A stretch of DNA of 64,000 nucleotides, from positions 1 through 64,000 of the forward strand of contig NZ_JAVAMQ010000006.1 in NCBI RefSeq assembly GCF_030732095.1, in the 5' to 3' direction. The notes under the pieces are model-generated. The model did no database searches and was not told the origin of the DNA. It saw only the letters and a program-made list of their open reading frames with translations. The DNA is from Paracoccus spongiarum (lineage in GTDB: Bacteria > Pseudomonadota > Alphaproteobacteria > Rhodobacterales > Rhodobacteraceae). Shown in pieces: positions 1-64,000 of the stretch; position 1 is the stretch's first letter, and every line of letters starts with the position of its first letter. The position numbers and the translations under genes were made by a program.

Positions 1-50
1 GCCTCGGTGGGTCTCGCCGTTTGTCTCAAAGGTAGTACCCCCCTACAATG
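1..50. other. Possible insertion-sequence end at the window edge
   Basis: The homology to the EamA transporter ends near position 50, and the sequence outside it (leftward strand reading TGTAGGGGGGTACTACC and on) does not continue the family in any frame. An abrupt loss of homology next to a contig edge is typical of an assembly broken at an insertion sequence. No transposase is visible and I cannot assign a family. Confidence 0.25.
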
Positions 51-307
51 GTCAGCAGCATCAGCGCCGTCGCCGCAATCTGCGCCCCCGCGCCCAGCGC
101 GGCATGGCCGATGGCCGCCGGGCCGGGGGTGGGAACCGCGCCGATCAGCGCCGTCGCGGCCAGCACCGCCAGCGCGAAGGGAAGGCCGAACAGGAACCGC
201 ACCGCGGTCGCGCCAATGGTGCCGATGCGGCCGCCAAGCCCGGCCTGCGCGGCGTTCCGGCCGGTCTGCGCGGCCGCCGCGATCAGCGTGGCCGCGACCC
301 AGATCAT
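26..307 (-). pseudogene. EamA/DMT-family transporter, truncated at its 3' side
   Basis: Encodes 93 residues that look like the first three or so membrane segments of an EamA-type (drug/metabolite transporter) permease. The N-terminal pattern with TGRNAAQ, GTIGATAVRFLFGLPFAL and a later AQIAATALMLL segment is typical of this family, whose members are about 280-300 residues. After ATALMLLT the reading frame continues with an unrelated short tail and stops, so at least two thirds of the protein is missing. The start overlaps the hemE stop by 4 bases (ATGA), so it was the next gene of the hemE transcript. The break falls about 45-55 bases from the window edge and may be an insertion or an assembly boundary. 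Substrate unknown. Confidence 0.6.
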
Positions 308-1332
308 GCGCTTCGGACGGCGTCGATCATGCGCGCGACATTGTCGGGATCGGCGTCGGGTGTGATGCCGTGACCGAGGTTGAAGACATGCGGCCCGCCG
401 CGCAGCGCGCGGGTGATCCGCTGCGCCTCGGCGACCAGTCCGGGCCCGCCGTCGACCATGTGCCGCGGGTCGAGATTTCCCTGCACGCAGCCGTCCGGCT
501 GCACATGGGCGGCGACCCACGCGGCGTCGACCGAATTGTCGATCGCCACGCAATCGGCCCCGGTCGTCGCGGCAAAGCCGACATAGCGATCGCCCGCTTC
601 GCGCGGGAAGGCGATCACCGGAACGCCCGGATGGCGCTGCTTCAGGGCGGCGATGATGCGCCGGGCCGGAGCGACGGCGAAATCGTCGAAATCCTGCCCC
701 TTCAGGCTGCCGGCCCAGCTGTCGAACAGCTTGACCACCTCGGCGCCGGCCTCGATCTGCGCCGACAGGTAGTGGATCGTGGCCTCGGTGATGCGGTCGA
801 TGAGGGCGGCGAAGGCCGGGCGGTCGGCGGTCTTGAAGGCATGGGCCGGCGCCTGGTCCGGCGTTCCGCGGCCCGCGATCATGTAGGTGGCGACGGTCCA
901 GGGGGCCCCGGCAAAGCCGATCAGCGCAGTGTCGCGCGGCAATTCCCGCGCCAGGATGCGCAGCGTCTCGTAGACCGCGGCAAGAGTGTCGTGGACCCGA
1001 TCGGCGGGGCGCAACGCCGCAACGCCCGCCGCGTCACCGATCGTCGACAGCCGCGGCCCCTCGCCGGTGACGAACCACAGATCCGCGCCAAGCGCCTGCG
1101 GCACCAGCAGGATGTCGGCAAACAGGATCGCCGCGTCGAAGCCGAAGCGCCGGATCGGTTGCAGCGTCACCTCGGCGGCGAGGTCGGGATTGTAGCACAG
1201 CGACAGGAAATCGCCGGCCTGCGCGCGGGTCGCGCGATATTCGGGCAGATAGCGCCCGGCCTGGCGCATCATCCAGATCGGCGGGGTGGGCAGGGTTTCG
1301 CCGGCCAGCGCGCGCAGCAGAAGTTTGGTCAT
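304..1332 (-). CDS. hemE: Uroporphyrinogen decarboxylase
   Basis: 342 residues, the normal length. Decarboxylates the four acetate side chains of uroporphyrinogen III to give coproporphyrinogen III in cytosolic heme synthesis. Both family signatures are present: [17 protein letters not shown] near residues 19-35, whose arginines bind the substrate carboxylates, and [17 protein letters not shown] near residues 138-154. The start at 1332 is chosen because homology begins at [10 protein letters not shown] long upstream extension of the frame runs antisense through hemC and is not coding. Divergent from hemC across a 76-base gap, so both heme genes probably share a control region. The following EamA gene overlaps its stop by 4 bases. 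Confidence 0.97.
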
Positions 1333-1408
1333 GGGGCCTCCTTGCCGACCCATCAAGGCGAGGCGAGGGGCGTTGTCAAGCAGCCCCGCGGCGTCTATGC
1401 CGTGGGGC

Positions 1409-2350
1409 ATGAGCGAACGACCCGACCCCTCACGCCCGCTGAAGATCGGCACCCGCGGCTCGGCCCTTGCGCTGGCGCAGGCCCATGAGACCCGCGACCG
1501 GCTGATGGCCGCGCATGACCTGCCAGCCGATGCCTTCGAGGTCGTGGTGATCAGGACCACCGGCGACAGGATCATCGACCGGCCCCTGAAGGAGATCGGC
1601 GGCAAGGGCCTGTTCACCCGCGAGATCGAGGATGCGCTGGCCTCGGGCCAGATCGACATCGCCGTGCATTCGATGAAGGACATGCCGACCCTGCAGCCCG
1701 ATGGGCTGGTGATCGACTGCCTGCTGCCCCGCGAGGATGTCCGCGACGCCTTCGTCAGCCCGCATGTCGGCGCGATCGCCGAATTGCCGCAGGGCGCGGT
1801 CGTCGGCTCGTCCAGCCTGCGCCGCCGGGCGCAGCTGGCGCATCGCCGGCCCGATCTGCAACTGGTCGAGTTCCGCGGAAACGTACAGACCAGGCTGCAG
1901 AAGCTGCGCGACGGGGTGGCGGTGGCCAGCTTCCTCGCGATGGCCGGGCTGCGGCGGCTGGGCATGACCGAGGTCGCGCGCGGCCCGATTGCGCCCGACG
2001 ACATGCTGCCCGCCGTGGCCCAAGGCGCCATCGGGATCGAGCGGCGGCGCGACGACGAGGCCGCCGCCGGTCTGCTGCGGCCGCTGCACGACCCGGACAC
2101 CGGCCATCGCGTCGGGGCCGAGCGCGCCTTCCTGCGCCGGCTGGACGGGTCCTGCCAGACGCCGATTGCCGGGCTTGCCGAATTGCGGGGCGGCCAGCTG
2201 GTCCTGCGGGGCGAGATCCTGCTGCCCGATGGCTCGGTGTCGATCGCGGGCGGCCGCGCGGGGCCGATTTCAGACGCCGGCGCCATGGGCCACGATCTGG
2301 CCGAGGAATTGCTGGCAAGGGCCGGGCCGAACTTCCTGCACCACCTGTAG
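1409..2350 (+). CDS. hemC: Porphobilinogen deaminase (hydroxymethylbilane synthase)
   Basis: 313 residues. Polymerises four porphobilinogens into hydroxymethylbilane, one step ahead of the HemE branch. The dipyrromethane cofactor attaches to Cys249 in the motif [11 protein letters not shown]; the substrate loop residues [12 protein letters not shown] (about 13-24), TTGD and the HSMKDMP motif are also present. The start at 1409 (MSERPDP) fits the family N-terminus; an in-frame ATG at 1397 is possible. Divergent from hemE and convergent with lexA, whose stop lies 24 bases beyond its end. Confidence 0.97.
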
Positions 2351-2374
2351 GGTGGGGCGGTCAGGCCACGCGGA

Positions 2375-3085
2375 TCAGTAGCTGCGGATCAGCCCGACAA
2401 GCCGACCCTGAACGCGGACCGAGGCTTCGGGCAGGATCCGCGTCTCGTAGGCCGGGTTCGCGGCCTCCAGCGCGATCATCGCGCCGCGCCGGCGAAACCG
2501 CTTCAGCGTCGCCTCGTGTCCTTCGACGAGGGCCACGACGATGTCGCCATTTTCGGCGGTGTCCTGTTCGCGGATCACCACAACGTCGCCGTCATTGATG
2601 CCGGCCTCGATCATCGAATCGCCCTTCACCTCGAGGGCGTAGTGATGGTCGCGTCCCGACAGCATGGTGCCCGGGACCGAGACATGGTGCGATACCTCGG
2701 AAATCGCCTCGATCGGCACGCCCGCGGCAATTCGCCCCATCAGCGGCAGTTCGACCGCGGCGCTGTCGACGATGCCGAGGGCGCCGCGCGGCCGCGACGG
2801 GCGGTCGTTCGCGATGACGCGCGGCGAAAACCCCGCCGAGGCGGCAGGGGGCGCCGCCATGTCTGTCAGGGCGTCGGGCAGGCGCAGGATTTCCAGTGCG
2901 CGGGCGCGATGCGGCAGGCGGCGGATGAAGCCGCGTTCCTCGAGTGCGGTCACCAGCCGGTGGATGCCGGATTTCGACCGCAGATCGAGGGCGTCCTTCA
3001 TTTCGTCGAAGGACGGCGGCACCCCGTCGCGGGCCATGCGCTTGTGGATGAACTCCAACAACTCGATCTGCTTTCTGGTCAGCAT
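2375..3085 (-). CDS. lexA: LexA repressor (SOS response)
   Basis: 236 residues. Represses SOS genes and is inactivated by RecA-stimulated self-cleavage. The N-terminal winged helix (about 1-65) begins [13 protein letters not shown]. The cleavage site is Ala121-Gly122 in RIAAGVP, and the Ser-Lys dyad is Ser157 (KGDSM) and Lys195 (EATLKR), all intact. The linker between domains is long (about residues 72-115), as in other alphaproteobacterial LexA proteins. A direct-repeat GTTC-N7-GTTC operator lies 22 bases upstream of the start, so the gene should repress itself. It follows moeA in the same direction after a 97-base gap that holds the operator. Confidence 0.97.
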
Positions 3086-3106
3086 CTGCCCGCCCTGGTC
3101 CGAAGT

Positions 3107-3121
3107 GTTCCGTTAATGTTC
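3107..3121. promoter_or_regulatory. LexA operator (GTTC-N7-GTTC)
   Basis: GTTC at 3107-3110, a 7-base spacer and GTTC at 3118-3121. On the lexA strand it reads GAAC-N7-GAAC. This direct repeat is the LexA box described for Rhodobacter-type alphaproteobacteria, unlike the palindromic E. coli and Bacillus boxes. It lies 22 bases upstream of the lexA start. Confidence 0.85.
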
Positions 3122-3182
3122 TAGCCGATGCGACGAATCGCGTCAACAAAGAGAACAAAGCGGGGTGAAAAATCGGTTAATC

Positions 3183-4361
3183 TCAGCGATCAAGCGGCAG
3201 GAAGTCGATCACGTCACCCTCTTGCCGCGGCGGATCGCCCGCCGGCCGCACCAGCAGCGCATCGGCCTCTGCCATCAGCGACAGCCGCGCCGAATCCTGA
3301 TCCGGGAAAGTGCGCAGCAGCGGCAGGTCGGGGCCCTGTTCCAGCGTGGCGCGCAGGTAATGCTGGCGCGGGCCTTCGGCCGGCAGGCGGGCCGCCAGGC
3401 GCGCCCTGCGCGGCGCCAGTCCGGTCGGAAGGCCCTGCATCACGCGGATCAGAGGCTGCATGAACAGGATGCCGCAAACCATTGCCGAAACGGGATTTCC
3501 GGGCAGCCCAAGCAGGGGCGTCCCGGCGAGCGAGCCGGCCATCAGCGGCTTTCCGGGGCGCATCGCGATCTTGTAGAAGGACCGTGCCAGCCCCAGCCCC
3601 TCGGCGACGCGGGCAACGAGGTCGTGATCGCCGACCGAGGCGCCGCCGATGGTGACGACCAGATCAGCGCCCGCAGCGGCGGCAAAGCCCGCACGCAGGC
3701 TGGCCTCGGTGTCGCGGGCGATCGGCAGGATCCGGGGCACGCCGCCGGCGGCCTCGACCTGTGCGGCGATGGCGAGATCGTTGGAACTGACGATCTGGCC
3801 GGGCGCTGGCGTCTCGCCGGGGCGCACCAGCTCGTCCCCGCCCGCAAGCACCGCCACGACCGGACGCCGCGCCACCGTCACGGCCGGGACGTTCATGGCA
3901 GCCAGCAGCCCGATATCGGCCGGTCCGAGGCGGCGGCCCGGCGCCAGTTCGTCGCCGGCCGCAAAGTCGCTGCCGCGCACACGGACATGCGACCCGGCGC
4001 CGGCCTCAAGAACGGTCAGCGCGTCGTCCTCGCGGCGGACATGTTCCTGCATCACCACCCGATCATAGCCCGCGGGCACCGGGGCGCCGGTGAAGATGCG
4101 GATGGCGGTGCCGGGCACGGGCGTGCCGGTCCAGGGATGACCCGCCGCCGCCTCTCCGATGATCCGCAGCGGGCCGCCGAGATCGGCGCTGCGCAGGGCA
4201 TAGCCGTCCATCGCCGCCGAGTCGAAGGGCGGCTGGGTCAGCCGGGCAATGGCGGGCGCCAGCAGGGCGCGACCCGCGGCCCCGGCCAGCGCCACCTCTT
4301 CGCCGCGCGGCGCCGGCGCCAGCGCCAGGACACGGCCAAGGGCATCTTCGACAGAAATCAT
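3183..4361 (-). CDS. moeA: Molybdopterin molybdotransferase MoeA
   Basis: 392 residues. Inserts molybdate into adenylylated molybdopterin, the last step of molybdenum cofactor synthesis. Recognisable parts are the substrate region [13 protein letters not shown] (about 46-58), the MoCF-fold segment with GGDELV, SSND and [11 protein letters not shown], and the loop [10 protein letters not shown]. The start at 4361 overlaps the moaC stop by 4 bases (ATGA), so moaC and moeA are translationally coupled. The longer frame upstream is antisense to moaC and trpC and not real. Confidence 0.96.
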
Positions 4362-4831
4362 GGATCTGCCCGGTAATCGCCTGATTTTCCGCCGCTTTTC
4401 ATCAGCAAGCGGATGCCTTCTATGCGCATCGACTTCTCGGCTGCCTTCAGCATGTCGTAGATGGTGAGGCAGGCGGTCGTGACGGCGGTCAGGGCCTCCA
4501 TCTCGACGCCGGTGCGGCCGGTGGTGCGCACGGTCGCGGTCACCCGGATGCCCGGCAGCGCGGCGTCGGCGGCAAGGTCCAGCGCAACACGGGCCAGCGG
4601 CAGCGGATGGCACAGCGGGATCAGGTCCGAGGTCCGCTTGGCGCCCATGATCCCCGCCAGCCGCGCCACGCCGAACACGTCGCCCTTGGCCGCACCGCCT
4701 TGCGCCAGCGCCAGCGTGTCGGGCGACATCACCACGCAGCCCTCGGCAACGGCCTCGCGCGTGGTCTCGGCCTTGCCCGAGACGTCGACCATGTGGGCCT
4801 GGCCGGCAGCGTCGAAATGGGTCAGGCTCAT
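4358..4831 (-). CDS. moaC: Cyclic pyranopterin monophosphate synthase MoaC
   Basis: 157 residues, full family length. Converts the MoaA product to cyclic pyranopterin monophosphate in molybdenum cofactor synthesis. Motifs seen: [16 protein letters not shown] near the N-terminus, the IPLCHPLPL substrate motif (about 75-83) and [10 protein letters not shown] near residue 112. It overlaps trpC upstream and moeA downstream by 4 bases each, giving a tight trpC-moaC-moeA unit. That mix of tryptophan and molybdenum cofactor genes recurs in this group of bacteria. Confidence 0.97.
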
Positions 4832-5634
4832 GCGGCCTCGATCCGGCCGGGCAGGTCGAGGATCGCGCGGGTGGCAGCGGCGACATCGGGCTGGCGCATC
4901 AGGCTTTCGCCGATCAGGAACCGGCGTGCGCCGACCTGCATCATCCGCGCCAGATCTGCCGCCTCGAACAGGCCGCTTTCGCAGACGATTTCGCGGCCCT
5001 CGGGGATGCGCGGGGCGAGGTCGCGGGTCACGTCGAGGGACAGCTGGAAGGTCTTGAGGTTGCGGTTGTTGATGCCGATCAGCGGCGATGACAGGCGCAG
5101 CGCCCGGTCCAGTTCGGGGGCGTCATGCACCTCGATCAGCGCGTCCATGCCCCAATCGGTGGCGGCGGCCTCAAGCTCGGCGGCCAGGACGTCGTCAACC
5201 GAGGCCATGATGATCAGGATGCAGTCGGCGCCCCATGCCCGCGCTTCGGCGACCTGGTAGGGGTCGTGGAGGAAATCCTTGCGCAGGACCGGCAGGTCGC
5301 AGGCGGCGCGGGCGGCGGTCAGATAGGCGGGCGCGCCCTGGAAACTGGGCGCGTCGGTCAGCACCGACAGGCAGGCGGCACCGCCCTCCTGATAGGCGCG
5401 GGCCAGCGCGGGCGGGTCGAAATCGGCGCGGATCAGCCCCTTGGACGGGCTGGCCTTCTTGATCTCGGCGATCAGCGCGGCGCCGGTTTCGGCCTTGCGC
5501 CGCAGTGCGGCGGCAAAGCCGCGCACCGGCCCGGCGGCGCGGGCTGCGGCTTCGACCTCGGCTGCGGGACGCGCGGCCTTGGCGGCGGCGATTTCATCGA
5601 GCTTGTAGGCCCGGATCCTGTCGAGAATATCCAT
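4828..5634 (-). CDS. trpC: Indole-3-glycerol phosphate synthase
   Basis: 268 residues, a single-domain TIM barrel without a TrpF fusion. Closes the indole ring in tryptophan synthesis. Family features: N-terminal [18 protein letters not shown], then [16 protein letters not shown] (about 93-108) with the catalytic Lys of [20 protein letters not shown], and a phosphate site with INNRNL and CESGL. The stop overlaps moaC by 4 bases. The 80-base gap upstream separates it from ung. Confidence 0.97.
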
Positions 5635-5714
5635 GCCCCGTTTCTACCCCTGCGCGCCGCGCGAGGGAAGGGGGCTGGTCGCGGGACGGGTCACGGGACG
5701 GCTCGCGGGGCCGG

Positions 5715-6353
5715 TCAGGCCGACCAGTCGATCGGGGGGCGGCCCGATCCTGCCAGCCAGTCGTTCACCCGGCTGAAGGGCCGGCTGCCGAAAAAGCCTC
5801 GCCGCGCCGACAGCGGCGAGGGATGCGCGCTGGCCACCACCAGATCGGCCGGGCGCGGCAGCCCCGCCGCGGCCCGTTCGGCATGCGCGCCCCAAAGCAG
5901 AAAGGCCAGCGGGCCGTGGCGCTGCGCCTCGGCGATGGCCTCGCGGGCCAGCCTGTCCCAGCCCCAGCGGGCATGGCCGCCCGCCTCGCCCGGCGGCACG
6001 CTGAGCGCGGTGTTCAGCAGCAGCACCCCCTGTGCGGCCCAGCCGGACAGATCGCCCCCGGCGGTGGTCACGCCCAGATCGGCCTGCAATTCGGTGAAGA
6101 TGTTGCGCAGCGACCGCGGCGGGGCGATCCCCGGCGCGACCGAAAAGGCGAGGCCGTTGGCATGGCCCGGCGTCGGGTAGGGGTCCTGCCCGAGGATCAC
6201 CGCCCGCACCCGCTGCGGCGGCGTCGCGGACAGCGCGGCGAAGATCCGTCCGGGTCCCGGCAGCCAGCCGGGGGAAGCGGCCAGCCGGTCGCGAATCGCG
6301 GGCCAGCCGGTGCGGAAGAACGGCAGGTGCGACCAGGCGGCGGGCGGGGTCAT
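5715..6353 (-). CDS. ung: Uracil-DNA glycosylase, family 1
   Basis: 212 residues. Removes uracil from DNA for base excision repair. The water-activating loop GQDPYP carries Asp57, and the HPSPLS loop carries His177; both are intact, as is the uracil-pocket segment LLLNTALSV. Its start overlaps the trpD stop by 4 bases, so a DNA repair gene sits between trpD and trpC in what is otherwise a trpG-trpD-trpC order. A second, family-4-like glycosylase is encoded at 26495-27346. Confidence 0.96.
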
Positions 6354-7375
6354 GTCTCGGGCGGCCCGGTCACCTCGGCCAGCGCGGCAAGCCTCGCCTT
6401 CGCCGCGCCGCTGTCGATCGAGGCCCGCGCCATCGCCGCGCCCTCGCGCAGGTCGGGCGCGACGCCGGCCACCAGCAGCGCCGCCGCGGCGTTCAGCAGC
6501 ACCGCATCGCGATAGGCGCCCTCGGCACCATCCAGCAGGGCGCGGAAGGCCGCGGCATTGTGCGTCGGCTCGCCCCCGATGATCGCCTCGAAGGGGTGGC
6601 GTGGCAGGCCGGCATCCTCGGGCACGACGGTGAATTCGCGGATCGCCCCCTTGTCCAGGGCCGCGACCCGGGTTTCGCCGGCGATGCTGATCTCGTCGGT
6701 GCCGTCGCTGCCATGCACCAGCCAGGCCGCGTCGCTGCCAAGCGCCTGCAGAACCTCGGCCATCGGGCGGATCCAGTCGGCCGAGAATGCCCCGGTCAGC
6801 TGCCGGCGCACCGAGGCCGGGTTCGTCAGCGGGCCCAGCAGGTTGAAGATGGTGCGGGTGCCCAGTTCGGCGCGCGGCGGGCCGACATGGCGCATCGCGG
6901 GGTGGTGCATCGGCGCCATCATGAAGCAGATGCCCGCGCGGTCCAGCGCCTGCTGGGCGACGGCGGGGCCGCCCATCACGTTGATGCCCATCTGGGTCAG
7001 CGCGTCCGCCGCCCCGGATTTCGAACTGAGGTTGCGGTTGCCATGCTTCGCGACCGGCACGCCGGCGCCGGCGACCACGAAGGCCGTCGCGGTCGAGATG
7101 TTCAGCGTGCCCTTGCCGTCGCCGCCGGTGCCGACGATGTCGATGGCGCCTTCGGGCGCGGCCACGCGGTTCATCCGCGCCCGCATCGCGCGGGCGGCCG
7201 AGGCGATCTCGTCCACGGTCTCGCCGCGCACGCGCAGCGCCATCAGCAGACCGCCGATCTGCGCGGGGGTCGCCGCACCGTCGAACAGCGCCGAAAACGC
7301 CGACTCGGCCTCGGGTCCGGTCAGTGGGCGGCTTGCGGCGAGGCCGATCAGCGGCCGGATGTCGCCGCTGCTCAT
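6350..7375 (-). CDS. trpD: Anthranilate phosphoribosyltransferase
   Basis: 341 residues. Transfers the phosphoribosyl group of PRPP to anthranilate. The glycine-rich PRPP loop is [17 protein letters not shown] (about 80-96), followed by [14 protein letters not shown] and the GPLTNPA segment. It overlaps trpG by 4 bases upstream and ung by 4 bases downstream, so trpG-trpD-ung are translationally coupled. Not fused to trpG, unlike the enteric enzyme. Confidence 0.97.
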
Positions 7376-7962
7376 GCGGCCGCCTCGTGCCGGGCGCAGC
7401 GGCGCAGGAAGGTGGCGATCATCTCGTGGCCATGCTCCGAGGCGATCGATTCGGGGTGGAACTGCACGCCCTCGACCGGCAGCGCCTCGTGGATCAGACC
7501 CATGATGGTGCCGTCATCCGAGGTCGCGGTGACGCGCAAACAGTTCGGCAGGCTTTCCGGCTCGACCGTCAGCGAATGATAGCGCGTGGCCTTCAGGGGC
7601 GAGGGCAGATCGGCGAAGACGCCGGTGCCGTCATGATGGACCAGGTCCACCTTGCCATGCAGGATGCGGTTCGCGCGCACCACCTTGCCGCCAAAGGCCT
7701 CGCCGATGGCCTGATGCCCGAGGCACACCCCGAACAGCGGGATCCTGCGATCCGCGGCGGCGCGGATCAGCGCAAGGCAGATCCCCGCCTGCGCCGGATC
7801 GCAGGGCCCCGGCGAGATCACGATGCCGTCAGGGTTCATCGCCAGCGCCTCGTCCACGGTGATCTGATCGTTGCGCCGAACCTCGACCTCGGCCCCGGCT
7901 TCGCCCATGTAATGCACGAGGTTCCAGGTGAAGCTGTCGTAGTTGTCGATCAGGAGGATCAT
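7372..7962 (-). CDS. trpG: Anthranilate synthase glutamine amidotransferase component
   Basis: 196 residues. Supplies ammonia from glutamine to TrpE. The class I amidotransferase triad is complete: Cys80 in [11 protein letters not shown], His169 and Glu171 in FHPES. The N-terminus [18 protein letters not shown] is diagnostic and fixes the start at 7962. First gene of the leftward trp run; divergent from the rightward 8068 gene over 105 bases. Its partner trpE is about 4.3 kb away on the other strand, so the two subunits are not co-transcribed. Confidence 0.97.
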
Positions 7963-7986
7963 CGCAGGGGCCTTGGCTTGGGGAGT

Positions 7987-8002
7987 GTTTCCCCCCGGAA
8001 AC
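7987..8002. promoter_or_regulatory. Short inverted repeat in the trpG / 8068 divergent promoter region
   Basis: GTTTCC-CCCC-GGAAAC, a perfect 6-base inverted repeat between two divergent genes. It could be an operator or a 5'-leader hairpin. I do not recognise a regulator for it. Confidence 0.25.
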
Positions 8003-8067
8003 GGGTCCGCTATAGATGGGGCAAAGCGCGTCGGGGGGTCAAGCCCGGCCGGGGAAAGAAGAGGCGG

Positions 8068-9036
8068 ATGACACGCGGTTTCTGGACGGGGTTGGGGCAT
8101 GGCGCGGCGCTGAGTGGCGGGGTCCTGCTGCTGCTGTCGCTGCTGGCGCCGTTGCCTGACGCGCAACGCATGGCCGCAACGCCGCAGGCGCCGGCATCGC
8201 CGCAGGGGCCGGCGGCCGGGTCAGCCGACAGCAGCAGCCCCGCGCCAGGGGCCTCCGTGCCCCCAGCGCCCGTGCCCGTGACGCCTGCGCCCGTGACGCC
8301 TGCGCCCGTGACCCCTGCGCCCGTGACCCCTGCGCCCGTGGCGGATGCCGGGCAAAACGCGGGTGGCGGGCCCCCTGTGCCTGCGGCGAGTTCCGCGCCC
8401 CCGGCTGCGCCGGACAACGCCCTGGCAGCGACCACACCTGCCGCCGCGCCCGACGCCGCGCCGGCCGACGGGCCGGGCGACCGGCCGGGCGACCCCGCCC
8501 AACCCACCGCCGCGGCGGTCGATCTTCCGGTCGGCTCGGAATTCGGGCGGGGCGGTGACGTTGCCCCCCTCGTGCCGACGCCGCTGGCACCGCCTTCGGC
8601 GCGGCTTGACCTCAGCGATGCGCCCGCCGTCAGCGCGCCCGCCGCGGAACCTGCCCCCGTGGCCGTGACCAGCGAGGATGCCCGCCCGCAGGCCCCGGCC
8701 GATCAGCCGCTGGCCCCGCGCCCCGCCGAGGGCGAGGCAAGCCCGCGGCTGTCGCTGCCCGAGGCGCGCGACCGGCCGGTTGCGACGGCGGCGCCCGCGA
8801 TGCGGCCCCTGGCCGAGCGCGACCAGCCGCCCGCCGCCCTGGCGGCCGCAACGCCGCCTGCGTCCCCGCGTGCCGCGCCTTTGACCGCCCCCGCGATCGC
8901 CCCGCGGCCGGCCGCGCAGCCTGCGGCCTCCGAGGCCGCGCCGGCACCCGTGACCGCGCCTGTTCTGCCGTCGCCGGCGCTGGACCTGTCGCTGCCGCCC
9001 GATCTGGGCGATCTGCGGCTGCTGGAGCGCAACTGA
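8068..9036 (+). CDS. Membrane-anchored Ala/Pro-rich protein of unknown function
   Basis: 322 residues. One N-terminal hydrophobic segment (about 11-28) is followed by some 290 residues dominated by Ala and Pro with scattered acidic residues, so it is probably an extended periplasmic stalk. Four exact or near-exact copies of a 15-base unit encode VTPAP at about residues 71-90. No catalytic domain is visible. The layout resembles the N-terminal stalk of divergent polysaccharide deacetylases, but that enzyme domain is absent; this comparison is weak. Start at 8068 has an upstream GAAGAGG. The next gene starts 2 bases after its stop. Confidence 0.65.
8278..8337 (+). repeat. 15-base tandem repeat, four copies (VTPAP)
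   Basis: Four consecutive copies of GTGACGCCTGCGCCC or a one-base variant, inside the Ala/Pro-rich gene at 8068. Copies one and two are identical, as are three and four, which suggests recent duplication of a pair. Length variation between strains is likely and would keep the frame. Confidence 0.85.
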
Positions 9037-9037
9037 G

Positions 9038-10213
9038 ATGACGCCGCTGAACCCGGCGCTGGCCGCGACCTTTGCGCCGCCGGTGATGCAGGCGCGGCGC
9101 TGGCTGCAGGGCGTGACCTTCGCGCCCGACCGCCCGCTGATCAATGTCAGCCAGGCCGCCCCGGTCGACCCGCCGCCCGAACCCCTGCGCCGCGCCATCG
9201 CCGAGGCCGCGCTGCATCGCCCCGGGGCGCATCTGTATGGTCCGGTGCTGGGCAATCCCGATCTGCGCGCGGCGGTGGCCGCGCGCTTTTCGGCGGCCTA
9301 TGGCGGCAGCGTCGCCGCCGGGAACGTGGCGATCACGCAGGGCTGCAACCAGGCCTTCTGCGCGGCCATCGCCACGCTGGCCGGGCCGGGCGACGAGGTG
9401 ATCCTGCCGACGCCGTGGTATTTCAACCACAAGATGTGGCTTGACATGCAGGGCATCGCGACCCGGCCCTTGCCCTGTGGTCCCGACCTGCTGCCCGACC
9501 CCGCCAGCGCCGCGGCGCTGCTGAGCCCCGCGACCCGCGCCATCGTGCTGGTGACGCCGAACAACCCCTCGGGGGCGGAATATCCCGCCGGGCTGGTGGC
9601 GGAATTTCACGATCTGGCGCGGCGCCACGGCATCGCGCTGATCCTCGACGAGACCTACCGCGATTTCGACAGCCGCGAGGGGCCGCCGCATGCGTTGCTG
9701 GCCGCGCCCGACTGGGACCGCACGGTGATCCAGCTCTATTCTTTCTCGAAGGCGTACCGGCTGACCGGGCATCGGGTGGGCGCGATCATCGCATCGACCG
9801 CGCGGCTGGCCCAGGCCGAGAAGTTCCTTGATACCGTCGCCATCTCGACCTCGCAGCTGGGACAGATCGGGGCGCTTTGGGGGCTGGCGCATCTGGACGA
9901 CTGGCTGGCCCTTGAACGGGCCGAGATCCTGGCCCGGCGCGCGGCCACCGTCGCCGCCATTGCGGCACTGCCCGGCTGGCAGGTGCAAAGCGCCGGCGCC
10001 TATTTCGCCTGGGTCCGGCATCCGTTCGCGGCGGATTCCGCCGAACTGGCGCCACGGCTGCTGCGCGAGGCGGGCGTGCTGGCGCTGCCCGGCACGATGT
10101 TCATGCCCGAGAACGACCCGGGCGGTGCGCGGCATCTGCGCATCGCCTTCGCCAATGTCGATGGCGCGGGCATCGCGGCGCTGGCCGACCGGCTGGCGGG
10201 CTTCGCGGGCTGA
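9038..10213 (+). CDS. Class I/II pyridoxal-phosphate aminotransferase
   Basis: 391 residues, fold type I aminotransferase of the aspartate/aromatic group. The cofactor lysine is Lys238 in YSFSKAYRLTGHRVG, with Asp204 and Tyr207 in LDETYRDF and Asn175-Asn176 in TPNNPSG, so it should be active. Substrate cannot be read from sequence. Starts 2 bases after the stop of the Ala/Pro-rich gene, so the two are co-transcribed. Nearness to trp genes makes an aromatic or glutamate-linked role possible, but that is speculation. Confidence 0.88.
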   Translation: MTPLNPALAATFAPPVMQARRWLQGVTFAPDRPLINVSQAAPVDPPPEPLRRAIAEAALHRPGAHLYGPVLGNPDLRAAVAARFSAAYGGSVAAGNVAITQGCNQAFCAAIATLAGPGDEVILPTPWYFNHKMWLDMQGIATRPLPCGPDLLPDPASAAALLSPATRAIVLVTPNNPSGAEYPAGLVAEFHDLARRHGIALILDETYRDFDSREGPPHALLAAPDWDRTVIQLYSFSKAYRLTGHRVGAIIASTARLAQAEKFLDTVAISTSQLGQIGALWGLAHLDDWLALERAEILARRAATVAAIAALPGWQVQSAGAYFAWVRHPFAADSAELAPRLLREAGVLALPGTMFMPENDPGGARHLRIAFANVDGAGIAALADRLAGFAG

Positions 10214-10279
10214 AGGCTTGTGGCCGCCTCGCGCCCGGCCTAGAAGACGGCGCAGACACGACCCCAGAAAGGCCGCGCC

Positions 10280-12255
10280 ATGAAGAACCTGCGCACGCAC
10301 GGAAAATCCACCATCGTCTGGCTGCTGATGGGGCTTCTGATCCTCGGGCTTGGCGGCTTTGGCGTCACCAGCTTTTCGGGCGGCTCGACCGAGATCGGCG
10401 CGGTCGGCGAGACCAGGGTTACGGCCGAGGAATACGCGCGGGCGCTGCGCAACCAGATGAACGCCTATGCTCGCCAGACCGGCCAGCAGCTTGACATGGC
10501 GCAGGCGCAGGCGATCGGCCTGCCGCAGGCGGTGCAGGCGCAGCTGTTCACCGGTGCCGCGCTGGAGGAGCAGGCCCGCCGCATCGGCGTCTCGGTCGGC
10601 GATGACCGGGTCCGCCAGAGCATCGTCGAGGCCGAGGCGTTCCGTGGCCCGAACGGCAATTTCGACCGCACCGCCTATGCCGAGGTGCTGCGCCGCGAGC
10701 GGCTGTCCGAGGCCGAGTTCGAACGCAACATCCGCGGCGACGAGGCGCGGCTGCTGATGCAGCGCGCCGTGACCGGTGGCGTGGTGCCGCCCGAGGCGAT
10801 GGTCCGCCAGACCGCCGGATGGCTGCTGGAAACCCGCGATCTCGCCTGGCGCGAGCTGACCGAGGACCAGTTGCCGGCGCCGGTCGCCGAACCCGACCAG
10901 GCCACGCTGGAGGCCTGGCATGCCGCCAATGCCGACCGCTTCACCGCCCCCGAGACGCGCAGGATCAGCTATGTCTGGCTGACCCCCGAGATGCTGGCCG
11001 ACGAGGTCGATCTGGACGAGGCCGCGCTGCGGGCAGTCTACGAGGACAACATCGCCGAATACCGCCAGCCCGACCGGCGGATCGTCAGCCGCCTGGTCTT
11101 TCCCGATCAGGCCGCCGCAGAGGCCGCGAAGGCCAGCATCGACGCCGGCGACCAGCCCTTCGAGGCCTTCGTGCTGCAGCGCGGCCTGTCGCTGGAGGAT
11201 GTCGATCTGGGCGAGGTGACGCAGGCCGATCTGGGCGCGGCGGGCGAGGCCGTCTTTGCGCTGGACCAGCCCGGTGTCGTCGGGCCGGTCCAAACCGATC
11301 TGGGGCCTGCGCTGTTCTCGATGAACGCGATCCTCGAGCCGGTCGAAATCGGCTTCGAGGAGGCGCGCGAGTCGCTGCGCGCCGAGGCGGCCGTGGACCG
11401 TGCCGCGCGGATGATCGAGGATCGCTCATCCGATTACGAGGACCTGCTGGCCGGCGGCGCCACGCTGGAGCAGATGGCCGAGGAAACGCCGATGCAGCTG
11501 GGCCAGATCGACTGGTCGGCCGACACCCCGGCGGCGGAGCGCAGCATCGCCGGCTATCAGGCGTTCCGCGACGAGGCTGCGCGGGTCACGGAAAGCGATT
11601 TCCCGCAGCTGTTCGCGCTGGACGATGGCGGTGTCTTCGCGCTGCGGCTGGACGAGGTGGTGCCGCCCGCGCTGAGGCCCTTCGAGGAGGTCCGCGACGA
11701 GGTGGCGGCCGACTGGCGCCGCGCCGAGGTGCGCCGCCAGCTGCTGGCCCTTGCCGAGGAACACGAGGTGCAGATGACCGCCGCGCCGCTGCCGACCCCG
11801 GCGCCGGCTGCTCCGGGCGACGTCGCCTCGCGGGTGGCCACGCCGACATCCACGCCGGACCGCACCGCCGAAGCCGAGGCCGAGGACCGCGCCGATCCCG
11901 CAGCGCCCGACGCGGATGCCGCCGAGGCGGACTGGACGACCGAGGCGGGCCTGCGCCGCGATGGCTGGATAGAAGGCGTCCCCCCCGAGCTTGTGCAGCA
12001 GGCCTTCGCCATGCAGCCCTCGGACGAAGTCGAGGTGGTCGATGCCGGAGACCGGGTATTCCTGCTGCGGCTCGATGCCGTGCATGGCGCCGATCTTGGC
12101 GATGAGGAGGCCGTGCAGGTCATCGAGGCCGTGCGCAGCCGCCTTGGCGACTCGCTGCAGTCTGATGTCTTCGACTATTACGCCCGTGCCGCGCAGCTGC
12201 AGGGCGGGCTGGAGCTGAACCAGGCGGCGATCAGCGCCATCAACGCGCAGGCGCA

Positions 12256-12259
<4 letters not shown>
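10280..12259 (+). CDS. ppiD: PpiD-like peptidyl-prolyl isomerase / SurA-N domain periplasmic chaperone
   Basis: 659 residues. One membrane anchor at about residues 12-32 leaves the rest in the periplasm. Residues about 33-190 resemble the SurA/PpiD N-terminal chaperone domain, followed by parvulin-like regions (about 225-360) and a long C-terminal part with an Ala/Asp/Glu-rich linker near 500-555. Expected to help fold outer-membrane and secreted proteins at the SecYEG exit. The isomerase active site looks degenerate, as is common in this family. The last 4 bases overlap the trpE start, so trpE translation depends on this transcript. Confidence 0.85.
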
Positions 12260-13764
<1,505 letters not shown>

Positions 13765-13805
13765 GTCGGCCGCCGCCGGCCGCGCCCGCGCGACCATAAT
13801 GCAAC

Positions 13806-13831
13806 AAGGGCGGCCCCGAGGGGCCGCCCTT
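13806..13831. terminator. Bidirectional intrinsic terminator hairpin after trpE
   Basis: A perfect inverted repeat, AAGGGCGGCCCC paired with GGGGCCGCCCTT around a 2-base centre (4-base loop when the last pair opens). The flanking A and T runs are short. It lies between the convergent trpE and PRC-barrel genes and can serve both. Confidence 0.75.
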
Positions 13832-13873
13832 GCCGGTCCGTCACCGCAGCGTGCGGCGGGCCGGGGATGCGTG

Positions 13874-14620
13874 TCAGTTGCTGGCCGGCTGTTCGGCCTC
13901 GCCTTCCATCGGCTCGGCCTCCATCGCCTCGCCCTCGGCCGGCATCTCGGCGGCGCCGTCTGCGGGCATGGTTTCGGCGGGCATGGTGTCGGCGGGCATC
14001 GCATCGGCAGGCGCCGTCTCGGCCGGCATCGCGCCGTCTGCCGGTGCAGCGGCCGGGTCGGCCGCGGGCATGGTCGCGTCAGCCGGGGCCGTCGCGTCCG
14101 CAGGGGCCGCCGCATCGCCCGCCGGGGCAACGCTGGGCGCGTCCTCACGGTCGCGGAAGACATATTCCGGCGCCGCCTCGGCCTCTTCCTCGGTCAGATC
14201 GCTGGTAATCTCCTGCGCGTCATAGTTGACGGTCAGCTGATCCCAGGGCAGGGCGATCTGCTTTTCGCCGATGCCAAGGAAGCCGCCAACGCCGACGATT
14301 GCCGCGATCATCTGGCCGGTCTCGCCGTCGACGATCAGGTCGTTGATGTCACCGATGGCCTCGCCGGTGGGCGAGTTGACGGTGGTGTCGCTGATCCAGT
14401 CGACGCGCAGTTCGTTCGCCGCCTGCTGCTGCTCGACCTTCTCGCTGGCCGCGGCGGCAACTGCCGCGTCCTCGGCAGGCATCTCGGCGGTTTCGCCTTC
14501 CATCGGGGCGGTTTCCGTTTCCATGGCCGGGTCTTCGGCCGGGGCCGTCGCGTCCTGGGCAAAGGCCGCACCCATCGAGAGCGGCAGGGCGAAGGCGGTG
14601 GTCAAAAGAAGCTTACGCAT
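13874..14620 (-). CDS. Secreted PRC-barrel domain protein with Ala/Pro/Met-rich tail
   Basis: 248 residues. Residues 1-21 are a signal peptide ending at AFAQ. A charged segment with MEGETAEMPAED follows, then a PRC-barrel domain (about 70-150) with VNSPTGEAIGDINDLIVDGETGQM and a paired copy of the LPWDQLTV strand. The last 85 residues are imperfect repeats of PADA, MPAE and AEGEAME, low-complexity and acidic. PRC-barrel proteins of this periplasmic type have no agreed function; stress and envelope roles are proposed for relatives. The start at 14620 is preceded by GGAGGACACC. Stands alone. Confidence 0.85.
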   Translation of the reverse strand: MRKLLLTTAFALPLSMGAAFAQDATAPAEDPAMETETAPMEGETAEMPAEDAAVAAAASEKVEQQQAANELRVDWISDTTVNSPTGEAIGDINDLIVDGETGQMIAAIVGVGGFLGIGEKQIALPWDQLTVNYDAQEITSDLTEEEAEAAPEYVFRDREDAPSVAPAGDAAAPADATAPADATMPAADPAAAPADGAMPAETAPADAMPADTMPAETMPADGAAEMPAEGEAMEAEPMEGEAEQPASN

Positions 14621-14827
14621 GGTGTCCTCCATTTCGGTCACGGGGTCGCCATCGTGATGACGGCGCCGCGCTTCGGGGAGACAATGACCGGGCCTCGCCG
14701 TCAGTTCCTTGGATTGACAAATGCTTAGCGAAAACCTGCGCGCAACCTTGGGGATACCCGGCAGGGCGGGATCAGCCGGCGGCAAGAAAGCCCTTCCGGA
14801 TCAGGGGTTCCCGGCGAATTTCGCCGC

Positions 14828-14845
14828 CGGCAGTCGGCTGCCGGG
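14828..14845. terminator. Hairpin downstream of gpt
   Basis: CCGGCAG and CTGCCGG separated by TCGG, a few bases past the gpt stop on the leftward strand. Stem of 7 G/C-rich pairs with a UNCG-class loop in RNA. No clear T run, so termination is probable rather than certain. Confidence 0.45.
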
Positions 14846-14853
14846 GCGCCGGC

Positions 14854-15342
14854 TCAATCCTCGCCGCGATAGGGCTGGACATATTGCAGGGCCATGTCCC
14901 AGGGAAAGAAGATCCAGGTGTCCTGGCTGACCTCGGTGACATAGCTCTGCACCATCGGCTTGCCTTTCGGCTTGGCGTAGACGGTCGCGAAATGCGCCTT
15001 GGGATACATCTCGCGGATCAGTTCCAGCGTGCGCCCCGAATCCACCAGGTCATCGACCACCAGGATCCCCTCGCCGTCGCGCATCAACTCGGCATCGGGG
15101 CGTTTCAGCACCGTCAGGCCGCCCTGTTCCTGCTTGTGGTAGGACTTGATGCTGATCGTGTCGATGGTGCGGATGTCCAGCTCGCGCGCGACGATCATCG
15201 CCGGCACCAGCCCGCCGCGGGTCACGGCGACGACCGCGCGCCATTCGGTTCCGTCCATGCGCCAGGCCAGCGCACGGGCATCGCGGTGCAGCTGGTCCCA
15301 GCTGACGTGAAAGCCCTTCTCATGGGGCAGGCGGTCAATCAT
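14854..15342 (-). CDS. gpt: Xanthine-guanine phosphoribosyltransferase
   Basis: 162 residues, the size of the XGPRT type. Salvages guanine and xanthine with PRPP. The PRPP-binding loop reads [16 protein letters not shown], and the substrate-handling [12 protein letters not shown] segment is typical of Gpt rather than Hpt. The C-terminal [17 protein letters not shown] completes the family pattern. The LysE-type exporter gene ends 10 bases upstream, so the two are likely co-transcribed. Confidence 0.93.
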
Positions 15343-15352
15343 GCTTCTCTCC

Positions 15353-15967
15353 TTACAGTCGCAGCACCAGCGACAGGCCCAGCAGACCGATGGCCAGCGC
15401 CGCCGCCCGGTCGATCCAGAATTTCGCCGCATAATAGCGCCGCCGCAGCAAAGGCAAAGCCATCAGGCAGGCCAGCGCGCTGTAAAACGCCATCTCGACC
15501 GACAGCGCGGTGGCGTAGATCAGCGCCTTGTCGGCCAGCCGCAGCGTGGCGGGAAAGATCGACAGCAGTACCGCCGAATAGAACAGCGCGGGCTTGGGGT
15601 TCGACAGGTTCAGCATCATCCCGGCCCGGAAGTTCATCCCGAGGGCCGAGTCCGCCGGGTCGGGCAGCGGATCGGCCGCGTGACGCCACATCTTCAGCGC
15701 CACCCAGACCAGGTAAAGCCCGCCGAGGATGGTCAGCAGCGTGAAGGTCCAGGGCAGCGCCGAGAACAGCAGCGTCAGCCCCAGCAGCGCCGCGAGGCAC
15801 CAGGACGAGGCGCCGACGGCCAGGCCCCAGCCATAGGGAAGGGCGCGGCTGCGACCCATGGCGAAGGCCGACTGGCTGACCGCGATGATGCCGGGACCGG
15901 GCGACAGGATGGCCACCGACAGGGTGGCCACGAACAGGGCCAGCTGCTGAAAGGTGACAGCGCTCAT
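15353..15967 (-). CDS. LysE/RhtB-family amino acid exporter
   Basis: 204 residues with about six hydrophobic segments. The N-terminal [18 protein letters not shown] matches the family motif SPGPd and the following glycine-rich loop; [12 protein letters not shown] near residue 118 is the second conserved block. Such proteins export amino acids or derivatives such as lysine, homoserine or threonine; which one cannot be told. Lies 21 bases downstream of fabI and 10 bases upstream of gpt in one leftward run. Confidence 0.9.
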
Positions 15968-15988
15968 TGCAGGCCCGGGGCCGCCGCC

Positions 15989-16816
15989 CTAGTCCTTGCG
16001 GACATCGGCGATGTCGGGCGCGTCCACGGCCTTCATGCCGACGACATGATAGCCGCTGTCGACGTGATGCACCTCGCCGGTGACGCCCGAGGACAGCGGC
16101 GACAGCAGATACAGCGCGGAATTGCCGACATCGTCCTGCGTCACGTTGCGGCGCAGCGGCGAGTTCAGTTCGTTCCACTTCATGATATAGCGGAAGTCCC
16201 CGATCCCCGAGGCGGCCAGGGTCTTGATCGGCCCGGCCGAGATCGCGTTCACGCGGATGTCCTCCTTGCCGAAATCCTCGGCGAGATAACGGACGCTGGC
16301 CTCCAGCGCGGCCTTGGCGACGCCCATGACATTGTAATGCGGCATCACCCGCTCGGCGCCGTAATAGGTCAGCGTCAGCATCGTCCCGCCCGCCGGCATC
16401 ATGGCGGCGGCGCGGCGCGCGACGGCGGTGAAGGAATAGACTGAAATGTCCATGGTCAGCAGGAAGTTGTCGCGGGTGGTGTCGGCATAGCGGCCGCGCA
16501 GCTGTTCCTTGTCGGAAAAGCCGATGGCATGGACGATGAAATCCAGACTGCCCCAGGTTTCGGCCAGCGCGTCGAACAGCCCATCCACCGACGCCTCGTC
16601 ACCGACATCGCAGGGCAGCACCATGGTCGAGCCAAGCTGCGCGGCCAGCGGATCGACCCGCTTCTTCAGCGCTTCGCCCTGATAGGAAAAGGCCAGGTCG
16701 GCGCCTTCGCGTCCCAGCGCCTTGGCGATGCCCCAGGCGATCGACTTGTCATTGGCCAGCCCCATGATAAGGCCGCGCTTGCCGGCCATCAGGCCCCTGT
16801 GCTGCTCGCTTGACAT
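15989..16816 (-). CDS. fabI: Enoyl-[acyl-carrier-protein] reductase (NADH)
   Basis: 275 residues. Performs the last reduction of each fatty-acid elongation cycle. The NADH-binding start reads MGLANDKSIAWGIA (about 18-31), and the active site has Tyr151, Tyr161 and Lys168 in the arrangement YYGAERVMPHYNVMGVAK, as in FabI. The N-terminal extension of about 10 residues before MAGKRGLI is normal for this group. Divergent from pdxH over 80 bases. No fabL or fabV is seen in this window. Confidence 0.96.
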   Translation of the reverse strand: MSSEQHRGLMAGKRGLIMGLANDKSIAWGIAKALGREGADLAFSYQGEALKKRVDPLAAQLGSTMVLPCDVGDEASVDGLFDALAETWGSLDFIVHAIGFSDKEQLRGRYADTTRDNFLLTMDISVYSFTAVARRAAAMMPAGGTMLTLTYYGAERVMPHYNVMGVAKAALEASVRYLAEDFGKEDIRVNAISAGPIKTLAASGIGDFRYIMKWNELNSPLRRNVTQDDVGNSALYLLSPLSSGVTGEVHHVDSGYHVVGMKAVDAPDIADVRKD

Positions 16817-16896
16817 GTGCCGTCCCTCGCGCTTTCAACCCGTTGTGACGTGATTAGGCCAAGAGTCCTGCCGTATCAAGCGCAAGGGGGAGAAGG

Positions 16897-17511
16897 ATGA
16901 GCGACCGCAGCGGAATATTCGAGGGTGACGATCCCTTCGCCATCGCCCGCGCCTGGCTGGCCGAGGCCGAGACGGTCGAGCCCAACGATCCCAACGCCAT
17001 CGCGCTGGCGACGGTGGATGCCGAGGGCCTGCCCGATGTGCGCATGGTGCTGCTGAAGGAGATCGAGGGCGGCGGGGCGGATGGTGCCTTCGTCTTCTAC
17101 ACCAATTACGACAGCGCGAAGGGGCAGCAGATCGCGGCGTCGGGCAAGGCGGCCTTCGTGATGCACTGGAAGTCGCTGCGCCGGCAGATTCGCGTGCGCG
17201 GCACCGTCAGCCGCGAGGACGGCCCGCAGGCCGATGCCTATTTCGCCAGCCGCTCGTTGCAGAGCCGGCTGGGCGCCTGGGCCTCGGCGCAGTCACGTCC
17301 GCTGGCAAGCCGCGCGGCGCTGGTGGCCGAGGCGACGCGGCAGGGGCTGCGCCACGGCACCACGCCCCCGCGTCCGCCCTTCTGGGGCGGATTCCGCATC
17401 AGCCCCGTGCAGATCGAGTTCTGGAGTGACGGAACGTTTCGCTTGCACGACCGGTTCGTCTGGCGCAAAGCGGCGGATCTGCGCTGGCAGGTGCAACGGT
17501 TGTCGCCTTGA
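16897..17511 (+). CDS. pdxH: Pyridoxine/pyridoxamine 5'-phosphate oxidase
   Basis: 204 residues. Uses FMN to oxidise pyridoxine or pyridoxamine phosphate to pyridoxal phosphate. Conserved blocks: [22 protein letters not shown] for FMN and substrate, [29 protein letters not shown], and the end block [18 protein letters not shown] with RLHDR. A strong AAGGGGGAGAAGG precedes the start. Single gene, divergent from fabI. Confidence 0.96.
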
Positions 17512-17679
17512 GTCTTGACCGATGCCCTTCCAAGGCAGACACTTGTGACAGCTATCATGCCAAAGACTTTGAAACCACGCTCTTATCCCTGTTCGTTTTG
17601 GTCCCTCAATTCATTTGAACCGGTGCCCGTGCGGGCGTAGTGTGAAGATGCGTACGAGTTGCGCGACAGCGGTGAGACG

Positions 17680-18279
17680 ATGACGGACGAGAAGGGCATG
17701 ACGCTGGTAACCGGGCAGGTCAAATGGTTTGACCCTGCCAAGGGCTATGGCTTCATCCTCAACAGCGAAGGCGGCCCCGACATCCTGCTGCACGCCAATG
17801 TGCTGCGCAATTTCGGGCGCAGCTCGATTGCCGACCAGTCGCGGGTCACCGCCTGGGTGCAGCCCACCGCCCGCGGCCTGCAGGCCACCGAGGTGATCGA
17901 GGTCGAACCGCCCGAAACCGATGGCAGCCCGCCCATTGCCGATCTCGACAGCGCCGTGATCGAACAGCTGGACAGCCTGCCGCTGCGCCCGGCGCGGGTC
18001 AAGTGGTTCGACAAGGGCAAGGGCTTCGGCTTCGCCAACATCTTCGGCCATCCCGACGACGTGTTCATCCATGTCGAGGTGCTGCGCCATTCCGGCTTTT
18101 CCGATCTGGCCATCGGCGAGGCGATCGGCATTCGCGTGGTCGAGGGGCCGCGCGGGCTGATGGCGGCGCAGATCACCAGCTGGGACCGGGGCGGCGAGGA
18201 TGCCGACCTCGCGCTGACGCCGCCGACGGGCGAGGATGGCGACGACCAGGACGAATTTCTCGCGCATGTGGCCGAATAG
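17680..18279 (+). CDS. Double cold-shock-domain protein
   Basis: 199 residues with two cold-shock domains. Domain 1 (about 8-75) has GQVKWFDPAKGYGFI and ILLHANVL; domain 2 (about 105-172) has ARVKWFDKGKGFGFANIFG and DVFIHVEVL. The aromatic RNP1 residues are kept in both, so each should bind single-stranded nucleic acid. An acidic tail follows. Two-domain cold-shock proteins of this type are common in alphaproteobacteria. The ATG at 17680 follows GGTGAG; an upstream TTG at 17659 is less likely. The 168-base leader before it could form a thermosensitive 5' UTR, not shown here. Confidence 0.92.
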   Translation: MTDEKGMTLVTGQVKWFDPAKGYGFILNSEGGPDILLHANVLRNFGRSSIADQSRVTAWVQPTARGLQATEVIEVEPPETDGSPPIADLDSAVIEQLDSLPLRPARVKWFDKGKGFGFANIFGHPDDVFIHVEVLRHSGFSDLAIGEAIGIRVVEGPRGLMAAQITSWDRGGEDADLALTPPTGEDGDDQDEFLAHVAE

Positions 18280-18811
18280 CCGGGCCTTGATCCGGCTGGT
18301 GATCCGGGGCGCCGTCCATGCGGGCGCGACGGCCGTCTGGCTGACCGGCGCGGCGGCGCAACCGGCACGCCCTGCGGCGCCGGCAGAGTGTGCGCCCGAT
18401 CGCGTGCTGGTCGCGACCGCGGCGGGGCCGTTGCGCTTTCGCGTCGAGATCGCCGATACCCCCGAGGACCGTGCGCGCGGGCTGATGTTCCGCCGCGAGG
18501 TGCCCGCGGGCGAGGGGATGCTGTTCATCTATGACGCGCCTGTTCCGATGTCCTTCTGGATGCGCAACACGCTGGTGCCGCTGGACCTGCTGTTCATCGA
18601 CGCGGTCGGGGTGATCCGCCACATCCACCCGATGGCGCGGCCGCTGGACGAGACGCCGATTCCCGGCGCGGCACCGGGCGATCCGCAGCCCCTGCGCCTG
18701 ATGGCGCTGGAGATTGCGGGCGGCGAGGCGGCACGGCTGGGGCTGCGCGCCGGACAGCCCGTCGCCCATCCCCGGCTGGCGCAGGACAGCGCCGTCTGGC
18801 CCTGCGCATGA
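18266..18811 (+). CDS. DUF192 family secreted protein
   Basis: 181 residues. A basic then hydrophobic N-terminus (about 10-32) looks like a signal peptide. The DUF192 domain (about 52-170) shows DRARGLMFRREVPAGEGMLFIYD, MSFWMRNTLVPLDLLFID and IHPMARPLDETPI, which are the diagnostic blocks. Function of the family is unknown. The start overlaps the last 14 bases of the cold-shock gene in another frame, suggesting coupling; DUF192 next to a cold-shock gene is a recurrent pair in related genomes to my knowledge. Confidence 0.88.
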   Translation: MWPNSRALIRLVIRGAVHAGATAVWLTGAAAQPARPAAPAECAPDRVLVATAAGPLRFRVEIADTPEDRARGLMFRREVPAGEGMLFIYDAPVPMSFWMRNTLVPLDLLFIDAVGVIRHIHPMARPLDETPIPGAAPGDPQPLRLMALEIAGGEAARLGLRAGQPVAHPRLAQDSAVWPCA

Positions 18812-18855
18812 TGCCCCTTTCGCCGCTTCGGGCGATCCGCTAGAAGCGGTTTCGG

Positions 18856-18932
<77 letters not shown>

Positions 18933-19059
18933 TCGGCACGGCATCGCTCGGGATCGGCCGAGGCGGCGCCGGCGACGCGGCGGGACGCCGGTTTTTTCTG
19001 GAACGTCGCGGCGGTTTCTGGTCTGAGGGGCGCGAGCAGGAAACAACCGGACCTTCCCG

Positions 19060-19674
19060 ATGGCCATTCACCTCTATCCCAACGACCTTCCCGACGACCT
19101 CGCCCTGGGAGCGGTCGTCGCCATCGACACCGAGACCATGGGCCTTGATCCGCGCCGCGACCGGCTGTGCCTGGTGCAGCTGTCGGGCGGCGACGGCGAG
19201 GCGCATCTGGTGCAGATCGACCGCGGCCAGACTGAGGCGCCGAACCTGTGCCGGCTGCTGACCGACCCCAAGGTGGTGAAGCTGTTCCATTTCGGCCGCT
19301 TCGACATTGCCGCGCTGGAGAACGCCTTCGGGGTGGTCTCCTCGCCGGTCTGGTGCACCAAGATCGCCTCGAAGCTGGTGCGCACCTATACCGACCGGCA
19401 CGGGCTGAAATACCTGCTGTCCGAGCTGGTCGGCGTGGATGTCAGCAAGCAGCAGCAGACCAGCGACTGGGGTGCGGCGGATCTGAGCGACGCACAGCTG
19501 GAATATGCGGCCTCGGACGTGCTGCATCTGCACCGGCTGAAGGCGGCGCTGGAAGAGCGGCTGAAGCGCGAGAACCGGATGGGGCTGGCGCAGGCCTGCT
19601 TCGACTTCCTGCCGGCCCGGGCGCATCTGGACCTTTTGGGCTGGGGGGATGAAAACGACATCTTCCGGCACTAG
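19060..19674 (+). CDS. Ribonuclease D-like DEDD 3'-5' exonuclease
   Basis: 204 residues, only the exonuclease domain; the HRDC domains of full RNase D are absent. The DEDDy residues are visible: Asp and Glu in [13 protein letters not shown] (about 20-32), Asp in [11 protein letters not shown], and Tyr and Asp in [13 protein letters not shown] near 148-160. Expected to trim RNA 3' ends, possibly tRNA. Such short forms are standard in Rhodobacterales. The 65-bp repeat element begins 4 bases after its stop. Confidence 0.9.
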
Positions 19675-19677
19675 ATT

Positions 19678-19742
19678 GCGTCCCGCGGCGGCCGGGGGCG
19701 CTTCGCCCCCCGGACCCCCCGAGGATATTTGCACCAAGGCAA
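19678..19742 (+). repeat. 65-bp dispersed intergenic repeat, copy 1
   Basis: Carries a GGGGGCG-CTT-CGCCCCC hairpin followed by CGGACCCCC and GAGGATATTTGC. Almost identical, in inverted orientation, to 33612-33676. It lies between the exonuclease and kdsD genes; its 3' end runs into the AAGGA that serves as the kdsD ribosome binding site. The hairpin may end the upstream transcript. Similar elements are known to me from Rhodobacteraceae intergenic regions. Confidence 0.85.
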
Positions 19743-19753
19743 GGACGGCAGGC

Positions 19754-20698
19754 GTGAACGACTATATCGACACGGCGCGGCGGGTCATCCGCACCGAGAT
19801 CTCGGGGCTGGAGCAGCTGGCGGCGGGGCTTGGTCCGGAGTTCCGGCAGGCGGTCGATCTGGTGCTGGGCGCGACCGGCCGGGTGATCGTGTCGGGGATG
19901 GGCAAGTCGGGCCATGTCGCACGCAAGATCGCGGCCACGCTGGCCTCGACCGGGACGCCCGCGCAGTTCGTGCATCCTGCCGAGGCGAGCCATGGCGATC
20001 TGGGCATGGTCACCCGCGCCGATGTGGCGCTGGTGCTGTCGAACAGCGGCGAGACGCCGGAACTGGCCGATCTGATCGCCCATACACGGCGCTTCCAGAT
20101 CCCGATGATCGGCGTGGCATCGCGCCCCGGATCGACGCTGTTGCGCCAGTCGGACGTGGCGCTGGTGCTGCCCGCAGCCGCGGAGGCCTGCGGCAACGGC
20201 ATCGTGCCGACCACCTCGACGACCATGACGCTGGCGCTGGGCGACGCGCTGGCGATCGCGTTGATGGAGCATCGCCGCTTTACCGCCGATCATTTCCGCA
20301 CCTTCCATCCCGGCGGCAAGCTGGGTGCGCGGCTGTCGCGGGTCGCGGACCTGATGCATCCCGACATGCCGCTGGTGGATCTGGAGGCGCCGATGTCCGA
20401 GGCGCTGCTGGTGATCAGCCAGAAGGGCTTTGGCGTGACGGGGGTGACCGACGCCGCCGGGCAGTTGGGCGGGATCATCACCGATGGCGACCTGCGGCGG
20501 CACATGGAGGGGCTGCTGGATCGGCGCGCGGCCGAGGTCATGACCGCGCATCCGCGCGTGATCGCGCCCGACGCGCTGGCAGAGGCCGCGCTGGCCGAGA
20601 TGCAGGAGCGCAAGATCACCTGCCTCTTCGCGGTCGAGGATGGCGTGCCCCGCGGCATCCTGCACATCCATGACTGCCTGCGCGCCGGCATGGTGTGA
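19754..20698 (+). CDS. kdsD: Arabinose-5-phosphate isomerase (KdsD/KpsF)
   Basis: 314 residues. Converts ribulose 5-phosphate to arabinose 5-phosphate, the precursor of the Kdo sugar of lipopolysaccharide. The SIS domain (about 28-165) has VSGMGKSGHVARKIAATLASTGTP and SNSGETPEL; two CBS repeats fill residues about 195-314. The start is a GTG at 19754 preceded by AAGGA. Heads the kdsD-lptC-lptA-lptB block and its stop is 4 bases before lptC, so Kdo supply and lipopolysaccharide export are linked. Confidence 0.94.
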   Translation: MNDYIDTARRVIRTEISGLEQLAAGLGPEFRQAVDLVLGATGRVIVSGMGKSGHVARKIAATLASTGTPAQFVHPAEASHGDLGMVTRADVALVLSNSGETPELADLIAHTRRFQIPMIGVASRPGSTLLRQSDVALVLPAAAEACGNGIVPTTSTTMTLALGDALAIALMEHRRFTADHFRTFHPGGKLGARLSRVADLMHPDMPLVDLEAPMSEALLVISQKGFGVTGVTDAAGQLGGIITDGDLRRHMEGLLDRRAAEVMTAHPRVIAPDALAEAALAEMQERKITCLFAVEDGVPRGILHIHDCLRAGMV

Positions 20699-20702
20699 GG
20701 CC

Positions 20703-21290
20703 GTGGACCGCACCCGCATCGTGCGCTGGCTGCGCGTGCTGTTGCCGCTGATCGCGCTGGCGATGCTGTCGACGATGTTCCTGTTCTCGCGCCAGCCCGG
20801 CACCGCGCCGCAGATCCCCTACACCGAGGTCGATGCCGAGGCGATGGCGCGCGAGCCGCGCGTGGTCGCGCCGCAATATTCCGGGGTGACGGGCGATGGC
20901 GCAGAGCTGTCGCTGACCGCGCGCTCGGCGGCGCCCGCCCGCGACGGCCGCGACGGGGCGGCCAGCGACCTTCATCTGGACTGGCGGCGGCCCGACGGTC
21001 TGCGCGCCGAACTGACCGCGCCGGATGTCGGGATCGGCGACGATGCGATCACCCTGCGCGGCGGCGTGCGGATGGGCACCTCGTCGGGCTGGGTGCTGGA
21101 GAGCCCCGAGATCGAGGCCGCCACCGACCGCTCGCTGCTGGCGGCGCGGGACGGCATAAGGGCCACTGCGCCCTTCGGCCAACTCAGCGCCGGGGCGATG
21201 GAGCTTGCCCCCGCCGAGGCGTCGGCGGATGGCGCCGCCTCGGCAGTCTTGCGCTTTTCGGACGGCGTTCGTCTGCTATACCAGCCCTGA
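20703..21290 (+). CDS. lptC: LPS export protein LptC
   Basis: 195 residues. Membrane-anchored periplasmic bridge that hands lipopolysaccharide from LptBFG to LptA. One transmembrane segment (about 8-26) is followed by a beta-jellyroll-type domain with PQYSGVTGDGAELSLTA and repeating GG/GWxLESPE strands. Start is GTG at 20703. It matches the LptC/YrbK family by layout and position rather than by a strict motif. In order between kdsD and lptA. Confidence 0.9.
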   Translation: MDRTRIVRWLRVLLPLIALAMLSTMFLFSRQPGTAPQIPYTEVDAEAMAREPRVVAPQYSGVTGDGAELSLTARSAAPARDGRDGAASDLHLDWRRPDGLRAELTAPDVGIGDDAITLRGGVRMGTSSGWVLESPEIEAATDRSLLAARDGIRATAPFGQLSAGAMELAPAEASADGAASAVLRFSDGVRLLYQP

Positions 21291-21309
21291 GCCACGGAAG
21301 GACCCTCCC

Positions 21310-21786
21310 ATGCTGCGCCCCCTGATCCTTGCCCTGTCACTGGCTGCCGGCCCGGCCCTGGCCCAGGACGTGGCCTTCGGCGGCATGCGGGCGGATGTTT
21401 CGGCGCCGGTCGAGGTGGCGGCGGACAGGCTGGAAGTCGATCAGGCCGACGGCCGGGCGGTATTCACCGGCAATGTCGTCATCGGCCAGGGCCAGATGCG
21501 GCTTTCGGCCGAGAAGGTCACCGTCGATTATGCCGATGCGGGGCAGAGCCGCATCCGGTCGCTGCATGCCGAGGGCGAGGTGACGCTGGTATCGGGCGCC
21601 GATGCCGCCGAGGCAGAGGAGGCGGTCTATGAGGTGGCATCCGGCACTGTGACGCTGCGCGGGGATGTCGTGCTGACCCAGGGCGGCAACGTGCTGACCG
21701 GCGACCGGATGGTGGTCGACCTGGCCTCGGGGACGGCGCAGGTCGAGGGGCGGGTCCGCTCGATCCTGCAGCCGGGCGGCAACTGA
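21310..21786 (+). CDS. lptA: LPS transport periplasmic protein LptA (OstA-like)
   Basis: 158 residues. A signal peptide ends near ALAQ (residue 18). The OstA domain shows [35 protein letters not shown], repeated as beta strands through [20 protein letters not shown]. It forms the periplasmic filament carrying lipopolysaccharide to LptD. The stop overlaps the lptB start by one base. Confidence 0.94.
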
Positions 21787-22535
21787 TGGTCGGGCGCGTG
21801 GTCGAGCGTGGCTCCGGCCTGCGGGTCCGGGGTCTGCGCAAATCCTATCGCAAGCGGCCGGTCATCCATGATGTCTCGGTCGCGCTGGATCGTGGCGAGG
21901 TGGTGGCCTTGCTGGGGCCCAACGGGTCGGGCAAGACGACCTGCTTCTACTGCATCGCGGGCCTGGTGGCGCCCGATGCAGGGCAGGTGCTGATCGACGG
22001 GCAGGACGCCACGCGGCTGCCGATGTTCCGCCGGGCGCGGATGGGCATCGGCTATCTTCCGCAGGAGATGTCGATCTTTCGCGGCCTCACGGTCGAGCAG
22101 AACATCATGGCCGTGCTTGAGGTCGCGCATGGCGATCCGCGCCACCGCCGCGACCGGCTTGAGGAATTGCTGGGCGATTTCTCGATCACGCATCTGCGCG
22201 GGGCGCCCGCGCTGGCGCTGTCGGGGGGCGAGCGGCGCCGCGTCGAGATCGCGCGCTGCCTGGCGTCCGAGCCCAGCTTCCTGCTGCTGGACGAGCCCTT
22301 CGCCGGGGTCGACCCGATCGCCGTGGGCGAGATCCGCGGGCTGGTCCATGATCTGAAGTCGCGCGGCATCGGCGTGCTGATCACCGATCACAACGTCCGC
22401 GAGACGCTGGGGATCGTGGACCGCGCCTATATCCTGCATGACGGCCATGTGCTGATGGCCGGCACCACCGCCGAGATCGTCGCCGATCCCAAGGTGCGCG
22501 AGGTCTATCTGGGCGAGGGCTTCAGCCTTGCCTGA
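21786..22535 (+). CDS. lptB: LPS export ABC transporter ATP-binding protein
   Basis: 249 residues. ATPase of the LptB2FG complex. Walker A is GPNGSGKT near 41-48, the signature [13 protein letters not shown] near 141-153, and Walker [14 protein letters not shown] near 161-173, with the H-loop in [10 protein letters not shown]. Start overlaps lptA. The permeases lptF and lptG are not in the window, as usual for this block. Confidence 0.97.
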
Positions 22536-22583
22536 CCGCGCGAGGGCGCTGGGCGAATTCTTTTCACGGCCCCGTGCGCCCCG

Positions 22584-22612
22584 TTGACAGATCCGATCCG
22601 CTGTCACCAAAT
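22584..22612 (+). promoter_or_regulatory. Candidate sigma-70-type promoter for hpf
   Basis: A perfect -35 TTGACA at 22584-22589 with a weak -10 CCAAAT 17 bases downstream. TGACAG at 22585-22590 is also repeated in inverse as CTGTCA 10 bases further on, which could be an operator. Position fits a separate promoter for hpf-ptsN. Confidence 0.35.
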
Positions 22613-22728
22613 TGAGACATGCGGGTGCGGCATCTCGCCGGACCCCGCCACCCCCGTTTTCCGCCGCGCGCCGGCTGTCTTGAACGGGTCGGCGCAGCGG
22701 AAAGACGGGCAACCGGAGAGGAATGACG

Positions 22729-23304
22729 ATGCGCTACACCATCAGCGGGAAACACATTGACGTTGGCGACGCCCTCAGCACTCATGTCAAGACCGAGCTG
22801 GGCGAGACGGTGACCAAGTATTCGCAGCGTCCGACCGACGCCGCCGTGACGTTTTCGCGCGATGCGCATCAGTTCATCTGCGATGCCGTGGTGCATCTGT
22901 CCACCGGCCTGACGGTGCAGGCCCGCGGCTCCGCGACCGAGGTCTATGATGCCTTCGAGGCCTGCCGCGAGAAGATGGACAAGCAGCTGCGCCGCTACAA
23001 GCGCCGGCTGAAGGATCACCACAAGGAACGCGCCGAGCCGGTTGTGTTCGGCGAGGCGGGCAGCTATGTGCTGGCGGCTGACGAGGATGAGTGGGAATCG
23101 AAGGGCAGCGGCCTCGAACCCATCATCATCGCCGAGATGGAATCGCGCGTGCCGACCCTGTCGGTCGGGGACGCGGTGATGCAGATGGAACTGGCCGGAA
23201 CGCCGCTGCTGGTGTTCCGCAACGAGAAACATGGCGGGGTGAATGTCGTCCACCGCCGCGACGACGGCAATGTCGGCTGGATCGACCCGCGCGGAAACGG
23301 CTGA
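22729..23304 (+). CDS. hpf: Long ribosome hibernation promoting factor
   Basis: 191 residues, the long type. The N-terminal domain (about 1-100) starts MRYTISGKHIDVGDALSTHVK and ends in a basic stretch with KQLRRYKRRLKDHHKE that contacts 16S rRNA. The C-terminal domain (about 130-190) with AVMQMELAGTPLLVFRNE dimerises to pair ribosomes. The ATG at 22729 has better spacing from GGAGAGG than the in-frame ATG at 22723. Many proteobacteria have rpoN between lptB and this gene; it is missing here. Confidence 0.95.
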   Translation: MRYTISGKHIDVGDALSTHVKTELGETVTKYSQRPTDAAVTFSRDAHQFICDAVVHLSTGLTVQARGSATEVYDAFEACREKMDKQLRRYKRRLKDHHKERAEPVVFGEAGSYVLAADEDEWESKGSGLEPIIIAEMESRVPTLSVGDAVMQMELAGTPLLVFRNEKHGGVNVVHRRDDGNVGWIDPRGNG

Positions 23305-23334
23305 GGCCGGTCCGCCCGGACCCCAGGACGCGAC

Positions 23335-23359
23335 GCCCCCGGCCCGAGGGAACGGGGGC
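23335..23359. terminator. Hairpin between hpf and ptsN
   Basis: GCCCCCG and CGGGGGC separated by 11 bases. May partly terminate hpf transcription or stabilise the upstream mRNA. No T run. Confidence 0.35.
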
Positions 23360-23385
23360 GAACAGCTCAGGAAAGACGCGCGACG

Positions 23386-23850
23386 ATGCAACTCAGCGAG
23401 ATCCTCAGGCCAGGGGCCGTCCGGTCCCTGGGACAGGTTACCTCGAAGAAGCGACTGTTTCAGGAGATTGCCGATCTGGCGCATGCCGAATACCGGCTGA
23501 ACGCCTCGGAAACGCTGGATGCCCTGCAGGAACGCGAAAGCCTCGGGCCGACCGGCGTGGGGCAGGGGGTGGCGCTGCCCCATGCGCGGCTGCACGGGCT
23601 GGACAAGGTGGTGGGGCTGTTCCTGCGCCTTGAAAAGCCGCTGGATTTCGACGCGGTCGACCGCCAGCCGGTCGACCTTGTCTTTGCGCTGCTGGCGCCC
23701 GAGACAAGCGGGGTCGATCACCTCAAGGCGCTGGCCCTGGTGTCGCGGACACTGCGCGACGCAGACCTTCGGGCCAAGCTGCGCGCCAATGACAACCCGG
23801 CGACGCTGCATGCGGTGCTGGTTGCCGCGCAGGGCATCAAGGCCGCCTGA
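23386..23850 (+). CDS. ptsN: Nitrogen-related PTS enzyme IIA (EIIA-Ntr)
   Basis: 154 residues, a single EIIA domain. The phosphorylated histidine is His66 in VALPHARL. In proteobacteria it receives phosphate from EI-Ntr and NPr and regulates potassium transport, nitrogen and carbon functions instead of importing sugar. It follows hpf by 81 bases, the standard order in this group. Confidence 0.95.
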   Translation: MQLSEILRPGAVRSLGQVTSKKRLFQEIADLAHAEYRLNASETLDALQERESLGPTGVGQGVALPHARLHGLDKVVGLFLRLEKPLDFDAVDRQPVDLVFALLAPETSGVDHLKALALVSRTLRDADLRAKLRANDNPATLHAVLVAAQGIKAA

Positions 23851-23915
23851 ATGGTTTGAATCGGACCGATTCGGCCCTATATTCGAGGGTCCAAGGACCT
23901 GGAGGAGGCCCGACG

Positions 23916-24104
23916 ATGACCAAGCATATCAGCGACCAGCCCCGGACCCAGCATGGCACGAGGCTGCGCGAGTTCACCCGGCAGGAGCGCGAGTCCGGCA
24001 CACATCCCGCCGTCGAGGCGCTGCGGTCGCGCCCGCAGAAGCGCGGCGAGGAAAATCGCAAGGCAGCCGAGTTCCTGCGCATCGAGCGCGAACTGATGAG
24101 TTGA
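23916..24104 (+). CDS. Small conserved-type hypothetical protein
   Basis: 62 residues, very hydrophilic and basic, with no membrane segment or known motif. The start at 23916 has an excellent GGAGGAGG 7 bases upstream and the frame shows normal high-GC third positions, so it is probably real. Follows ptsN by 65 bases and is followed by a strong hairpin. Function unknown. Confidence 0.7.
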   Translation: MTKHISDQPRTQHGTRLREFTRQERESGTHPAVEALRSRPQKRGEENRKAAEFLRIERELMS

Positions 24105-24110
24105 CCCGCA

Positions 24111-24131
24111 GGGGCGGGCAGCGCCCGCCCC
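24111..24131. terminator. Bidirectional terminator hairpin
   Basis: GGGGCGGGC and GCCCGCCCC around AGC, a 9-pair stem. Lies between the convergent small ORF and ilvE and can serve both. Confidence 0.65.
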
Positions 24132-24189
24132 CGGAACGCCCCGCCCGGTCCGGCCGGTTGGCCGCGCGGGCGAGGGCCGCATGGCGCGA

Positions 24190-25059
24190 TCAGGCGCGCA
24201 CCAGCCGTTCATAATCCTCGGCGACCTGGCGGGTCGTCTGGCCCACCTGGAAATGCCAGTCGCCGATCTGGCCCACCGGGGTGACCTCGGCCGCGGTGCC
24301 GGTCAGCCAGCATTCCTGAAAGCCGTCCAGTTCTTCGGGGCGGATGCGGCGTTCATGCACGGTCATGCCCTTGTCGCGCAGCATGCCGATGATCGTCTGC
24401 CGGGTGATACCGTTCAGGAAGCGGTCGGCCTGCGGGGTATGGACCTCGCCATCCTTCACGAAGAAGATGTTGGCTCCGGTCGCCTCGGCGACATAGCCCT
24501 CCCAGTCCATGAACAGCGCGTCCGAACAGCCCTTGGCCTCGGCGGCATGCTTGGACATCGTGCAGATCATGTAGAGGCCGGCGGCCTTGGCGGCGGTCGG
24601 GATGGTCTCGGGCGAGGGGCGCTTCCACTTGGCCACGTCCAGCTTGGCGCCCTGCCACTTCGCATCGCCGTAATAGCTGCCCCATTCCCAGGCGCAGACG
24701 GCCATGCGCACCGGGTTGCGCGCCGCCGACACGCCCATGTCGGGCCCCGAGCCGCGCCAGGCGACGACGCGCAGATAGGCGTTCTCGAAGCCGTTGGCCT
24801 TCAGCACGGCCTCCTTGGCGCCATCGATCTCGTCGGCGCTGTAAGGGATGGGCATGTCCAGCAGGCGACCCGACTCGATCAGCCGCAACGAATGGTCGTG
24901 GCCCTTGAAGATCTTGCCGTCATAGCAGCGCTCGCCCTCGAAGACCGAACTGGCGTAATGCAGCGCGTGGGTCAGCACATGCACCTTGGCGTCGCGCCAC
25001 TCGACCAGTTCGCCATCCATCCAGATCTTGCCGTCGCGATCATCATATGCCGCCGTCAT
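24190..25059 (-). CDS. ilvE: Branched-chain amino acid aminotransferase
   Basis: 289 residues, fold type IV. Last step of leucine, isoleucine and valine synthesis. The cofactor lysine is Lys158 in TAAKAAGLY; HALHYASSVFEGERCY (about 31-46), SEGVAEATGANIFF-like AEATGANIFFV and LNGITRQTIIGM are family blocks. The start at 25059 has GGAGAGAG just upstream; an ATG at 25071 is weaker. Divergent from petP over 155 bases. Confidence 0.93.
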   Translation of the reverse strand: MTAAYDDRDGKIWMDGELVEWRDAKVHVLTHALHYASSVFEGERCYDGKIFKGHDHSLRLIESGRLLDMPIPYSADEIDGAKEAVLKANGFENAYLRVVAWRGSGPDMGVSAARNPVRMAVCAWEWGSYYGDAKWQGAKLDVAKWKRPSPETIPTAAKAAGLYMICTMSKHAAEAKGCSDALFMDWEGYVAEATGANIFFVKDGEVHTPQADRFLNGITRQTIIGMLRDKGMTVHERRIRPEELDGFQECWLTGTAAEVTPVGQIGDWHFQVGQTTRQVAEDYERLVRA

Positions 25060-25214
25060 GTCTCTCTCCATCAGGTTCGGGTTTTCGATTATTTCACCGG
25101 GCCGCCCGAATCCGGCCCATTTGTTGCGCAAGGCTCTTGACGGCTAGCAATCGAATCTTGGAAAGTCAACAAGGCTGCCCTATCAGGGCGGAAACGCACC
25201 GAAAGGATGACAGG

Positions 25215-25733
25215 ATGCAAGGCAAGGCGCGGGTCCAGGCGATGATGGGTGAGGATCTGCTGTTTCTGACGGACGATCAGCTGCGCCGGGGCATCGAGGC
25301 GATGTTCTTCGCCTATCGCGCCTTCACCGCCGATCCCGACATGATCCTGACCGACATGGATTACGGGCGCGCCCATCACCGCGCGCTGCATTTCGTCAAC
25401 CGCGATCCGGGGCTGACCGTGACCGCGCTGCTGGCGGTGCTGGGCGTCACCAAGCAGTCGCTGAACCGGGTGCTGCGCACGCTGATCGATGACGGGCTGG
25501 TGGAAAGCCGGGTCGGCCGCCGCGACCGGCGCGAAAGGCAGCTTTTCCTGACCCCCAAGGGCACCGCGCTGGAACGCCGCCTGTCCGAGGCGCAGCGGGC
25601 GCGGATGCGCGCCGCCTATCGCAATGCCGGGCCTCAGGCGGTGGCGGGCTTCCGGCAGGTGCTGGAAGCGATGATGGACCCCGAGACGCGCGCGCAGTAT
25701 CAGGCCATGAAGGACCTGCCCGAGGATCACTGA
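25215..25733 (+). CDS. petP: MarR-family regulator PetP
   Basis: 172 residues with a winged-helix domain at about 45-125, including VTALLAVLGVTKQSLNRVLRTLIDDGLVE and the wing GRRDRRERQLFLT. Together with the next gene this matches the petP-petR pair of Rhodobacter capsulatus, where it affects growth and cytochrome bc1 synthesis. It is 7 bases from petR. Ligand unknown. The symbol rests on gene pairing and length. Confidence 0.85.
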   Translation: MQGKARVQAMMGEDLLFLTDDQLRRGIEAMFFAYRAFTADPDMILTDMDYGRAHHRALHFVNRDPGLTVTALLAVLGVTKQSLNRVLRTLIDDGLVESRVGRRDRRERQLFLTPKGTALERRLSEAQRARMRAAYRNAGPQAVAGFRQVLEAMMDPETRAQYQAMKDLPEDH

Positions 25734-25740
25734 GAGGCCC

Positions 25741-26457
25741 ATGACCAGCCCCGACACGCATATCCTGATCGTCGATGACGACGAACGCATCCGCGCCCTG
25801 CTGGGCCGGTTCCTGCGCAAGAACGGCTTCATGGTGACGATGGCGCGCGACGCCGCGCAGGCGCGGCGGCTGCTGGCGGGGCTGGAGTTCGACCTCATCG
25901 TGCTGGACGTGATGATGCCCGGCGAGGACGGCTTCTCGCTGACCCGCGGCCTGCGCGAGAGCATCCAGACGCCGATCCTGCTGCTGACTGCCCGCGGCGA
26001 GATCGAGGACCGGATCACCGGGCTGGAAAGCGGCGCCGACGACTACCTGCCCAAGCCGTTCGAGCCGCGCGAACTGCTGCTGCGGATCGCGGCGATCCTG
26101 CGCCGCGTCCCCTCGGCCGAGGTTGCGCAGCCGAAATTCCTCAGCCTCGGGGCGCTGCGCTATGACACCGACAAGGGCGAATTGTGGCAGGGCGACCAGC
26201 CCTTGCGGCTGACCGGCACCGAAACGGCGCTGCTGCGCCGGCTGGCGGCCAGCCGCGGCCAGCCGGTCAGCCGCGCCGAGCTGATCGACGATCTGGGCCG
26301 CGGGGCCGGGACGGCCTCGGGCGAGGAGGGGGACAATTCCGAACGCGCCATCGACGTGCAGATCACCCGGCTGCGCCGCAAGATCGAGCCCGACCCCCGC
26401 GAGCCGCGCTTTCTTCAGACCGTCCGCGGCACCGGCTACATGCTGGTCGTGGACTGA
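25741..26457 (+). CDS. petR: OmpR-family response regulator PetR
   Basis: 238 residues. Receiver domain (about 1-125) with acidic Asp12/Asp13, phospho-acceptor Asp56 in LIVLDVMMP and Lys in LPKPF; winged-helix DNA-binding domain from about 140, with the recognition region SERAIDVQITRLRRKIEPDP and RFLQTVRGTGYML. In R. capsulatus PetR is needed for cytochrome bc1. No sensor kinase gene is adjacent; the partner is the MarR-type PetP instead. Confidence 0.9.
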   Translation: MTSPDTHILIVDDDERIRALLGRFLRKNGFMVTMARDAAQARRLLAGLEFDLIVLDVMMPGEDGFSLTRGLRESIQTPILLLTARGEIEDRITGLESGADDYLPKPFEPRELLLRIAAILRRVPSAEVAQPKFLSLGALRYDTDKGELWQGDQPLRLTGTETALLRRLAASRGQPVSRAELIDDLGRGAGTASGEEGDNSERAIDVQITRLRRKIEPDPREPRFLQTVRGTGYMLVVD

Positions 26458-26494
26458 CTTGCCGCCGGCCGCGCACCCGCCTAGCCTCGCCCCC

Positions 26495-27346
26495 ATGATG
26501 CCCGACCCGACCTATCGCGGAATCGCACTCGACGCCCGGACCGCGCTGGCCCTGCTGGAATGGCAGGCCGAGATGGGCGTGGACGAGCCCGTGCTGGACG
26601 CGCCGCTGGACCGGTTCGAACTGGCCGCGCGCGCGGCTCCGCCGCCGGCCGCGGCGCCCGCGATCGACCTTGCCGGGCCCGCGGCTGCGCCGTCCCGCCC
26701 GGCCGCGCTGTCCGAGGACGCCGGCGCGGATCTGGCGGCCCGCATCGCCAAGGCCGAGGCCTTGGCGGCGGCCGCCGACAGCCTTGCCGCGCTGGCCGAG
26801 GCGCAGGAGGGTTTCGACGGGATCGAGCTGAAGAAGGGCGCGCGGAGCTTCTGCTTTGCCGACGGCAATCCTGCCGCCCGCGTCCTGATCCTCGGCGAGG
26901 CGCCGGGCGACGAGGAGGACCGGCAGGGCCGCCCCTTCGTCGGCCGCGCCGGGCAGCTTCTGGACCGGATGTTCGCGGCGATCGGCATGGCGCGTGACGC
27001 GGTCGACGCGGAACGCGCGCTCTACATCGTGAACGTGCTGGCCTGGCGCCCGCCCGGCAACCGTGACCCGAGCCCGGATGAAATCGGCGTGAGCATGCCC
27101 TTCGTGCGGCGCCACATCGACCTTGCCGGGCCCGAACTGATCGTGCTGATGGGCAACATTCCCTGCCAGGCGGCGCTTGGGCTTCGCGGCATTCTGCGGC
27201 TGCGCGGCCAGTGGACACAGGCCTTCGGGCGGCCGGCGCTGCCGATGGCGCATCCGGCCTATCTGCTGCGCAATCCGGCCGCCAAGCGCGAGGCCTGGGC
27301 GGACCTTCTGTCGCTGGCCGCCCGGCTGGAATCGCTTTCCGTTTAG
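26495..27346 (+). CDS. Uracil-DNA glycosylase, family-4-like
   Basis: 283 residues. Two glycosylase motifs are clear: LILGEAPGDEEDRQGRPFVGRAGQLLD (about 129-155) and the late HPAYLLRNP. The middle WRPPGNRDPSPDE block is also typical of family 4 enzymes. The first 95 residues are Ala/Pro-rich and probably disordered. The four iron-sulfur cysteines of classic family 4 enzymes are not seen: only two cysteines occur, in RSFCF and IPCQ. Likely removes uracil from DNA, but biochemical class is uncertain. Start 26495 or 26498. Confidence 0.85.
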   Translation: MMPDPTYRGIALDARTALALLEWQAEMGVDEPVLDAPLDRFELAARAAPPPAAAPAIDLAGPAAAPSRPAALSEDAGADLAARIAKAEALAAAADSLAALAEAQEGFDGIELKKGARSFCFADGNPAARVLILGEAPGDEEDRQGRPFVGRAGQLLDRMFAAIGMARDAVDAERALYIVNVLAWRPPGNRDPSPDEIGVSMPFVRRHIDLAGPELIVLMGNIPCQAALGLRGILRLRGQWTQAFGRPALPMAHPAYLLRNPAAKREAWADLLSLAARLESLSV

Positions 27347-27402
27347 GTTTCGTTTCCGCATCATGCGCTAACCGGTTCCCGACACAACCCGGATGACCCC
27401 CC

Positions 27403-28731
27403 ATGCGCTTTCTGCTCCGCAGTCTCGGCGGACTGTTCCTGACCTTCCTGACCATCGGCCTGCTGTTTCTGGCCGCGTTCCAGATGTGGCAGGCGGTCAG
27501 TTCGCGCGCCGGCGGCGCCGGTCCCGGGCGCGGCGGCGCCGAACAGGTCTATACCACGCGGCTGCTGAACGTGACGCCGCGGCGGGTGCAGCCGGTGATG
27601 CGGGTGTTCGGCACCGTCGAGTCGCGGCGACGGCTGGAATTGCGGGCCGGGGCGGCGGGCCAGATCGTCCATCTCGACCCTGCCATGCAGGAGGGCGGGC
27701 AGGTGGCGGCGGGGCAGCTTCTGGTGCGCATCGACCCCTCGGCCGCGCAGGCGGCGCTGGACAGCCAGCAGGCGGCCCGCGACGATGCCGAGGCGACGCT
27801 GCGCGATGCGCGCCGGAACGTGCAGGTGGCAACCGACGATCTGGCCGCCGCCGAGCGTCAGGCCGAACTGCGCCGTGCCGCAGTCCAGCGGCAGGAGGCG
27901 CTGGCGGACCGCGGGCTTGGCGCAGGAGCCGAGCGCGAGACGGCGCAACTGGCCGCCTCGGCCGCCGAACAGGCGGTCATCGCCGGCCGCTCGGCCCTGG
28001 CCTCGGCCGACAGCGCGGTCACCGCGGCGGTGAACGCCCTGCGCCGGGCCGAGATCGCGCTGGCCGAGGCGCGGCGTGCCCTCGATGAGACGCGGATCAC
28101 CGCAGGCTTTGCCGGCCGCGTCACGGCGGTCACCGCGGTCGAGGGACGGCTGGTCAGCCTGAACGAACAGCTGGCAGAGATCATCGACCCCGACGCGCTG
28201 GAGGTTCAGGTGCCGCTGTCGCTGGATCAGTATGCGCGGCTGGTCGCCGGTGGCGGGCAGTTGGCGGAACGTGCCGCGACGGTGGTCCTCGATGGCTCGG
28301 CGGGCCGGCTGACCGCAACCGCGAGGCTGGACCGTGCCGCCGCCTCGGTGGCCGAGGGCGCGGCCGGTCGGATCGTCTTTGCCCGCATCCTCGAGGGCGG
28401 CGAGGCGCTGCGCCCGGGCGATTTCGTCAGCGTCGAGATCGCCGAGCCCGAGATCGCAGGCGCTGCACGGATCCCTGCGGCGGCCGTCGGCCCCGATGGC
28501 GCGGTGCTGGTCGCAGATGCCGAGGGGCGGCTGTCGGCCGTGCCGGTCAGCGTGCTGCGCCGGCAGGGCGACGACGTGATCATCGCGGTTCCGGCGGCGC
28601 TGGACGGGGCGCGGATCGTGGCCGAACGCGCCCCGCAGCTGGGCGCCGGCATCCTGGTGCGCGATGCCGCGGCACCGGCGCCTGCGGGCGACCAGCAGGC
28701 GCAGGGCCTGCGGGGGCCCGGAAATGGCTGA
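27403..28731 (+). CDS. RND efflux periplasmic adaptor subunit
   Basis: 442 residues. One N-terminal membrane segment (about 8-27), then the membrane-fusion-protein layout: biotinyl-lipoyl half-motif near 75-105, a long Ala/Gln/Arg-rich coiled-coil hairpin (about 115-220), the second lipoyl half with ITAGFAGRVTAV, and beta-barrel domains to about 410. Couples an inner-membrane RND pump to an outer-membrane channel. Overlaps the pump gene by 8 bases. No TolC-type channel gene lies nearby. Confidence 0.9.
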   Translation: MRFLLRSLGGLFLTFLTIGLLFLAAFQMWQAVSSRAGGAGPGRGGAEQVYTTRLLNVTPRRVQPVMRVFGTVESRRRLELRAGAAGQIVHLDPAMQEGGQVAAGQLLVRIDPSAAQAALDSQQAARDDAEATLRDARRNVQVATDDLAAAERQAELRRAAVQRQEALADRGLGAGAERETAQLAASAAEQAVIAGRSALASADSAVTAAVNALRRAEIALAEARRALDETRITAGFAGRVTAVTAVEGRLVSLNEQLAEIIDPDALEVQVPLSLDQYARLVAGGGQLAERAATVVLDGSAGRLTATARLDRAAASVAEGAAGRIVFARILEGGEALRPGDFVSVEIAEPEIAGAARIPAAAVGPDGAVLVADAEGRLSAVPVSVLRRQGDDVIIAVPAALDGARIVAERAPQLGAGILVRDAAAPAPAGDQQAQGLRGPGNG

Positions 28732-31700
28732 GGGCCGCGACATGGCCGGGGGCGACGCCGCCGCCGGCGGCACGGGCCTGCTGTCGATCTTCACCCGGCA
28801 CCGCACGCTGGCCAATCTGGTCATGGCGGTGATGGTGGTCGGCGGGCTCTACGCCGCCCCGCAGCTGCGCGCGCAGTTCTTCCCCGACACCGTGGTGCAA
28901 GAGATCGACGTCGAGGTGCGTTGGGACGGCGCCGGACCCGAGGATGTGGACCGCTCGATCGTGGCGGTTCTGGAACCAGCCCTGATGGGCGTCGAGGGCG
29001 TCGCGCTGACGACATCGCGCGCCGTGCAGGGGCTGGCCGCCATCACCGTCGAGTTCGAGCCCGGCTGGGACATGTCACGCGCCGCCGCCGAGATCGACAG
29101 CGCCGTCGCCGCGGCCGGTGACCTGCCCGAGGAGGCCGAGGATCCCGAGATCCTGCGCAGCGCCTGGCGCGACCGGGTCGCCGATGTGGTGATCTCGGGG
29201 CCGGTCGGGCTGGACCAGCTTGGCCGCATCGCCGATGATTTCGCGAACCGGCTTTATGCCGAGGGCATCACCCGGCTGTCGATCACCGGCCTTGCCGCGC
29301 CCGAGACGCTGATCGAGACGCGGATGATCGACCTCGTGCGCCATGACGTGACGCTGCAGGAGATCGCGGCCGTGGTCGGTGCGACGGCTTCGGCCAGCCC
29401 GGCGGGCGACGTGGCCTCGGGCGCCGCCCGTGTCCGCACCGGTGCCGAGACGCGGGCCCCCGCCGATGTCGCGGCGCTGGTGCTGAAGGCGCTGCCCGAC
29501 GGCACCCAGCTGCGTATCGGGGACGTGGCCGAGGTGCGCCAGTCGGGCATGGACCGCAACGTGGCCTATTACGTCGACGGCGACCCGGCGGTGATGGTCG
29601 CGGTCCAGCGCAGCGCGCTTGGCGATGCGATCGGCATGCAGCGCAGCGTCGAGGCGGTGGTTGCCCGGATGGCGCCCGCCCTGCCGCAGGGCGTGACGAT
29701 GGATCTGGTGCGGGCGCGGGCGGAACTGATCTCGGCGCGGCTGAACCTGCTCTTGGACAACGCCGTCCTCGGGCTGGGGCTGGTGCTGGCGCTGCTGTTC
29801 CTGTTCCTGAACGCGCGCACCGCGCTGTGGGTGGCGGCGGGCATCCCCGCCTCGCTGCTGGCGGCGGTGGGGCTGATGTATCTGACCGGGATGACGCTGA
29901 ACATGATCTCGCTGTTCGCGCTGATCCTGACCCTGGGGATCATCGTGGACGACGCGATCGTGGTGGGCGAACATGCCGACTACCGGGCCCGAAAGCTGGG
30001 CGAGCCGGCTGTTCTTGCCGCCGAACGCGCGGCGGCGCGGATGGCCGCGCCGGTCGTTTCGTCCACGCTGACGACGATCATCGCCTTTGGCGGGCTGGTC
30101 GCCATTGGCGGGCGTTTCGGCGACATGATCGCGGACATTCCGATGACGGTGATCCTGGTGCTGGCCGCCTCGCTGGTGGAATGTTTCCTGGTGCTGCCAA
30201 GCCACATGGCCCATGCGCTGACCCGCGCGGCCCGGCGCCACTGGTATGACCGGCCCTCCAAGCTGGTCAATCGCGGGCTGGACTGGCTGGTGGCGCGGCT
30301 GTTGGGGCCGATGACCGGCTGGGTGCTGCGGCTGCGCTATCCGGTGCTGGCCGCGACCATCGCCATGTTCGCCTGGTCGGCCGCGGCTCTGGTCGGCGGG
30401 GCGGTGCCCTGGCGGTTCTTCGATGCCCCCGAACAGGGCAGCGTCGCGGGGAATTTCGCGATGCTGCCGGGGGCCACGCGCGAGGACACGATCCGGGTGA
30501 TGGGCCTGGTGCAGGACGCCGTCGACCGGGTCGCGGCGGAATACGAGGCGGAATACGGCATCAGCCCGGTCACCCATGCGATGACCCAGGTCGGCGGCAA
30601 TTCCGGCCGACCCCTGCCGGGCGCCGATACGCGGGATGCGGACCTGCTGGGCGCGATCCAGCTGGAACTGATCGATCCCGATTTCCGGCCCTATTCCAGC
30701 TTCGAGTTCGTGTCGGCGCTGCAAGAGGCGATGCCGACCGATCCGCGGCTCGAGACGATCAGCTTTCGCGGCTTCCGCTCGGGGCCGGGGGGCGATGCGA
30801 TCTCGGTGCGGATGACCGGCGCCGAGGCGCAGCGGCTGAAGGACGCGGCCGAGGCGCTGAAGCTGCGGCTTGCGGCCTTCCCCGAGGTCTCGGCGCTCGA
30901 GGACAGCATGGCCTATGACAAGGACGAGCTGGACCTGCGCCTGACCGCGCAGGGCGAGGCGCTTGGCTTCACGACCGAGACCCTGGGCCGCGACCTGCGC
31001 CAGCGCCTTGGCGGCATCGAGGCTGCCAGCTTTCCGGTCGGCACCCGCACCGGCGCGATCCGCGTCGAGATGCCCGAGGACGAGCGGCGCGGCGACTTCC
31101 TCGACCGGATGATGATGCGCACCGCCTCGGGGCAATGGGTGCCGCTGGGCGATATCGTCACCGTGACCCGCGCGGCCGGCTTCTCGGTGATCCGGCGCGA
31201 GAACGGCGAACGGATGATCGCGGTCACCGGCGACATCTCGGACGACGACCCGGCCCGCGCGGCGCAGATCGCCCGGCAGATCGAGGACGAGATCATGCCC
31301 GCGATCGCCGCGGCCCACGGCATCAGCTTCGAGACGACCGGCCTTGCCGAACAGGAACGCGACTTCCTCGGCGACGCCGCGGCGGGCTTCGCGCTGGCGC
31401 TGGGCGGCATCTACATGGTCCTGGCCTGGATCTTCGCCAGCTGGAGCCGCCCGCTGGTGGTGATGGCAGTGATCCCCTTCGGGCTGATCGGGGCGGTCTG
31501 GGGGCATCACCTCTGGGGCCTGCCGATGTCGATGTTCTCGATCGTCGGGCTGATCGGCATGTCGGGCATCATCATCAATGATTCCATCGTGCTGATCTCG
31601 ACCATCGACGAATATGCGCGCGACCGGGGCCTGCGCCCGGCGATCCTGGACGCGGTCTGCAACCGCTTCCGGCCGGTGCTGCTGACGACGGCGACGACGG

Positions 31701-32143
31701 TGCTGGGTCTGGCACCGCTGCTTTACGAACGCTCGTCGCAGGCGCTGTTCCTGAAGCCGACCGTGGTCACCCTGGCCTACGGGCTGGGCTTCGGCATGCT
31801 GGTGGTGCTGCTGGTGGTGCCGGCGGTGCTGGCGGCGGGGGCGGATCTGGGACAGGCGCGGCTGGCCTTCCGTCGCGGGTTGCGCGCCCCCGCGCTGCGC
31901 GGGCCGCTGCGTGCGGGCGCGGCGCTGGCCGGGCTGGCCTTGGCGGCAACGATGCTGCCGGCGACGCTGTTGCCCGCGCTGGGCGTCGGGGTTCCGGGCT
32001 GGTGGCCGGTCGCCGCCTCGCCGCTGGCCGCCCTCGGCTGGTATCTCGCCGGGCTGGCAGGCGCGGTGCTGCTGGCCGGAGCGCTCAGCCTTGCGGCGCG
32101 CAGCCGCGCATCTCGACCGCGCCGGACGCACCGACCAGTGTGA
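28724..32143 (+). CDS. RND-family efflux permease
   Basis: 1139 residues, slightly longer than the usual 1030-1050. Proton-driven pump of the AcrB/MexB-like superfamily. Twelve membrane segments are expected; the proton-relay aspartates are in TM4 within LTLGIIVDDAIVVGEH (about residues 399-420 region). The second TM half shows FGLIGAVWGHHLWG and IGMSGIIINDSIVL. An extra 90 or so C-terminal residues contain two or three further hydrophobic stretches, unusual for RND pumps. Substrate unknown. Its 3' end overlaps the convergent DsbD-like gene by 59 bases. Confidence 0.93.
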   Translation: MAEGRDMAGGDAAAGGTGLLSIFTRHRTLANLVMAVMVVGGLYAAPQLRAQFFPDTVVQEIDVEVRWDGAGPEDVDRSIVAVLEPALMGVEGVALTTSRAVQGLAAITVEFEPGWDMSRAAAEIDSAVAAAGDLPEEAEDPEILRSAWRDRVADVVISGPVGLDQLGRIADDFANRLYAEGITRLSITGLAAPETLIETRMIDLVRHDVTLQEIAAVVGATASASPAGDVASGAARVRTGAETRAPADVAALVLKALPDGTQLRIGDVAEVRQSGMDRNVAYYVDGDPAVMVAVQRSALGDAIGMQRSVEAVVARMAPALPQGVTMDLVRARAELISARLNLLLDNAVLGLGLVLALLFLFLNARTALWVAAGIPASLLAAVGLMYLTGMTLNMISLFALILTLGIIVDDAIVVGEHADYRARKLGEPAVLAAERAAARMAAPVVSSTLTTIIAFGGLVAIGGRFGDMIADIPMTVILVLAASLVECFLVLPSHMAHALTRAARRHWYDRPSKLVNRGLDWLVARLLGPMTGWVLRLRYPVLAATIAMFAWSAAALVGGAVPWRFFDAPEQGSVAGNFAMLPGATREDTIRVMGLVQDAVDRVAAEYEAEYGISPVTHAMTQVGGNSGRPLPGADTRDADLLGAIQLELIDPDFRPYSSFEFVSALQEAMPTDPRLETISFRGFRSGPGGDAISVRMTGAEAQRLKDAAEALKLRLAAFPEVSALEDSMAYDKDELDLRLTAQGEALGFTTETLGRDLRQRLGGIEAASFPVGTRTGAIRVEMPEDERRGDFLDRMMMRTASGQWVPLGDIVTVTRAAGFSVIRRENGERMIAVTGDISDDDPARAAQIARQIEDEIMPAIAAAHGISFETTGLAEQERDFLGDAAAGFALALGGIYMVLAWIFASWSRPLVVMAVIPFGLIGAVWGHHLWGLPMSMFSIVGLIGMSGIIINDSIVLISTIDEYARDRGLRPAILDAVCNRFRPVLLTTATTVLGLAPLLYERSSQALFLKPTVVTLAYGLGFGMLVVLLVVPAVLAAGADLGQARLAFRRGLRAPALRGPLRAGAALAGLALAATMLPATLLPALGVGVPGWWPVAASPLAALGWYLAGLAGAVLLAGALSLAARSRASRPRRTHRPV

Positions 32144-32885
32144 TTCGCAGCCCGTCCGCGTCCAGATCGAAGGGCTTCGCCTCGGGCGGCACGAAATCGG
32201 CGCTGGCGATGGTCGTGCCATCCTCGTCGCGCAGCGCGGCGGACGAGACCCAGACCTCGGGCCGGTCCGGCAACTCGACCGCCACGACCTGCGCGCCGGT
32301 CATGGCAGCCGGCAGGTCCATCTCGAGCCGCATCCCGTCCGCGATCTCGTCCAGCCGGCAGGCCGGGCGCGCGGCTACCCGCGCCGGCACCCGCGCCAGC
32401 GCCTCGGCGATGCGCGGGTCGGGGGCGTCCGCGGCAGGCCCGGCGCGCAGGCTGACCCGGCCCGGCACGCAGATCCGCTCGCACAGCCCGAAATCGACCG
32501 AGGCGGCCAGATCCAGCGGCAGGGCCGGATCGCGCGGCCGCGCCGTGAAGGGCAACACCAGCACATCGTGATAGCCAAGGCTGGTGTCCTCCCCCGACCG
32601 GATCGCCTCGGGCGCGGGCCAGTGAAATTCCACGTCCCGAAGGTTCCGCGACGCCTGCCAGTCGAAGACGGGCGGCAGCCCGCTGTCGCCCGGGCTGCGC
32701 CAATAGGTCTTCCAGCCGGGCTTCAGCCGCAACTCCAGCGCGGCGACACGGCGCCCCTCGGCATCGATCCAGCCCGGCAGCAGGCGCGCGGCGTCCAGCC
32801 CCGGCGGCAGGGTCTCGGCCGAGGCGGCCGACAGGGCGGGCAGGGCAAGGCAAAGGCCCAGCAAGGCGGCAGCGGCATGTCTCAT
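32085..32885 (-). CDS. Stand-alone DsbD N-terminal (alpha) domain protein
   Basis: 266 residues. Signal peptide about 1-23. The body matches the immunoglobulin-like N-terminal domain of protein-disulfide reductase DsbD/ScsB, with GLRLKPGWKTYWRSPGDSGLPP-like LELRLKPGWKTYWRSPGDSG and a pair Cys135/Cys139 in FGLCERICVPG. The transmembrane and thioredoxin domains of DsbD are absent. It probably accepts or passes electrons in the periplasm, with a CcdA-type partner encoded elsewhere. Converges on the RND gene with a 59-base overlap and diverges from yqgE. Confidence 0.85.
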   Translation of the reverse strand: MRHAAAALLGLCLALPALSAASAETLPPGLDAARLLPGWIDAEGRRVAALELRLKPGWKTYWRSPGDSGLPPVFDWQASRNLRDVEFHWPAPEAIRSGEDTSLGYHDVLVLPFTARPRDPALPLDLAASVDFGLCERICVPGRVSLRAGPAADAPDPRIAEALARVPARVAARPACRLDEIADGMRLEMDLPAAMTGAQVVAVELPDRPEVWVSSAALRDEDGTTIASADFVPPEAKPFDLDADGLRITLVGASGAVEMRGCAPQG

Positions 32886-32988
32886 GCCACCGCTCTAACG
32901 CCTCGCGCCGCGTCGCAGAAGTCACAAACGCGCGCGGGGCTTGCAACCCGGACCCCAAGCGCCGATCTTGAAACGGCAAGGAGAGATG

Positions 32989-33588
32989 ATGAGCAGAAGC
33001 CCCGACCCCGACCCCGACACCGCCCCCCCCGGCCTGACCGGCAAGATCCTGATCGCCATGCCCGGCATGGCCGATCCGCGTTTCCAGCGCTCGGTGGTGC
33101 TGATCTGCGCCCATTCCGCGGACGGCGCGATGGGGCTGGTGCTGAACCGCCCGCTGCCCGAGATCGGCTTTGCCGACCTTCTCGACCAGCTCGGGATCGA
33201 GGCCGACACCACCAGCCGCAGCATCGAGGTGCGCTTCGGCGGCCCTGTCGAACCCGGTCGCGGCTTCGTGCTGCACAGCGTCCCCGAACATGGCGACGAC
33301 CCCGAGGGCCGGCTGCGCATCGGCCGGGCGCTGGCGATGACCACGACCCGCGACATTCTCGAGGATCTCGCCCATGGCCAGGGCCCCGAGGCCGCGGTCC
33401 TGGCGCTGGGCTATGCGGGATGGGGGCCCGGACAGCTGGAAGACGAGATGCTGCAGAACGGCTGGCTCACCGGCGAGGGCGCGGACGATCTGATCTTCGG
33501 CACCGACAACGACGCCAAATGGCCCGCCGCGCTGAGGGCGCAGGGCATCGATCCCTCGCTGCTCTCGGCGGCCGCCGGCCGCGCCTGA
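32989..33588 (+). CDS. yqgE: YqgE/AlgH family protein
   Basis: 199 residues. Family blocks: LTGKILIAMPGMADPRFQRSVVLICAH (about 17-43), GAMGLVLNRPL, FGGPVEPGRGFVLHS and LGYAGWGPGQLEDEM. Cytosolic; exact function unknown, linked in some bacteria to alginate regulation. The start at 32989 lies 5 bases from AAGGAG and is better placed than the ATG at 32986. Followed by repeat copy 2. Confidence 0.92.
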   Translation: MSRSPDPDPDTAPPGLTGKILIAMPGMADPRFQRSVVLICAHSADGAMGLVLNRPLPEIGFADLLDQLGIEADTTSRSIEVRFGGPVEPGRGFVLHSVPEHGDDPEGRLRIGRALAMTTTRDILEDLAHGQGPEAAVLALGYAGWGPGQLEDEMLQNGWLTGEGADDLIFGTDNDAKWPAALRAQGIDPSLLSAAAGRA

Positions 33589-33611
33589 GCCGACCCGCCA
33601 ACCCCGCCGCT

Positions 33612-33676
33612 TTGCCTTGGCGCAAATATCCTCTGGGGGTCCGGGGGGCGAAGCGCCCCCGGCCGTCGCGGGACGC
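33612..33676 (-). repeat. 65-bp dispersed intergenic repeat, copy 2
   Basis: Reverse-complement copy of 19678-19742, differing at only a handful of positions. Same GGGGGCG-AAG-CGCCCCC type hairpin. It lies 23 bases after yqgE and 58 bases from the end of map, between convergent genes, where it could act as a shared terminator. Confidence 0.85.
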
Positions 33677-33733
33677 CGATCATCGTGCCGCACGTCCAGC
33701 CGCGCACGCCGTGCCGGCGGACCGTGTCACGCC

Positions 33734-34534
33734 TCAGCCAAGTTCGGGAAAGAACCGTGCCGAGCCGGTGAAGATCTCGGCCCCGTCGGCACGCACGCCG
33801 ATGGAATGCTCGAACTGCGCCGACAGGGACTTGTCGCGGGTCACCGCCGTCCAGTCATCGGCCAGCACCTTGGTCTCGGGCCGGCCCAGATTGATCATCG
33901 GCTCGATGGTGAAGAACATGCCCTCCTCCAGCACCGGGCCCTTGCCGGGGCGGCCGAAATGCAGCACGTTCGGCGGCGCGTGGAACACCCGGCCAAGCCC
34001 GTGGCCGCAGAAGTCCCGCACCACCGACATGCGATGCCCTTCTGCATAAGCCTGGATGGCGGCGCCGATATCGCCGAAGGTCGCACCGGGGCGCACCGCC
34101 TCGATCCCCTTCATCAGGCAGTCATGGGTCACCTGGATCAGCCGCTGCGCCTTGATCGAAGGCTTGCCGGCGACATACATCCTGCTGGTGTCGCCATACC
34201 AGCCATCGACGATCACGGTCACGTCGATGTTCAGGATATCGCCGTTCTGCAGCAGCTTCTCGCCGGGGATGCCGTGGCAGACCACATGGTTCACGCTGAT
34301 GCAGCTGGCATGCTGATAGCCGCGATAGCCGATCGTGGCCGAGGTCGCGCCCGCCTCGGCGATCCGGTTGCGGATGAAATCGTCCAGCGTGCCGGTGGCA
34401 ACGCCCGGCGCGACCAGCGCGCCCACCTCGTCCAGGACCCGCGCGGCCAGCGCGCCGGCCTTGCGCATGCCCTCGAAATCCTCGGGCACATGGATGCGAA
34501 TGCCTTCGCGGGTGATGCGGCTTTCCTGATCCAT
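33734..34534 (-). CDS. map: Methionine aminopeptidase, type I
   Basis: 266 residues. Removes N-terminal methionine from new proteins. The metal ligands are recognisable: two Asp in ILNIDVTVIVDGWYGDTSR, His in FCGHGLGRVFH, Glu in TIEPMINLG and Glu in AQFEHSIGV. The substrate-site CISVNHVVCHGIP is intact. The start at 34534 fits the family N-terminus. Divergent from the CinA-type gene over 103 bases. Confidence 0.96.
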   Translation of the reverse strand: MDQESRITREGIRIHVPEDFEGMRKAGALAARVLDEVGALVAPGVATGTLDDFIRNRIAEAGATSATIGYRGYQHASCISVNHVVCHGIPGEKLLQNGDILNIDVTVIVDGWYGDTSRMYVAGKPSIKAQRLIQVTHDCLMKGIEAVRPGATFGDIGAAIQAYAEGHRMSVVRDFCGHGLGRVFHAPPNVLHFGRPGKGPVLEEGMFFTIEPMINLGRPETKVLADDWTAVTRDKSLSAQFEHSIGVRADGAEIFTGSARFFPELG

Positions 34535-34637
34535 CGCTGATCCTTTCCTCTGCCCGCATAGATAGCGCCCGGATGCCACTTGTTCCAGTGCCGTGCGTGC
34601 GCATAGAAGAAGGCGGAACCAGCGGGGGGCGGCGGCC

Positions 34638-35378
34638 ATGCAATCAGACAATCCGACGGCGGCAATCCTGGTGATCGGCGACGAGATCCTGTCGGGCCGC
34701 ACGCGCGAGGGCAATGCCCATCACCTGGCGCAGGTCCTCTCGGCCACCGGTTTCGACCTGCGCGAGATCCGCGTCGTCGCCGATGATGCCGACCAGATCG
34801 TGGCCGCGGTCCGGGCGCTGGACGCCAGCCTCGGCGGCGCCTGGGACCTGCTGTTCACCTCGGGCGGCATCGGGCCGACCCATGACGACATCACCGCCGA
34901 TTCCGTCGCCGCCGCGCATGGCACCAGCGTCGAGATCCATCCCGAGGCCCGTGCCCTGCTGCAGGCCCGCTGCGACCGGATGGGCACGGAACTGACCCCG
35001 AACCGGCTGCGCATGGCGCGCATCCCGGTGGGCGCGCGGCTGATCGACAATGCGGTGTCGGCCGCCCCCGGCTTCTCGATCGGCAACACCCATGTCATGG
35101 CGGGCGTCCCCGAGGTGTTCCGCGGCATGGTCGCCTGGCTGATCCCGCGCCTCGCGGCCGGCCGTCCGGTCCGCTCGGAGACGGTCGAGGTGCGGCGCGG
35201 CGAAAGCGACGTGGCCGAGGAACTGCAGGCCGTGGCGGGCGAGTTTCCCGATGTCTCGATGGGCAGCTATCCCTATCACGACGAGCGCGGCTGGGGCACC
35301 AACCTGGTTGTGCGCGGCCTCGATGCCGAGCGCGTCGCCGTCGCCATGGCCGAGCTGAAGCGCAGGCTGGCGCTGTGA
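34638..35378 (+). CDS. CinA-type molybdopterin-binding domain protein
   Basis: 246 residues, only the MoCF-fold N-terminal half of CinA; the C-terminal nicotinamide-nucleotide amidase domain is absent. Motifs: AAILVIGDEILSGRTREGN, LLFTSGGIGPTHDDIT and the GAPGFSIGN-like loop SAAPGFSIGNTHVMAGVP. Relatives hydrolyse ADP-ribose or related pyrophosphates; the activity here is not known. Overlaps the GNAT gene start by 4 bases. Confidence 0.9.
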   Translation: MQSDNPTAAILVIGDEILSGRTREGNAHHLAQVLSATGFDLREIRVVADDADQIVAAVRALDASLGGAWDLLFTSGGIGPTHDDITADSVAAAHGTSVEIHPEARALLQARCDRMGTELTPNRLRMARIPVGARLIDNAVSAAPGFSIGNTHVMAGVPEVFRGMVAWLIPRLAAGRPVRSETVEVRRGESDVAEELQAVAGEFPDVSMGSYPYHDERGWGTNLVVRGLDAERVAVAMAELKRRLAL

Positions 35379-36088
35379 TCGACGCCGCGCTGGCCGCGGC
35401 CTTCGAGGCCACCTGGCCCTCTGCCGCGTATCGCGCGGCGGGCGGCCTTCGGGTCGGGCAGGGCCTCGGCGCCGGGGCGCGGGTCGGGTCGGCGCGCGCG
35501 GTGTCGGACTGGTCGGGGGCCGATCTGGACGCGGCCGAGGCGATCCACCGCGGCTGGCAGCAGCCCGCCCTGTTCCGCGTCACCGATGGCGACGAGGCGC
35601 TGGCGGCGGCGCTGGAGGCGCGCGGCTACGGGCCCCGGACGCCAACCGCAATCCTCGAGGCGCCGGTGGCGCGACTGACCCTGCTTGCGGTGCCCTCGAT
35701 CACTGCCTTCGCGATCTGGCCGCCCCTGGCGATCCAGCGCGAGATCTGGGCCACGGGCGGCATCGGACCTGCGCGGCAGCAGGTGATGGCACGCGTGGCC
35801 GGGCCGCGCGCGGCGATCCTCGGCCGCATCGAGGATCGCGCCGCCGGGGCGGGCTTCGCGGCCATCCACGGCGATGTTGCGATGATCCATGCGATCGAGG
35901 TGCTGCCGGCATGGCGGCGCAGGGGGCTGGCCGGCTGGATGATGCGCGAGGCGGCGTTCTGGGCGCAGGCAAAGGGCGCAGCCCGGCTGGCGCTGGCGGT
36001 CACCCGCGGCAATGCGGCGGCGCTGGCGCTGTATCGCGGGCTGGGCTTTGCCGAGGTTGGCGGATACCGCTATTTCGGACGCGACTGA
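35375..36088 (+). CDS. GNAT-family N-acetyltransferase
   Basis: 237 residues. The acetyl-CoA site shows as IEVLPAWRRRGLAGWMMREAAFWA (about 171-194) followed by ALAVTRGNAAALALYRGLGFAEVGGYRYF. The N-terminal 90 residues are an extra domain with FEATWPSAAYR, seen in alphaproteobacterial members. Substrate unknown. GTG start overlaps the CinA-type stop, so the pair is coupled. Confidence 0.87.
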   Translation: MIDAALAAAFEATWPSAAYRAAGGLRVGQGLGAGARVGSARAVSDWSGADLDAAEAIHRGWQQPALFRVTDGDEALAAALEARGYGPRTPTAILEAPVARLTLLAVPSITAFAIWPPLAIQREIWATGGIGPARQQVMARVAGPRAAILGRIEDRAAGAGFAAIHGDVAMIHAIEVLPAWRRRGLAGWMMREAAFWAQAKGAARLALAVTRGNAAALALYRGLGFAEVGGYRYFGRD

Positions 36089-36097
36089 GCGGCGCCC

Positions 36098-36970
36098 TCA
36101 CAGCTGCGTGCGGACCTGCCAGAGGTCGGGAAACAGCACCGCCTCCAGCATCCGGCGCAGATAGCTGACCCCGCCGGTGCCGCCGGTGCCCCGCTTGAAG
36201 CCGATCACCCGCTCGACCGTGGTGACGTGGTTGAAGCGCCATCGCCGGAAGTAATCCTCGAAATCCATCAGCTTCTCGGCCAGTTCGTACAGCTCCCAAT
36301 GGGTGCGCGGGTCGCGATAGACCCGTTCCCATGCGGCGATGACCGCCGCCTCGGGCTGGTGCGGGCAATCCAGCCGGCTGCGCGGCGCGACGTCGAAACC
36401 CGCCACCGCCAGCCGTCCCAGGACCACATCGTAAAGCGAGGGACGCGCGGCCTCGGATCGCAGCGCCCCGGCGAGGTCAGGGCGATGCTCGTGCGGGCCG
36501 ATCATCGCCATGTTGCGGTTGCCCGCGACGAATTCGATCATGCGATACTGCCAGGACTGAAAGCCGCTGCTTTCGCCGAGGGCGGCGCGAAAATCGGTAT
36601 AGTCGCTGGGGGTCATGGTGCGCAGCACGTCCCAGGCGCTGTTCAGCTGTTCCATGATCCGCGCAACCCGCGCCAGCATCTTGAAGGCCGGCTGCAGGTC
36701 GCCCGCCGCGATCAGGCCGCGCGCGGCGTCCATCTCGTGCAGGGCCAGCTTCATCCACAATTCGCTGGTCTGGTGCTGGATGATGAACAGCATCTCGTCA
36801 TGGGCGGCCGAGCGGGGGTGCTGGGCCGACAGCACCGCGTCGAGACCAAGGTAATCGCCATAGGACATGCGGTCGCGAAACGACATCCGCGCGCCGTCCG
36901 GCCCCGGCGCGTCTGGCCCGGCCCGGTCGCCCGACGCGGCGGCCGCGTCCTCGGGCCGGTGCCCGCTCAT
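36098..36970 (-). CDS. kynA: Tryptophan 2,3-dioxygenase
   Basis: 290 residues. Heme enzyme that opens the indole ring of tryptophan to N-formylkynurenine. Hallmarks: [17 protein letters not shown] (about 36-52), [19 protein letters not shown] with the active-site His, and the end block [34 protein letters not shown] with the heme-ligand His. Overlaps the CbiX gene by 4 bases. No kynB or kynU follows. The first 29 residues are variable; Met29 is an alternative start. Confidence 0.95.
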
Positions 36971-37695
36971 GCCGATCCCGCCTGCGCGGTGATCGTGCCG
37001 CTGCGCCCGCCCGGTTCGGCCAGTGCGCGACGCAGCGCGTCCGCGATCAGCGCCGGCACCTCGGGCGCCAGCCCGATCGGGTCGAGGCGCGGGCCGCTGA
37101 AGCCGGCCTCGTCCAGCGCCTGCGGCAGATCGTCCAGCACATGTTCGGCCCGCAGCGCGAACAGCGGCAAATGGACGGCCTTCGACAGCCCGGACGCCGC
37201 GCTGGCGACGAAGGGCTCCTGCTCGACGAAGCCTGTCACAACGCGGGCGAAATGCGGTGCGACCCGCGCGGCCAGCGCGTCGGTGATCCGTTGGCTGGCC
37301 TGCGAGCGCTGCGAGCCATGCGCCGAGAGCAGCAGCGTGGTGTCGTCCGCCGCCCAGCCCTGCGCCGCGGCCGCTGCCCGCGCCTGAGCCACGATCAGCG
37401 CGGGCAGGGCCGGGTCGGTGCCGAAGGGCCGCAGGACGCGCGCCCCGCCGGCGCCGGCCTCGGCCAGCCTGCGGGGGAGTTGCCGGCCGGTGAACCAGCC
37501 CTCGGCCATGAACATCGGATAGATCAGGCAGTCATCGTCGCAGGCCGCCGCCAGCGCGCCGGGCATCGCCAGGGTCGCGCCGGCGATCTGGCATCCGGGG
37601 TTCTGCGCGTCCACCTGCGCGGCAAGGTCGCGGATCGCCTGCTCCTGCGGTGCGGGATCGCCGGGCTGGCCATGCGAGACGATGACCGCACGCAT
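36967..37695 (-). CDS. CbiX/SirB-type sirohydrochlorin chelatase-like protein
   Basis: 242 residues. Two half-domains of the CbiX fold, each with a histidine: VSHGQPGDP near residue 8 and [12 protein letters not shown] near 132. Class II chelatases of this type insert cobalt, nickel or iron into sirohydrochlorin. It is co-transcribed with kynA and a DUF4202 gene, not with cobalamin or siroheme genes, so the metal and tetrapyrrole are uncertain. Start at 37695 shares one base with the stop upstream. Confidence 0.82.
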
Positions 37696-38264
37696 CACCC
37701 GGCCTCCCGGAAAAGGGCGGCGAAGGCCGGCGGCATGTCGAATTCCGCCAGCGCGCGGGCACGGCCCTCGGCCGACATCTTGCGGGCGGTCTTCTCGATG
37801 ATGCGGGGCATCTTGTCGTCCGGCTGCTCGGCCGCGAAATCGCCCAGATACCACCGGATGAAGGTGAAGCAGATGACATCTTCCAGCGCCTGCACCTCGG
37901 CGTCGCGCTTCAGCCCCTGCTTGGTCAGCATCCGCCGCGCACGGTCGATCTGGTCGGCGTCATAGCCGGCCTCGGCCATGATGCCGGCGATCCGCTCGGC
38001 GTGGCGGCGGCCCTGTTCCTGCCGCCATTGCAGATAGCCCGCGCGGTCCATCGGATAGGCGTCGCGCGGCAGCAGCCAGCGCTCGACATGCTGGCCGCGG
38101 CAGGCGATGCGCAACGGCTCGGAGGCGTCGGGAAACAGCCGCTGCTGTTCGGCCGTCATCCGCTGCCCATACAGCAGGTTGGCGGGGCGGCCATCCTCGA
38201 GATGCGGGTCGCGGGCGTTGGCGGCGTCGATGGCGGCGAAGGCCTGGTCTAGTCGGGTGGTCAT
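37695..38264 (-). CDS. DUF4202 family protein
   Basis: 189 residues, soluble, charged. Blocks such as ACRGQHVERWLLPRDAYPMDRAGYLQWRQEQGRRHAERIAGIM and LEDVICFTFIRWYLGDFA match DUF4202, a helical protein with HD-like His/Asp residues and no known activity. First gene of a three-gene unit with the CbiX-type and kynA genes, each overlapping the next. Confidence 0.85.
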   Translation of the reverse strand: MTTRLDQAFAAIDAANARDPHLEDGRPANLLYGQRMTAEQQRLFPDASEPLRIACRGQHVERWLLPRDAYPMDRAGYLQWRQEQGRRHAERIAGIMAEAGYDADQIDRARRMLTKQGLKRDAEVQALEDVICFTFIRWYLGDFAAEQPDDKMPRIIEKTARKMSAEGRARALAEFDMPPAFAALFREAG

Positions 38265-38376
38265 GCGCGTCTCCGGGTTTCGGGGCAGTTTCACCCGTCC
38301 GCCGCCCGCGCCGCAAGCGGCGATTGGCGCAGCATGGCCGAAATGCGGCCCCGTGACGCCCCGCCGCCCGCAGGCG

Positions 38377-39429
38377 TCACCGCGCGAGGCGAAAGCCCTC
38401 GGGGATGCGGTCGCGCCCGGTCAGGATCAGGTCGATCATCACGGCGGCGATGGCCGGCGCCATCCCGAAGCCGATCTTGAAGCCGCCATTGGCCACGAAA
38501 TGCCCCGGCCGGCCCGGCCAGGCGCCCAACAGCGGTGCCCGGCTTTGCGCGCGGGGGCGCAGGCCGGCCCAGCGGTCCAGAACCTCGGCCCTTGCCAGTT
38601 CCGGACACAGCCGCCGCGCGGTGGCGATAAGGGCGTCAAGCTGGTGATCGGGGCGGTCATCGACAAAGCGCGTCTCGGAGGTCGAGCCGATGGCCGTCGT
38701 GCCGTCGGCATGCGGCACGATGTGCAGCCCCTCGGCAAAGACCTGCGGCGCATCGGGCGCGGCATGGGCCAGCAGCGCCGACTGGCCCTTCACGCCGATG
38801 CCGACCGGGCGGCCCAGATCGCGCGACAGGCAGGCCAGCCCGTCGGTGCCGGTTGCCCACAGCACCGGCGCCGCGATGTCCTGCGGCTGCGCGGTTCGGC
38901 CCTCCCGGATCACGCCACCCGCCCGGCGGATCGCGCCCGCCAGCGCGGCCAGCGCGGCGCGCGGGGCCAGCCGCGCGCTCAGCCCGTCGCGCAGCCACAG
39001 CCCGGTCGGGCTTGGCGGCACCAGCCCGGTGCCCGGGTCGTCGGTCAACCGCATGGCCATCCCGGCGGGCCATCGCTGCCGTGACTCGGCCACGCGCGCG
39101 GCCAGCCGGTCGGCGGTGGCCATGTCCGGCACCGGCTGCACCCGGCCGGTCCGGCCATAGCCGCTGGGCAGGCTCGAAGCGGCCTCGACCGCGGACCAGA
39201 AGGCCTCCGCGCGCAGCAGGCTGTCCAGCTGGAAGGCCTTCTTCGGGTTCCAGGTCTCGGGGACATGGGGCGCCAGCGCGCCGACATGGCCGCCCGATGA
39301 GCCGGCGCCGATCGCGCGGGCCTCGATCACCTCGACCCGGCAGCCCTGCGACAGCGCCTGCCAGGCGCAACTCAGCCCCAGAATGCCGCCGCCGATGATC
39401 GTCAGCCTGCCGTCGCCGCCGCTTGCCAT
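38377..39429 (-). CDS. FAD-dependent oxidoreductase (DAO family)
   Basis: 350 residues. Rossmann FAD motif LTIIGGGILGLSCAWQAL (about 9-26), then RAIGAGSSGGHVGALAPHVPE, and the C-terminal DAO blocks RWAGLRPRAQSRAPLLG and VANGGFKIGFGMAPAIA. Diverges from mnmD with only 28 bases between the starts. In enteric bacteria a single protein, MnmC, joins an MnmD-like methyltransferase to a DAO-family oxidase, and this layout looks like the split form. So it may be the tRNA-modifying oxidase MnmC(o); a D-amino acid or glycine oxidase is the alternative. Confidence 0.82.
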   Translation of the reverse strand: MASGGDGRLTIIGGGILGLSCAWQALSQGCRVEVIEARAIGAGSSGGHVGALAPHVPETWNPKKAFQLDSLLRAEAFWSAVEAASSLPSGYGRTGRVQPVPDMATADRLAARVAESRQRWPAGMAMRLTDDPGTGLVPPSPTGLWLRDGLSARLAPRAALAALAGAIRRAGGVIREGRTAQPQDIAAPVLWATGTDGLACLSRDLGRPVGIGVKGQSALLAHAAPDAPQVFAEGLHIVPHADGTTAIGSTSETRFVDDRPDHQLDALIATARRLCPELARAEVLDRWAGLRPRAQSRAPLLGAWPGRPGHFVANGGFKIGFGMAPAIAAVMIDLILTGRDRIPEGFRLAR

Positions 39430-39457
39430 GTGCCCGGTCTTCCCCTAGCTGAGCCCG

Positions 39458-40129
39458 ATGGGTGATCTAACCGAAGGCGGAGGGCCCGGCCAGCCATCGC
39501 TGGACTGGCGCGAGGGCGGGGTGCCGGTGTCGCGGCGCTTCGACGATCCCTATTTCAGCCTCGCGGGTGGCCTGGCCGAGACCCGGCATGTGTTTCTGGA
39601 CGGCAACGACCTGCCGGCACGGCTGCGCACCGGTTTTCATGTGGCCGAGCTGGGCTTCGGCACCGGGCTGAACTGCCTCGCGCTGGCCGCGGTGGCGCGG
39701 GTGCCGATCCGCATGACCAGCTTCGAGGCCTATCCGATGGATGTGGACCAGCTGGCCCGTGCCCATGCGGCATTTCCCGAACTGGCAGGGCTGGCAGCAC
39801 AGTTGCGGGCAGGCTGGGGCGCGGCGGATCTGCAGGTGGGGCAGGTCGCGCTGAGCCTGGTGATCGGCGATGCCCGCGACTGCCTGCCCGGCTGGACGGG
39901 GCGGGCGGATGCGTGGTTCCTTGACGGGTTCTCGCCGGCCCGGAACCCCGAGATGTGGTCGGCCTGCCTGATGGCCGAGGTCGGCCGGCACAGCGCCGCG
40001 GGGGCCAGCCTCGCGACCTATACCGCCGCCGGCCATGTGCGGCGTGCCCTGCAGGACGCGGGCTTCGCCGTCACGCGACGGCCCGGCTTTGGCACCAAGC
40101 GCCACATGACGATCGGCCGGCGGGCCTGA
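39458..40129 (+). CDS. mnmD: tRNA 5-methylaminomethyl-2-thiouridine methyltransferase (MnmD)
   Basis: 223 residues, a single methyltransferase domain (DUF752). SAM site VAELGFGTGLNCLALAAV (about 63-80), then FEAYPMDVDQLARAH, and the catalytic region WFLDGFSPARNPEMWS followed by GASLATYTAAGHVRRALQDAGF. Methylates the wobble-uridine side chain in tRNA for Lys, Glu and Gln. The FAD domain of MnmC is not fused here but a DAO-family gene is immediately divergent. Confidence 0.9.
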   Translation: MGDLTEGGGPGQPSLDWREGGVPVSRRFDDPYFSLAGGLAETRHVFLDGNDLPARLRTGFHVAELGFGTGLNCLALAAVARVPIRMTSFEAYPMDVDQLARAHAAFPELAGLAAQLRAGWGAADLQVGQVALSLVIGDARDCLPGWTGRADAWFLDGFSPARNPEMWSACLMAEVGRHSAAGASLATYTAAGHVRRALQDAGFAVTRRPGFGTKRHMTIGRRA

Positions 40130-40345
40130 GCCCGGCGCGGTGGCCGCGATGTCGCCGGCCGCCCGGAAAATCGCGTCGCGAGGCGACCGCCTTAAGGCTT
40201 CGTTAACCAATCGCCTGTAGGAGGGTGTTGCGGGCGGGATTGAGGCGTCCCCTCTGCGACAACAGGGCGCGTCCCGTCCGGTCCCAGCTGCCAATCGGGA
40301 TCGACACGGGGCGCGCTTTGGCCTGTGCGCCCGCCCATCCGGGGG

Positions 40346-40831
40346 CTATTCCGCCTGACTGGCGGGCTTGGCGTTCAGCTGGCCGTAATTCGCGGCGCCG
40401 ATCGTGTCGTGCAGTTCCAGCTGCGTTTCCAGAAAGTCGATATGGCCTTCCTCGTCGGCGATCAGCTCTTCGAACAGGATCTTGCTGACATAGTCGCCGA
40501 CCTTCTCGCAGTGATCGCGGGCCTCGATATACAGGGTGCGGGCATCGTGTTCGCCGGCAAGGTCGGCCTCGAGCGTTTCCTTGAGGTTCTGGCCGATCCG
40601 CAGCGGGTCCAGTTTCTGCAGGTTGGGGTGGCCCTCAAGAAAGATGATCCGCTGGATCAGTCGATCCGCATGGCCCATCTCCTCGATCGATTCGGCGCGC
40701 GACTTGTCGGCAACATGGCCATAGCCCCAGTCCTCCTGAAGCCGGTAGTGAAGCCAGTACTGGCTGACCGCCGTCAGCTCAGATCGCAGCGCGGCGTTGA
40801 GATAGTCGATGACCTTGGCGTCGCCCTTCAT
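40346..40831 (-). CDS. bfr: Bacterioferritin
   Basis: 161 residues. Iron storage cage of 24 subunits. Ferroxidase residues lie in [30 protein letters not shown] and [13 protein letters not shown]. The Met in EEMGHADR, equivalent to E. coli Met52, is kept, so heme should bind at dimer interfaces. Its start lies 53 bases inside the end of bfd, so the two are coupled. Confidence 0.95.
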
Positions 40832-41072
40832 CCGGATAGCCTTTCATGCTGTCTGTTACGGCCCGCAGCATCGGCGGGGCCACTTCCAGCCTATCCGATT
40901 GGCGCATCGTGTCCAGAAACAGCGGCATGCAGCCGCCGCAATCGGCCCGCTTGCCAAGGGCATGGTAGATCTTGCCGGGGGTGATGATGGTCTGCGGGTC
41001 CGCATGGCGCATCCAGTCGATGGCCGCGCGGATCTCGTGGTCCGAAATCTGGGTGCAGTGGCAGACGATCAT
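40779..41072 (-). CDS. bfd: Bacterioferritin-associated ferredoxin
   Basis: 97 residues. A [2Fe-2S] ferredoxin that reduces ferric iron in bacterioferritin for release. The cluster ligands Cys4, Cys6, Cys45 and Cys48 follow the BFD pattern C-x-C then C-x-x-C. The C-terminal tail runs 22 residues past the bfr start in another frame, longer than classic Bfd proteins of about 64 residues. Divergent from queA; no obvious iron box in the 117-base gap. Confidence 0.88.
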
Positions 41073-41189
41073 GCGGGACTCCTGTCGCGGGATAAATGAC
41101 CGAAACCATCGGATTTGTAAAGGCCGAGTTTTCTGCTTGGGTATCGCGCCGGCTTGACGCAGGGCCGCGCCGCGCGCAGAAGCCCGCCC

Positions 41190-42236
41190 ATGAAGCTGTC
41201 CGATTTCGATTTCGACCTGCCCGACGCGCTGATCGCCACCCGGCCCGCGCGGCCGCGCAGTTCCGCGCGGCTGCTGCTGGCCGAGGCGGGGGGGATCGAG
41301 GATCGCCGGGTCAGCGACCTGCCCGACATCCTGCGGCCCGGTGATCTGCTGGTGCTGAACGACACCCGCGTGATCCCCGCGCGGCTGACCGGAACCCGAA
41401 CGCGGCAGAGCGCGCAGGGCGAGGTGTCTGCCCGGATCGAGGTGACGCTGCTCGAGCCCGAGGCCGATGGCTGGGCCGCGCTGGCCAGGCCGCTGCGCAA
41501 GCTGCGCGCCGGCGAGGTGATCCGCTTTGGCCCGAACCTGTCGGCCGAGGTGGCCCGGATCACGCCAACCGGCTTGCTGCTGCGCTTCGATGCGACGGGC
41601 GATGCCTTCGACGCGGCGCTGGCGCAGGTCGGCGCGATGCCGTTGCCGCCCTATATCGCCAGCCTGCGGGCGCCCGACGCGCAGGATCACGAGGATTACC
41701 AGACCGTCTGGGCGGCGCGGCGCGGCGCGGTCGCGGCGCCCACCGCCAGCCTGCATTTCGATGCGCCGCTGCTGCAGGCCCTGGCGGCGCGGGGTGTCGA
41801 ATTCGCCCATGTGACCCTGCATGTCGGCGCGGGCACCTTTCTGCCGGTCAAGGTCGAGGACGTGACCACGCACCGCATGCATGCCGAATGGGGCGAGGTC
41901 GGGCCTGCGGCAGCGGCGGCGATCAACCGCGCCCGCGCCGAGGGGCGGCGGGTGATCCCTGTCGGCACCACGGCGCTGCGGCTGATCGAATCGGCGGCCA
42001 CGCCCGAGGGTCACATGCCCGAATTCGCCGGCAAGACCGACATCTTCATCTATCCCGGCCATCACTTCCGGGTGACCGACGGGCTGATGACGAATTTCCA
42101 CCTGCCGCGATCGACGCTGCTGATGCTGGTCTCGGCGCTGATGGGAACGAGCCGGATCAGGGACATCTACGATCATGCGGTCCGCGGGCGATACCGCTTC
42201 TTCAGCTATGGCGATGCCTCGCTGCTGCTGCCCTGA
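41190..42236 (+). CDS. queA: S-adenosylmethionine:tRNA ribosyltransferase-isomerase
   Basis: 348 residues. Adds the cyclopentane ring precursor to preQ1 in tRNA on the way to queuosine. Family blocks: [72 protein letters not shown] [20 protein letters not shown] and [31 protein letters not shown] end. The start at 41190 is the family N-terminus. Confidence 0.96.
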
Positions 42237-42326
42237 CGGGCGATTGCATCTGGCATCGGCACGCGCGGCGGATTAGGGCAGGCTACCTGACCGATCGGTC
42301 GGGATTTCGGCAAGTCGGAGTGGACG

Positions 42327-43577
42327 ATGACCTCGGTGATGCGCAGCACATGGCCGCTGCTTCTGGGAATCCTGTTGCTGATGATCGGCAACGGGATGCA
42401 TGGCACGCTGCTGGGCATCCGCGGCGGCATCGAGGGGATTCCCACGTTCCGCATGTCGGTGGTCATGTCGGGATATTTCGGCGGCTTCCTTCTGGGCAGC
42501 CTGGTCGTGCCGGGGATGATCAAGGGGGTCGGCCATGTCCGGGTCTTCGCCGCGCTCGGCTCGATGATCTCGGCGGTGCTGATCCTGTTCCCGGTCGAAC
42601 CGAACTGGATCTACTGGACCGGGCTGCGCTTCATGATCGGGTTCTGCTTCTGCGGCGTCTACATCGCGGCCGAAAGCTGGCTGAACGCGGGCGTCACCAA
42701 CGAGAACCGCGGCCGCGCGCTGGCGGCCTATATCATCGTGCAGCTGCTGGGCATCGTCATCGCACAGGGCATGCTGAACATCGGCGATCCGGCCGGCTTC
42801 CTGCTGTTCATCATCCCCTCAGTGCTGGTCTCGCTGGCCTTCACCCCGATCCTGCTGTCGCGCCAGCCCGCGCCGCAGTTCCAGACCATCAAGCGGATGA
42901 GCTTCGGCCGCCTCTATCGCGCCTCGCCGCTGGGCTGCGTGGGCATCTTCCTGATGGGCGGGGTGTTTTCGGTGCTGTCGGGCATGTCGGCCGTCTGGGG
43001 CGCGGCGATCGGGCTGTCGGTCGCGCAGATCTCGCTGTTCGTGGCGGCGGCCTATGCGGGCGGGCTGGCGCTGCAATATCCGCTCGGCTGGATCTCGGAC
43101 CGCTATGACCGGCGCAAGCTGGTGATGATCCTCGGCGCCATCGGCGCGCTGACGGTGCTGGTGGTGGTCGCGGCCCAGCCGGGCACCGCGGGGCTGGTGC
43201 TGGCCGGCGCGCTGCTGGGCGGCATGTCGAACCCGATCTACGCGATGCTGCTGGCCTATACCAACGACTATCTGGACCAGTCCGACATGGCGGCGGCCTC
43301 GGCCGGGCTGCTGTTCATCTATGGCGTCGGCTCGATCGGCGGGCCGCTGATCACCGGCTGGCTGATGGGGGTGATCGGGCCTGACGGATACTGGGTCTAC
43401 ATGGGCGTGCTGCTGCTGGCGCTGACGGTCTATGCCGGCTGGCGGATGACCCGGCGCCGCGCGCTGACGCCGCAGGAGCAGGGCAGCTTTGCCGTGATCG
43501 CGCCCAGCGCCACCTCGCTGACGGTGGGCGCGGCACTGGACGAGGCGCAGTCCGACGACAGCGCGCGCACGCCCTGA
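42327..43577 (+). CDS. Major facilitator superfamily transporter
   Basis: 416 residues with about twelve membrane segments. The loop GLRFMIGFCFCGVYIAAESWLNAGVTNENRGRALAAY matches the YcaD/MFS group that acts on unknown substrates. GWISDRYDRRKLVM is the signature loop between helices 8 and 9. It lies 90 bases from queA and 112 bases before lpdA in the same direction. Substrate unknown. Confidence 0.9.
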   Translation: MTSVMRSTWPLLLGILLLMIGNGMHGTLLGIRGGIEGIPTFRMSVVMSGYFGGFLLGSLVVPGMIKGVGHVRVFAALGSMISAVLILFPVEPNWIYWTGLRFMIGFCFCGVYIAAESWLNAGVTNENRGRALAAYIIVQLLGIVIAQGMLNIGDPAGFLLFIIPSVLVSLAFTPILLSRQPAPQFQTIKRMSFGRLYRASPLGCVGIFLMGGVFSVLSGMSAVWGAAIGLSVAQISLFVAAAYAGGLALQYPLGWISDRYDRRKLVMILGAIGALTVLVVVAAQPGTAGLVLAGALLGGMSNPIYAMLLAYTNDYLDQSDMAAASAGLLFIYGVGSIGGPLITGWLMGVIGPDGYWVYMGVLLLALTVYAGWRMTRRRALTPQEQGSFAVIAPSATSLTVGAALDEAQSDDSARTP

Positions 43578-43689
43578 AGCCCGGCAAATCGGCCTCTTCC
43601 GCCCCGCTCCCGCCAAGTGTCCGGGCGCGCCTTGCTGCGCCCGCACAAATGGTTTAACGCTGAACTATCTTCAGCAAGCGGGGAACAGG

Positions 43690-45081
43690 ATGGCCCAGAA
43701 TTTCGACATGGTGGTGATTGGTGCCGGACCCGGCGGCTATGTCGCCGCGATCCGCGGCGCGCAGCTGGGCCTGAAGGTGGCCTGCATCGAGCGCGAGCAT
43801 CTGGGCGGCATCTGCCTGAACTGGGGCTGCATCCCGACCAAGGCGCTGCTGCGCAGCGCCGAGGTGTTCCACCTGATGCACCGGGCCAAGGATTTCGGGC
43901 TGAAGGCCGAGGGCATCGGCTATGACCTCGACAAGGTGGTCGACCGCTCGCGCGGGGTGGCCAAGCAGCTGTCGGGCGGCATCGGGCATCTGTTCAAGAA
44001 GAACAAGGTCACGGTCATCATGGGCGAGGCCCGGCTGGCCGGAAAGGGCAAGGTCAGCGTCAAGACCGACAAGGGCACCGAGGAGGTGACAGCGAAGGCG
44101 GTGGTGATCGCCACCGGCGCGCGGGCGCGCGAACTGCCGGGCCTTGAACCCGATGGCAAGCTGGTCTGGAACTACAAGCACGCGCTGAAGCCGCCGCACA
44201 TGCCGAAAAGGCTGCTGGTCATCGGATCGGGCGCCATCGGCATAGAATTCGCCAGCTTCTTCAACACGCTTGGCGCCGATACCACGGTCGTCGAGGTGAT
44301 GGACCGGGTGCTGCCGGTCGAGGATGCCGAGATCTCGGCCTTTGCCCGGAAGGCCTTCGTCAAGCAGGGCATGAAGATCTTGGAGAAAGCCACGGTCAAG
44401 AAGCTTGACCGCAAGGGCGCCAACGTGACCGCCCATATCGAGACCGGCGGCAAGACCGAGACGATGGACTTCGACACGGTGATCTCGGCCGTCGGCATCG
44501 TCGGCAATGTCGAGGGGCTGGGGCTGGAAGAGGCCGGCATCAAGGTCGACCGCACCCATGTCGTCACCGACGAATACTGCCGCACCGGGGTCGAGGGTGT
44601 CTATGCCATCGGCGACGTGGCGGGCGCGCCCTGGCTGGCGCACAAGGCCAGCCATGAGGGCGTGATGGTGGCCGAACTGATCGCCGGCGGCCATCCGCAC
44701 CCGATCAAGCCCAACAGCATCGCGGGCTGCACCTATTGTCACCCGCAGGTGGCGTCGGTCGGGCTGACCGAGGCCAGGGCGAAAGAGCAGGGCCATCAGG
44801 TCAAGGTTGGCCGGTTCCCCTTCATCGGCAACGGCAAGGCCATCGCGCTGGGCGAGCCCGAGGGCATGATCAAGACCGTCTTCGATGCCAGGACCGGCGA
44901 ATTGCTGGGCGCCCACATGGTCGGCGCCGAGGTGACCGAACTGATCCAGGGCTATGTCATCGGCCGCCAGCTGGAGACGACCGAACAGGATCTGATGGAA
45001 ACGGTGTTCCCGCATCCCACCCTGTCAGAGATGATGCACGAATCGGTGCTGGACGCCTATGGCCGCGTGATCCACATGTGA
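43690..45081 (+). CDS. lpdA: Dihydrolipoyl dehydrogenase (E3)
   Basis: 463 residues. FAD enzyme that re-oxidises dihydrolipoyl groups of 2-oxo acid dehydrogenase complexes. FAD site VVIGAGPGGYVAAIRGAQLG, redox pair Cys42/Cys47 in GGICLNWGCIPTKAL, NAD site VIGSGAIGIEFASFF, and the active-site HPTLSEMMHES near the C-terminus. No lipoyl domain is fused. No pyruvate dehydrogenase genes are seen in the window. Confidence 0.96.
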   Translation: MAQNFDMVVIGAGPGGYVAAIRGAQLGLKVACIEREHLGGICLNWGCIPTKALLRSAEVFHLMHRAKDFGLKAEGIGYDLDKVVDRSRGVAKQLSGGIGHLFKKNKVTVIMGEARLAGKGKVSVKTDKGTEEVTAKAVVIATGARARELPGLEPDGKLVWNYKHALKPPHMPKRLLVIGSGAIGIEFASFFNTLGADTTVVEVMDRVLPVEDAEISAFARKAFVKQGMKILEKATVKKLDRKGANVTAHIETGGKTETMDFDTVISAVGIVGNVEGLGLEEAGIKVDRTHVVTDEYCRTGVEGVYAIGDVAGAPWLAHKASHEGVMVAELIAGGHPHPIKPNSIAGCTYCHPQVASVGLTEARAKEQGHQVKVGRFPFIGNGKAIALGEPEGMIKTVFDARTGELLGAHMVGAEVTELIQGYVIGRQLETTEQDLMETVFPHPTLSEMMHESVLDAYGRVIHM

Positions 45082-45105
45082 TCCGGCGCGCGGCGCGCCA
45101 CGACG

Positions 45106-45135
45106 GGGCCGGTCCGCGCGCCGGGCCGGCCCTTT
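45106..45135. terminator. Terminator hairpin between lpdA and the RuBisCO-like gene
   Basis: GGGCCGG and CCGGCCC with a 13-base loop, followed by TTT on the + strand. A second GC palindrome lies just before it. Separates the convergent lpdA and RuBisCO-like genes. Confidence 0.4.
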
Positions 45136-45156
45136 CCGATGCAGCGCCCCGCGCCG

Positions 45157-46410
45157 TCACCTGCCCCATGTCTCGAAGGCTGCGCGCAGGTCGGCGTCGC
45201 GTTCCACCGCCTCGCGCGCGCTCAGCCCCTCGCTGGCGGCCTGCCACGCATGGCGGATCGCGCGCACCCCGGCGGCCGGCCCGCCCGGATGGCCGTGGAT
45301 GCCGCCGCCGCCCAGATACATCATGTCCAGCGTGCCCCCGGTTCGCGCCCATGTCTCGAAGGCCTGTCCGCCCCACTGGCCCGAACAGACCACCGGCAGC
45401 GCCCGGTCGCGATCGCTGAAGATCGGGCTGGTGACATCGACGAAGGACCGCAGGAAGCTGTCGTCGCCTTCCCAGTATTTCGCGCCGATCCCGTTGACCT
45501 GGAACTGGTCAACGCCCAGCAGCCGCCAGATCTTCTGATAGGGGCGGAAGTCGTAGCCCAGCCCCGGATGGCGGGTCAGCACGTCCCAGCCGTTGCGATG
45601 GGCGTGAAGGCACAGCTGCGACCGCTTGCGCAGGAAGGCCATGCCGCCCGGCCCGATCGAGTTGATGTTCACCACCGCCGCGGTTCCGCCCCCCGCCACG
45701 ACGAGGTCGTGGTTCGTCATCATCCGGTCGGGATCGGCCGCCGAGATGCCGAAGGCATACATCACCTGCCGCCCGGTCCGCTGGGCGTGGTCGCGAATCA
45801 CCGGCATGATCGCCTCGACGCGCGCGGCCAGCGGCGAATAGGCGGGCGACATCATCTTCTCGTCGTCCTTGATGAAATCGACGCCCGCCTCGCACAGCCG
45901 GCGGACCACCTCGGCCGTCTCGTCGGGGCCGAGGCCCAGCGACGGCTTGATGATCGAGGCGATCATCGGCCCCTGCGCGACCCCCATCAGCCGCCGCGAG
46001 CCCTCGATGCCGAATTGCGGGCCGGGAAGCCCGGCAAAGGCATCGGGCAGGTCGAGGTCGAGGATGCGGATGCCGGTCACGCCGCGGACCGAGAATACCC
46101 CGCCCATCGTCACCGTCATCAGCGCGGCAAGGTCGGTCCCGATCGAGTCCAGCGGATAGTCGATGACGACATCGGCGCGGCGGAACGGGCCGGGATGGCC
46201 GCCGGCCTCGGGCAGCGAGGGAACGGGCAGGGGGGCGATCTCGGTGACCGACACGACCCGCGCGGCATGGCGGGCGCGCAGCGCCGCCGTCTCGCCGGGC
46301 AGCGGCGTGAAGGTTCCGGTCGACTGGTCTGCGGCGATCTTCGCGGCCATCGCCTCGGGGTCGCCCGGCGTCTCGATGCGGTAGGTGACGCGGATCATCT
46401 GCTTGCTCAT
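45157..46410 (-). CDS. oiaX: RuBisCO-like protein, probable 3-oxo-isoapionate-4-phosphate transcarboxylase/hydrolase
   Basis: 417 residues. Fold and key residues of the RuBisCO large subunit: Lys155 in ASIIKPSLGL and Lys181-Asp183-Glu184 in VDFIKDDEKMM, the carbamate and metal site. The H-x-H-R loop reads LCLHAHRNG, and loop-6 and phosphate regions are altered (VVCSGQWGGQ), so it is not a CO2-fixing enzyme. Its partners (a DUF1537 kinase, PGDH-like oxidoisomerase, Gfo/Idh dehydrogenase and large lactonase) point to OiaX of the D-apiose pathway, which splits the phosphorylated acid into 3-phosphoglycerate and glycolate. Overlaps the kinase gene by 4 bases. The symbol is inferred from context. 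Confidence 0.82.
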   Translation of the reverse strand: MSKQMIRVTYRIETPGDPEAMAAKIAADQSTGTFTPLPGETAALRARHAARVVSVTEIAPLPVPSLPEAGGHPGPFRRADVVIDYPLDSIGTDLAALMTVTMGGVFSVRGVTGIRILDLDLPDAFAGLPGPQFGIEGSRRLMGVAQGPMIASIIKPSLGLGPDETAEVVRRLCEAGVDFIKDDEKMMSPAYSPLAARVEAIMPVIRDHAQRTGRQVMYAFGISAADPDRMMTNHDLVVAGGGTAAVVNINSIGPGGMAFLRKRSQLCLHAHRNGWDVLTRHPGLGYDFRPYQKIWRLLGVDQFQVNGIGAKYWEGDDSFLRSFVDVTSPIFSDRDRALPVVCSGQWGGQAFETWARTGGTLDMMYLGGGGIHGHPGGPAAGVRAIRHAWQAASEGLSAREAVERDADLRAAFETWGR

Positions 46411-47789
46411 GGCCGAACCGCTTCCTTGCGGGGGCCGCCGCCATCGCGGATCCAGCCGAAATAATCCGGCGAGCCCATCTGCCCGCCTTTCAACGCGATC
46501 TCCAGCCCGTCATGGACCCCCACGCCCGATCCCCGGCACAGCGCCGCGCCGGGAATGGTGGGGGCGATGGCAACCAGCGCCTGCAGGCCCAGCCGGCGCA
46601 TCGCATGGCCCGAGGTGTCGCCGCCCGAAATCACCGCCCGGCGGATGCCCGATCCGCGCAGCACCCGGTCCAGCACGTCTCCCAGCGCCTCGCCGATGCG
46701 GCGGTTGGCGGTCTCGGGATCCAGCCCGCTTGCGGCGAGGGCGTCGCGGAAGCCCGCGACCTGATCGCCCTGGCCGCCGGCCGCCGAATGCACCAGCGGG
46801 CTTTGTCCAGCCCGCGCCGCATCCAGTGCCAGCCGCGAGAGCCGTGCGATCTCGGCCGCAAGGTCGGCCACGCTGCCACAGGCCGCACGGGCCTCGAAGG
46901 GCAGCAACGCGAAGCCGTTGCGTCCCGCCCAGTCCAGCTGCGCCGCCGTCACCGGCGACAGCGACCCCGATACCGCGGCGATGCGATCCACCGCGCCCGC
47001 CGAGCCCGGCGACGGCGCGGGCCCGATCTCGCCGCTGTCCTGCCAGTGCCGGACCAGCGCGTATTCGATGCCCTGGCTGCCGGCGACCAGCCCCATCCGC
47101 GCCCGGTTGTCCCAGATCAGCCGCCCCGCCGCCGCCTCGCTGGCCGCGTCGATGCTGTCGATCGACAGGATCCGCGCCCCGCCGGCCAGCGCCGCGTCAA
47201 GCCGGGCCTGCGGGTCATGGGCCAGCGCCTCGAGGTCGATCAGCGCGCCGGGCAGGGCGGTCTGCCCGGCCAGATGCGCCAGCAGGTCGGCTTCGTGCAT
47301 CGGCGTTGCCGGGTGATGCGCCATGACCGGATGGCGATCCAGCCGGAACACCCCCTCGGGCGCGCCGGCGAACAGATGGCCGAAGGCCTGATAGCGGCGC
47401 ATCGCCGGCGCCGCCGTCAGCAGCGGCACGGCCGCCGAGGGGCGCACCGTCAGCGCCGCCTCGATCGCCGCGCCGATCGAGCCGGTGCCGGGTGCCGAAT
47501 CGAAGGTCGAGCAGATCTTGTAGTGCAGCAGCGCGGGTCGCAGCGCGTCCAGCAGGGCGAACTGCGCCGGCAGGGTCCGCGCCATCCAGTCCGGCCCATG
47601 TGCCCGCGCCGTGGTGGCAAGGCCGACCCCCGCGGCCCCCGCGAACCGCGCCAGCAGCGCCCCCGTCGGGGGTTCGGTGAACAGCACCGAGGGAAGCCCC
47701 GCGAAATGCAGCACCTCCATCACCGCCGCCGAGCCGGTGAAGTCGTCCCCCAGCCACGCCACGCGGGGATGTGCAGCGGTGTGTGTCAC
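46407..47789 (-). CDS. oiaK: DUF1537 four-carbon-acid-sugar-kinase family protein, probable 3-oxo-isoapionate kinase
   Basis: 460 residues from a GTG at 47789. N-terminal substrate domain with WLGDDFTGSAAVME and ICSTFDSAPGTGSIG; C-terminal ATP domain with RRAVISGGDTSGHAMRRLG and the end block GGQMGSPDYF. This is the OtnK/DtnK/OiaK kinase family. The GTG has AGAGAGG 6 bases upstream. An ATG at 47819 would put the start almost on the predicted promoter, so I rejected it. Overlaps the RuBisCO-like gene, which fits kinase-then-lyase order of the OiaK-OiaX route. Substrate is inferred from neighbours. Confidence 0.8.
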   Translation of the reverse strand: MTHTAAHPRVAWLGDDFTGSAAVMEVLHFAGLPSVLFTEPPTGALLARFAGAAGVGLATTARAHGPDWMARTLPAQFALLDALRPALLHYKICSTFDSAPGTGSIGAAIEAALTVRPSAAVPLLTAAPAMRRYQAFGHLFAGAPEGVFRLDRHPVMAHHPATPMHEADLLAHLAGQTALPGALIDLEALAHDPQARLDAALAGGARILSIDSIDAASEAAAGRLIWDNRARMGLVAGSQGIEYALVRHWQDSGEIGPAPSPGSAGAVDRIAAVSGSLSPVTAAQLDWAGRNGFALLPFEARAACGSVADLAAEIARLSRLALDAARAGQSPLVHSAAGGQGDQVAGFRDALAASGLDPETANRRIGEALGDVLDRVLRGSGIRRAVISGGDTSGHAMRRLGLQALVAIAPTIPGAALCRGSGVGVHDGLEIALKGGQMGSPDYFGWIRDGGGPRKEAVRP

Positions 47790-47822
47790 GGGCGCCTCTC
47801 TTTCGCTTGACTCGGTCATATA

Positions 47823-47851
47823 ATTATCATCTCATCATACCAGTTATGCAA
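47823..47851 (-). promoter_or_regulatory. Candidate promoter of the oiaK-oiaX unit
   Basis: On the leftward strand, -35 TTGCAT (47851-47846) and -10 GATAAT (47828-47823) with a 17-base spacer that is filled by the 20-bp candidate operator. A perfect TATAAT at 47819-47824 on the + strand may be the -10 for the rightward apnO unit, though its -35 is weak. The region is unusually AT-rich for this genome. Confidence 0.5.
47826..47845. promoter_or_regulatory. Candidate GntR operator, site 1 (oiaK/apnO divergent promoter)
   Basis: ATCATCTCATCATACC followed by AGTT, matching site 2 at 51543-51562 in 19 of 20 bases. It lies between -35 and -10 of the oiaK promoter. The leftward strand has TGGTATGAT, which resembles the TGGT half-site of UxuR-like FadR-family operators. 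Binding is inferred; the likely binder is the GntR protein at 58775-59518. Confidence 0.6.
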
Positions 47852-47873
47852 GCTGATTCCTGAGGAGGGAATG

Positions 47874-48704
47874 ATGACCAAGGTGGCTCTGCTCGGGGCG
47901 GGGGGAAAGATGGGCGTGCGTCTGGCGACCAATCTCGCCAGGACCGATTTCCAGGTGGCGCATGTCGAGATCGGCGAGGCCGGACGGGCCCGGCTGAAGG
48001 CCGAGGTCGGCGTGGACTGCATCGATCAGGACAAGGCGCTCGACGGGGCCGATGTGGTCATCCTCGCCGTGCCGGACACCGTCATCCGCAACGTCGCGGC
48101 GGCGGTGGTGCCGGGCCTCGCCCCCGGCACGATGGTCGTCATCCTTGACGCCGCCGCGCCCTTCGCCGGGCATCTGCCCGACCGCGCGGACATCACCTAT
48201 TTCGTGACCCATCCCTGCCACCCGCCGATCTTCAACGACGAGGACACCCCCGAGGGCCGCGCGGACCATTTCGGCGGGGTCGCCGCCAAGCAGGGCGTGG
48301 TGAACGCGCTGATGCAGGGTCCGCGCGAGCATTACGAACTGGGCGACCGCATCGCCCGCGCCATCTATGCGCCGGTCGCGCGCAGCTACGAGGTGACGGT
48401 CAAGCAGATGGCGATGCTGGAGCCCGGCCTGTCCGAGACCGTCTGCGCCTCGCTGCTGGTGGTGATGCGCGAGGCGATGGACGAGGTGGTGGCCCGCAGC
48501 GGCGTCAGCAAGGAATGTGCGCGCGACTTCCTGCTGGGCCACATGAACATCCTTGGCGCGGTGATCTTCGAGGAACGGCAGGGCCAGTTCTCGGACGCCT
48601 GCAACAAGGCCATCGAATTCGGCATCCCGATGCTGATGCGCGACGACTGGAAGAAGGTGCTGGAATGGGACGAGGTCGCCGCCAGCATTCGCCGGATCAC
48701 CTGA
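47874..48704 (+). CDS. apnO: PGDH-like NAD-dependent enzyme, probable D-apionate oxidoisomerase
   Basis: 276 residues. Rossmann domain VALLGAGGKMGVRLA (about 4-18), DVVILAVPDTVIRNV, then a helical C-terminal domain typical of phosphogluconate-dehydrogenase-like proteins, with a Cys/His-rich TYFVTHPCHPPIFNDED (about 114-130) that could bind metal. ApnO proteins oxidise and isomerise D-apionate to 3-oxo-isoapionate. Start 47874 is better spaced from GAGGAGGG than 47871. First gene of the apnO-TRAP unit and divergent from oiaK. Assignment depends on context. Confidence 0.78.
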   Translation: MTKVALLGAGGKMGVRLATNLARTDFQVAHVEIGEAGRARLKAEVGVDCIDQDKALDGADVVILAVPDTVIRNVAAAVVPGLAPGTMVVILDAAAPFAGHLPDRADITYFVTHPCHPPIFNDEDTPEGRADHFGGVAAKQGVVNALMQGPREHYELGDRIARAIYAPVARSYEVTVKQMAMLEPGLSETVCASLLVVMREAMDEVVARSGVSKECARDFLLGHMNILGAVIFEERQGQFSDACNKAIEFGIPMLMRDDWKKVLEWDEVAASIRRIT

Positions 48705-48717
48705 GATCCGCATGACC

Positions 48718-48736
48718 GCGGGCCCGGACGGCCCGC
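48718..48736. other. Hairpin between apnO and the TRAP binding-protein gene
   Basis: GCGGGCC and GGCCCGC around CGGAC, 14 bases after apnO. May be a partial terminator or an mRNA-stability element for the transporter genes. Confidence 0.4.
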
Positions 48737-48763
48737 CCAGACCATATCCCAGGGAGGAATGAC

Positions 48764-49738
48764 ATGACACGATTGATGACGGCTGCCTCGGTCGCGGCAA
48801 TGCTGGCCAGCGCCAGCCCGCTGCTGGCGCAGACGACGATGAACCTGGCCTTCACGCCGCCGGCCGAGTCGCATTATGGCGATGCCGGCCGCGCCTTCGC
48901 CGAGCGGATCGCGGATCTGTCGGACGGGGCCTTCGAGGTCTCGCTGCGTCCCGCCGGCGCCCTGGGCGGCGAGCGCGACGTGATCGAGGGTCTGCAGATC
49001 GGCACCGTCGAACTGACCATCTCGTCCACCGGGCCGATCGGCAATTTCGTCCCCGAAGTCTATGCGCTGGATTTCCCGTTCCTGTTCAAGGACTACGACA
49101 GCGCCCACCAGATTCTCGACGGCGAGATCGGGCAGGAGCTTCTGGCCAAGTTCGAGCCGCATGGCATCATCGGGCTGGCCTGGGCCGAGAACGGCTTTCG
49201 CCACATCACCAACTCGATCCGTCCGATCCGCGAGCCCGCCGACATGGCCGGGCTGAAGCTGCGCACCATGGAGAACGAGGTGCATATCGCGGCCTTCCGC
49301 GCGGCGGGCGCGGCGCCGACCCCGATGAGCTGGACCGAGGTGCTGACCTCGCTGCAGCAGGGCACCATCGACGGGCAGGAAAACCCCATTCCCATCGTGA
49401 CCGCCAACAACATGTGGGAAATCCAGAAGAACATCAGCCTGACCGGGCATGTCTATTCGCCCGCGGTCGTGGCGATGTCGAAGATCCACTGGGACAACCT
49501 GACCGAAGAGCAGCAGGGCTGGTTCGTCGAGGCCGCGCAGGCGGCCGCCGCCGCCTCGCGCGCAACCGTGGCCGAGAACGAGGCCTCGGGCATCGCGCTG
49601 ATGAAGGAGAACGGCATGGATGTCGTCGAGGACGTGGACAAGGCGGCCTTCGCCGCCGCCGTCCAGCCCGCCTATGACGAATTCGCCGACCGTTACGCGC
49701 CCGAGCTGATCCAGCGGATCAAGGACGCGCAGAAATAG
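48764..49738 (+). CDS. TRAP transporter solute-binding protein (DctP family)
   Basis: 324 residues. Signal peptide about 1-22 ending LLAQ. DctP-type periplasmic binding protein with the conserved LKLRTMENEVHIAAFRAAGAAPTPMSWTEVLTSLQQGTIDGQENP (about 163-208), in which the Arg that binds the substrate carboxylate sits in LKLRTM. So the ligand is an acid, plausibly a sugar acid. Preceded by AGGGAGG. Next to apnO, so D-apionate or a related acid is the natural candidate. Confidence 0.92.
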   Translation: MTRLMTAASVAAMLASASPLLAQTTMNLAFTPPAESHYGDAGRAFAERIADLSDGAFEVSLRPAGALGGERDVIEGLQIGTVELTISSTGPIGNFVPEVYALDFPFLFKDYDSAHQILDGEIGQELLAKFEPHGIIGLAWAENGFRHITNSIRPIREPADMAGLKLRTMENEVHIAAFRAAGAAPTPMSWTEVLTSLQQGTIDGQENPIPIVTANNMWEIQKNISLTGHVYSPAVVAMSKIHWDNLTEEQQGWFVEAAQAAAAASRATVAENEASGIALMKENGMDVVEDVDKAAFAAAVQPAYDEFADRYAPELIQRIKDAQK

Positions 49739-49746
49739 GCCGGATG

Positions 49747-49768
49747 GCAGGGCCGTCCGCGGCCCTGC
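49747..49768 (+). other. Strong hairpin after the TRAP binding-protein gene
   Basis: GCAGGGCCG and CGGCCCTGC around TCCG, 9 pairs, between the dctP and dctQ genes. Such hairpins often shield the upstream mRNA and lower downstream output, so more binding protein than membrane protein is made. Confidence 0.55.
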
Positions 49769-49788
49769 CCCTCGCATCGGAGCACATC

Positions 49789-52585
<2,797 letters not shown>

Positions 52586-52591
52586 CCCGGC

Positions 52592-52617
52592 CGGGTCCGG
52601 CCGCCGCGCCGGACCCG
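52592..52617 (+). other. Strong hairpin after the ABC binding-protein gene
   Basis: CGGGTCCGGC and GCCGGACCCG around a 6-base loop, 10 pairs, starting 7 bases after the stop. Same placement as the hairpin after the TRAP binding-protein gene, probably to raise binding-protein mRNA relative to downstream genes. Confidence 0.6.
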
Positions 52618-52640
52618 TCCCCAGCTTTCAGGAACGCATC

Positions 52641-53282
52641 ATGTCCCCTGCGATGACGGCCCTTCTGGCCGGCACGGTGGCGTTTGGCCTGCTGGCCGGC
52701 TGCAAGATCGTGCCCAACCCCGACCCCGACAGCGCGGCCGCCCCGCTGGACGACGACCAGCGCATGGCGCTGCTGGCGGCCGAGATCTTCGACAGCCGCC
52801 TTCCTCAGCATGTGGCCCGGCACGCGGTTGATCCGGCGACGCTGCGGGCCGCGCTGGCCCAGGGCCTGGACGTGGCGGGGGCTGCGCATGGCCTGCGGCC
52901 GGCCTCCGAGGGCAGCCCGTGGAACTTCATCCTGCGCGCCGAGGGCAAGGTAGTCGAGGCCGACCGCGCCTCGCGCGCCGCCAGCCTGCTGCTGGACAGC
53001 GACGGCGACGGGCAGGGCGACCTGACCGTGCAGCTTGGGCCGGTGGTCCGTGGCACCGCGCTGCGCGACGCGCTGGACTTCCTGAACTTCACGGATTTCC
53101 GCGACCAGATCGAATTCGCCAAGCTGGCGCGGGCGCTGAACGACCAGGCGCATGACCGGCTGGCGTTGCCCCAGGGCGACCTGACCGGGCTGCGGCTGGC
53201 GGTCGAGGGGGCGATGACGCTGACCTCGGCCGATGCCGCATGGGTCATGGTCCCCGTGGCGTTGCAGGTGGCCGCGCCATGA
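52641..53282 (+). CDS. DUF2291 family periplasmic lipoprotein
   Basis: 213 residues. A lipoprotein signal ends in LLAGC with Cys21. The body, with VRGTALRDALDFLNFTDFRDQIEFAKLARALNDQAH, matches DUF2291, a lipoprotein family of unknown role that recurs in ribose-type ABC operons. Probably helps the transporter at the inner membrane. Overlaps the ATPase start by 4 bases. Confidence 0.85.
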   Translation: MSPAMTALLAGTVAFGLLAGCKIVPNPDPDSAAAPLDDDQRMALLAAEIFDSRLPQHVARHAVDPATLRAALAQGLDVAGAAHGLRPASEGSPWNFILRAEGKVVEADRASRAASLLLDSDGDGQGDLTVQLGPVVRGTALRDALDFLNFTDFRDQIEFAKLARALNDQAHDRLALPQGDLTGLRLAVEGAMTLTSADAAWVMVPVALQVAAP

Positions 53283-54805
53283 GCCCGGGCCTGCAGATCC
53301 GCGGCGGCAGCAAGGTCTATCCGGGCACGCAGGCGCTGAAATCGGTCGATTTCGACCTGCACATGGGCGCGGTCAACGTGCTGGTCGGCGAGAACGGCGC
53401 CGGCAAGTCGACGATGATGAAGGTGATCGCCGGCGTCGAGCAGCTGACCTCGGGCGAGATCCTGATGGATGGCCGCCCGGTGCATTTCAGCGGCCCCGAC
53501 GACGCCCGCCGCCACGGCATCGGCATCGTGTTCCAGGAGTTGAACCTGTTCCCGAACCTCAGCGTGGCCGAGAACATCTTCCTGGGCCGAGAGCGCACCC
53601 GCGCCGGCATCGACATCGACACGGCCGCGCAGCGCCGCGAGACGCGGGCGCTGATCGCCCGGCTGGAACAGGACATCGACCCCGACACGCCGGTGGGCGA
53701 CCTGCGGGTGGGCCAGCAGCAGATCGTCGAGATCGCCCGCAGCCTTGCGCAGGACGCCCGCATCCTGATCCTCGACGAGCCGACCAGCGCCCTGTCGGCG
53801 GCCGAGGTCGAGATCCTGTTCCGCGTCATCGACGATCTGCGGCGACAAGGCGTGGGCATCGTCTACATCTCGCACCGGCTCGAGGAACTCCTGCGGATCG
53901 GCGACCACATCACCGTGCTGCGCGACGGGCGCATCACCGGCGCCCGGCCGATGGAGGGCGTGGACCTGCCCTGGATCGTGCGCAGCATGATCGGCGAGGC
54001 CAGCAAGGACTATGCCAAGTCCGACGACCACCCCTTCGGCCCCGAGGTGTTCCGCGCCGAGGATGTCTGCCTGCCGCGGCCGGGCGGCATGGCCGTGGAC
54101 CATGTGTCGCTGACCCTGCGCGCGGGCGAGATCCTGGGCCTTTACGGGCTGATGGGCGCGGGCCGCAGCGAGTTCCTGGAATGCGTCATCGGCCGGCATC
54201 CGCATGCCGGCGGCCGGCTGTTCGTCGACGGCCGGCCCCTGCGCCATCGCAGCGTCGCGGGCCGCATCGCGCAGGGCATCGCGCTGATCCCCGAGGATCG
54301 CAAGAATGACGGGCTGGTCCAGATCCTGTCGATCCGCGAGAACATGAGCCTGTCCAGCCTGGGCGCGGTCAGCACCGGCTTGCACATGGACCTTGCGGCC
54401 GAGCGGCGGGTGGTGCGCGATTTCGTGCGCCGACTGACGGTCAAGATCGCCTCGATGGAAAACCCGGTCTCCAGCCTCTCGGGGGGCAACCAGCAGAAGG
54501 TGGTGATCGGCAAGGCGCTGATGACCCGGCCCCGCGTGCTGCTGATGGACGAGCCGTCGCGCGGCATCGACATCGGCGCCAAGGCCGAGGTGTTCCGCAC
54601 CATGCGCGACCTGGCCGCCCAGGGGTTGGGCATCCTGTTCGTCACCTCCGATCTCGAGGAACTCATGGCCCTGTCCGACCGGATCGTGGTCATGTCCAAC
54701 GGCCGCGTCACCGGCCGTTTCGAGCGCCGGGACGCCACCGAAACCGACATCGTCGCCGCATCGGCCAAGGGCCATGCCGTCCACGCCAGGGAGCCCGCCG
54801 CATGA
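53279..54805 (+). CDS. Sugar ABC transporter ATP-binding protein (RbsA-like, two ABC domains)
   Basis: 508 residues. First ABC domain: Walker A GENGAGKST (about 37-45), signature LRVGQQQIVEIARSLA, Walker B ILILDEPTSAL. Second domain: variant Walker A GLMGAGRSEF, signature SLSGGNQQKVVIGKAL and LLMDEPSRGIDIGAK. This asymmetry is normal for monosaccharide importers. ATGA overlap with the DUF2291 gene upstream and with the permease downstream. Confidence 0.96.
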   Translation: MSPGLQIRGGSKVYPGTQALKSVDFDLHMGAVNVLVGENGAGKSTMMKVIAGVEQLTSGEILMDGRPVHFSGPDDARRHGIGIVFQELNLFPNLSVAENIFLGRERTRAGIDIDTAAQRRETRALIARLEQDIDPDTPVGDLRVGQQQIVEIARSLAQDARILILDEPTSALSAAEVEILFRVIDDLRRQGVGIVYISHRLEELLRIGDHITVLRDGRITGARPMEGVDLPWIVRSMIGEASKDYAKSDDHPFGPEVFRAEDVCLPRPGGMAVDHVSLTLRAGEILGLYGLMGAGRSEFLECVIGRHPHAGGRLFVDGRPLRHRSVAGRIAQGIALIPEDRKNDGLVQILSIRENMSLSSLGAVSTGLHMDLAAERRVVRDFVRRLTVKIASMENPVSSLSGGNQQKVVIGKALMTRPRVLLMDEPSRGIDIGAKAEVFRTMRDLAAQGLGILFVTSDLEELMALSDRIVVMSNGRVTGRFERRDATETDIVAASAKGHAVHAREPAA

Positions 54806-55860
54806 GCGATATCGCCACCCCCGCCCGCAGCGTCGCACAATCCACCCGCGCCCTGCTGATCCTGCTGAAGGCGCGCACCTTCATCGCGCTGATCCTCGTC
54901 TTCGCCTTCTTCGCCTTCGCCGCGCCCAATTTCATGTCGGCCGCCAACCTGGTCATCATGTCGAAGCATGTGGCGCTGAACGCCTTTCTGGCGATCGGCA
55001 TGACCTTCGTCATCATCTCGGGCGGCATCGACCTGTCGGTCGGCTCGATCGTCGGGCTGTGCGGGATGGTCGCGGGCTGGCTGATCCTGCACGGCATCGA
55101 CCTGGGCCTCGGCTGGTCGATCCAGTTCAACACGGTCGAGATCTGCCTGATCGTGATGGCCGTCGGCGTGGCCATCGGCGCGGTGAACGGCTTTCTCGTC
55201 ACCCGGCTGAACGTGGCGCCCTTCATCGCCACGCTCGGCACGCTGTATGTCTGCCGGGGCGCCGCGATGCTGTTCTCGGACGGGCGCACCTTCCCCAATC
55301 TTGGCGGCAACCCGGACTACGGCTCGGACAGCTTCCGGCTGATCGGGGCGGGCGACGTCCTGGGCCTGCCGGTGTCGATCTGGATGCTGATCGCGGTGGC
55401 GCTGATCGCGGCCTATATCGCGCGGCGAACGCCGCTGGGCCGCTATATCTACGCGGTCGGCGGGAACGAGCGGGCGGCAGCGCTGTCGGGCGTCCGGGTC
55501 GGCTGGATCAAGATGTTCGTCTACATGTTCAGCGGGCTTTGCGCGGCGCTGGTGGGGCTGATCATCTCGTCGCAGCTGGTCGCGGCCCACCCCGCCACCG
55601 GCCAGAGCTTCGAGCTGAACGCCATTGCCGCCGCGGTGCTGGGCGGCACCTCGATGTCGGGCGGGCGCGGCCGCATCGGCGGCACCATCGTCGGCGCCTT
55701 CGTGATCGGCGTGCTGTCGGACGGGCTGGTGATGATGGGCGTGTCGTCCTTCTGGCAGACCGTCATCAAGGGGCTTGTCATCATCGCCGCCGTGGTGGTC
55801 GATCAGGCGCAACAGAAACTTCAGGCCCGCGTCGCGTTGCAGGCCGAGGCAGGAGCGTAG
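54802..55860 (+). CDS. Sugar ABC transporter permease (RbsC-like)
   Basis: 352 residues, about ten membrane segments. Family blocks: GMTFVIISGGIDLSVGSIVGLCGM (about 67-90), FIATLGTLYVCRGAAMLFS, RYIYAVGGNERAAALSGVRVGWIKMFVYM and NAIAAAVLGGTSMSGGRGRIGGTIVGAFVIGVL. Transports a monosaccharide of unknown identity, inferred to be D-apiose. Ends one base before the apsD-type start. Confidence 0.95.
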   Translation: MSDIATPARSVAQSTRALLILLKARTFIALILVFAFFAFAAPNFMSAANLVIMSKHVALNAFLAIGMTFVIISGGIDLSVGSIVGLCGMVAGWLILHGIDLGLGWSIQFNTVEICLIVMAVGVAIGAVNGFLVTRLNVAPFIATLGTLYVCRGAAMLFSDGRTFPNLGGNPDYGSDSFRLIGAGDVLGLPVSIWMLIAVALIAAYIARRTPLGRYIYAVGGNERAAALSGVRVGWIKMFVYMFSGLCAALVGLIISSQLVAAHPATGQSFELNAIAAAVLGGTSMSGGRGRIGGTIVGAFVIGVLSDGLVMMGVSSFWQTVIKGLVIIAAVVVDQAQQKLQARVALQAEAGA

Positions 55861-55861
55861 G

Positions 55862-56878
55862 ATGCTGAAGGGTGCCCTGATCGGATGCGGTTTCTTCGCG
55901 CAGAACCAGATGCATGGCTGGCAGGCCGTCGAGGGCGCGCGGATCGTGGCCGTCTGCGACCGCGACGCGGAGCGCCGCGAGGCCACCGCCCGGCGCTTCG
56001 GCATCGGCCGCGGGCATGACGACGCGGCGCGGATGATGGCCGAGGAGGATCTGGACTTCGTGGATATCGCGACCACCGTCGGCTCGCACCGCCCGCTGGT
56101 CGAGGCCGCTGCCGAGGCCGGCCTGCACGCGATCTGCCAGAAGCCTTTCGCCGAGGCGATGCAGGACGCCCGCGCCATGGTCGCCGCCATGGATCGCGCG
56201 GGGAAGACGCTGATGGTGCACGAGAATTTCAGGTGGCAATCGCCTGTGCGCGCCACCATCCGGGCGCTGCGCGAGGGGGCGGTGGGCCGGCCATTCTTCG
56301 CACGGGTCAGCTTTCGGTCGGGACATGACGTGTTCTCGGGCCAGCCCTATCTGGCGACCGATCCGCGCTTCATCATCCAGGATCTGGGCATCCACATCCT
56401 CGACATCGCGCGGGCGCTGTTCGGCGAGGTGACCGGGCTTGCGGCCAGCACCGCGCGCATCAACCCGGCGATCCGCGGCGAGGACGTGGCCACGATGCTG
56501 CTGGATCACGCATCGGGCGTGACCACGGTGGTCGACTGCTCTTACGCGACACGCCGCCAGCCCGACACCTTTCCCCAGACCCTGATCGAGATCGACGGAG
56601 ACGCCGGCACGCTGCGGCTGGACGCCGGCTACCGGCTGGTGATCCAGCGCGACGGCCGCGAAGAGGTCCGCGAGGTGGCCCCGCCGGTGCTGCCCTGGGC
56701 GGAACGGCCCTGGCACAACATCCAGGAAAGCGTGCAGATCATCCAGCAGCATTTTGTCGACTGCCTGCGCGAGGGGCGCCCGCCCGAGACCTCGGGGCGC
56801 GACAACCTGGGCACGCTGGCGCTGGTCGAGGCGGCCTATGCCTCGGCCCGCGACGGCAACCGGATCGCGCTTCCATGA
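55862..56878 (+). CDS. apsD: Gfo/Idh/MocA oxidoreductase, probable D-apiose dehydrogenase
   Basis: 338 residues. N-terminal Rossmann domain GALIGCGFFAQNQMHGW (about 4-20); active-site Lys in AICQKPFAEAM; VHENFRWQSP; and the DLGIHILDIARALFGEV segment with catalytic Asp and His. D-apiose dehydrogenase (ApsD) belongs to this family and makes D-apionolactone. The start follows the permease stop by one base, and its end overlaps the ApnL-type gene by 4 bases, so the two consecutive pathway steps are coupled. Symbol from context. Confidence 0.8.
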   Translation: MLKGALIGCGFFAQNQMHGWQAVEGARIVAVCDRDAERREATARRFGIGRGHDDAARMMAEEDLDFVDIATTVGSHRPLVEAAAEAGLHAICQKPFAEAMQDARAMVAAMDRAGKTLMVHENFRWQSPVRATIRALREGAVGRPFFARVSFRSGHDVFSGQPYLATDPRFIIQDLGIHILDIARALFGEVTGLAASTARINPAIRGEDVATMLLDHASGVTTVVDCSYATRRQPDTFPQTLIEIDGDAGTLRLDAGYRLVIQRDGREEVREVAPPVLPWAERPWHNIQESVQIIQQHFVDCLREGRPPETSGRDNLGTLALVEAAYASARDGNRIALP

Positions 56879-58752
56879 CCGGTGGCGCTGACGATGCCCT
56901 GACCGACGCCATCGCCCTTTACGGCACGGACGAGCCCCCGCCCGACCGCCGCCTGCTGTCCTGCGGCCCCGCGCAGGTCACGCTGGAGGATGGGCGGCTG
57001 CGCCATCTGCACGTCGGCGGCCGCGAGGCGATCCGCGGCGTCGCCTTTCTGGTCCGCGACCGCGACTGGGGCACCGTCGCGCCGCGGATCAGCGACCTGC
57101 GAATCGACGAGACGGGGCAGGGCAGCCGTGTCACCTGCCGGGCCGACTACAGGATAGGCGGGGTGCTGTCGGCATGGATCGACCTGCACCTGACCGCGAC
57201 CGGGCTGGAAGCCAGCGCCGTGATGCGGGTGACGGGCGAGGTCTGGACGAACCGCGCGGGCTTCACCATGCTGCATCCGATCCGCGACGTGGCCGGAAGC
57301 CCGGTGACGGTCGAGCATGCCGATGGCACAAGGCGGCAGGCGCGGTTTCCCGACCTGATCGAGCCCTGGCAACCCTTCTGCGACATCGCCGCGCTGACCC
57401 ATCAGGCCGGCGACTGGCGGATCGACTGCCGGTTTCAGGGCGATGTCTTCGAGATGGAGGACCAGCGCCAATGGGGCGATGCGTCCTTCAAGACCTACAA
57501 CCGGCCGCTGGCGCTGCCCTGGCCCTATCGGCTGGCCGAGGGCGAGCTGCCCCGGCAATCCGTCACCATCCGCTGGCATCGCCAGCCGCAGAGACAGGCG
57601 CGTGCGCAGGCCGCGCCCGGACCCGGACCGACGCCCGGACCGACGCCCGGACCGACGCCCGGACCGGGGCCCGGCCCGGCGCCCGACCTGCCGCGCTTTC
57701 CGCAGACCGCCCTGGTGATGACCGGGGCCGATGCCCGCCGCGCCGCCGGGACGCCACAGGAACTGGCGGCCATCGCGCCGCAGCGGCTGCTGTGCCATCT
57801 GGATGCCAGCCGGGGCGACATTGCGCCCGATCTGCGGGCCTTCGCGGACCTGCAGGCAGTCCTGCCGGATCTGGCGATGGATCTGGAACTGATCGCGCTC
57901 TGCGCGCCGGAGGGCGACCCGGATGCCGAGTTTTGCGCCCATGCGCGGGCGCTGGCAGGTTCGGGGCTGCGGGCCGCCTCGGTGATGGTCACGCCCGCCG
58001 TCGATCGCCAGTCCACCCCGCCGGGATCGCCCTGGCCGCCCTGTCCGCCGCTGGACCGGATCGCCGATGCCGCCCGCCGCGCCTTTGGCGGCCTGCGGCT
58101 TGGCGGCGGGGTGGCCAGCTTCTTTCCCGAACTGAACCGCAAGCCGCCGCCGGTCGGAGCGCTGGACTTCGTCAGCCACGGGCTGTGCCCCATCGTCCAT
58201 GCCGCCGATGACCTGTCGGTGCTGGAAACGCTGGAGGCGGTGCCGGACATCCTTGCCTCCGGACGGGCCATCGCGGCAGGGCTGGAATACCGGCTCGGCC
58301 CCTCGACCATCGCGATGCGGCAGAACCCCTATGGCAGCCGCACGATCCCGAACCCCGACCGCCGCCGCATCTGCATGGCCGCCGACGATCCCCGCCAGGA
58401 TGCGGCCTTTGGCGCGGCCTGGACGCTGGGGCTGGCCACCGCGCTGGCGCCGGCCGGCCTGACCGTCTGGACGCCTGCCGCGCTTTACGGGCCGCGCGGC
58501 CTCGTGCGGGACGACGGCTCTATGCGCCCGGTCGCCGCGCTGGTTGCGGCGCTTGCGGCGCTGTCGGGACAGCCGGTGCGCGATGCGGTGCAATCCGGCG
58601 GGCTGGCGCGGCTGCATCTGGGCGACAGGCTGTTGCAGGCGAACCTGACCGCAGCGCCCCTGCCGACCGCCGCACACATGCTGGCCGCATTTGCGTGGCG
58701 GTCGGATCATGCTAAGACCTCAAGCCGGCCCGACGGGCCACCAGACGCATGA
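56875..58752 (+). CDS. apnL: Large three-domain protein, probable D-apionolactonase
   Basis: 625 residues. No sign of a signal peptide. An N-terminal beta-rich domain (about 1-240) contains GLEASAVMRVTGEVWTNRAGFTMLHPIR; a TIM-barrel-like central domain (about 265-520) and a smaller C-terminal domain (about 540-625) follow, the layout of ApnL lactonases. It would open D-apionolactone to D-apionate. A low-complexity PGPTPGPT linker lies between domains one and two, from a 12-base tandem repeat. Co-transcribed with the apsD-type gene. Lactonase call rests on size, domains and context, not on a catalytic motif I can name. Confidence 0.72.
   Translation: MTGGADDALTDAIALYGTDEPPPDRRLLSCGPAQVTLEDGRLRHLHVGGREAIRGVAFLVRDRDWGTVAPRISDLRIDETGQGSRVTCRADYRIGGVLSAWIDLHLTATGLEASAVMRVTGEVWTNRAGFTMLHPIRDVAGSPVTVEHADGTRRQARFPDLIEPWQPFCDIAALTHQAGDWRIDCRFQGDVFEMEDQRQWGDASFKTYNRPLALPWPYRLAEGELPRQSVTIRWHRQPQRQARAQAAPGPGPTPGPTPGPTPGPGPGPAPDLPRFPQTALVMTGADARRAAGTPQELAAIAPQRLLCHLDASRGDIAPDLRAFADLQAVLPDLAMDLELIALCAPEGDPDAEFCAHARALAGSGLRAASVMVTPAVDRQSTPPGSPWPPCPPLDRIADAARRAFGGLRLGGGVASFFPELNRKPPPVGALDFVSHGLCPIVHAADDLSVLETLEAVPDILASGRAIAAGLEYRLGPSTIAMRQNPYGSRTIPNPDRRRICMAADDPRQDAAFGAAWTLGLATALAPAGLTVWTPAALYGPRGLVRDDGSMRPVAALVAALAALSGQPVRDAVQSGGLARLHLGDRLLQANLTAAPLPTAAHMLAAFAWRSDHAKTSSRPDGPPDA
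57625..57666 (+). repeat. 12-base tandem repeat in apnL (three and a half copies)
   Basis: Three exact GGACCGACGCCC units (57625-57660) plus half a unit, giving a Pro/Gly/Thr linker near residues 251-264. In frame and in a domain boundary, so expected to be tolerated and variable between strains. Confidence 0.9.
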
Positions 58753-58774
58753 CCCAACCCGCGACGGAACCGCG

Positions 58775-59518
58775 ATGAGAAAAGACGATCCCTCGACCGG
58801 CCCCGACAGGATCGTGCGGCGCAAGCTGTCGGACCAGGTGTTCGAACGCCTGCGCGAGCTGATGGCCAGCGGCGAATTGCCGCCCGGTGCGCCGATGCCC
58901 TCGGAGCGCGACCTGATGGAGCGGTTCGGCGTCGGCCGCCCGGCCGTGCGCGAGGCGCTGCAGCACATGCACACGATGGGCCTCATCACCATCAGCCATG
59001 GCGAGCGCAGCCGGGTCAACGAACTCAGCGCCGACAGCGTGCTGACGCGGGTCGATGACGTGGCCCGGATGCTGCTGTCGTCAGAGCCCGAACAGCTGGA
59101 GCATCTGAAGATGGCCCGGCGGATGTTCGAATGCGGGCTGGTGCGGGTCGCGGCGGCCAGCGCCGGGCCTGCGGATGTGGCGGACCTGCGCGATCTTGTG
59201 GCGCGGCAGGCGGGCTGCATCGGCGATGCCGAAAAATTCGTCACGCTGGACATGGCCTTTCACAGCCGCATCGCCGCGGTCTCGGGCAACCCGATCCTGG
59301 TGGCGACCAGCCATTCGATGCTGCGCTGGCTGTTCCAGTATCACGGCGTCCTGCTGCACTGGTCGGGAAACGAGGACAAGACCCTTGTCGAGCATGGCCA
59401 GATCGTCGACCTGATCGAGGCCGGCAAGTCCGAAGGTGCGGTGCGCGCGATGGAGGCGCATCTGAACCGCTCGAACCTGCTTTATGCGCATGGCAACATG
59501 CGCGCGGCCGGCCTGTGA
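58775..59518 (+). CDS. GntR-family transcriptional regulator, FadR/FCD type
   Basis: 247 residues. Winged helix at about 20-85 with LSDQVFERLRELMASGELPPGAPMPSERDLMERFGVGRPAVREALQHMHTMGLITI; the FCD effector domain (about 95-235) has the helical layout with Asp/His metal-type residues in LDMAFHSRIAAVSGN and VEHGQIVDLIEAG. Likely represses the apiose genes and is relieved by a pathway acid or phosphate. It lies 22 bases after apnL, probably co-transcribed. Candidate targets are the operator sites at 47826 and 51543. Confidence 0.9.
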   Translation: MRKDDPSTGPDRIVRRKLSDQVFERLRELMASGELPPGAPMPSERDLMERFGVGRPAVREALQHMHTMGLITISHGERSRVNELSADSVLTRVDDVARMLLSSEPEQLEHLKMARRMFECGLVRVAAASAGPADVADLRDLVARQAGCIGDAEKFVTLDMAFHSRIAAVSGNPILVATSHSMLRWLFQYHGVLLHWSGNEDKTLVEHGQIVDLIEAGKSEGAVRAMEAHLNRSNLLYAHGNMRAAGL

Positions 59519-59546
59519 CCCACACCTTCCTGCGTGCATCGCGGGC

Positions 59547-60152
59547 CTAGCGAAAGGCGATCCAGCCCATCCGCCAGCGCAGCAGCGTGGTGATCGCGCA
59601 TGCGGCGGAAAAGCCCCATGCAAGCGCCGGAAATGCATTCGGAAACAGGCACATTGCGGCGAATATTGCGATCGTTTCGAACCCTTCGGTCAGCCCGCCC
59701 AGATAGTAGATGCCCTTATGCGGGAAGGCTTCGGCCCGCTGGCCGCGGCGCGCCGCGATGGCCGCGAAGGCCAGGAAGGACGACCCGGTGCCGGTGAAGG
59801 CCGCGATCAGCGCCGCCGCCGGCAGCCCGTTCGGGGCCGGATCCTGCAGGGCGAAACCCAGGGGCACCAGGGCGTAGAACAGGAAATCCAGCGCGACGTC
59901 CAGAAAGGCGCCGCGATCGGTCGGCCCGGCGATGCGGGCCACCGCGCCGTCCAGGCCGTCCAGCAGCCGGTTCGCGCATATCAGCGCCAGCGCCACCAGC
60001 CACCATCCGGAGGCCAGCGCCGGCACCGCCATCACCCCGACCGCGAAGCCTGCGATGCTGAGGTGATCGGCGCCGATGCCGCAGCGAGACAGCCAGCGCG
60101 CAGGCCGGCGCAGAGCAGCCTGCTGGATGGGCAGGATCAGGGCGTCGATCAT
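59547..60152 (-). CDS. CDP-alcohol phosphatidyltransferase family membrane protein
   Basis: 201 residues. The family motif is LDGLDGAVARIAGPTDRGAFLDVALD (about 63-88) with its conserved Asp residues. Several membrane segments follow, and HKGIYYLGGLTEGFETIA is a second block. It makes a phospholipid from a CDP-activated donor; the alcohol is not known. The start at 60152 follows AGGAG by 6 bases. Converges on the GntR gene 28 bases away. Related to an atypical group that often lies near DedA/VTT genes. Confidence 0.85.
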   Translation of the reverse strand: MIDALILPIQQAALRRPARWLSRCGIGADHLSIAGFAVGVMAVPALASGWWLVALALICANRLLDGLDGAVARIAGPTDRGAFLDVALDFLFYALVPLGFALQDPAPNGLPAAALIAAFTGTGSSFLAFAAIAARRGQRAEAFPHKGIYYLGGLTEGFETIAIFAAMCLFPNAFPALAWGFSAACAITTLLRWRMGWIAFR

Positions 60153-60264
60153 CGGCATCTCCTGTCGTGGGTCCCGGTTGTCGCGGCGCCGATCTGTATC
60201 GCTGCGGCGCCTGCAGGCAAGCCCTGCGCGCGATGTCCTGCCGCGACGGCCGCGCGATCCCGCC

Positions 60265-60945
60265 TCACCCGCGCGCCCCGCCCCGTCGCCACCATCGCAG
60301 CCCCGCCCGCGCCAGCCACGGAAGCCCCGCCAGCGCCGCGAAGGAGGCAAGGACCGGTGCCGAGACGATCCCCGACAGGCTGTCGAGCCGCGCGAGCTGG
60401 GTGCCGGCATTCACATAGACGGCCGTGGCGGGCAGCATCCCCAACTGGCTGACCCAGTAGAACCGCAAGGCCGGCATCCGCGTCAGGCCCATCAGCAGGT
60501 TGACCGCGACGAAGGGAACCACCGCGACCAGCCGCAGCGAGAACAGGTAGAAGGCGCCGTCGCGGTCAAGCCGCGCCTGAACGGTCCTCAGCCGGCCGCC
60601 AAGCCGCGCCGCGACCCGGTCTCGCGCCAGATGGCGGGCGGCGAGGAAGGCCAGCATGGCCCCGATGGCCGAGGCGAAGGATGACAGGACCAGCCCTTGC
60701 CAGAACCCGAACAGCGCCCCTGCGGCCAGCGTCATCCAGACCGCCAGCGGCAGCGACAGCGCGGTGATCGCCACATAGGCCAGCAGAAACAGCGCCGCGG
60801 CGGACCAGGGCCTGTGCGTCCGCAAGGTCTCGAGGCCGGCCAGCCGGTCGCGCAACCCGGCCGGCGAGAGGTCGGGCCGCAGCAGCGCCACCAGCAGGAT
60901 CAGGATCAGCGCGCCAAGCGCCAGCAGGATGGCAGGCTGTCTCAC
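60265..60945 (-). CDS. TVP38/TMEM64 (VTT domain) membrane protein
   Basis: 226 residues from a GTG at 60945 that follows GAAGGA by 6 bases. About six hydrophobic segments. The VTT core shows ALSLPLAVWMTLAAGALFGFWQGLVLSSFASAIGAMLAFLAARH (about 65-108) and the Arg-rich loop RDGAFYLFSLRLVAVVPFVAVNLLMGLTRM. DedA-superfamily relatives scramble lipids; here function is unknown. It sits between the CDP-alcohol gene and the DoxX gene. Confidence 0.85.
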   Translation of the reverse strand: MRQPAILLALGALILILLVALLRPDLSPAGLRDRLAGLETLRTHRPWSAAALFLLAYVAITALSLPLAVWMTLAAGALFGFWQGLVLSSFASAIGAMLAFLAARHLARDRVAARLGGRLRTVQARLDRDGAFYLFSLRLVAVVPFVAVNLLMGLTRMPALRFYWVSQLGMLPATAVYVNAGTQLARLDSLSGIVSAPVLASFAALAGLPWLARAGLRWWRRGGARG

Positions 60946-61031
60946 CCTCGGTCCTTCATCGCGGACTGGCGGGCGCCCGCGCGTGTCGCGCCCCGCCGCG
61001 CAGACTGGCCGGAAACCGGCGCGTCTGCAAA

Positions 61032-61505
61032 TCACGCAATGCGGATCGGCGCCCGGCCGGACGTGTCCCCCTCGAGGCGCAGAAGCCGGTCAAGCGACCA
61101 TGCGCCGGGTCCGCGCGCCACCACCGCCAGAAGCGCGGCGGCCCACAGCCCGTGCGTGATCCAGGCGCCCGGATAGACGAAGATCTGGATCACCGCCGTC
61201 ATCGCCAGCAGCCCAAGCGCCGAGAGCCGCGTGGCAAGCCCGAGGATCAGCAGCACCGGCAGCACATGCTCGGCCGTGGTGGCCAGCACCGCCGCCAGCC
61301 CCGAGGGAATCAGGGGCAGGGCATATTCATGCTGGAACAGGTACCAGGTCGACTCCTTGATGCGGAACAGCCCCTCGACCTTGGTGCGCCCCGAAGCAAG
61401 GAACACCATCGCGGGAAAGACGCGCAGCATCAGCGCGACCAGATCCTGCGGCAGGCGGTCCATCAGGGCGTTCAGGCGGCGGATGGTGGGAACGAGCGCG
61501 GTCAT
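61032..61505 (-). CDS. DoxX family membrane protein
   Basis: 157 residues, four membrane segments. [20 protein letters not shown] (about 26-45) and [54 protein letters not shown] [24 protein letters not shown] match DoxX. DoxX proteins accompany bufferin operons and may take part in redox or quinone chemistry at the membrane. Overlaps the DUF2063 gene by 4 bases. Confidence 0.88.
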
Positions 61506-62272
61506 GACAGGACTCCGTCAGCGGGGGCGACAAGCGCGCCGTCGCGGGCAAGCTGCAGAAGCAGGGCGGCGGCGTCATGGGCGGGATCGGTCGCAGCGGC
61601 GGCCTCGGCCGAGGCCAGCAGGGTCCGGCCAGCGCGCAGTCGATCCAGCATCAGCCGGTCGGCGGCCGAGATCGCGCGCACCGGCACGTCAAGGCGGCGG
61701 TCGCGCAGGATCAGCGCGATCTGCGGCCGGGCGATGTCGATGGGACGCGGCGCCGCGCCCGGCTGGTTGCGGGCCCAGACATCCACCGCCGCGAAGTCCA
61801 GCGGCAGGATGCGCAGCGCGGGGTGCAGGCCCAGCCGCAGCCCCGCGGGATCGGCCCCCGCCAGCGCCGCGGGCGCCAGCGGCGGTGCGTCGGCGGCGTG
61901 AAAGGCAGCCCCGCGCGCCACCTCGATGCGGGCCACGTCCGCCAGATAGGGATGTCGGGCAAGCGGCGGAAAGCCCGACAGGAATTCGGGCATCGCCGCG
62001 CCCCATTCAAGCAGCACGGGGCTGTGCGGCGGATGCTGGGCGATGAAGATGCGCGCCATCTGGTCGAAGAACGCCTCGCCCACCAGACGCCGGATCACCG
62101 GAAAGCGCCGTGCCAGGGCGGCGACCAGGCTGACCGCGACATTGTTGCGGTAGACGGCGAAGCGCCGGGCGATCTCGGCCGCCTCGGCGGGGCAGGCGGC
62201 CAGCCCGGGCGGCAGCTCGCCGCCGCGCAGTCCGGCCGCGAAGCCGGCGTGGAACTCAGCTGGCGCGGGCAA
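61502..62272 (-). CDS. bufC: DUF2063 protein, MNIO partner (BufC type)
   Basis: 256 residues from a TTG at 62272 that follows GGAGG by 8 bases. The N-terminal helical domain (about 1-95) has [41 protein letters not shown], the DUF2063 signature; the rest is a beta-rich domain. Partner proteins of this type bind the DUF692 enzyme and present the precursor peptide. Its start lies within the last 17 bases of bufB, so the two are coupled. Confidence 0.85.
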
Positions 62273-63101
62273 GGCCGGACCCTCCGCGCAGGATGTCGCG
62301 CGCCCTCAGCGCCTCGGCCTGCAGGACCGGCCATTCGGGCAGGTCGTTGTCCCACTCGACCAGCGTCGGCAGGGGACCGCGTTGCGCGATCACCTCTGCA
62401 TACAGCGTCCAGACCGGATCGGCGACGGGCGCGCCATGCGCGTCGATCAGCAGCGGACCCGAGGGAAGGGCCTCTTCGGCATGGCCGCCCAGATGAATCT
62501 CGGCCACCTGGTCCAGCGGAAAATCCGCCAGATAGGCGCGCGGGTCGCGGCGGTGGTTCACCGAGGCGACAAAGACGTTGTTCACATCCAGCAAGAGGCC
62601 GCAGCCGGTGCGCAGGGCGATCTGGCGCAGGAACTCGGTCTCGGGGATCGAGGAGTCCGCGAACAGCAGGTAGGTCGCGGGATTTTCCAGCAGCATCCGG
62701 CGGCCAAGCGCCTCCTGGACCTGATCGACATGCTGGCACACCAGATCCAGCGTGCGCGGCGTGTAGGGCAGCGGCAGCAGGTCGTTCAGATATTCGGCGC
62801 CGTGGCTGGACCAGGCCAGATGTTCCGAAAAGCTGTCGGGCTGGTACCGGTCGCAGAGCGCACGCAGCCGGGCCAGATGCGCCGCGTCGAGGCGCGGCCC
62901 GCCGATCGACAGCCCGACCCCGTGGATCGACAGCGCGTGATCGGCGCGCAGGTCGGTCAGCTGCGCATGGGGCAGCCCGCCCGCGCCCATGTAGTTTTCG
63001 GCATGGACCTCGAAGAAGCCCATCTGCGAGGGCGCGCGGCGGATCGCCGCGTGATGGTCGGGCTTGAAGCCCACGCCGACATCGGGTGGCAGGCCGGTCA
63101 T
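62256..63101 (-). CDS. bufB: DUF692 multinuclear non-heme iron oxidase (BufB type)
   Basis: 281 residues, TIM barrel of the MNIO family. Metal-site blocks: [65 protein letters not shown] and [11 protein letters not shown]. Related enzymes convert cysteines of ribosomal peptides to oxazolone/thioamide or thiooxazole groups. The adjacent DUF2282 protein is its likely substrate and the DUF2063 protein its partner. Confidence 0.92.
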
Positions 63102-63165
63102 GCTTCTGTTCCTTGTCCGGGATGAAGGCCGGGGCCGGCATCGCCCGCCCCGGCAGGTGCTGGGC

Positions 63166-63471
63166 TCAGGCGGGCAGGTCGCGCATCAGCGCCTCGGGCG
63201 AGCCCATGCGCGCGGTGACATCCTCGGCGGCGGGCAGTTCGATCTCGGCGCAGGTGCCGGCCGGCACCAGCTTCCAGGCATTGCCCTGGTAGTCCACCTT
63301 CGAGGTGCCGGCGCAGGTCGTGCCCGGCCCGGCGGCGCAGTCGTTCTGCCCGGCCATCGCAACGCCGAAGCACTTTTCCATCTCGCCTTCGGCAAGCGCC
63401 GTGGTGGCCGCCGCCATGCCAAGCGCGCAGGCCAGCGAGGCCCCGAGGCCGAGGGTGGTTCTGGTGGTCAT
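63166..63471 (-). CDS. bufA1: DUF2282 cysteine-containing secreted precursor (BufA1-type bufferin)
   Basis: 101 residues. A signal peptide ends near TALA|EGE (residue 28). Four cysteines remain in the mature part: Cys34, Cys45, Cys53 and Cys74, within [30 protein letters not shown] and [10 protein letters not shown], the DUF2282 pattern. Bufferins are modified on cysteine by the MNIO enzyme and bind copper in the periplasm. Followed by bufB (64 bases), bufC and doxX. The name is by family; modification is not visible in sequence. Confidence 0.88.
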
Positions 63472-63496
63472 CTGGTAGTCCTCCTTGCAGGATCAC

Positions 63497-63514
63497 GTCC
63501 GCGCTGCTGCGGAC
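63497..63514. promoter_or_regulatory. Hairpin upstream of bufA1
   Basis: GTCCGC and GCGGAC around GCTGCT, 26 bases before the bufA1 start. Could be a leader hairpin or an operator. No known copper- or ECF-type box is recognised. Confidence 0.25.
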
Positions 63515-63618
63515 CTCCTGCAGGTCGGATCGCGCGGCGATCCGTTACCGGCCTCACGCTTTCGTGTCCGGTGGCACGCGGCCGGCGGCCGCCCGCGTGC
63601 AGGTCGTGCGGGCCGCGC

Positions 63619-63924
63619 TCAGCGGGCGGCGCGAAGGTCGCTCATCACCGTTTCGAATTGGGCGACCGAGCCTGCCACCTCCGTCTGCGGGGCGGCATCG
63701 CTGCCCGCCAGTGCCCCCGAGGCCTGCGCGATCAGCGTGTCCAGCTGTTCTGGCGTCAGCACGCCCGACTGATTCGCCGCCTCGACCATTGCGCAGAGGC
63801 CCGCCGAAATTCCCATCGCTGCCCCGGCGCCCGTCCCGATGCCGACCGCCGTGCTGCCGATATACAGCATTGCGCCTATTCCTGCGGCCAGGCCGAGAAC
63901 CAGGCCAATCACCACTTTGCCCAT
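63619..63924 (-). CDS. Small membrane-associated hypothetical protein
   Basis: 101 residues. Residues about 4-50 are a Gly/Ala-rich hydrophobic run (VIGLVLGLAAGIGAMLYIG, then a GIGTGAGAAMG stretch), likely two close membrane passes. The rest, with GVLTPEQLDTLIAQASGAL, is helical and soluble. Start at 63924 has AAGGGA 6 bases upstream; the ATG at 63945 is weaker. Same direction as the buf operon, 147 bases upstream of it. No family recognised. Confidence 0.6.
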   Translation of the reverse strand: MGKVVIGLVLGLAAGIGAMLYIGSTAVGIGTGAGAAMGISAGLCAMVEAANQSGVLTPEQLDTLIAQASGALAGSDAAPQTEVAGSVAQFETVMSDLRAAR

Positions 63925-64000
63925 GTTGAGTCCCTTCACTGTCATGATGCGCCGATGATCCGGCGTCTCGTTCGCGCGGCCAAGGTATCGACCGGACCGG

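Follow-up and report, generated by a model that had tools for sequence, protein, structure and literature searches.

Which RuBisCO-like protein (RLP) closes D-apiose catabolism in Paracoccus spongiarum, and does a single gene island encode the whole route? The island occupies 45157..59518 of the window, which is the whole 64,000-nucleotide stretch of DNA that was analysed. The original prediction listed an RLP, a kinase, dehydrogenases, a lactonase-like protein, two transporters, and a GntR regulator here, and every gene was located and found intact. Each named part is an uninterrupted gene of full length lying at or close to its stated position, and several likely start codons fall within the longest mechanical open reading frame. 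The island borders show no sharp change in a composition profile, and a tRNA scan found no tRNA at the island. The D-apiose pathway is already known, and the island belongs to a known kind. With a probability of about 0.8, it is a D-apiose regulon in which OiaX makes L-erythrulose 1-phosphate, which then goes to two isomerases whose genes lie on a different contig.

The RLP is encoded at 45157..46410 on the reverse strand and contains PF00016. As the original prediction proposed, it scores above the cut-off of the curated equivalog model for OiaX (NF042437, 743.6 bits vs 700). In a 31-row tree, whose OiaX rows come from the window, 13 of the 80 named loci, and 5 loci of Paracoccus, the protein falls inside a 19-row OiaX group with support of 100/100. 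Two sister RLP groups and the RuBisCO of Paracoccus lie outside this group; long branches meet between one sister group and RuBisCO, leaving the OiaX branch untouched. MtnW, the methionine-salvage RLP, shares the RuBisCO superfamily, but the window protein is far under the MtnW cut-offs (NF007095, 156 bits vs 409; TIGR03332, 120 vs 513.6). Scores for models of RuBisCO forms are also far below cut-off. Neither models nor tree gave the grouping with MtnW/enolase or another clade that the original prediction had set against its own claim.

OiaX forms L-erythrulose 1-phosphate, and its sister, OiaT, forms 3-phosphoglycerate and glycolate. The window RLP is predicted to decarboxylate 3-oxo-isoapionate 4-phosphate, an assignment of product that draws on the model name, the EC name, and general background knowledge. 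According to PMC11747546, Rhodobacteraceae strain LCG007 has the same five enzyme steps, the last being the matching EC 4.1.1.121 decarboxylase, and grows on D-apiose. The original prediction ended the pathway in 3-phosphoglycerate and glycolate, whereas both NF042437, by its description, and EC 4.1.1.121 denote a decarboxylase. Passages of the literature on erythrulose with apiose do not name the OiaX product, and searches under these gene names gave unrelated acronyms only, among the matches listed.

The upstream enzymes are encoded on the forward strand. The ApsD-like D-apiose dehydrogenase (55862..56878) is a Gfo/Idh/MocA protein whose nearest solved chain is 5uhw (427 bits; the next solved chain reaches 102), which we take to act on apiose. 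An inositol dehydrogenase, the outcome named beforehand as contrary to an apiose role, is not favored, with TIGR04380 at 103 bits vs a cut-off of 355 and 5uhw the nearest chain. The ApnL-like D-apionate lactonase (56875..58752) misses the curated equivalog NF049900 (628.7 bits vs 750); two other Paracoccus copies are also under this cut-off and two from Hyphomicrobiales are over it. The predicted ApnO-like D-apionate oxidoisomerase (47871..48704) is a PGDH_C family member with PF16896 at 227 bits and 5t57 as the nearest solved chain (423 bits); the curated-model matches to the window proteins include no ApnO model. Among solved structures, the dehydrogenase and the ABC binding protein are closest to homologues from Agrobacterium radiobacter and Rhizobium etli; what the solved relatives of island proteins bind or act on is presumed here. 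These two homologues, the OiaX model, and the RLP and kinase trees uphold the assignment to D-apiose and the OiaX identity of the RLP. Plant cell walls as the source of apiose find no depolymerase support, as PF13204 (apiosidase), the only apiose-releasing family searched, has no match in the genome.

The OiaK-like DUF1537 kinase (46407..47819, reverse strand) contains PF07005 and PF17042. It is the sole PF07005 match in the whole genome, so no second OiaK candidate is present elsewhere. It scores 440.6 bits on the curated OiaK equivalog model, NF042436, vs a cut-off of 700. This model looks narrow because all six other OiaX-neighbour kinases tested are also under the cut-off (438-492 bits). 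A kinase adjoining a sister RLP scores 536 bits on the OiaK model, above the window kinase. In a 31-row kinase tree (L026 and L063 left out, having no full-length extract), the window kinase sits within a set of 12 OiaX-neighbour kinases with support of 100/99, and E. coli YgbK, a single row on a long branch, falls outside. Taken together, the OiaX-neighbour kinases do not come out as a single group (3 changes), and the tree resolves no link between them and the kinases of sister RLPs. A 3-oxo-tetronate kinase was rejected (126 vs 441 bits), with the tree also against it. The OiaK identity originally proposed holds in the grouping of the kinase and its distance from YgbK, and does not extend to the curated cut-off.

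Two importers are present on the forward strand. The TRAP block (48764-51539) is made up of a DctP solute-binding protein (48764..49738), a small permease (49744..50265, with a start that may be at 49789), and a large permease (50262..51539). The ABC importer (51644-55860) contains a sugar-binding protein that probably binds D-apiose (51644..52585), a DUF2291 lipoprotein (52641..53282; PF10054), an ATPase (53279..54805), and a permease (54802..55860). The last gene, at 58775..59518 on the forward strand, encodes a NanR-like GntR/FCD regulator (NF003011, 289.4 bits, above the cut-off of 260).

This regulator is the probable controller of the island and would act at two near-identical copies of a 20-bp operator-like site, whose exact form is found nowhere else in the genome. 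One copy, ATCATCTCATCATACCAGTT (47826..47845, forward strand), lies in the 51 bp that separate the kinase gene from the divergently transcribed ApnO gene. The second, ATCATCTCATCATACCTGTT (51543..51562, forward strand), is upstream of the ABC importer. Among the 80 named OiaX loci, which represent the best 80 of 551 encoded relatives, 40 contain the core, TCATCATACCWGT. The site offers a way to map apiose regulons.

The isomerases LerI and DerI are encoded by adjacent genes on contig C12, in a cluster that also holds an adjoining aldolase, phosphatase, and transketolase. We take this cluster, from its make-up, to be of the erythritol (ery) type. DerI meets the curated model NF051858 (243.8 bits vs 240). 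The LerI-like protein matches PDB 11ef, named L-erythrulose-1-phosphate isomerase, at 464 bits, vs 173 for the best triosephosphate isomerase; its NCBIfam matches are triose-phosphate isomerase models only, including NF000722 (429 bits vs a cut-off of 293). According to PMC10733421, LerI and DerI together turn L-erythrulose 1-phosphate into erythrose 4-phosphate. The island was said to have no step missing; these two tetrulose-phosphate isomerases sit outside it. It is likely not complete by itself, with the last two needed enzymes encoded elsewhere in the genome.

Neighbours of OiaX were sought with the window proteins among the same best 80 of 551 relatives (tblastn, E 1e-6 or better, more than 40% of the query). 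Within ~10 kb, a kinase match is found in 77/80 loci, GntR in 75/80, ApsD in 63/80, ApnO in 60/80, and ApnL in 59/80. Weak matches occur among these, with GntR at 26-29% in five loci and ApsD at 25% in one. LerI and DerI lie within ~10 kb of OiaX in 27/80 and 25/80 loci, respectively. Some loci end early at contig ends, and the shares lean to close relatives because only the best 80 of 551 were used. Since the same neighbours recur across OiaX loci, the gene set is not a chance assembly.

Genome counts support a hand-off from the island to the isomerases. In Paracoccus, all 23 OiaX genomes carry DerI and LerI, found overall in 50/125 and 51/125 genomes, respectively (hypergeometric p 1.4e-11, no species-tree correction). 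In the family, DerI is in 11/11 OiaX genomes vs 37/395 overall (p 1.1e-12, no species-tree correction); 10 of the OiaX genomes are outside Paracoccus, across 8 genera. The DerI counts take in matches of at least 239 bits in the genus and at least 220 bits in the family; weaker RpiB-family matches fall outside them, among others those in sister-RLP genome G108 (split, 79 and 23 bits) and in G388 (168 bits). Genomes with a sister RLP and no OiaX have DerI in 0/12 (genus) and 2/44 (family) cases; family sister RLPs may be undercounted, because at most four candidates per genome were scored. Two of these 44 genomes have a stop within the RLP match. Sister RLPs were divided into two by bit score only at the family level, and those with at least 404 bits have DerI in 2/27 genomes vs 11/11 for OiaX (Fisher p 6.5e-8).

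Other readings of the locus deserve weight. It is very unlikely that the RLP is an OiaT-type transcarboxylase/hydrolase yielding 3-phosphoglycerate and glycolate in a self-complete island. The superfamily and neighbours are shared, and a sister RLP is found in apiose-type islands, yet the tree, in which the sister RLPs stand in for OiaT, splits those proteins from OiaX at 100/100. The two tested sister RLPs reach 429.7 and 390.3 bits on the OiaX model, which the window protein passes. DerI also accompanies OiaX in every genome counted and is rare in sister-only genomes. It is highly improbable that the island serves a different branched sugar or sugar acid, for example in a hamamelose-type pathway, and has recruited apiose enzymes to that end. 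PMC10176493 cites an RLP that acts in a pathway for D-hamamelose, and the TRAP importer hints at an acid taken up as a further substrate. Against this, ApsD, ApnL, ApnO, and the relatives of the ABC binding protein, by their presumed ligands and substrates, all point to apiose, and the identical enzyme set of LCG007 goes with growth on that sugar.

Plant-associated strains may also merely gather sugar clusters, so that OiaX and the isomerases co-occur with no metabolic hand-off. The two are never close in the 23 Paracoccus genomes (different contigs in 19/23, at least 183 kb apart in 4/23, one OiaX copy per genome compared), and the LerI/DerI cluster of P. spongiarum has no operator-like site. 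Shared ecology could add to the co-occurrence. Nevertheless, this explanation is unlikely, as sister-RLP genomes do not have the link and LerI and DerI adjoin OiaX in other genomes.

The preferred reading is thus a D-apiose regulon with an OiaX ending. Gene content, model scores, trees, co-occurrence, and repeated sites were observed directly; each reaction, transported ligand, and regulatory step is one that we infer. The ABC importer would bring the substrate in, and the TRAP importer is perhaps for a free acid. ApsD would oxidize apiose to a lactone, which ApnL would open to D-apionate. ApnO would then form 3-oxo-isoapionate by oxidation and hydroxymethyl migration. After the kinase adds a phosphate, OiaX would release CO2 to give L-erythrulose 1-phosphate, and LerI and DerI would convert this to D-erythrose 4-phosphate. 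From there, the aldolase, phosphatase, and transketolase of C12 could channel it to the pentose-phosphate pathway. Weighing against this reading are the scores of the kinase and the lactonase below their curated cut-offs, the higher OiaK score of the kinase adjoining a sister RLP, and the pass of the LerI-like protein on a triose-phosphate isomerase model.

Carter et al. reportedly described the OiaX branch of D-apiose breakdown in 2018. That branch, also represented by LCG007 in PMC11747546, shares ApsD, ApnL, ApnO, a DUF1537 kinase, an OiaX-type RLP, an ABC importer, and GntR with the island. It differs here in that the kinase and lactonase are below curated cut-offs, an extra TRAP importer is present, and LerI/DerI are outside the island. 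OiaT-type islands (Paraburkholderia sprentiae, L116; Rhodobacteraceae SC52, L117; the OiaT name is inferred) have like upstream gene families around the RLP. Their RLP is in a separate group, such genomes are mostly without DerI, and the operator-like core is absent from both compared loci. The erythritol-type cluster supplies both isomerases acting on L-erythrulose 1-phosphate, but is a separate C12 locus that has a kinase, a dehydrogenase, an importer, and regulators of its own, among them a DeoR-type regulator beside the isomerase genes.

We lean toward a wider reading, in which OiaX islands are plug-ins that need pre-existing tetrulose-phosphate isomerases, in Paracoccus those of an unlinked erythritol-type cluster. 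OiaX islands would work only with host isomerases and OiaT islands would be self-sufficient; therefore, host isomerases would decide which RLP ending is kept, and the GntR operator core would mark the OiaX regulon across Rhodobacterales and Hyphomicrobiales. The end products reported for the RLP pathway are corrected here. Completeness judged from one island can mislead: here the missing steps lie in a cluster that is not linked to it and belongs to a different sugar. The strict co-occurrence (23/23 and 11/11) presents a simple, testable genetic dependency between the catabolism of apiose and that of erythritol.

The D-apiose island at 45157-59518 is composed of two divergent gene runs on either side of a 51-bp gap, and all protein families listed in the original prediction are present. 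The minus-strand run encodes a DUF1537 kinase (46407-47819) and a RuBisCO-like protein (RLP; 45157-46410), whose genes overlap by 4 bp. The plus-strand run encodes an ApnO-like protein, a TRAP importer, an ABC importer with DUF2291, a Gfo/Idh/MocA protein, a lactonase-like protein, and a GntR regulator. The island thus has both TRAP and ABC importers, whereas in Paracoccus liaowanqingii (G005) these are split over two OiaX islands in one genome, one with a TRAP importer on a mobilizable plasmid (L123) and one with an ABC importer (L029, contig C1).

Predicted to be OiaX, the RLP is assigned as such by sequence comparison. It scores 743.6 bits against NCBIfam NF042437 ("3-oxo-isoapionate-4-phosphate decarboxylase OiaX"; cut-off 700) and, in a 31-row tree, falls within a 19-row OiaX group (support 100/100), with Paracoccus RuBisCO and the two sister groups of RLPs lying apart. 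Its relatives are annotated oiaX in many plasmid records. A methionine-salvage enzyme or RuBisCO was rejected, as scores for those models are far below their cut-offs. A second RuBisCO-superfamily match in the genome (contig C15:32757-33740) has 133 bits to the OiaX model, a score found in many Paracoccus genomes, and the organism may therefore also fix CO2.

The end products were originally given as 3-phosphoglycerate and glycolate. In Carter et al. 2018, the OiaX decarboxylase reportedly yields L-erythrulose 1-phosphate, and 3-phosphoglycerate and glycolate are said to be the products of OiaT; on that reading, OiaX had been given the products of OiaT. NCBIfam also names OiaX a decarboxylase. 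In a Rhodobacteraceae strain growing on D-apiose, the last of five enzymes is assigned EC 4.1.1.121, a decarboxylase (PMC11747546).

The pathway had also been described as having no missing step. Isomerases are required to convert L-erythrulose 1-phosphate to erythrose 4-phosphate, and none was seen among the genes at 45157-59518; candidates for the isomerases LerI and DerI are encoded on contig C12. The genome has one RpiB-family gene and two TIM-family genes, one of which adjoins the RpiB-family gene on C12. The RpiB-family protein scores 243.8 bits on the DerI model, above its cut-off of 240. Its TIM-family neighbor has 464 bits to a solved L-erythrulose-1-phosphate isomerase and at most 173 to triosephosphate isomerases; its NCBIfam name would be triose-phosphate isomerase (429 bits, cut-off 293). 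The surrounding genes encode an FGGY kinase, an FAD dehydrogenase of the glycerol-phosphate type, a protein of the xylose-isomerase type, one regulator of the sugar-binding LsrR/DeoR type and one of the DeoR/GlpR type, a sugar ABC importer with DUF2291, and, at L024:10171-16384 (C12:206170-212383), a transketolase, a class II aldolase, and a fructose-bisphosphatase-like protein. We take this to be the make-up of an erythritol cluster; erythritol-specific models gave no match there except DerI. LerI and DerI convert L-erythrulose 1-phosphate to erythrose 4-phosphate, according to PMC10733421. The transketolase, aldolase, and fructose-bisphosphatase-like protein beside the pair could carry erythrose 4-phosphate onward via sedoheptulose bisphosphate.

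Among 125 Paracoccus genomes, OiaX (above the model cut-off) is found in 23, LerI in 51, and DerI in 50 (239 bits or more; all DerI counts leave out weaker or broken RpiB-family matches). Both isomerases occur in 23/23 OiaX genomes (hypergeometric p 1.4e-11, kinship ignored). Taking one OiaX copy per genome, OiaX and DerI are on different contigs in 19 and at least 183 kb apart in 4. Among 395 family genomes from 351 genera, OiaX exceeds the cut-off in 11 genomes, and DerI, counted from 220 bits upward, is present in 37, including all 11 OiaX genomes (p 1.1e-12, kinship ignored). Ten of these OiaX genomes lie outside Paracoccus, across eight genera, and three of the ten (G150, G499, G520) have DerI within 10 kb of OiaX. 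With a sister RLP and no OiaX, DerI is found in 0/12 Paracoccus and 2/44 family genomes. When family sister RLPs are restricted to those with at least 404 bits, a range that includes the Paracoccus relative of RLPs from apiose-type islands, the count is 2/27 (Fisher p 6.5e-8 vs 11/11, kinship ignored). Within ~10 kb of OiaX, LerI is found in 27 and DerI in 25 of 80 named loci, the best 80 of 551 relatives. From these distances and counts, the isomerases are linked to OiaX in some lineages and are encoded in trans in Paracoccus.

The kinase is the single PF07005 (DUF1537) match in the genome. Its proposed identity as OiaK stands in part: it lies within a 12-row set of OiaX-neighbor kinases (100/99), but its score on OiaK, its best model, is 440.6 bits, below the cut-off of 700. 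All six other OiaX-adjacent kinases tested also miss this cut-off (438-492 bits). The OiaK name is borne by a Paraburkholderia kinase of a sister-type island, and a Paracoccus kinase adjoining a sister RLP reaches 536 bits; the model may be centered on sister-type islands. OiaX-neighbor kinases taken together are not one group, and the kinase tree does not fix their link to sister-RLP kinases. A tetronate-type kinase was rejected, as Escherichia coli YgbK falls far outside the 12-row set.

The ApnL-like protein (56875-58752) scores 628.7 bits against an ApnL cut-off of 750. Two other Paracoccus copies are also below 750 (634 and 650); Mesorhizobium and Brucella copies are above it (947 and 1043). 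The protein has a low-complexity Pro/Gly/Thr stretch with PGPT repeats, coded in frame. The ApsD-like protein has 55% identity to Agrobacterium radiobacter oxidoreductase 5uhw, and the ABC binding protein 82% to Rhizobium etli RHE_PF00037.

Allowing up to three mismatches, a search of the window for a 20-bp site, ATCATCTCATCATACCWGTT, gave two matches, each of them exact: one lies in the gap between the kinase and ApnO genes, the other upstream of the ABC importer. None of 100 shuffles gave a match. Genome-wide, the 14-base core of this site is matched exactly at two places, both in the island, and with a mismatch once more, on contig C89. The core TCATCATACCWGT is found in 40 of the 80 named OiaX loci (best 80 of 551 relatives; backward control 0). 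For the shorter CATCATACC, 48/54 matches are <400 bp upstream of an ApnO, ABC binding protein, OiaX, or kinase match, and all 11 short divergent kinase/ApnO gaps looked at contain it, including the window's. Neither the C12 isomerase locus nor any of the six sister-RLP loci tested has it. We infer that the NanR-like GntR protein would bind this operator-like site.

Related loci elsewhere vary in content. Three Paracoccus loci (L032, L033, L034; RLP at L032:9510-10754) carry RLPs of a second sister group, which score 386-390 bits on the OiaX model, each with a DUF1537 kinase and a TRAP importer. L032 and L034 have a glyoxalase-family protein, L032 has a KDPG aldolase, and these stretches have no ApsD, ApnL, or ApnO match. 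In Rhizobium giardinii, R. leucaenae, and R. lentis (L106, L107, L109), OiaX is found with LerI, DerI, an ABC permease relative, and a distant DUF1537 kinase (33-34%), but nothing near OiaX matches ApsD, ApnL, or ApnO; there may be another route into the OiaX substrate. An Acidimicrobiales MAG (Actinomycetota; L068) has an OiaX of 67% identity with LerI and DerI close by, which suggests either inter-phylum transfer or mis-binning of the contig.

Plant cell walls had been proposed as the apiose source. The genome has no match to the PF13204 apiosidase, so growth on polymer-bound apiose is without support here, and it is simpler to suppose that free apiose or apionate is taken up. The island is well supported as an ordinary member of a known pathway, with its products corrected, and likely depends on an unlinked pair of steps.
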